Shown one piece after another: positions 1-20,554 of a stretch of 20,554 nt of DNA. Origin of the DNA: a virus; the IMG/VR virus record IMGVR_UViG_3300025161_000038, positions 1-20,554 of that record; one strand, given 5' to 3'. Position numbers and translations under genes: made by a program. Position 1 is the stretch's first letter; each line of letters starts with the position of its first letter. The notes under the pieces were generated by a model, which saw only the letters and a program-made list of their open reading frames with translations, was not told where the DNA came from and made no database searches.

Positions 1-81
1 GATGTTGGTATATATAAGGGGGTATGTAAAGTATGTGGTGATAACATTGAAGTAAGACATTACTACTTGAATTACAATTAA
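1..81 (+). CDS. 3' end of an unidentified protein (partial)
   Basis: An open frame enters from the left edge and ends at TAA 79-81, giving the last 26 residues of a protein. The tail contains a CKVCGDN segment, a CxxC knuckle like half of a zinc ribbon, and ends in YYLNYN. No function can be given from so short a tail. It is probably real because the frame is open from base 1, has the ATA/AAG-rich codon use of the neighbours, and stops just before a non-coding region. The other pair of metal ligands, if present, would lie upstream of the window. Confidence 0.55.
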   Translation, partial: DVGIYKGVCKVCGDNIEVRHYYLNYN

Positions 82-127
82 TAGCTATGTAGCACACAAG
101 ATTTTTTTAAATTAAGTGTAACCTTAT

Positions 128-133
128 TATAAT
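128..133 (+). promoter_or_regulatory. TATAAT-like -10 box (weak candidate)
   Basis: A TATAAT hexamer lies in an AT-rich run (124-140) after the end of the first gene and about 27 bases before the closing stem of the structured RNA candidate. A start near 140 would fit that RNA. No convincing -35 box is seen, and the Bacteroidota-type TAnnTTTG element is absent, so this may be chance in AT-rich DNA or a phage-polymerase promoter of unknown type. Confidence 0.2.
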
Positions 134-157
134 AATAAACGTTATAACAAGCAAACG

Positions 158-428
158 AACCCACCAATCTCACCCAAATGGTTGGTATCCCCCATGAAGG
201 CCGAAAGGTAATTAGTGGGGCAGACGTCGGGTAGTAGCTACAAATAGTAGTGAGGTGTCCCCGATAGGGTTAAAAATGGTCAAGGTAATAAACTGTTAGG
301 CGCCCTAGCGTAGGGTTGGAATAGGGGGCGTGTAGGTGTAACCACAACGACGTTGTGCATCGTACGGTAACAGTTAAGGCCTTGGTTGACAAAGTTTAAG
401 GGCTTTGCCTAGGGGGTGGGGTGTTTTT
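158..428 (+). ncRNA. Candidate structured non-coding RNA, about 265 nt, family not recognised
   Basis: This gene-free stretch is visibly GC-richer than its AT-rich surroundings, and its segments pair in a nested order. The closing stem is 160-165 with 415-420 (CCCACC/GGTGGG). Inside it are 190-194 with 216-220 (CCCCA/TGGGG), which holds a CC-GAAA-GG mini-hairpin; 227-231 with 260-264 (TCGGG/CCCGA); and a long arm made of 281-285 with 380-384 (CAAGG/CCTTG) and 291-298 with 368-375 (AACTGTTA/TAACAGTT, 8 perfect pairs). That arm carries hairpins 301-305/326-330 and 343-348/352-357 (CACAAC-gac-GTTGTG). A further hairpin, 391-396/401-406, has two G-U pairs. A T-run (424-428) follows the closing stem and could end transcription. 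No hallmark of RNase P RNA, tmRNA, tRNA or a group I intron was found. The pairings are read from sequence; the function is unknown. Confidence 0.6.
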
Positions 429-471
429 AATAGGTTAGTAAATACAGTTATAAGTTAATAATAAGGTTATA

Positions 472-747
472 ATGTATGCAAGTAATGAAGAACTCAAACG
501 CAAAGTTGAACTTATACTGTCGGACATTGAGCAAAAGGTTTTAGCTGAACGTAGGTACAAGCGCAAACGTACCTTCTTTATGCTCCTAAGGGCCCTGGGT
601 ATAATTGTTTCTATAGCATCGTTACAAGCCGTAGCATTGTCTATATGGTTTGCATCTCTTAAAGTTGGCGTTATATCAATTATAAGTTTATTTATATTTA
701 GTTCTATAGGTATATATGCGTCAGCTAAGTTAGATGATTTATTGTAG
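472..747 (+). CDS. Small two-helix membrane protein, unknown function
   Basis: A 91-residue protein. Residues 1-34 are hydrophilic and basic (RRYKRKR at 27-33). Two hydrophobic segments follow at about 35-60 and 64-84, then a short acidic end (KLDDLL). The basic stretch before the first helix suggests that the N-terminus stays in the cytoplasm and that the protein is a helical hairpin in the inner membrane. It sits alone between the structured RNA candidate and an intrinsic terminator. The size and shape fit a holin-like or superinfection-type membrane protein, but it is far from the lysis genes at 17-19 kb and no family motif is recognised. The leader (ATAATAAGGTTATAATG) has no clear Shine-Dalgarno sequence. 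Confidence 0.65.
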   Translation: MYASNEELKRKVELILSDIEQKVLAERRYKRKRTFFMLLRALGIIVSIASLQAVALSIWFASLKVGVISIISLFIFSSIGIYASAKLDDLL

Positions 748-770
748 TGTTATTATAATATTTTGTTGTA

Positions 771-802
771 AACACCAGCTGTAAAAAGTTGGTGTTTTTT
801 TT
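771..802 (+). terminator. Intrinsic (rho-independent) terminator
   Basis: Bases 771-780 pair with 787-796 over ten positions (one G-U) around a GTAAAA loop, and the stem runs into eight consecutive T's (795-802). A second T-run follows at 805-810. It lies 23 bases after the small membrane protein gene and separates the left-end unit from the reductase gene, which therefore needs its own promoter or read-through. Confidence 0.85.
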
Positions 803-862
803 GCTTTTTTGTAACAAACGCTTTTTCAAAGTCGTATAACCTTAGCATTTAAAACACTATAT

Positions 863-3310
863 ATGGGGCACAATGAAAATTATTACGACAGGGCTACAGT
901 CTATAACTCAACTTTGGCTTACTTTAAGGGCGATGAGCTTGCAGCTAACGTATGGGTTGACAAATACTGTTTAAGGTCTAAAGCTAATGAATACATGGAG
1001 CTTACTCCTGTAGACATGTTTAAGCGTTTGGCTAAAGCTTTCAGCGCTATGGAGTATAAATATGGGGGTTATAATGCTCTTACATACGATGATGTGTACA
1101 AACTATTAGCTGACTTTAAATACGTTATACCAGGGGGCTCTATACTCAATGGCGTTGGCAATGACAACTCTTTAACCTCACTTGGCAATTGCTTTGTTAT
1201 AGGCAATAGTTCTGACAGCTATGGGGGTATATTTTTATCTGACGAAGAGCAAGCTCAGCTTATGAAACGTAGGGCTGGGGTAGGTCATGACATAAGCCAC
1301 CTTAGGCCGAAGGGTAGTGCTGTTAACAATGCCGCTATATCATCTACGGGCGCTGTATCATTTATGCACAGGTTTTCAAATACTACATTAGAAGTATCTC
1401 AGGGTGGTAGGCGTGGCGCCCTTATGTTAACAATGTCTGTAGACCACCCAGACATAATTGATTTTATAAAATCTAAGGTAGACAGGTCAAAGGTAACCGG
1501 GGCTAACATATCAGTTAAAGTTACTAACGAGTTTATGCGGGGTGTGGTTGATAATAAACCTGGTCGTAATATTGAAGTGTGGCACGAATTAGTCAAACAA
1601 GCTAGGGACACAGCTGAACCTGGCATACTGTTTTGGGATACTGTTAGGTCATCATCTATACCGTCACTATATGGTGCAGAATGGCATGAAACTAGTACAA
1701 ACCCATGTGGTGAAATACCATTGTGTCCTTACGATTCTTGTAGGTTAATGTCTATAAATTTGTACAGCTTTGTTGAAGAACCGTTTACTGTTGGGGCGCA
1801 TGTAAATTACGATCTATTATATGACGTTGCCTATAAAGCACAGCGTTTGATGGATGACCTTATAGACCTTGAAGAAGCTAAGATAGACGCAATACTTAAT
1901 AAAATACTCAACGGTAAAGATGACATGGAGTCTTCTTACAGGGAGTATAACCTATGGCTTAAAATAAAAAGCAAGTTGATTAAAGGTCGTAGAACTGGTC
2001 TTAGTGGCATAGGGTTAGCTGATTTACTAGCCGCATTAGGCATTACCTATGGTTCGGAGGACTCTGTAAAAATTACAGAGCTTGTTTATAAAACGATAGC
2101 AATGGGGTCCTACGCATCTAGTATAGATATGGCACAAGAACGTGGGCACTTTGATATATGGTCTTATGAAACAGAAAAAGACTCTCCGTTCATAAACAAA
2201 GTTTTAAACGAGCTAAAGAAAAGTGTAAATGAGAATGTGTTTGAACTGTACAAAAAATACGGCAGGCGCAACATATCTAACCTAACAATACCACCGTCAG
2301 GTAGTATATCAATACTGGCTGGTATATCATCTGGTATAGAACCTGTGTACATGTTGACATATAAGCGCAGGCGCAGGGCAGTAGAAACAAATGATAATAA
2401 AGGCACGGTCTTGATAAAAGACGACAATGGCGATGTTTGGGAAGAGTTTATAGTTTATCATAAACCACTTAAGGACTTTTTTAATCACACTTCTGTAAAT
2501 CACAATGAATTCCTAGAATTTATAAACTCAAAAGGCTTCGAAAAACAAACACCGTATTACAAAGCAACGGCTTACGAAATAGACCCATTCATGCGTGTTA
2601 AAATACAAGCTGCTGCACAAAAATGGGTTGACCATAGCATTTCTTCTACAATAAATTTGAAGTCAGATGTGACGGAAGAAACTGTAGCTAATATATACAA
2701 GGAGGCTTGGTTAGCTGGTTGTAAGGGCATAACAGTTTATAGGGATGGTTCTAGAACTGGCATATTAGTTTCTAAAGAAGATAATAAGAACAAATTTGAA
2801 CAACACGATGCCCCTAAAAGGCCAAAAGAGTTAAAATGTGACATACACAGTATAAAATCTATGGGCAAAGGCTGGCTCGTTATAGTGGGTTTATATGATA
2901 ACAAACCTTACGAAGTGTTTGCAGTTATTAATGAGACAGATCTTCAGTTTAAAAGAACTACAGGTCGTATAATTAAGGAAAAGAAAGGTAAGTACGACTT
3001 GTACTTCGACGATTTTGAAACAGTACTTAGAGACATTACTAAGGAGTCTCCAGATGAGGAGAATATGATGACTAGGTTAATTTCTACGTCTCTAAGGCAC
3101 GGTGCTGATATAAAATTCATAGTAGAACAACTGTATAAATCTACTGGTGATGTCACATCTTTCTGCAAAGCCATAGCAAGGACACTTGTTGTTTATACAA
3201 ATGGTAATTTAAAAGCAGTTTCTAAATGTGAAAACTGTGGCTCTACGAACATTTCTAATAGTGGGGGTTGCATTACGTGTTTAGACTGTGGGCATAGTAA
3301 ATGTTTATAA
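863..3310 (+). CDS. nrdJ: Adenosylcobalamin-dependent (class II) ribonucleotide reductase
   Basis: This cytoplasmic enzyme reduces ribonucleotides to deoxyribonucleotides using a vitamin B12-derived radical, supplying DNA precursors for phage replication without a separate radical-generating subunit. The 815 residues match the class II layout. There is an N-terminal FKGDELAANVWVDKYCLR segment with no ATP-cone before it, and a first redox cysteine at C110 (SLGNCF). The active-site motif NPCGEIPL places N280, thiyl-radical C282 and E284, and the second redox cysteine is C293 (DSC). The phosphate-binding motif PPSGSISILAG is at 477-487. A TSCPD-type region lies at about 655-770. The C-terminal zinc-ribbon/redox tail has C789, C792, C803, C806, C809 and C814. 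All key residues are present, so the enzyme is probably active. No intein or intron is seen. It follows a terminator and has no obvious Shine-Dalgarno sequence. Confidence 0.93.
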   Translation: MGHNENYYDRATVYNSTLAYFKGDELAANVWVDKYCLRSKANEYMELTPVDMFKRLAKAFSAMEYKYGGYNALTYDDVYKLLADFKYVIPGGSILNGVGNDNSLTSLGNCFVIGNSSDSYGGIFLSDEEQAQLMKRRAGVGHDISHLRPKGSAVNNAAISSTGAVSFMHRFSNTTLEVSQGGRRGALMLTMSVDHPDIIDFIKSKVDRSKVTGANISVKVTNEFMRGVVDNKPGRNIEVWHELVKQARDTAEPGILFWDTVRSSSIPSLYGAEWHETSTNPCGEIPLCPYDSCRLMSINLYSFVEEPFTVGAHVNYDLLYDVAYKAQRLMDDLIDLEEAKIDAILNKILNGKDDMESSYREYNLWLKIKSKLIKGRRTGLSGIGLADLLAALGITYGSEDSVKITELVYKTIAMGSYASSIDMAQERGHFDIWSYETEKDSPFINKVLNELKKSVNENVFELYKKYGRRNISNLTIPPSGSISILAGISSGIEPVYMLTYKRRRRAVETNDNKGTVLIKDDNGDVWEEFIVYHKPLKDFFNHTSVNHNEFLEFINSKGFEKQTPYYKATAYEIDPFMRVKIQAAAQKWVDHSISSTINLKSDVTEETVANIYKEAWLAGCKGITVYRDGSRTGILVSKEDNKNKFEQHDAPKRPKELKCDIHSIKSMGKGWLVIVGLYDNKPYEVFAVINETDLQFKRTTGRIIKEKKGKYDLYFDDFETVLRDITKESPDEENMMTRLISTSLRHGADIKFIVEQLYKSTGDVTSFCKAIARTLVVYTNGNLKAVSKCENCGSTNISNSGGCITCLDCGHSKCL

Positions 3311-3311
3311 T

Positions 3312-4220
3312 ATGGGACTTAATTTAAAAAATAAGAATTTAAAAACATACGTCGACTCATTTGGGTTAATGTTAACAAAAAACAAGCCTTATGAAAAGAC
3401 AGGCGATGATGGTAAGGGGGATTGCATAGGTAGGACAGCTTTGGCTTTATATACTTATGGCTATAACTCAAAATTATTAAACGGAATTTTAAAATGTTAC
3501 GATGACAATTACAAGGGGTGGAGACACCCAGAATATATTGGCGACTATGACAAAGACAATCTAAGTAGGGACCATGTATTCTATACAATCTTTATACTAA
3601 AATACTTAGGGCAAGATGACAAACTTAAGGAATTTTCAAAACACATTAAATGGCGAATAAGTAAAAAGTATACATACTCAACCGATTTGTTGAGTTGGGT
3701 TAAGTATATATGTACTGGTAAAAAAGTGTATTTATATTTGTATTATTTGCAGGTAATACCTATTTTATTTGTTAGCGGTATTTACAATAAATTTATAAGG
3801 TGGTTGTTTGGATTTAAAGAATTGCCACAGAATGTATATAAGCACGGTAATTTTTTTAAACTCTCTAAAGTAAAAAAATTCTTTGCTAAGACATTATTTC
3901 CTACATATTCTATCTTTCAGGCCACTTTACAATATGAATTATTGCCAGATTCTTTGCTAAAAAGAGTTTTAAATAAGGTTTTATCACTTTTAATTACAGA
4001 ACATAATTATGTAATGAAACTTATTTTGGGTATTAACGTATCAAAGTATAGAAACTATATAGAGTCGTATAGACCGTCGCTAGGATTTAGGTGGACTTGT
4101 AATTTGGATGATACTAATGATAGAGATATGACTATTATAGAATATGAGGACAACTGTATAGATTATGACTTGTTAAATAAGTTATATTATGAAAAATATA
4201 GAACTTATAAAAAAGCTTAG
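3312..4220 (+). CDS. Conserved-looking phage protein, unknown function
   Basis: A 302-residue protein starting at ATG 3312, just after the reductase stop (3308-3310). An upstream in-frame ATG at 3288 would overlap the reductase and is less likely. The N-terminal third has conserved-looking charged and aromatic motifs: GDDGKGDCIGRTALALY near residues 29-45, WRHPEY, and LSRDHVFYTIFILKYLG near 83-100. The middle is rich in lysine, tyrosine and leucine, with hydrophobic stretches that could be buried or weakly membrane-associated. The C-terminal part has FRWTCNLDDTNDRDMTIIEY. The pattern of short helices with D/G/R motifs is compatible with an all-helical barrel, but this is only an impression. 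Proteins with this kind of SRDH/NDRD signature seem familiar from Bacteroidota phages, without a known role. Confidence 0.75.
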   Translation: MGLNLKNKNLKTYVDSFGLMLTKNKPYEKTGDDGKGDCIGRTALALYTYGYNSKLLNGILKCYDDNYKGWRHPEYIGDYDKDNLSRDHVFYTIFILKYLGQDDKLKEFSKHIKWRISKKYTYSTDLLSWVKYICTGKKVYLYLYYLQVIPILFVSGIYNKFIRWLFGFKELPQNVYKHGNFFKLSKVKKFFAKTLFPTYSIFQATLQYELLPDSLLKRVLNKVLSLLITEHNYVMKLILGINVSKYRNYIESYRPSLGFRWTCNLDDTNDRDMTIIEYEDNCIDYDLLNKLYYEKYRTYKKA

Positions 4221-4350
4221 GAAACTTCCTCCTGACTTAGACGTTTTTGTTAAGGGTGATATTGACGGTGAGAATTACTATGATGTAATTGATATTGATT
4301 TAGACAGAGATGAGGAAGGTGATTTCGTATCTATTATACTTGATTATTAA
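4189..4350 (+). CDS. Small acidic protein, unknown function
   Basis: A 53-residue frame from ATG 4189, overlapping the end of the preceding gene by 32 bases in another frame. It begins MKNIELIKKLRKLPPDLDVF and continues with VKGDIDGENYYDVIDIDLD, ending SIILDY. This is the pattern of small phage proteins with a helix (ELIKKLRKLPPD) followed by beta strands (DVFVKGDI..., YYDVIDIDLD..., FVSIILD). Such proteins are frequent in phage genomes and usually uncharacterised. The coherent helix-strand design and the tight spacing to the next gene (17 bases) support it as real. Confidence 0.65.
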   Translation: MKNIELIKKLRKLPPDLDVFVKGDIDGENYYDVIDIDLDRDEEGDFVSIILDY

Positions 4351-4367
4351 AATTAAAATAAATTAAA

Positions 4368-4802
4368 ATGAACAAAATTTATGTAAATCCAATTGACATA
4401 AAGCCTTTCGATTACGAAAGGATTTTAGTTGAGGTTTTGGGTGAGCCGGTATTTTCCGCGTCTGCTCTTGAAGAAAAAGAAAAAGTACATAAGAAAAAGA
4501 GAGGTAGGAAACCAAAGAAAGAAGTGGTTGCAAGCGAAAATGACTTTGCACAAGAAAAACTATATATTGGCAGGATCGTTAACAGTACTTTTGTAGAACA
4601 GAAGGAATCTAAGTTTAAGGCGTTCTTAAATAAACTGTTTGTAAAAACAAATACAGAAGATAGACATTTTGATACATGGTTAAAAAAAGGAGAGACTGTT
4701 TTGTTTAGGTCACCGGCTTCAGAATTCTATCATCTTAACGGTGTGGATAAACATTTTATTTTAGCAAGTATTTACAGTGTTGTTGGTAAAATTAATGCAT
4801 AA
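4368..4802 (+). CDS. Possible GroES-like co-chaperonin with an AT-hook-like insert
   Basis: A 144-residue protein. The end (about 104-142, WLKKGETVLFRSPASEFYHL then NGVDKHFILASIYSVVGKI) follows the GroES pattern of VKVGD-VLF, a beta hairpin, an x-NGE-x-LIL strand and a closing DILAVI-like strand. Residues 4-24 (IYVNPIDIKPFDYERILVEV) could be the first GroES strands, and IGRIVN at 68-72 resembles GEVLAVG. Between them, where GroES carries its mobile GroEL-binding loop, lies a long basic insert with HKKKRGRKPKK (41-51), an AT-hook-like core (RGRKP). A phage GroES substitute such as T4 gp31 helps the host chaperonin fold the capsid protein, and this gene lies upstream of the head block. The GroES link is inferred from spacing and pattern only; a DNA-binding protein is the alternative. 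Confidence 0.5.
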   Translation: MNKIYVNPIDIKPFDYERILVEVLGEPVFSASALEEKEKVHKKKRGRKPKKEVVASENDFAQEKLYIGRIVNSTFVEQKESKFKAFLNKLFVKTNTEDRHFDTWLKKGETVLFRSPASEFYHLNGVDKHFILASIYSVVGKINA

Positions 4803-4813
4803 AATATATAGAT

Positions 4814-5209
4814 ATGGAAAACATTGATAAAGTTATTCTTATAGAGCCTATATTTGGAGAAGAAGCTAGCGTAGGGTCAGTTTTTGTATATAACGATAAG
4901 ACTGGTAGATTTGAATACACTTCAAACGAAACTACAATCACAGAGAGTTCCGAAGACATTTCTAAAATTAATATAACTCTTAGTAAGAATTTTGTTATAG
5001 ATAATCTTAATAGGTATTTTACTATACCACCCGAAGAAAATCCCGATACTGTTGACGATAAGTATAAATATACTGTCGACGATCTTATTGAAGAAAATAA
5101 AGCTGCTCTTTCTGAGTTAAGGGGTCTTCTTTATGATATCTTTGACAAGATAAGAGAAGTAGAAGAAGATATACAAAGGTTGGAAGATTATAAACAGTCG
5201 TCTAAATAG
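4814..5209 (+). CDS. Unknown protein with C-terminal coiled coil
   Basis: A 131-residue acidic protein. The first half (IDKVILIEPIFGEEASVGSV, then FVYNDKTGRFEYTS) looks like beta strands, with a turn region around residues 36-48. From about residue 84 to 127 it becomes a heptad-like helix (LIEENKAALSELRGLLYDIF, then DKIREVEEDIQRLEDY), likely a coiled coil for self-association. Twelve bases separate it from the gene before, and only one base from the small gene after, so it belongs to the same transcription unit. No enzyme motif is seen. A small virion or assembly component is possible because of its place upstream of the terminase, but this is inference. Confidence 0.7.
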   Translation: MENIDKVILIEPIFGEEASVGSVFVYNDKTGRFEYTSNETTITESSEDISKINITLSKNFVIDNLNRYFTIPPEENPDTVDDKYKYTVDDLIEENKAALSELRGLLYDIFDKIREVEEDIQRLEDYKQSSK

Positions 5210-5210
5210 T

Positions 5211-5369
5211 ATGGATAAATTTAGTGATTACGAAATACACGCGTTGAAAAAGTTGGCTAATATATATAAAAAGATAGAGTTGTCTAAAGTCAGTCTTTTT
5301 ATAAGAAAAATTAGTTATTCTATATTTATATTTAAGAATAGGATTAAAGATAAGATTAAAAACAGATAA
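5211..5369 (+). CDS. Small basic protein, unknown function
   Basis: A 52-residue frame, ATG 5211 to TAA 5367-5369, fitted exactly between two genes: it starts one base after the previous stop and ends one base before the next ATG. The sequence begins MDKFSDYEIHALKKLANIYK and ends in a strongly basic tail (RIKDKIKNR). A short hydrophobic run (SYSIFIF, about 35-41) is too short for a membrane helix. It could bind nucleic acid or be an amphipathic helix peptide. The support is mainly its perfect packing into the operon and the helical pattern of the first 22 residues. Confidence 0.55.
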   Translation: MDKFSDYEIHALKKLANIYKKIELSKVSLFIRKISYSIFIFKNRIKDKIKNR

Positions 5370-5370
5370 A

Positions 5371-5838
5371 ATGGAAGATGAGGTAAAGCAAGTTGAAGTT
5401 GCTGAAGGTGAAAATAAAGTCGTAGATAACGAGACTGAGAAGGAGCCAAAAGAACAGGAAGAAGTAGAGTCACTGCCTACTAAAGCAGAGCAGTTTGAAT
5501 TTGCAGACCTGTATATAAAATGCGGGCAATGTGGTGAAGAAACGAAGCTTATAAAAGAGGTTGAGGGAGGCCTAAGCATAGTTCTACCAACAAGAAGTGA
5601 TACTGTAATGACTTTAGCATGCCCAAAGTGTGGTAATAAAATAACACTCTTCTACAAGGGTGTAACTGCTAAAAAACCTTCTAATATAATACTTTCCGAT
5701 TTCATAGACAATAAAAAAGAAGACGCTGAAGTTGGTGGTGTAACCGATGATGTTACTACCGATTTGTCTACAGAAGAAGCTTACAAAGAATCTTATGAAA
5801 AAGGGGAGTTAGTTTATGAAGATAGTAATGTAGTATAG
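5371..5838 (+). CDS. Acidic zinc-ribbon protein, unknown function
   Basis: A 155-residue protein in three parts. Residues 1-40 are very acidic and likely disordered (KEPKEQEEVE). Residues 48-94 form a probable zinc ribbon with CGQC (C51, C54) and CPKC (C84, C87) around a beta-rich spacer of about 30 residues. The tail (about 105-155) is again acidic. Such ribbons bind one zinc ion and often contact nucleic acid or another protein; the acidic flanks argue against simple DNA binding. It is one base downstream of the small basic protein gene and eight bases upstream of the next gene. Similar two-knuckle proteins occur just upstream of terminase genes in phages, but no role is established here. 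Confidence 0.72.
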   Translation: MEDEVKQVEVAEGENKVVDNETEKEPKEQEEVESLPTKAEQFEFADLYIKCGQCGEETKLIKEVEGGLSIVLPTRSDTVMTLACPKCGNKITLFYKGVTAKKPSNIILSDFIDNKKEDAEVGGVTDDVTTDLSTEEAYKESYEKGELVYEDSNVV

Positions 5839-5846
5839 TAATTTAT

Positions 5847-6284
5847 ATGAGGAATCTAGCTGAGGGCAGGAGATTGCTGCAAATTAAAGAGAGAAGTAAG
5901 TTAGACAACCTCAGTAAAAAATATGACATAGACAGGGGGGTAATCGAATATATAGTTCGATACCCTTTTGTCTATTTAAGGAGGATGGTGTCTAGCAATG
6001 ACACTAGGCCAGTTAGGCTTAGGTATTTAGGTGTTTTCTATTTGAAAAAGGAAGATAGTAAAAAAACGCATGTAGATAATATATTAAATAGGCTGTATAA
6101 AATTCCAGAAGATATAATAATAGAGGGCATGCGTTTATATTTCAATAATAACTTTAACAACATAGACGAAGTAAACAGTTTTATAAAAAGCTTGTATGAT
6201 TCTAAAGATTTTGTTTCTATAGATAATGCATATAAGCTATGTAGGAGACTGAAAAAAAGTAAGCAAAGACAACAAAAAATGTAA
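5847..6284 (+). CDS. Small basic phage protein upstream of terminase, unknown function
   Basis: A 145-residue, lysine/arginine-rich protein. The central segment (about 39-67, PFVYLRRMVSSNDTRPVRLR then YLGVFYLKK) follows a pattern often seen in small Bacteroidota phage proteins near packaging genes: F-x-F/Y, a helix, then V-R-L-x-Y-L/F-G-x-F-x-x-K. The VRLRYLGVF strand faintly recalls the GFGxF strand of HU/IHF histone-like proteins, but the rest does not follow that fold clearly. The helical ends are basic (RRLKKSKQRQQKM), compatible with nucleic-acid binding. A role in DNA packaging or condensation is a guess based on position. Confidence 0.7.
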   Translation: MRNLAEGRRLLQIKERSKLDNLSKKYDIDRGVIEYIVRYPFVYLRRMVSSNDTRPVRLRYLGVFYLKKEDSKKTHVDNILNRLYKIPEDIIIEGMRLYFNNNFNNIDEVNSFIKSLYDSKDFVSIDNAYKLCRRLKKSKQRQQKM

Positions 6285-6288
6285 CTTT

Positions 6289-6831
6289 ATGGAACTTTTT
6301 GACATAGTTAATAATGAGATTGTCGTATCATCTACTGTGCTAGCCGTACCCCAAATTAAAGCAATTTGGGACAGGGATAGGTCAAAGTCAAAGGAAAGGG
6401 CTATGAAAGAAATTAAATATGTAGCCTTCATGTGTAGTTATAAATCACCGTATAAAGATATGTCAGAAGAAGACAGAAAAATGATTCTCAAAAGGGATAT
6501 AATTAAAGACACCGACTGGGAACCTGATGAAAAGGTAGCAGAAGCTATTGAGATTTATAAAAAGATGCAAGAAACACCCCTTACAAGATTCCTAGATGTT
6601 AACTTAAGGAACATAGATAAGATAACTAATTTTCTAGAAAATATGTCTTTTGAGGGTAAGGATGAGATAAAGTCTATAAAAATGCTTGATAGCATGATAA
6701 AGGCTAACGAGAAAGCAGGTAGTATGATTAAATCTATAATTTCACTTAAAAAGCAAGTACAGGCTGAAATGGAGGATAAAAACGTCAGGGGTAGTTCTGA
6801 CATAGGTCTTTATGAAATACCAAAGAAATAG
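6289..6831 (+). CDS. Helical protein directly upstream of TerL; candidate small terminase
   Basis: A 180-residue, mostly helical, charged protein starting MELFDIVNNEIVVSSTVLAV. It has a conserved-looking stretch IKAIWDRDRSKSKERAMKEI then KYVAFMCSYKSPYKDMSEED (about 23-62), and a C-terminal region (about 105-165) of long amphipathic helices that could form oligomers. It lies two genes before the large terminase, the usual place for the small terminase subunit, which recognises viral DNA as a ring oligomer. No clear helix-turn-helix is visible, so the small-terminase call rests on place, size and helical make-up. It may equally be another conserved structural or packaging protein of Bacteroidota phages. 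Confidence 0.7.
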   Translation: MELFDIVNNEIVVSSTVLAVPQIKAIWDRDRSKSKERAMKEIKYVAFMCSYKSPYKDMSEEDRKMILKRDIIKDTDWEPDEKVAEAIEIYKKMQETPLTRFLDVNLRNIDKITNFLENMSFEGKDEIKSIKMLDSMIKANEKAGSMIKSIISLKKQVQAEMEDKNVRGSSDIGLYEIPKK

Positions 6832-6834
6832 TAG

Positions 6835-6996
6835 ATGGTTAAGTATGTAACTGAAGAAGAGATTATTGAATATGCAAAGTTTTTGGGATTAACAACTATC
6901 GAAGTTGTAGATAGTCTTAAAAGACTTTATCCAGAATTAAAGATAATAAATTCTGAGGAGATTGATGAAACCTATAAAGATAGAAGTAAAATATAG
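6835..6996 (+). CDS. Small acidic helical protein overlapping TerL start
   Basis: A 53-residue frame from ATG 6835 (three bases after the previous stop) to TAG 6994-6996. It overlaps the start of the terminase gene by 32 bases in a different frame. The sequence (MVKYVTEEEIIEYAKFLGLT, then TIEVVDSLKRLYPELKIIN) has the look of a small helix bundle or winged-helix-like piece: helix, turn at LGLTT, helix. The LGLT turn gives a faint helix-turn-helix resemblance. The overlap suggests coupled translation with the terminase. Alternatively it could be part of a small terminase function split from the neighbouring gene; this is speculative. Confidence 0.6.
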   Translation: MVKYVTEEEIIEYAKFLGLTTIEVVDSLKRLYPELKIINSEEIDETYKDRSKI

Positions 6997-8995
6997 AGAT
7001 AACGTAGATGAGTTTAGGGAAGCTGCAATAACTTTTGAAAAGTATGGTTATTATACACCATATCCAAAGGGTTCTTCTTCTTATATAGACTTTTGGGAGA
7101 GAGAAACAAATAGGTGTTTATTTGGATTTACAACTAAAAGTGGTGAGTTTATATCAGGTTATAACTACTTTTATTTAAACTATTGTACAATAGAAAGAAC
7201 AGTCGAAATAGAAACAGAAGAGTCTGGTAAGAAAAGAAAGAGATTGATAAGAAGAACAGGATTTCCTAGGTTCTATGATTACGATAAAGCGTTTTTTGAT
7301 ATAGTAGAAAAAGCAGAAAATGAGGGTAAACACCTTTCTGTTCTAAAGAAAAGGGGTTCTGGTTATTCTTACAAGTGCGCAAGCATGTTAGTTAGGAATT
7401 TCTTCCTAATACCAGAATCAACCTCTGTTGCATATGCTGGTGAACTAGATTATTTGACAAAAGATGGTATACTTACCAAGGCGTGGAATATGCTAGACTT
7501 TATAAATGAGCATACAGCGTGGTCAAAAAAGACTCAAAAAATAAACACTAAAACACACAAAAGAGCTTCTTTCGTAGTAGAGAGAAATGGTGTTTTGATG
7601 GAAGAAGGTTATAAATCAGAAATACTTGGTATAAGTTTAAAAAATGACCCTTCAAAAACTAGGGGTAAGAGAGCTAAACTAATACTTTTTGAAGAGGGTG
7701 GTAGATTGCCTGGGGCAAAGACGGCTTGGCAATTAGCAAGACCATCTGTAGAAATAGGTTCTCAGACATTTGGGTTAATGATTATATTCGGTACTGGTGG
7801 TGAAGAAGGTGCAAACTTTGAGGGTATGCGTGAAATATTCTATGAACCAGAAGGATATAATTGTTTGCCGATAGAAAATATATGGGACGATGGGGCGACA
7901 GGACCGTGTGGATTTTTTGTTCCAGAGTATTATAACTTAGAAGGATCAGATCCAGAAACTGGTGAAAGTTTTATGGATGAGAATGGGAATTCTAAAATAG
8001 AACTTGCCACAAAATATATTTTGAGAGAAAGGTCAAAAATAGAACAAAACGCTAGCGATAAAAATGCAATAGACAGGTACATAGCAGAGCATCCAATAAA
8101 ACCAAGCGAAGCTGTATTAACTTTAAGCGGCAATATATTCCCAAAAACCGATTTAATAAAACAGCTTGCTTTCATAAGAACAAATTCTTCTGTAAGAGAT
8201 TTTAAACAGGTTGGTGAACTTTACTATGATGATAAAGGTAAAGTAAAATGGCAGCCTTCTAATAATGTAAAAGATATAACTAAATATCATTTAAATAGGG
8301 AAGAAGATAGGGCTGGTGCAATAGTTATATGGGAACACCCAGTAGAAAATCCCCCGTGGGGATTGTACATAGCTGGTTGTGACCCATACGACCATGATAA
8401 ATCTGGTACAAATTCATTGGGTTCTATATTCATATATAAGAGATTTCAAGATTTTGAGTCTTATTATGATATGATAGTTGCAGAGTATAGTGGCAGGCCC
8501 GAAAGAGCAGAGGATTTCTATGAAAATGTAAGAAAACTTCTATTATACTACAATGCAACGGTATTGTATGAAAATCAATGGCCCGGGCTATCTGTGTATA
8601 TGAGAAACAAGCACAGTGATTATTTATTGGCAGACCAACCAGATATAATTTCTAAAATAATAAAGGACAGTAAAGTAAATAGGTCAAAAGGTATACACAT
8701 GGTAACTTCTATAAAAGACTTTGGTGAGCTGGAGCTTAGGGATTGGTTAAACCAAGAAAGATCTCCAGGAAAGAAAAATTTACATTATATATTTTCAGAG
8801 CCTTTGTTAGAAGAGTTGATAGCTTATAATAAAGATGGTAACTTTGATAGGGTTATTGCTTTAATGCTTGTAATGATTTATAAAGAAGAGTTGCACAACG
8901 TACATGTAAAAAAAGCTGTAACAGACGAAAGGAGTAGATATCTTTTTCCAGACGGTATATTTAGAACAGTTGATAATAATTTAGTTTTTATATAA
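6965..8995 (+). CDS. terL: Terminase large subunit (packaging ATPase and nuclease)
   Basis: This motor protein docks on the portal, pumps DNA into the prohead and cuts it. The start chosen is ATG 6965 (676 aa); TTG 6962 would add one residue. The ATPase half has a deviant Walker A at about 128-137 (KKRGSGYSYK, lacking the usual GKT/GKS end), a Walker B strand AKLILFEEGGRL at about 237-248 with the catalytic glutamate pair, and a coupling motif IIFGTGG at about 273-279. The RuvC-like nuclease half has acidic residues in AGCDPYD (D about 473), LYENQW (E about 536) and FDRVIALML (D about 628). The middle segment HPIKPSEAVL is typical of phage terminases. The portal gene starts six bases downstream. 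Confidence 0.92.
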   Translation: MKPIKIEVKYRDNVDEFREAAITFEKYGYYTPYPKGSSSYIDFWERETNRCLFGFTTKSGEFISGYNYFYLNYCTIERTVEIETEESGKKRKRLIRRTGFPRFYDYDKAFFDIVEKAENEGKHLSVLKKRGSGYSYKCASMLVRNFFLIPESTSVAYAGELDYLTKDGILTKAWNMLDFINEHTAWSKKTQKINTKTHKRASFVVERNGVLMEEGYKSEILGISLKNDPSKTRGKRAKLILFEEGGRLPGAKTAWQLARPSVEIGSQTFGLMIIFGTGGEEGANFEGMREIFYEPEGYNCLPIENIWDDGATGPCGFFVPEYYNLEGSDPETGESFMDENGNSKIELATKYILRERSKIEQNASDKNAIDRYIAEHPIKPSEAVLTLSGNIFPKTDLIKQLAFIRTNSSVRDFKQVGELYYDDKGKVKWQPSNNVKDITKYHLNREEDRAGAIVIWEHPVENPPWGLYIAGCDPYDHDKSGTNSLGSIFIYKRFQDFESYYDMIVAEYSGRPERAEDFYENVRKLLLYYNATVLYENQWPGLSVYMRNKHSDYLLADQPDIISKIIKDSKVNRSKGIHMVTSIKDFGELELRDWLNQERSPGKKNLHYIFSEPLLEELIAYNKDGNFDRVIALMLVMIYKEELHNVHVKKAVTDERSRYLFPDGIFRTVDNNLVFI

Positions 8996-9001
8996 TAAAA
9001 T

Positions 9002-11332
9002 ATGTCTATACAAAACACATATAATAGTCATGTCTTTCCATTCCAAAAATTGCCACTCAGCAAAAAAGACGAAGAGTGGAGGAAGGCGTGTGTTGATTCT
9101 ATAATAAGCAGGATGTGGTCTAGCGAGGCTATAGAGGGCAGGACAAAGAGGGAAAGAATGGCCATTGCTTACGATTTGTACAACGGTATATTGGACGAAA
9201 AAGATATACAGTATGTTACAAATCCTTTCAAGGTTGAAGATGGGTTTCCCGCCTCAATTCAAAACATTAATATAATTAAACCCCATGTAGATTTGTTACT
9301 TGGTGAGGAAATACGTAGGCCCTTAAATTATGTTACTATACAAACCAATGAAGATGTAGTATCAGAAATACAGGCTCAAGCAGAAGAGCTATTAATGGAA
9401 TATCTGCAGCAGAGTGTTGAAAACAACGCTTTAGAAAAAGACAAACCCCTGACCATAGAAGAAATAGAAAAGTATTTGAAATATGATTACAAAACATCCG
9501 CAGAAAGACTTGCTAGCAGTACTCTTGAGTATTTAAAGGAAAAACTACAGCTTCAGAATGAGTTTGTAAAGGGATTTAAGGATGCTCTTATAGCTGGTAA
9601 TGAGATATACTATGTTGGTATAGTCAATGGCGAGCCTTATGTGGAAAGGGTTGATGTTTTAGATTGCGACTATGATAAAGATCCCAACGTTGAGTTTATA
9701 GAAGATGGAGATTGGTTTTGTAGGGTAAAATATATGACACCATACGCAATCTACGATAATTTCTTTGATTTCATATCAGAAGAAGAATTCAAAGATGTAC
9801 TAGAAAAACTTCCAAATAGCGGACGAGGAAGAGACGTTTCCTACTCTCCTATTATATACAGAAATGTTCAAGATATGACAAATTTGTCTTCAGAAGATGA
9901 GTTTAGAATGAATATTCTACCTGTATATCATGTTCAATGGAGGTCTTTTAAGAAAATATACTATCTAGAAAAGAAGAACGGTACCACAGAAATTGTTGAC
10001 GAAAATTACGCGCTGGCCGCCAATGTAGATGGGTTAAAAAGTGACTGGATACCAGAAATTTGGGAAGGTTATAGAATAGGACAGGATATATACATAGGAA
10101 TACAACCTTTGCAATATCAGTCTCAATCTATGGATGATCTTACAAAGCCTAAGCTATCATATACAGGTACGGTTTATAACGACACTAACACAAGGTCAAA
10201 ATCGTTGGTTGAGATAATGAAACCTTTGCAGTATATGTATGTTATACTTTGGTATAGGCTGGAATTAGCTTTAGCAAAAGATAAAGGCAGAATATTGAAT
10301 ATGGACCCAACACAGATACCTAAATCTATGGGTATTTCTGTTGAAAAGTGGTTACATTATTTAACAGCTTTAGGTATAAATTTTGTAAACCCCTATGAAG
10401 AGGGCTGGGATGTTCCTGGTAGACAGGGCGGAAAACCTGCACAATTTAACCAAATATCTTCTCAAGATTTAAGCATGACTGCTGTTATAGCAGACTATAT
10501 AAGATTGATGGATAAGATAGAAGACATGCTTGGTAGGTTATCTGGTGTTAGTCAACAGCGTTTGGGTTCTATAGAAACAAGGGAGTCTGTTGGTAATGTA
10601 CAAAGGTCTGTCTCTCAGTCATCTTTTATTACAGAATATTTGTTTTATAAACATGATCAGGTAAAGAAAAGAGTTCTTACTAATCTAATAAATGTTGCAA
10701 AATACGCCTGGAAAGAAAGTGGTAAGAAAAAACTTCATTTTGTTCTTGGTGATGCTAGAAGGGTGTTTATGGATATTAACGACGACTTCTTATATTCTGA
10801 TTACGATGTGTTTATAACAAATAGTTCAGAAAGCTTTGAGGCCCTGCAAACTCTTAGAACTTTGGTTCAACCAGCTATGCAAAACGGTGCAACATTATCA
10901 GATGCTGTTCTTATACTTACTGAGAATAATATATCAGAAATAAAGAATAAACTTGCCGATATAGACAGGGAAAGGGCTAGGAGAGAAGAGGAAATGCAGA
11001 AAGCTCAGCAAGAGGCTCAAGAAAGACTTTTGCAAATGCAGCTTGACAAAGAGGCTGAGAAAAATAGAATAATGGAAGAAGATTCTATTAGAAAGGCGGA
11101 AACGGCTATTACTGTAGCTGAGATACAAGCTAGCGCGAAGATACTAGACGTTGATAAAAACAACGACGGTGTTGTCGATTTTAAAAACCAACTTGAGGCT
11201 GAGAGATTGCGTTTAGAAGCAGATTTCAAAGAAAAGAAATTACAAGAGGAGATGAGAAAGAATAGAGAAAATGAAAGGCTTAAAGAAAAACAAATAAAAG
11301 CTAAGTCTAGCGAAAATCCAGCAAAATCCTAA
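9002..11332 (+). CDS. Portal protein
   Basis: The portal is a dodecameric ring at one head vertex through which DNA enters and leaves and on which TerL docks. This 776-residue protein follows TerL directly and has portal-like length and make-up. An N-terminal region has RMAIAYDLYNGILDEKDIQY. A strand-rich wing/clip part contains GNEIYYVGIVNGEPYVERVD. A stem region (about 395-560) contains KSLVEIMKPLQYMYVILWYR and the tail of the core, LGRLSGVSQQRLGSIETRES. The last 130 residues form a long charged coiled coil (EEEMQKAQQEAQERLLQMQ and onward). Inside that coil, residues 718-726 are DKNNDGVVD, which resembles a calcium-binding EF-hand/dockerin loop. The size is close to crAss-like portals. Confidence 0.88.
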   Translation: MSIQNTYNSHVFPFQKLPLSKKDEEWRKACVDSIISRMWSSEAIEGRTKRERMAIAYDLYNGILDEKDIQYVTNPFKVEDGFPASIQNINIIKPHVDLLLGEEIRRPLNYVTIQTNEDVVSEIQAQAEELLMEYLQQSVENNALEKDKPLTIEEIEKYLKYDYKTSAERLASSTLEYLKEKLQLQNEFVKGFKDALIAGNEIYYVGIVNGEPYVERVDVLDCDYDKDPNVEFIEDGDWFCRVKYMTPYAIYDNFFDFISEEEFKDVLEKLPNSGRGRDVSYSPIIYRNVQDMTNLSSEDEFRMNILPVYHVQWRSFKKIYYLEKKNGTTEIVDENYALAANVDGLKSDWIPEIWEGYRIGQDIYIGIQPLQYQSQSMDDLTKPKLSYTGTVYNDTNTRSKSLVEIMKPLQYMYVILWYRLELALAKDKGRILNMDPTQIPKSMGISVEKWLHYLTALGINFVNPYEEGWDVPGRQGGKPAQFNQISSQDLSMTAVIADYIRLMDKIEDMLGRLSGVSQQRLGSIETRESVGNVQRSVSQSSFITEYLFYKHDQVKKRVLTNLINVAKYAWKESGKKKLHFVLGDARRVFMDINDDFLYSDYDVFITNSSESFEALQTLRTLVQPAMQNGATLSDAVLILTENNISEIKNKLADIDRERARREEEMQKAQQEAQERLLQMQLDKEAEKNRIMEEDSIRKAETAITVAEIQASAKILDVDKNNDGVVDFKNQLEAERLRLEADFKEKKLQEEMRKNRENERLKEKQIKAKSSENPAKS

Positions 11333-11354
11333 TAATAAATTAAAAAGTAAATAA

Positions 11355-11894
11355 ATGGACAAACCGACTACTTTGAAAAAAGGCGCTTATAATGGCGGAC
11401 TTCCCGACAAGGCTATAGAGATTATAAATAAGCATATTCATGATGAGGCTTATAGTTCTCAGATATATTTGCAAATGGCTTACTGGTGTGATGTAAAGGG
11501 TTATACTGGTGCCGCTAAGTTTTTTAGGAAACATGCTGAGGAAGAAAGGGCTCACATGATTAAGTTGTATGATTATATGGCTGATAAGAATGTTATTCCC
11601 ACTACTCCAACTATAGAGGCTCCTAAAAAAGAATATGCTGATTTGTATGATGTTTTAGAGTCTGCTTTACAACATGAATTTGATGTAACTTATTCATATG
11701 AAGTTGATGCACAAAGATTGTTAGAGATTCCATGCCACCAAACGTTTCAACTGTTCCAATGGTTTATAAAGGAACAGGTTGAAGAGGAATCTCTGTATCA
11801 GACTATTGTAGATAGATATATGATACTTATGAAAGGTGGTATTACAGGTACCGGACTTTTAGAGTTCGATGAGTATTTAGAAGAATTGGTTTAA
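11355..11894 (+). CDS. Non-haem ferritin (iron-storage ferroxidase)
   Basis: A bacterial ferritin oxidises Fe(II) at a di-iron site and stores it as ferric mineral inside a 24-subunit shell. This 179-residue protein is collinear with E. coli FtnA after a constant offset of 14 residues from an N-terminal extension. The ferroxidase ligands align as E31, Y38, E64, H67, E108, Q141 and E144 (FtnA E17, Y24, E50, H53, E94, Q127, E130). Recognisable blocks are EAYSSQIYLQMAYWCD, GAAKFFRKHAEEERAHM, LQHEFDV and FQLFQWFIKEQVEEESLYQT. All ligands are intact and no haem-binding methionine context was noticed, so a ferritin is favoured over bacterioferritin. It lies between portal and scaffold-like genes, 22 and 12 bases apart, in an A-rich-leader operon. 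It is therefore probably expressed late with the virion genes. Confidence 0.93.
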   Translation: MDKPTTLKKGAYNGGLPDKAIEIINKHIHDEAYSSQIYLQMAYWCDVKGYTGAAKFFRKHAEEERAHMIKLYDYMADKNVIPTTPTIEAPKKEYADLYDVLESALQHEFDVTYSYEVDAQRLLEIPCHQTFQLFQWFIKEQVEEESLYQTIVDRYMILMKGGITGTGLLEFDEYLEELV

Positions 11895-11906
11895 ATAAAA
11901 TAAATT

Positions 11907-13109
11907 ATGGCTGAAAAAAAACCTGAGACGAAAGAATTTGGTCTCAAAGATTTAGTAGGAGATTTACTGCCTCTTGCCGGCGAAGATTCCCCCGGTTTTA
12001 ATCCCGACGATAATATAGAATATAGGGATCCTGAGGAAGTTGAAAAAGAAATAGAAGGAGAAAAGAAAAGCGCTTCTTCAAAGAAAGACACTGCTCAAAA
12101 AACAACTAAGAAAACAGACGAAGAAGAGGAAGATGAGGAATTAGAAGACTCAGAAGAAAAAGACGAAGAAGACAGCGAGAAAGATGACGAGGGTAAAAGT
12201 AAGGGAGAAGAATCTGATGAGGGTTCTGATGAAGAAAAATCTTCCGAGCTTGGTGAGTATGAAAGCGAAATAGCCGAATTCTTTGTTTCTAAACTTGCTG
12301 AAGAACTTGGTTGGGAAATAGATGAAGACCTAAAGGTTGAAGGGGTTTCTGATGTTGTTGAACTTATAAAGAAAACAGTTGAAGAAAATTCTAGACCAGA
12401 ATATCCAAGCGAAGAAGTTGAGGAGGTTGCTAGATTTGTTGAAAACGGTGGCAGTCTTAAGGATTTCGTTGAAACCGTTTATGGTGGAGAAGTTGATTTT
12501 AAAAACATAGACCTTGATGACGAAGAAAATCAGAAAAAAGTTATAAGGGAAAACTTAAAAGATCTTGGGTACTCTGCTGAAAAAATTAACAAGGTTGTAG
12601 ACAGATATGAAACCGCCGGAGTACTAGAGGACGAGGCAAGAGATGCTTTAGAAACACTAGTACAGAGAAGGGAAGAAACTAAGAAAAAGCTATTAGAAGA
12701 ACAGGAAAATTATAACAAAACTATAAAAAAACAACAACTCGAGTTTATTAATAACGTAAATAAAGAGTTGAAAAACACAACCGATTTTTACGGTTATCAA
12801 TTAACTGATAAAGAAAAGAAAGAACTTTACGACGATTTATTTAAACCACTTGCAGACGGTCAGACAAAGTTCCAGAAAGAATATAATAAAAACGGAGTAG
12901 AAATTTTAATAGAAACAGCAATGTTTCTAAAATATAAAGACAAATTATTTAAAGACGTTTCAAAGAAGGCTGAGAGTAATGCTACTAAGAAACTACTGCA
13001 AAAAATAAAGGAAAACAAGGGAACTTCAAATAAAATGAAGGGCTCTGGATCTGGCGGTGGCGAAAGTAGCACTTCGCTTAGTGATCTTGGAAGGTTTTTC
13101 AATAAATAA
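11907..13109 (+). CDS. Acidic scaffold-like protein
   Basis: A 400-residue protein immediately before the major capsid gene, the usual place for the internal scaffold that shapes the prohead and then leaves it. Residues 1-40 have a short ordered piece (FGLKDLVGDLLPLAGEDSPG). Residues about 45-125 are an extreme acidic/lysine low-complexity run (EEEEDEELEDSEEKDEEDSE). Residues 125-330 are helical with several coiled-coil-like stretches (LVQRREETKKKLLEEQENYN). The tail is glycine/serine-rich and ends in SLSDLGRFFNK, a short helix that could bind the capsid protein, as scaffold tails do. No serine-protease motif is seen, so it is not an evident protease-scaffold fusion. The call rests on position and composition. 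Confidence 0.72.
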   Translation: MAEKKPETKEFGLKDLVGDLLPLAGEDSPGFNPDDNIEYRDPEEVEKEIEGEKKSASSKKDTAQKTTKKTDEEEEDEELEDSEEKDEEDSEKDDEGKSKGEESDEGSDEEKSSELGEYESEIAEFFVSKLAEELGWEIDEDLKVEGVSDVVELIKKTVEENSRPEYPSEEVEEVARFVENGGSLKDFVETVYGGEVDFKNIDLDDEENQKKVIRENLKDLGYSAEKINKVVDRYETAGVLEDEARDALETLVQRREETKKKLLEEQENYNKTIKKQQLEFINNVNKELKNTTDFYGYQLTDKEKKELYDDLFKPLADGQTKFQKEYNKNGVEILIETAMFLKYKDKLFKDVSKKAESNATKKLLQKIKENKGTSNKMKGSGSGGGESSTSLSDLGRFFNK

Positions 13110-13138
13110 AAACAAAAACACAAGAAATGTATTAGTAT

Positions 13139-14602
13139 ATGGAAAATAATCTTTTAAACAGTCTAGTACTGTATAGAACTAAATGGAACTCAGGACTAGC
13201 AGATTCTAATTTGCTTTCAAACGCTCTACTTACACAGCCCGCACAGATGTCAACAGTCATATCCTATATTTTTGGTAGATTTGATCAGGGAAATATCCTC
13301 GACTATCTTACTCAGGGTATGGGAAGAACCATGGTTGTTGAAAACAGCGAGTTTGAATGGCCGGTTATGATTGAACATGACAAGGCCGTTACAATTAGGG
13401 ATGCTAAATGGCAGGGAGCATCTATTTCTGCTACAGATACTCCCGGTGCTGGCGGATCTGTTATTCAGTTGTGGTTAGATGAAAAGTGGTTTGGCCCTGG
13501 TGCAGTACTTGAATTCGACGACAAAGAATATCAGGTTAGGGTTAAGGGCGAGCCTTATCAGGACGGTTCTCTTTGGGTGTATGAAGTTGTAGTAGCTGAT
13601 GGTCAGGTTGAATCTTATATTCCGCCTTCACTTTTGGCTGCCGGTAAACAGGTTAGTAGACTTGGTTCTGCTTACGAAGAATACAGCGAAGAAGCCGACT
13701 TTGTAAACTATGCCACACCGTTTAAGCTGCGTAATCAGCTTACAACTATGCGTATGTCTTACGACATTACGGGTACTGTTTTCAGCGATGTTATGGTCAT
13801 TGAACTCAGAGACCCCAAGACTAAGAAAGCCACTCGTTATTGGGCTCCTTATCAGGAATGGACAGCTTGGAGGCAGTGGTATGAAAGAATAGATAGAATG
13901 TCTGTTTATTCTAAATACAATAAGAATACTGACGGCTCTATTTCTCTTATTGGTTCTAACGGACGCCCTGTTCCTATTGGGGCTGGGCTTCTTCAGCAGA
14001 TTTCTCCTTCAAATAGGCGTTATTATACAAAGTTGACTCTTGATACACTTGATACCTATCTTGGCGATCTTTCATACAACATCCTGGGATTTGGCGAACG
14101 TAAGTTTGTTGCTCTCTGTGGTGAAATGGCAATGAAAGAACTTGATAGAGTTCTTCGTGAAAAAGCTTCTGCTTATACATTGGTTGATTCCAAATTTATA
14201 ACTGGTAGTGGACAGGAACTTGCTCTTGGTGGACAGTTTGTTACCTACAAGGGACTTAACGGTGTAGAACTTACACTTAAACACTTCCCGCTGTATGACA
14301 ATCCTGTTTATAATAGGAAGCTTCATCCTATATCTGGTAAACCTCTCGAATCTTACCGAATGACGTTTATTAACTTCGGTATGAGAGATGGTGAATCAAA
14401 CGTTGTTAAAGTTGTTAAAAAGGGTAGGGAACTTGTTACTTGGTACACTGGTGGATCTGTTGGTCCTCAGGGATTCTCGAATTCTATTAACAATCTTCGT
14501 TCGAACGCCAGAGATGGTTATCAGGTTCACTTTTTGTCAGAGCAGATACTTGCTATTAAAGATCCGACAACTTGCGGTGAACTTATTTGCGACGCTGAAT
14601 AA
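13139..14602 (+). CDS. Major capsid protein
   Basis: This protein builds the icosahedral shell. It has 487 residues, the size of crAss-like capsid proteins, and an HK97-type fold is likely though not proven here. It starts MENNLLNSLVLYRTKWNSGL and has TQPAQMSTVISYIFGRFDQ and LDYLTQGMGRTMVVENSEFE, then FEWPVM, which is a recognisable capsid N-terminal arrangement. It continues with a beta-rich body (ADGQVESYIPPSLLAAGKQV, FKLRNQLTTMRMSYDITGTV, RKFVALCGEMAMKELDRVLR). Codon use differs from neighbours: of 23 isoleucine codons 16 are ATT, 2 ATC and only 5 ATA, whereas ATA dominates in terL. That fits very high expression. The leader has no Shine-Dalgarno sequence. It follows the scaffold-like gene by 29 bases. 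Confidence 0.87.
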   Translation: MENNLLNSLVLYRTKWNSGLADSNLLSNALLTQPAQMSTVISYIFGRFDQGNILDYLTQGMGRTMVVENSEFEWPVMIEHDKAVTIRDAKWQGASISATDTPGAGGSVIQLWLDEKWFGPGAVLEFDDKEYQVRVKGEPYQDGSLWVYEVVVADGQVESYIPPSLLAAGKQVSRLGSAYEEYSEEADFVNYATPFKLRNQLTTMRMSYDITGTVFSDVMVIELRDPKTKKATRYWAPYQEWTAWRQWYERIDRMSVYSKYNKNTDGSISLIGSNGRPVPIGAGLLQQISPSNRRYYTKLTLDTLDTYLGDLSYNILGFGERKFVALCGEMAMKELDRVLREKASAYTLVDSKFITGSGQELALGGQFVTYKGLNGVELTLKHFPLYDNPVYNRKLHPISGKPLESYRMTFINFGMRDGESNVVKVVKKGRELVTWYTGGSVGPQGFSNSINNLRSNARDGYQVHFLSEQILAIKDPTTCGELICDAE

Positions 14603-14618
14603 TTAAATATAGAATAAA

Positions 14619-15506
14619 ATGATAGTAGTTGTACGCCCACTGGGCAGGAATAGTTGGTCAGGTTTTTCTAGGTACAAAAATTGTACAGAATACCTAGGCA
14701 CATATTACACACGTTCTGGTGCACTTTATACTGGATTGACGCCAGAAGATGCTGAAAGGCTTGGAAATTTACTGGGACTTGATTTAAGACCCTCTTCTGC
14801 ATATTGGGAAAGTTTTGTTATACCTATGACCGGTAAGGATTTGTATTTAGACACTTCATACCCGTCAGATGAATTAAAGTATTTGTTTCTCAAGAACCAT
14901 AAGAGGGTCCAAGCCTCTATCTCAGAAGTAAAGCCTGGTGCAAATTATGTAATGATTGATAAAACAAACGAGGCTAAGGAAGCCAATAAGTTTAATAGAA
15001 TTAAGAGAAGGGCTGCGGTGGAATTTGAAAAAATGTCATTGGACGATATGCGTAAGTGTTTACGTCTGTATGGCTATAATTCAGAAAGTTCTTCTGCCGA
15101 GATTATAGAAAGCACTTTGTATGACCTTATTGAAGGTAATCCTGAAAGATTTCTTGATAAGTGGGTTGATAATAAGGATAGGGAGCTATATGTTTTGCTA
15201 GAGACTGCAATATCTAAAAATATTATAAGGAAATCTGGTGGAATGTATAGATACGGTGGTGAAATACTTGGTAATAGTAAAGACGGTGCCGTTGCTTACC
15301 TTAAAAACCCAACAAACCAAGATATTAGGGTTGCTATAGACAGAGAAGTTGCTGGTAAACCAGAATTTTCTATGGTAGACAGGTCTGCAGAAATAAACGA
15401 GGAAGAAGAATCTCCAGCTGCAAAAGCCATTTCTAAAGCTAAAAAACTTAAAAAACAAGACGTTTCTGATGAGGCAGATGTGCCTAACGAACTTCTTGTA
15501 AAATAA
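14619..15506 (+). CDS. Conserved phage head/neck-region protein, role unknown
   Basis: A 295-residue protein directly after the capsid gene. The N-terminal part (MIVVVRPLGRNSWSGFSRYK, then the stretch TRSGALYTGLTPEDAERLG) is a compact, arginine/glycine-rich region. Residues about 55-170 contain YWESFVIPMTGKDLYLDTSY, DELKYLFLKNHKRVQASISE and MSLDDMRKCLRLYGYNSE, the last resembling a SAP-like or LEM-like helical hairpin. After the body comes an acidic then lysine-rich flexible tail (EEEESPAAKAISKAKKLKK). The same domain order seems familiar from Bacteroidota phages downstream of the capsid gene. A head-completion or capsid-associated role is likely by position only. Confidence 0.78.
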   Translation: MIVVVRPLGRNSWSGFSRYKNCTEYLGTYYTRSGALYTGLTPEDAERLGNLLGLDLRPSSAYWESFVIPMTGKDLYLDTSYPSDELKYLFLKNHKRVQASISEVKPGANYVMIDKTNEAKEANKFNRIKRRAAVEFEKMSLDDMRKCLRLYGYNSESSSAEIIESTLYDLIEGNPERFLDKWVDNKDRELYVLLETAISKNIIRKSGGMYRYGGEILGNSKDGAVAYLKNPTNQDIRVAIDREVAGKPEFSMVDRSAEINEEEESPAAKAISKAKKLKKQDVSDEADVPNELLVK

Positions 15507-15510
15507 ACAG

Positions 15511-15556
15511 TAAATAAACGGCAGCTTTATTTACGACTTGTATATACACTGCTGCC
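15511..15556 (+). promoter_or_regulatory. Potential H-type pseudoknot in the leader of the next gene
   Basis: Bases 15511-15518 (TAAATAAA) pair perfectly with 15526-15533 (TTTATTTA) around a seven-base loop (CGGCAGC). The loop bases 15520-15525 (GGCAGC) are perfectly complementary to 15551-15556 (GCTGCC), 17 bases downstream of the stem. Together these make an H-type pseudoknot or two alternative hairpins. It lies just after the stop of the previous gene (15506) in a 197-base gene-poor leader. It may control translation or mRNA processing. The structure is read from the bases; the function is inferred. Confidence 0.5.
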
Positions 15557-15578
15557 AAATTAAAAGGGAGAGTTTGAC

Positions 15579-15689
15579 GTGGAAATGCTAATAAGCAAAG
15601 TAGAAGAACTTTATCCCAAAGACTTGTTAGTCTTAGGGATAGTAAAATCACAACTGTCCCTGTATTACTGCAAAGTAAATAATAACTAA
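15579..15689 (+). CDS. Possible mini-protein (34-36 aa) in the leader
   Basis: A tiny frame begins at GTG 15579 or ATG 15585 and ends at TAA 15687-15689. It is preceded by a purine-rich AAAAGGGAGAG (15562-15572), close to a Shine-Dalgarno sequence, which is rare in this window. The product would read MLISKVEELYPKDLLVLGIV and then KSQLSLYYCKVNNN. It looks protein-like, but it spans a strong hairpin (15612-15641), so the region may instead be a non-coding regulatory leader. A short leader peptide is a third option. Confidence 0.35.
   Translation: MEMLISKVEELYPKDLLVLGIVKSQLSLYYCKVNNN
15612..15641 (+). other. Strong imperfect hairpin in the leader
   Basis: Bases 15612-15624 pair with 15629-15641 at 12 of 13 positions (one A-A mismatch) around a TGTT loop. 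No T-run follows, so it is not a standard terminator. It could be a processing site, an mRNA-stabilising hairpin between capsid genes, or part of one larger fold with the upstream pseudoknot. Confidence 0.6.
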
Positions 15690-15703
15690 CTAACAAGTTA
15701 AAA

Positions 15704-16708
15704 ATGATTGATAGAGTTCATAGCGTTATAGTTGGAAAGAACATAAGCAGGACAGCTAGTTTGGTAATCTATTCTTTGAATGGGAGTGCCGGAAACTTAG
15801 CTGATGGTGAAGTTTTTGTAGCAGACAAGAACAAGAAATTTGTAGAGGGTTCTATTGGTGTTGAAGATACTGATACTATCTACATTGGTGTTGGTCTTGG
15901 TTCTACAGTAACTTACGCCGATGCTAATGGTAATTCACTTACAACTAGACGCATAAAATGGTCTGCCCCCATTATGGGCAAATATGTTAAATCTTATGTT
16001 GGGACACCGTATACGGCTCGTGCTCAACAGTCTTCATCTTTTGCACACAGTATTACACCTGTGGCAGGAAAAGAGTATGTTCTTAGGATTATCTACAAAG
16101 ACATGGTAGAACATCCCGGACAGTTTACTCATACTTATAGGTATATTGCTACTAGTTCAGAAACAACTTCTGACGCTCTTTTTGCAAAACTTGCTGCTGT
16201 TGTTAATAAACACAGTGGTCGTAGGGTGACTGCTAGCAATAACAGTGGTACGTTTACACTCACAGCCCTTGCTATTCCGGAATCTACAACTTCAGTAAAC
16301 GATATAGATCCTGATATCCCAGTACATTTTGTGCCGGTGTTGGCTTCTGTAGAATCTACTGGTTGGGTTAATATTCCCGGAACATGGACTCATACCCCCA
16401 CAGTTAAAGGTGCTGGAAACTGGTTTCAGGTTAGAGATCGTGAAAAAGCCGCTCTTGGTTATCAGGGTGTTACTAACCAGACTTTGTTTCCTGTTAAGAA
16501 ACCCGATATTAGTGCTGTTGTTGGTTCTACTTATCACACTATTATCATAGAGAGTGAAATTGAATACAAAGCTGCTGACGATAGAGTTAGGAGAGCGCCT
16601 GTTACTGTTGAAATTTTTATTCCTTCGGCAGCTGGTCAGCTTGCTAACGTAGTGTCTACGCTTAACAGCTATATGGGTTCTGTTGGAAAAGATTCTATAG
16701 TTTTTTAA
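15704..16708 (+). CDS. Predicted virion structural protein (head accessory or tail)
   Basis: A 334-residue, beta-rich protein with high Ser/Thr/Gly/Val content and no enzyme motif. The N-terminal half alternates strands and turns (VIVGKNISRTASLVIYSLNG; DTIYIGVGLGSTVTYADANG). The middle has GKEYVLRIIYKDMVEHPGQ and TTSDALFAKLAAVVNKHSGR, a strand/helix pair of the kind found in tail-tube, sheath-like or capsid-decoration proteins of gut phages. The end has YHTIIIESEIEYKAADDRVR, then RRAPVTVEIFIPSAAGQL. It is preceded by the structured leader and followed 25 bases later by the strongly initiated gene at 16734. Its codons are enriched in ATT and GTT as in the capsid gene, suggesting abundance. The exact virion role cannot be told. 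Confidence 0.72.
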   Translation: MIDRVHSVIVGKNISRTASLVIYSLNGSAGNLADGEVFVADKNKKFVEGSIGVEDTDTIYIGVGLGSTVTYADANGNSLTTRRIKWSAPIMGKYVKSYVGTPYTARAQQSSSFAHSITPVAGKEYVLRIIYKDMVEHPGQFTHTYRYIATSSETTSDALFAKLAAVVNKHSGRRVTASNNSGTFTLTALAIPESTTSVNDIDPDIPVHFVPVLASVESTGWVNIPGTWTHTPTVKGAGNWFQVRDREKAALGYQGVTNQTLFPVKKPDISAVVGSTYHTIIIESEIEYKAADDRVRRAPVTVEIFIPSAAGQLANVVSTLNSYMGSVGKDSIVF

Positions 16709-16720
16709 TTTATAATTTAT

Positions 16721-16725
16721 AGGAG
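16721..16725 (+). promoter_or_regulatory. Strong Shine-Dalgarno sequence (AGGAG)
   Basis: AGGAG lies eight bases before ATG 16734, a textbook ribosome-binding site. Nearly every other gene here has an A-rich leader without one. This fixes the start and suggests unusually strong or differently controlled translation. Confidence 0.75.
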
Positions 16726-16733
16726 ATTTTAAA

Positions 16734-17204
16734 ATGGCTACGAAAAAATATAGATCTTTTGCATCTAAAAGAATTCAGAAGTTTACATGGAAGCAGTCTG
16801 TGGATGGTGGTACAAAAAATACTACCATAAGCCTTGGTACACTTCCTGCTAACATTTTGGTTTGTGGTGGTTTTGCTGTTGTTAACACACAGCCAATAGG
16901 TTCTAGTACTAGTATATCTTTTGGTTATACTGGACAAACTACGGCTCTTTATCCGCTTACTGCTGTATCAAACCTTACTGCTAACAAGGTTATAAAACTC
17001 CTTCCTGGGGCTGTTGACCTTAACAGTAGTGTTGCATATTCAGATTTTAATACAGCGGCTAATATGGTGTCTGCAACCAGAACTGGTAGTGCCCATGGTG
17101 CCTTTGTACTTACAGCGCCCAAGGATGTTGTTATTAGTATATCTAACAACACCGACCTTAGTGCTGGTGATATAACGTTGTTTATTGAGTACTATGTACT
17201 CTAA
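16734..17204 (+). CDS. Small beta-rich structural protein, possible capsid decoration or head fibre
   Basis: A 156-residue protein starting MATKKYRSFASKRIQKFTWK (a basic arm), followed by a beta-rich body: TTISLGTLPANILVCGGFAV, SSTSISFGYTGQTTALYPLT, HGAFVLTAPKDVVISISN and a final ITLFIEYYVL strand. The LGTLPANILV...G...V and SISFGYTG pattern resembles short phage structural proteins that coat or decorate virions. It has the strongest ribosome-binding site in the window and a perfect-stem terminator right after it, as expected for a highly abundant last gene of a capsid unit. Cysteine is almost absent. A decoration or fibre-base role is inferred. Confidence 0.72.
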   Translation: MATKKYRSFASKRIQKFTWKQSVDGGTKNTTISLGTLPANILVCGGFAVVNTQPIGSSTSISFGYTGQTTALYPLTAVSNLTANKVIKLLPGAVDLNSSVAYSDFNTAANMVSATRTGSAHGAFVLTAPKDVVISISNNTDLSAGDITLFIEYYVL

Positions 17205-17214
17205 TGTATAATTT

Positions 17215-17245
17215 GGGGGTTCCTCAAAGGAGCCCCCTTATTTTG
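17215..17245 (+). terminator. Intrinsic terminator after the head genes
   Basis: Bases 17215-17224 (GGGGGTTCCT) pair with 17228-17237 (AGGAGCCCCC) over ten positions (one G-U) around a CAA loop, followed by TTATTTTGTTT. It ends the capsid unit 11 bases after that stop codon. The next gene starts at 17252, so lysis genes would depend on read-through or a promoter not recognised here. Confidence 0.9.
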
Positions 17246-17251
17246 TTTAAA

Positions 17252-17560
17252 ATGAATGATATTGAATTGGCTGTTAAGCTTTCAAAAATAGATGATAAAT
17301 TAGAGGCCATATTGCAACAGGTCACTAAAACAAACGGTAGGGTTACCGATTTAGAAAATAGGGTTGATGTTATAGAAAAAGAACATATAGCAAATCCTAT
17401 AAAAGTTTACAAAGAAGATTTAGAAAATTTAAAAAAAGATATAGAAGTTATTAGAATGTTTTCTTCAAAACCAAAAATTTTAATGCTTACCATAGCCGGT
17501 ATTTTATTTTTATTACTTGCTAGTGGTATTTTTGATTTCATTAAGTTGCTTGCTAGATAA
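17252..17560 (+). CDS. Coiled-coil membrane protein, holin-like
   Basis: A 102-residue protein. Residues 5-65 form a heptad-rich coiled coil (LSKIDDKLEAILQQV; GRVTDLENRVDVIEKEH), and residues about 75-94 are one hydrophobic helix (ILMLTIAGILFLLLASGIF) near the C-terminus. This is the layout of XhlA-type haemolysin/holin-associated proteins. It comes immediately before the endolysin gene (stop overlaps its ATG by one base), which supports a role in lysis. The start at ATG 17252 is preferred because the in-frame ATG at 17204 lies upstream of the terminator hairpin. No close family match is asserted. Confidence 0.7.
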   Translation: MNDIELAVKLSKIDDKLEAILQQVTKTNGRVTDLENRVDVIEKEHIANPIKVYKEDLENLKKDIEVIRMFSSKPKILMLTIAGILFLLLASGIFDFIKLLAR

Positions 17561-18054
17561 TGGAAAATATAAGTAAACATATAAGTTACGAAGAGGCAAC
17601 ATTTAGTCCAGAGGCTAAAAGGTTGAGGATTGACAACACGCCAGATAAGGATAACCTTGAAAATATGAAGGCGTTGGCTGAGAAAGTTTTTGAGCCTATA
17701 AGGGAGAAATTTGGCGTTCCAATTTACATTCACTCTTTCTATAGGTCACAAAAACTTAACAAAGCCATTGGTGGTTCAAAAACAAGCCAGCATATGGCAT
17801 TAGAGGGCAGTGCTGCTATAGATATAGACTTTGAAGTCTATAAAAGGAATGTTACAAACAAAGAAGCGTTTGATTGGATACGAAAAAATATTGAGTTTGA
17901 CCAACTTATAGCCGAGGACATTGATGATAAAGGTAATATAAATTGGATACATATAAGTTACAACAGGTTTGGAAAGAACAGGGGTCAAGTTATGAAAATG
18001 GTTATTAAAGTAGATGAAAATGGAGAACGAAAAAAAATCTACGAAGAGTACTAA
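17560..18054 (+). CDS. M15-type peptidase endolysin
   Basis: This enzyme cuts peptide bonds in the peptidoglycan cross-bridge at the end of infection. The 164 residues contain the zinc-peptidase M15 pattern: HSFYRSQKLNKAIGG at 58-72, then SQHMALEGSAAIDID with H78 and D88 or D90, an EFDQLI segment at 112-117, and WIHISY with H131. These give the expected H-x(6+)-D and WxH ligands. There is no signal peptide or extra wall-binding domain, so the endolysin would need a holin to reach the wall. It is tightly coupled to the coiled-coil membrane gene upstream and overlaps the small membrane gene downstream. Confidence 0.87.
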   Translation: MENISKHISYEEATFSPEAKRLRIDNTPDKDNLENMKALAEKVFEPIREKFGVPIYIHSFYRSQKLNKAIGGSKTSQHMALEGSAAIDIDFEVYKRNVTNKEAFDWIRKNIEFDQLIAEDIDDKGNINWIHISYNRFGKNRGQVMKMVIKVDENGERKKIYEEY

Positions 18055-18256
18055 AATAGGATTCTTCGAAGAAGATGTTAATGTTTTTAGTATTACAAGA
18101 CTTATATTTGCGGTTGGTATTCTATGGTCCATTGTATTTACGACAGCATATTCTTTTAAAGAAGGAGTTACTGCTAGTGATTTGGCGTTAATCTTTGGTT
18201 CATTCTCTGGGGTATTTTCTGCTTTGAAAATAGGTAATAAAATTTTTGAAAAATAA
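18014..18256 (+). CDS. Small two-helix membrane protein, holin-like
   Basis: An 80-residue protein (or 78 if translation starts at ATG 18020) overlapping the end of the endolysin gene. A lysine-rich N-terminus (about 1-14) is followed by hydrophobic helices at about 27-46 (SITRLIFAVGILWSIVFTTA) and 54-72 (ASDLALIFGSFSGVFSALK), and a short basic end (NKIFEK). Two helices, small size, basic termini and a place in the lysis cassette are the usual signs of a holin, which makes inner-membrane holes for the endolysin. Which of this protein and the coiled-coil one is the actual hole former cannot be decided. Confidence 0.7.
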   Translation: MKMENEKKSTKSTKIGFFEEDVNVFSITRLIFAVGILWSIVFTTAYSFKEGVTASDLALIFGSFSGVFSALKIGNKIFEK

Positions 18257-18261
18257 ATATT

Positions 18262-18840
18262 ATGTTTAATAATATTAAGGTTCTACTTTTTGCTATAGGC
18301 GTGTTTGTACTGCTTGGTATAACCAATATAATGCAGTATAAACAAATAAAGGCTTTACAAGAAAGTCTTAGAATAAGTGAAAATAACTACATAGCTGTAG
18401 TAGATGAAAACTCTAGGCTTCAGGAACTTACTGTTGACCAGTTTAGAAAATACAATTACAAACTAGATAGTATAGCAAAAAACCTTAATATAAAATTAAA
18501 ACCTGGTGTTCAGGTTGTTCAATCTACGTATACCTATAAGGATACTGTAGCTTATAGAATAGAATTCAAAGATTCTACAATTTATAATATAATCAAAGGT
18601 GATACTTTAAAGTTTGTAGCCCCAAAAGGTTGTTTTGAGGTTTCTGGAATGGTTACCAAACAAGGCGTGGACATAGAAAACGTTGCAATAAAAGACGAGC
18701 TAACTGTATTTGTTAATGTAAAGGGTTACGACAAGAAATTTTTGTTTTTTAAATGGAAGCCCTATTATAGAGCTGTTGTTTATTCAAAGTGTAATAATGA
18801 TACTATACACGTTGAAGATTATATAAAAATAAAGAAATAA
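18262..18840 (+). CDS. Spanin-like membrane-anchored periplasmic protein
   Basis: A 192-residue protein with an N-terminal membrane helix (about 5-23, IKVLLFAIGVFVLLGITNIM), then a short coiled coil (about 28-75: QIKALQESLRISENNYI, QLDSIAKNL-like repeat), and a beta-rich outer part rich in aromatic and charged residues ending DYIKIKK. A single membrane anchor followed by periplasmic coiled coil and beta domain, directly after endolysin and holin-like genes, is the layout of inner-membrane spanins of phages with Gram-negative hosts. It has no lipoprotein motif and no overlapping outer-membrane spanin gene was found. A membrane-attached adhesion or exclusion protein is an alternative. Confidence 0.6.
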   Translation: MFNNIKVLLFAIGVFVLLGITNIMQYKQIKALQESLRISENNYIAVVDENSRLQELTVDQFRKYNYKLDSIAKNLNIKLKPGVQVVQSTYTYKDTVAYRIEFKDSTIYNIIKGDTLKFVAPKGCFEVSGMVTKQGVDIENVAIKDELTVFVNVKGYDKKFLFFKWKPYYRAVVYSKCNNDTIHVEDYIKIKK

Positions 18841-18843
18841 GCA

Positions 18844-20106
18844 ATGAATATAGACGAAATGCACATAGCCTTTAGAATAGGGCTTGACAAGACAACCTCT
18901 GGGTCATACCCGGACTTTTTGCCTGAAGAAATAGACTATTGGCTAAATATTGCTACAAGGGAATTTGTTAAAACAAGGTACAGCGGTGCCAACTCTAAGC
19001 AAGAAGCTTTCGAGCAAACCCAAAAGAGGACAGAAGATCTAAAGACTCTTGTTAAGAATACACTAATAGAAATGAATAGCGTGAGTAAGTGTAGGTCATA
19101 CGCTTACCAAGATTATGTTTGTAGGTTTGATGTTGGTAATAGGGTTAATTCTTATCTTGGTTTTCTTCCTACTAAACAAAAAATAATCAACACCGAAAAC
19201 GGTATAAGGCACGTAAGACCTATGTGGATAGTTTTGAATGAGTCCACATGCTTAGAAATTCCTACTGGTGGTGTTTATTCCTATGATATAAACATACCAC
19301 CTATGTTTAATTACTCGCAGGGTGGTGTTATAATAAAAGCAACATTTACAAAAAATTCTAATGTTGTAACTGGTGACATGAGTGGTTTTAATTTACTACA
19401 AGGATACATGTCTACTGGGTTGTGGGTTATATTAGACAATGATTTCTTTAATGGTAAATTCAAAAATATATCTAAGGTAAATAGTATAAACAGTTCTACA
19501 GAAATAATTTTAGAAGAAAAGTATAAAGGAGAAGGTGGAGTTGGTTATATGTTTTATTATTCAAATGCTACTTATCCAATAAACATTCCAGGAAGTACTA
19601 TAACAAATAAGAGATTTCCTGTTAAAGATAGTGATTTAAACAGGTTTTCCATGGATTTTGAAGATCCGCTTGGAGAACATGTTTTACAATATGGTTATGC
19701 AAGACCTATAAGATTGTTTAGGGATAATATGGTTGAGTTGGTTACCGATGGTAATTATATACCTGTATACTATGATTTAACATATTTAGCAAAGCCAATG
19801 TCAGTAAATTCTCTTACAAATACCACAACTTCAATAGAAGAAGACAAGGTTTATAAAGTTACTGGTGGTAGTATTAAGTATGATAATTGTTTGTATAACC
19901 AAAACGAATACTTTATAGGTGTTCGTGGTGTGAGCGCGTACTCTACACAATCTGGTACGCCCGTAATAACAATGCAAAAGGTTGATAGTGATATGCCAGA
20001 GCATACACATGATGAAATTGTTAACATTGCTGTGACTAAAGCTTTAAGCAATATAGAGTCACCTAGGTATCAACAGAATTTAATTGAAACTTTAAAACAA
20101 GAATAA
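18844..20106 (+). CDS. Head-tail connector/ring-like structural protein
   Basis: A 420-residue protein. The N-terminal helical part (MNIDEMHIAFRIGLDKTTSG, then DFLPEEIDYWLNIATREFVK and TRYSG, about 1-48) follows the pattern of connector/ring proteins in Bacteroidota and crAss-like phages: a helix, PDFxPEEIDxxLNxA, then FVKxRY. A helical segment continues to about 80. After it comes a long beta-rich body (about 85-370) with strand pairs such as GVIIKATFTKNSNVVTGDMS. Near the C-terminus lies PEHTHDEIVN with an HxH motif at H387/H389, then a helix to the end. Starts three bases after the spanin-like gene stop. The connector role is inferred from the N-terminal pattern and place next to the fibre gene. 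Confidence 0.72.
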   Translation: MNIDEMHIAFRIGLDKTTSGSYPDFLPEEIDYWLNIATREFVKTRYSGANSKQEAFEQTQKRTEDLKTLVKNTLIEMNSVSKCRSYAYQDYVCRFDVGNRVNSYLGFLPTKQKIINTENGIRHVRPMWIVLNESTCLEIPTGGVYSYDINIPPMFNYSQGGVIIKATFTKNSNVVTGDMSGFNLLQGYMSTGLWVILDNDFFNGKFKNISKVNSINSSTEIILEEKYKGEGGVGYMFYYSNATYPINIPGSTITNKRFPVKDSDLNRFSMDFEDPLGEHVLQYGYARPIRLFRDNMVELVTDGNYIPVYYDLTYLAKPMSVNSLTNTTTSIEEDKVYKVTGGSIKYDNCLYNQNEYFIGVRGVSAYSTQSGTPVITMQKVDSDMPEHTHDEIVNIAVTKALSNIESPRYQQNLIETLKQE

Positions 20107-20109
20107 TAA

Positions 20110-20554
20110 ATGTCATACAAAGTATATAATAGGTTTGATTTGGCTAGAATGATAGTATCTTATCTAGATGGGGTAAGATACGTATCAATAGACGGTGCCT
20201 CTACAGTATTTTCTACTGGCACGTTGGTAATAAAGCCGGGTAATAATATTACCTTTTCTACTTTTTCCAACGGATTTAGTATAATTGGTGATACAGCTGG
20301 TACAGCCAATTCTACCAATTATATGATGGCATCAGAGAGAGATAATTATTTTAAAACCTCTGCTAACACTTTTGCAAACTCAACTCACACCCATGGTAGT
20401 CTAGCGTTAACCAATTTGTCTGGTACCTCTAACAGCAATGGTCTTTCTTTAAGTGCTCCCAACATAGGTATAGCTGGTAATATAATATCTGCCGGATCTC
20501 AATCTGCAAATGCCAGTGGTACGGTTGTATTCTTTAATTCAAATGGTGTTAGTT
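20110..20554 (+). CDS. Tail fibre/receptor-binding protein, N-terminal part (cut by window edge)
   Basis: An open frame starts at ATG 20110, three bases after the previous stop, and runs off the right edge: 148 codons seen. The start (MSYKVYNRFDLARMIVSYLD, then GVRYVSIDGASTVFSTGTL) is an anchor-like domain. After residue about 45 the sequence becomes Ser/Thr/Asn/Gly-rich with few charges and short strand repeats (TNLSGTSNSNGLSLSAPNIG; SAGSQSANASGTVVFFNSNG). This is typical of trimeric fibres, and the last pattern is common in fibres of gut phages. An HTHG motif (H93-T94-H95) lies in the first repeat region. Length, receptor domain and any variable-repeat target lie beyond the window. Confidence 0.72.
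   Translation, partial: MSYKVYNRFDLARMIVSYLDGVRYVSIDGASTVFSTGTLVIKPGNNITFSTFSNGFSIIGDTAGTANSTNYMMASERDNYFKTSANTFANSTHTHGSLALTNLSGTSNSNGLSLSAPNIGIAGNIISAGSQSANASGTVVFFNSNGVS

Follow-up and report, generated by a model that had tools for sequence, protein, structure and literature searches.

The DNA analysed here, referred to as the window, is a linear IMG/VR record of 20,554 bases and, judging from its genes, is a crAss-like phage fragment. The gene at 13139 encodes the major capsid protein, which matches the Pfam family Crass_capsid with an E-value of 2e-181 and shares 62% identity with the capsid protein of crAssphage cr118_1. A ribonucleotide reductase gene (863), the terminase large subunit (6962, PHROG match), the portal (9002, recognised by its similarity to the gene next to the terminase of cr118_1) and, between the portal and capsid genes, a ferritin-like protein (11355-11894; PF00210, E 2.8e-29) were also located. 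The gene immediately 3ʹ of the capsid gene (14619-15506) has a RecA C-terminal-domain-like match (PF21096, E 1e-7). In cr118_1, a group I intron (RF00028, 76 bits) was found on the minus strand (L006, 721-976), and the annotation splits the capsid gene into two pieces. Near the start of the window, the plus strand is predicted to encode a structured RNA with two domains and a 3ʹ element at 158-424.

The preliminary description of this region was made from the window sequence alone, and the gene-free stretch and the complementary segments that it listed are indeed present; no ORF of at least 60 codons was found in the RNA region. Its argument that so many stems were unlikely by chance, however, fails as it was put, because the stability of the region is not above chance. 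The folding energy was -88.6 kcal/mol compared to -86.9 kcal/mol for shuffled sequences, and 37 of 100 shuffles folded as well as the native sequence. The z-score of -0.39 is not significant and was dropped as support for the RNA, and on single-sequence evidence alone the claim of a structured RNA would not stand.

The region had been assigned to no named RNA class, and a cmscan-type search of Rfam 15 (4227 families, including GOLLD, ROOL, OLE, HEARO, group I/II introns, tmRNA, 6S, and riboswitches) agreed: at gathering thresholds, no family matched over the RNA in the window or in 22 related loci. At E ≤ 10 the window gave a single non-credible lncRNA-fragment overlap and nothing credible over the RNA, and at E ≤ 3 the relatives L071, L026, L033, and L024 gave nothing credible over it either. 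ARAGORN detected no tRNA or tmRNA in the window and none overlapping the RNA in its relatives.

Homologues were therefore decisive for accepting the RNA. With blastn, one faint match was obtained, between 221-277 of the window and cr118_1 sequence that lies between genes and has no annotation (E 0.4), and by eye the similarity extends further and takes in a compensated stem (P6, below). Pattern scans, with the motif common to the window and cr118_1 as the search key, yielded 39 credible loci from IMG/VR and another 18 from four bacterial genomes. Five other pattern matches were discarded as chance or coding matches, L058 for having no match to the covariance model R1 and L027, L040, L057, and L062 by eye; blastn of the L042 or L028 RNA against phage records gave no credible match. 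R1 was trained on 11 pattern-scan loci, with the window and cr118_1 left out, and it detected the window at 167-279 with 76 bits (E 2e-14) and cr118_1 with 51 bits. The window carries the feature by which the R1/R2 family is recognised, a P1-P4 four-way junction with CAGANGUCGGGU and GUCCCCGAUAG.

The predicted four-way junction makes up the 5ʹ domain (158-271, plus strand) and is closed by P1, in which AACCC (158-162) faces GGGTT (267-271). The hairpins P2 (163-186, pairing 163-167/182-186) and P3 (190-220, pairing 190-195/215-220) show changes on both sides in 5/5 and 4/5 pairs, with 93.5% and 98.1% of cells paired in the phage sequences, respectively. The register of P1 and P2 in the window was set by hand; the model starts both from 167. 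P4 (221-267, pairing 227-231/260-264) bears the conserved CAGANGUCGGGU and GUCCCCGAUAG and an inner hairpin (238-241/247-250) whose helix covaries. The invariance of P4 and the flanking motifs is partly by construction, because they were the search key; in eight host copies that came from the model search and not from the pattern scan, a P4 pair has changed from G-C to A-U. Two host copies (L210, 471-679; L211, 517-728) have an AT-rich insert of about 100 nt in the inner hairpin of P4, resembling a repeat that also lies beside other copies of the RNA. A pseudoknot between the apical loop of P4 (CAUAG) and a 3ʹ UAUG was considered and rejected, being inconsistent from member to member.

Across 51 distinct sequences of the 5ʹ domain, 92.4% of cells were paired and the covariation was 0.636, compared to 0.159 in shuffled alignments and less than 0.1 with slid partners. 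For the phage sequences alone the values were 0.750 against 0.170, and for the 17 copies of one host genome 0.376 against 0.153. Because these alignments were fitted to the model, the complementarity of P1 was tested separately: for the five bases at the end of GAUAG and just beyond it, the exact Watson-Crick complement was sought at the expected upstream place. It was found in 28 of 41 sequences, in 25 different versions, while the control with swapped strands gave a mean of 2.9 and a maximum of 8 in 2000 trials. L037 and L066 were omitted from the hand-built alignment because P1 could not be placed in either. The hairpins that had been proposed in the 5ʹ half are thus borne out by homologues, but the closing stem proposed at 160-165/415-420 was rejected, because it needs bases of the conserved P1 and is not seen in relatives. 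With P1 in place of a terminal stem, the RNA consists of two domains in series and not of a multibranch fold enclosed by such a stem.

The 3ʹ domain (277-388, plus strand) was aligned in eleven sequences with a similar 3ʹ half, the window and 10 relatives. Its consensus fold, with P5 (281-285/380-384) and the inner hairpins, shows changes on both sides in 16 of 27 predicted pairs. P6 (291-298/368-375) was read by eye from this alignment and occurs as AACUGUUA/UAACAGUU in the window, AAUCUA/UAGAUU in cr118_1, and CCUUAUG/CAUAAGG in L023. Farther in (335-367), GGUGUA (335-340) and CGUACGG (361-367) lie on either side of a cap hairpin (343-348/352-357), and the segment is conserved in the aligned relatives, with GGUGUA and CGUAC invariant in all 11. 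The long arm suggested from the single sequence coincides exactly with P5 and P6, and the hairpins within it were confirmed by the homologues.

Taken with the unremarkable folding energy, the stems could be put down to chance, with no functional RNA at the locus. The detection of the window by R1, the covariation, and the complementarity of P1 argue against this explanation, which the covariation has already refuted unless the alignments are wrong, and we give it practically no weight. The structured RNA at 158-424 is accepted because of this comparative evidence and not because of folding energy. Almost certainly, the window encodes a new, previously uncatalogued family of structured RNA of about 270 bases, as the preliminary description had suspected; an independently trained model detects it, the compensatory changes proposed as a check are found in its homologues, and Rfam 15 holds no match.

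A sigma-70-like promoter, TTTAAA-16-TATAAT (106-133, plus strand; 10/12 matches), precedes the RNA and predicts a start near 140, although the match does not exceed the local shuffle count and, taken from the window only, is weak. The Bacteroidetes -7 box, TAnnTTTG, occurs no more than 40 nt ahead of P1 in 13 of 37 sequences, compared to 1.1 after shuffling, and in two members TTGACA-17-TATATT ends just 5ʹ of P1. The phage lineage and these promoter boxes, rather than contig-by-contig assignment, suggest Bacteroidota as the hosts. The ORF that follows in phages lies on the strand of the RNA in 24 of 25 cases and no intrinsic terminator was found before the next gene in 21 of 25; the RNA therefore usually heads an operon, in many cases where neighbouring genes diverge. 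The downstream genes vary among phage lineages, and some copies sit inside gene blocks (G484 and G487). In the window, the T-run reported after the structure is present (423-432, plus strand), behind a weak terminator-like hairpin at 402-422 composed mostly of G-U pairs.

If the RNA were a cis-acting leader that let RNA polymerase pass terminators throughout a long phage operon, it would also be the first element past the promoter, often at the head of a divergent operon, and would have a next gene on the same strand whose identity is irrelevant. The put RNA of HK022 and the EAR elements, which act in processive antitermination, are likewise structured RNAs with which a long operon transcript begins, whereas the crAss-like phage RNA has a much larger two-domain fold, a start-codon element, and solitary host copies. 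As those solitary copies, the G484 and G487 copies inside gene blocks, and the presence of one copy per genome in six positive phage records with several operons each all tell against it, we consider such a leader rather unlikely.

About 40 phage contigs carry the family, most of them together with a crAss-like terminase. This terminase was present in 12 of 19 RNA-bearing contigs tested, the remainder being mostly fragments, and a 102-kb RNA-bearing record (L033) had no crAss-like terminase match. Six whole records (48-165 kb) have terminase and portal families in common and carry one RNA each; in the 165-kb record L024, seven tRNA genes (52-1473) lie just 5ʹ of the RNA. Neither model gave a credible match in nine other crAss-type or related reference genomes. 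Weak best matches of 18.9 bits in a reference phage, inside a terminase gene, and of 20.9 bits in contig L016 were rejected. In several phages, including the window, the RNA lies no farther than about 4-7 kb from the terminase gene, as might be expected of a packaging RNA acting with terminase like the pRNA of phi29, a structured phage RNA of packaging. That role is very improbable, given that the RNA is absent from the nine reference genomes, lies far from terminase in G487, and is also present in bacteria; unlike the pRNA, it is patchy in crAss-like phages, belongs to another phage lineage, and has no Rfam match.

In bacteria, 12 and 17 copies were found in two Bacteroidales MAGs, RUI415 and RUG14866 (loci L067-L084 and L204-L213), and one copy in each of two other bacteria, while scans that began with a coarse filter found no copy in 394 further Bacteroidota genomes or in 80 of the same family. 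By these scans, the family is very rare in bacteria, and its carriers there are a few gut bacteria. A convergent gene comes next in 12 of 14 host copies, usually 90-340 bases away, and several of these neighbours are apparent secreted-protein genes with a common C-terminal region. The multiple copies in two genomes, the homing endonucleases adjoining the RNA in three loci, and its patchy presence in crAss-like phages could reflect an RNA that belongs to a mobile element, either linked to homing endonucleases or repeat-like, and inserts near operon heads. Yet each phage genome searched has one copy, no nuclease was noticed near most loci, and the RNA has its own promoter and a maintained fold. 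Nor are flanking inverted repeats a family feature: a perfect inverted repeat of 11-12 bp in the window (AACCTTATTAT at 120-130 and ATAATAAGGTT at 458-468), slightly above the shuffle maximum, was rejected as mobile-element ends, as it is absent from the relatives. We regard a mobile element as improbable.

At its 3ʹ end, the window RNA carries UAGGGGG-UGGG-GUG (410-423, plus strand), which opens an ORF of 5 codons and is the 3ʹ element expected of the R1/R2 family. A recognisable purine run near the RNA 3ʹ end (A[AU]GGGG, AGGGAG, or GAAGG) was picked by eye in 25 members prior to the start-codon test, and a start codon (NTG) follows 4-7 nt past the run in 23 of them. Shuffled tails had a start codon at this distance in a mean of 6.6 and a maximum of 15 members, and none of 5000 shuffles reached 23. 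The resulting peptides (1-32 aa, with AUG-UAA in L055 and MS in L033) are unrelated apart from those of close relatives, and no conserved ORF lies behind the element, with L081 as the one exception. In that Chitinophagales genome (L081, near 1887-2720), the RNA is in frame with a downstream NUMOD4-HNH homing endonuclease, and the 8-kb stretch also holds a recombinase-like ORF, seen by eye, and a tRNA gene.

We tentatively propose, at a probability of roughly 0.35, that the RNA engages the ribosome during infection through its 3ʹ end. The purine run would pair with the 3ʹ tail of 16S rRNA and set the start codon, and the folded part would position, modify, or trap the resulting initiation complex. 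In Bacteroidia, the anti-Shine-Dalgarno tail is kept out of reach in a bS21-bS18-bS6 pocket of the ribosome, and strong Shine-Dalgarno signals are read by ribosomes without bS21 (PMC9976891). In six RNA-bearing phages, AGGGG was found upstream of none of 511 ORFs of at least 100 aa, and Shine-Dalgarno 4-mers do not exceed the random level. Because the tail is normally hidden in Bacteroidia and the phages make no use of Shine-Dalgarno signals elsewhere, the target of the RNA would be those ribosomes whose tail is exposed; these might be loaded onto the operon leader or sequestered. A leader would agree with the lack of terminators in phages, and a trans role or decoys with the host copies, which keep the fold without the start codon.

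Several observations speak against ribosome engagement: the run is AGGGG and not AGGAGG, the best anti-Shine-Dalgarno complement; host copies kept the purines, lost the start codon, and mostly have a convergent gene as neighbour; and none of 17 RNA-bearing phage records has a bS21 gene, so that a co-encoded bS21 was rejected. GGAUCACC, GAAGUCG, and AGGGGA look like the 16S rRNA 3ʹ end, but the likeness was judged coincidental, because GGAUCACC is not conserved in the freshwater lineage.

The start codon would be irrelevant if the RNA acted in trans as a non-coding RNA, bound to protein or as RNA only in the manner of GOLLD and ROOL, and were either excised from the longer transcript of the operon or terminated at weak terminators. 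Solitary host copies that keep the fold through compensatory changes and mostly face a convergent gene, the variable downstream genes in phages, and the terminator-like hairpin in the window are all consistent with this explanation, but it leaves the start-codon element unexplained and sits poorly with the 21 of 25 phages lacking an intrinsic terminator before the next gene. We consider it possible, if on balance unlikely; together with the antitermination leader it is the closest rival of ribosome engagement. More speculative, and quite doubtful, is a wider form of ribosome engagement, in which a ribosome-directed class of phage RNA would exploit the hidden tail to capture or reprogram a ribosome subpopulation, and the 12-17 diverged, start-codon-less copies in two Bacteroidales lineages would be decoys or regulators against the phage RNA.

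GOLLD (>800 nt) and ROOL (~660 nt) are structured RNAs of phages and prophages with unclear function (PMC12286853). The earlier suggestion that the present RNA is another of this kind holds insofar as it is structured, phage-encoded, and of unclear role, but neither covariance model matched it, both RNAs are larger than its ~270 nt, and while they often lie near tRNA islands, tRNAs adjoin it only in lineage L024 among the relatives checked. In Flavobacteriales, the rpsU leader has an extended Shine-Dalgarno sequence read by bS21-less ribosomes (PMC9976891). The RNA resembles that leader in having an exceptional Shine-Dalgarno-like signal where the organisms otherwise do without, and differs from it in its large conserved fold, with no conserved ORF and no bS21 gene following.

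In the literature searched, which took in few subscription journals and preprints, we found no earlier description of the family and no account of crAss-like phages encoding a structured non-coding RNA. The family itself thus appears to be new, while GOLLD and ROOL are precedents for structured phage RNA as a kind. crAss-like phages rank with the most abundant viruses that the human gut contains. The fold, coordinates, and model of the family are defined well enough for it to enter Rfam and to be studied by RNA-seq and structural probing. With a Shine-Dalgarno-like end in phages that ignore such signals, as their hosts presumably do, the family makes a direct test of hidden-tail targeting in Bacteroidia possible.
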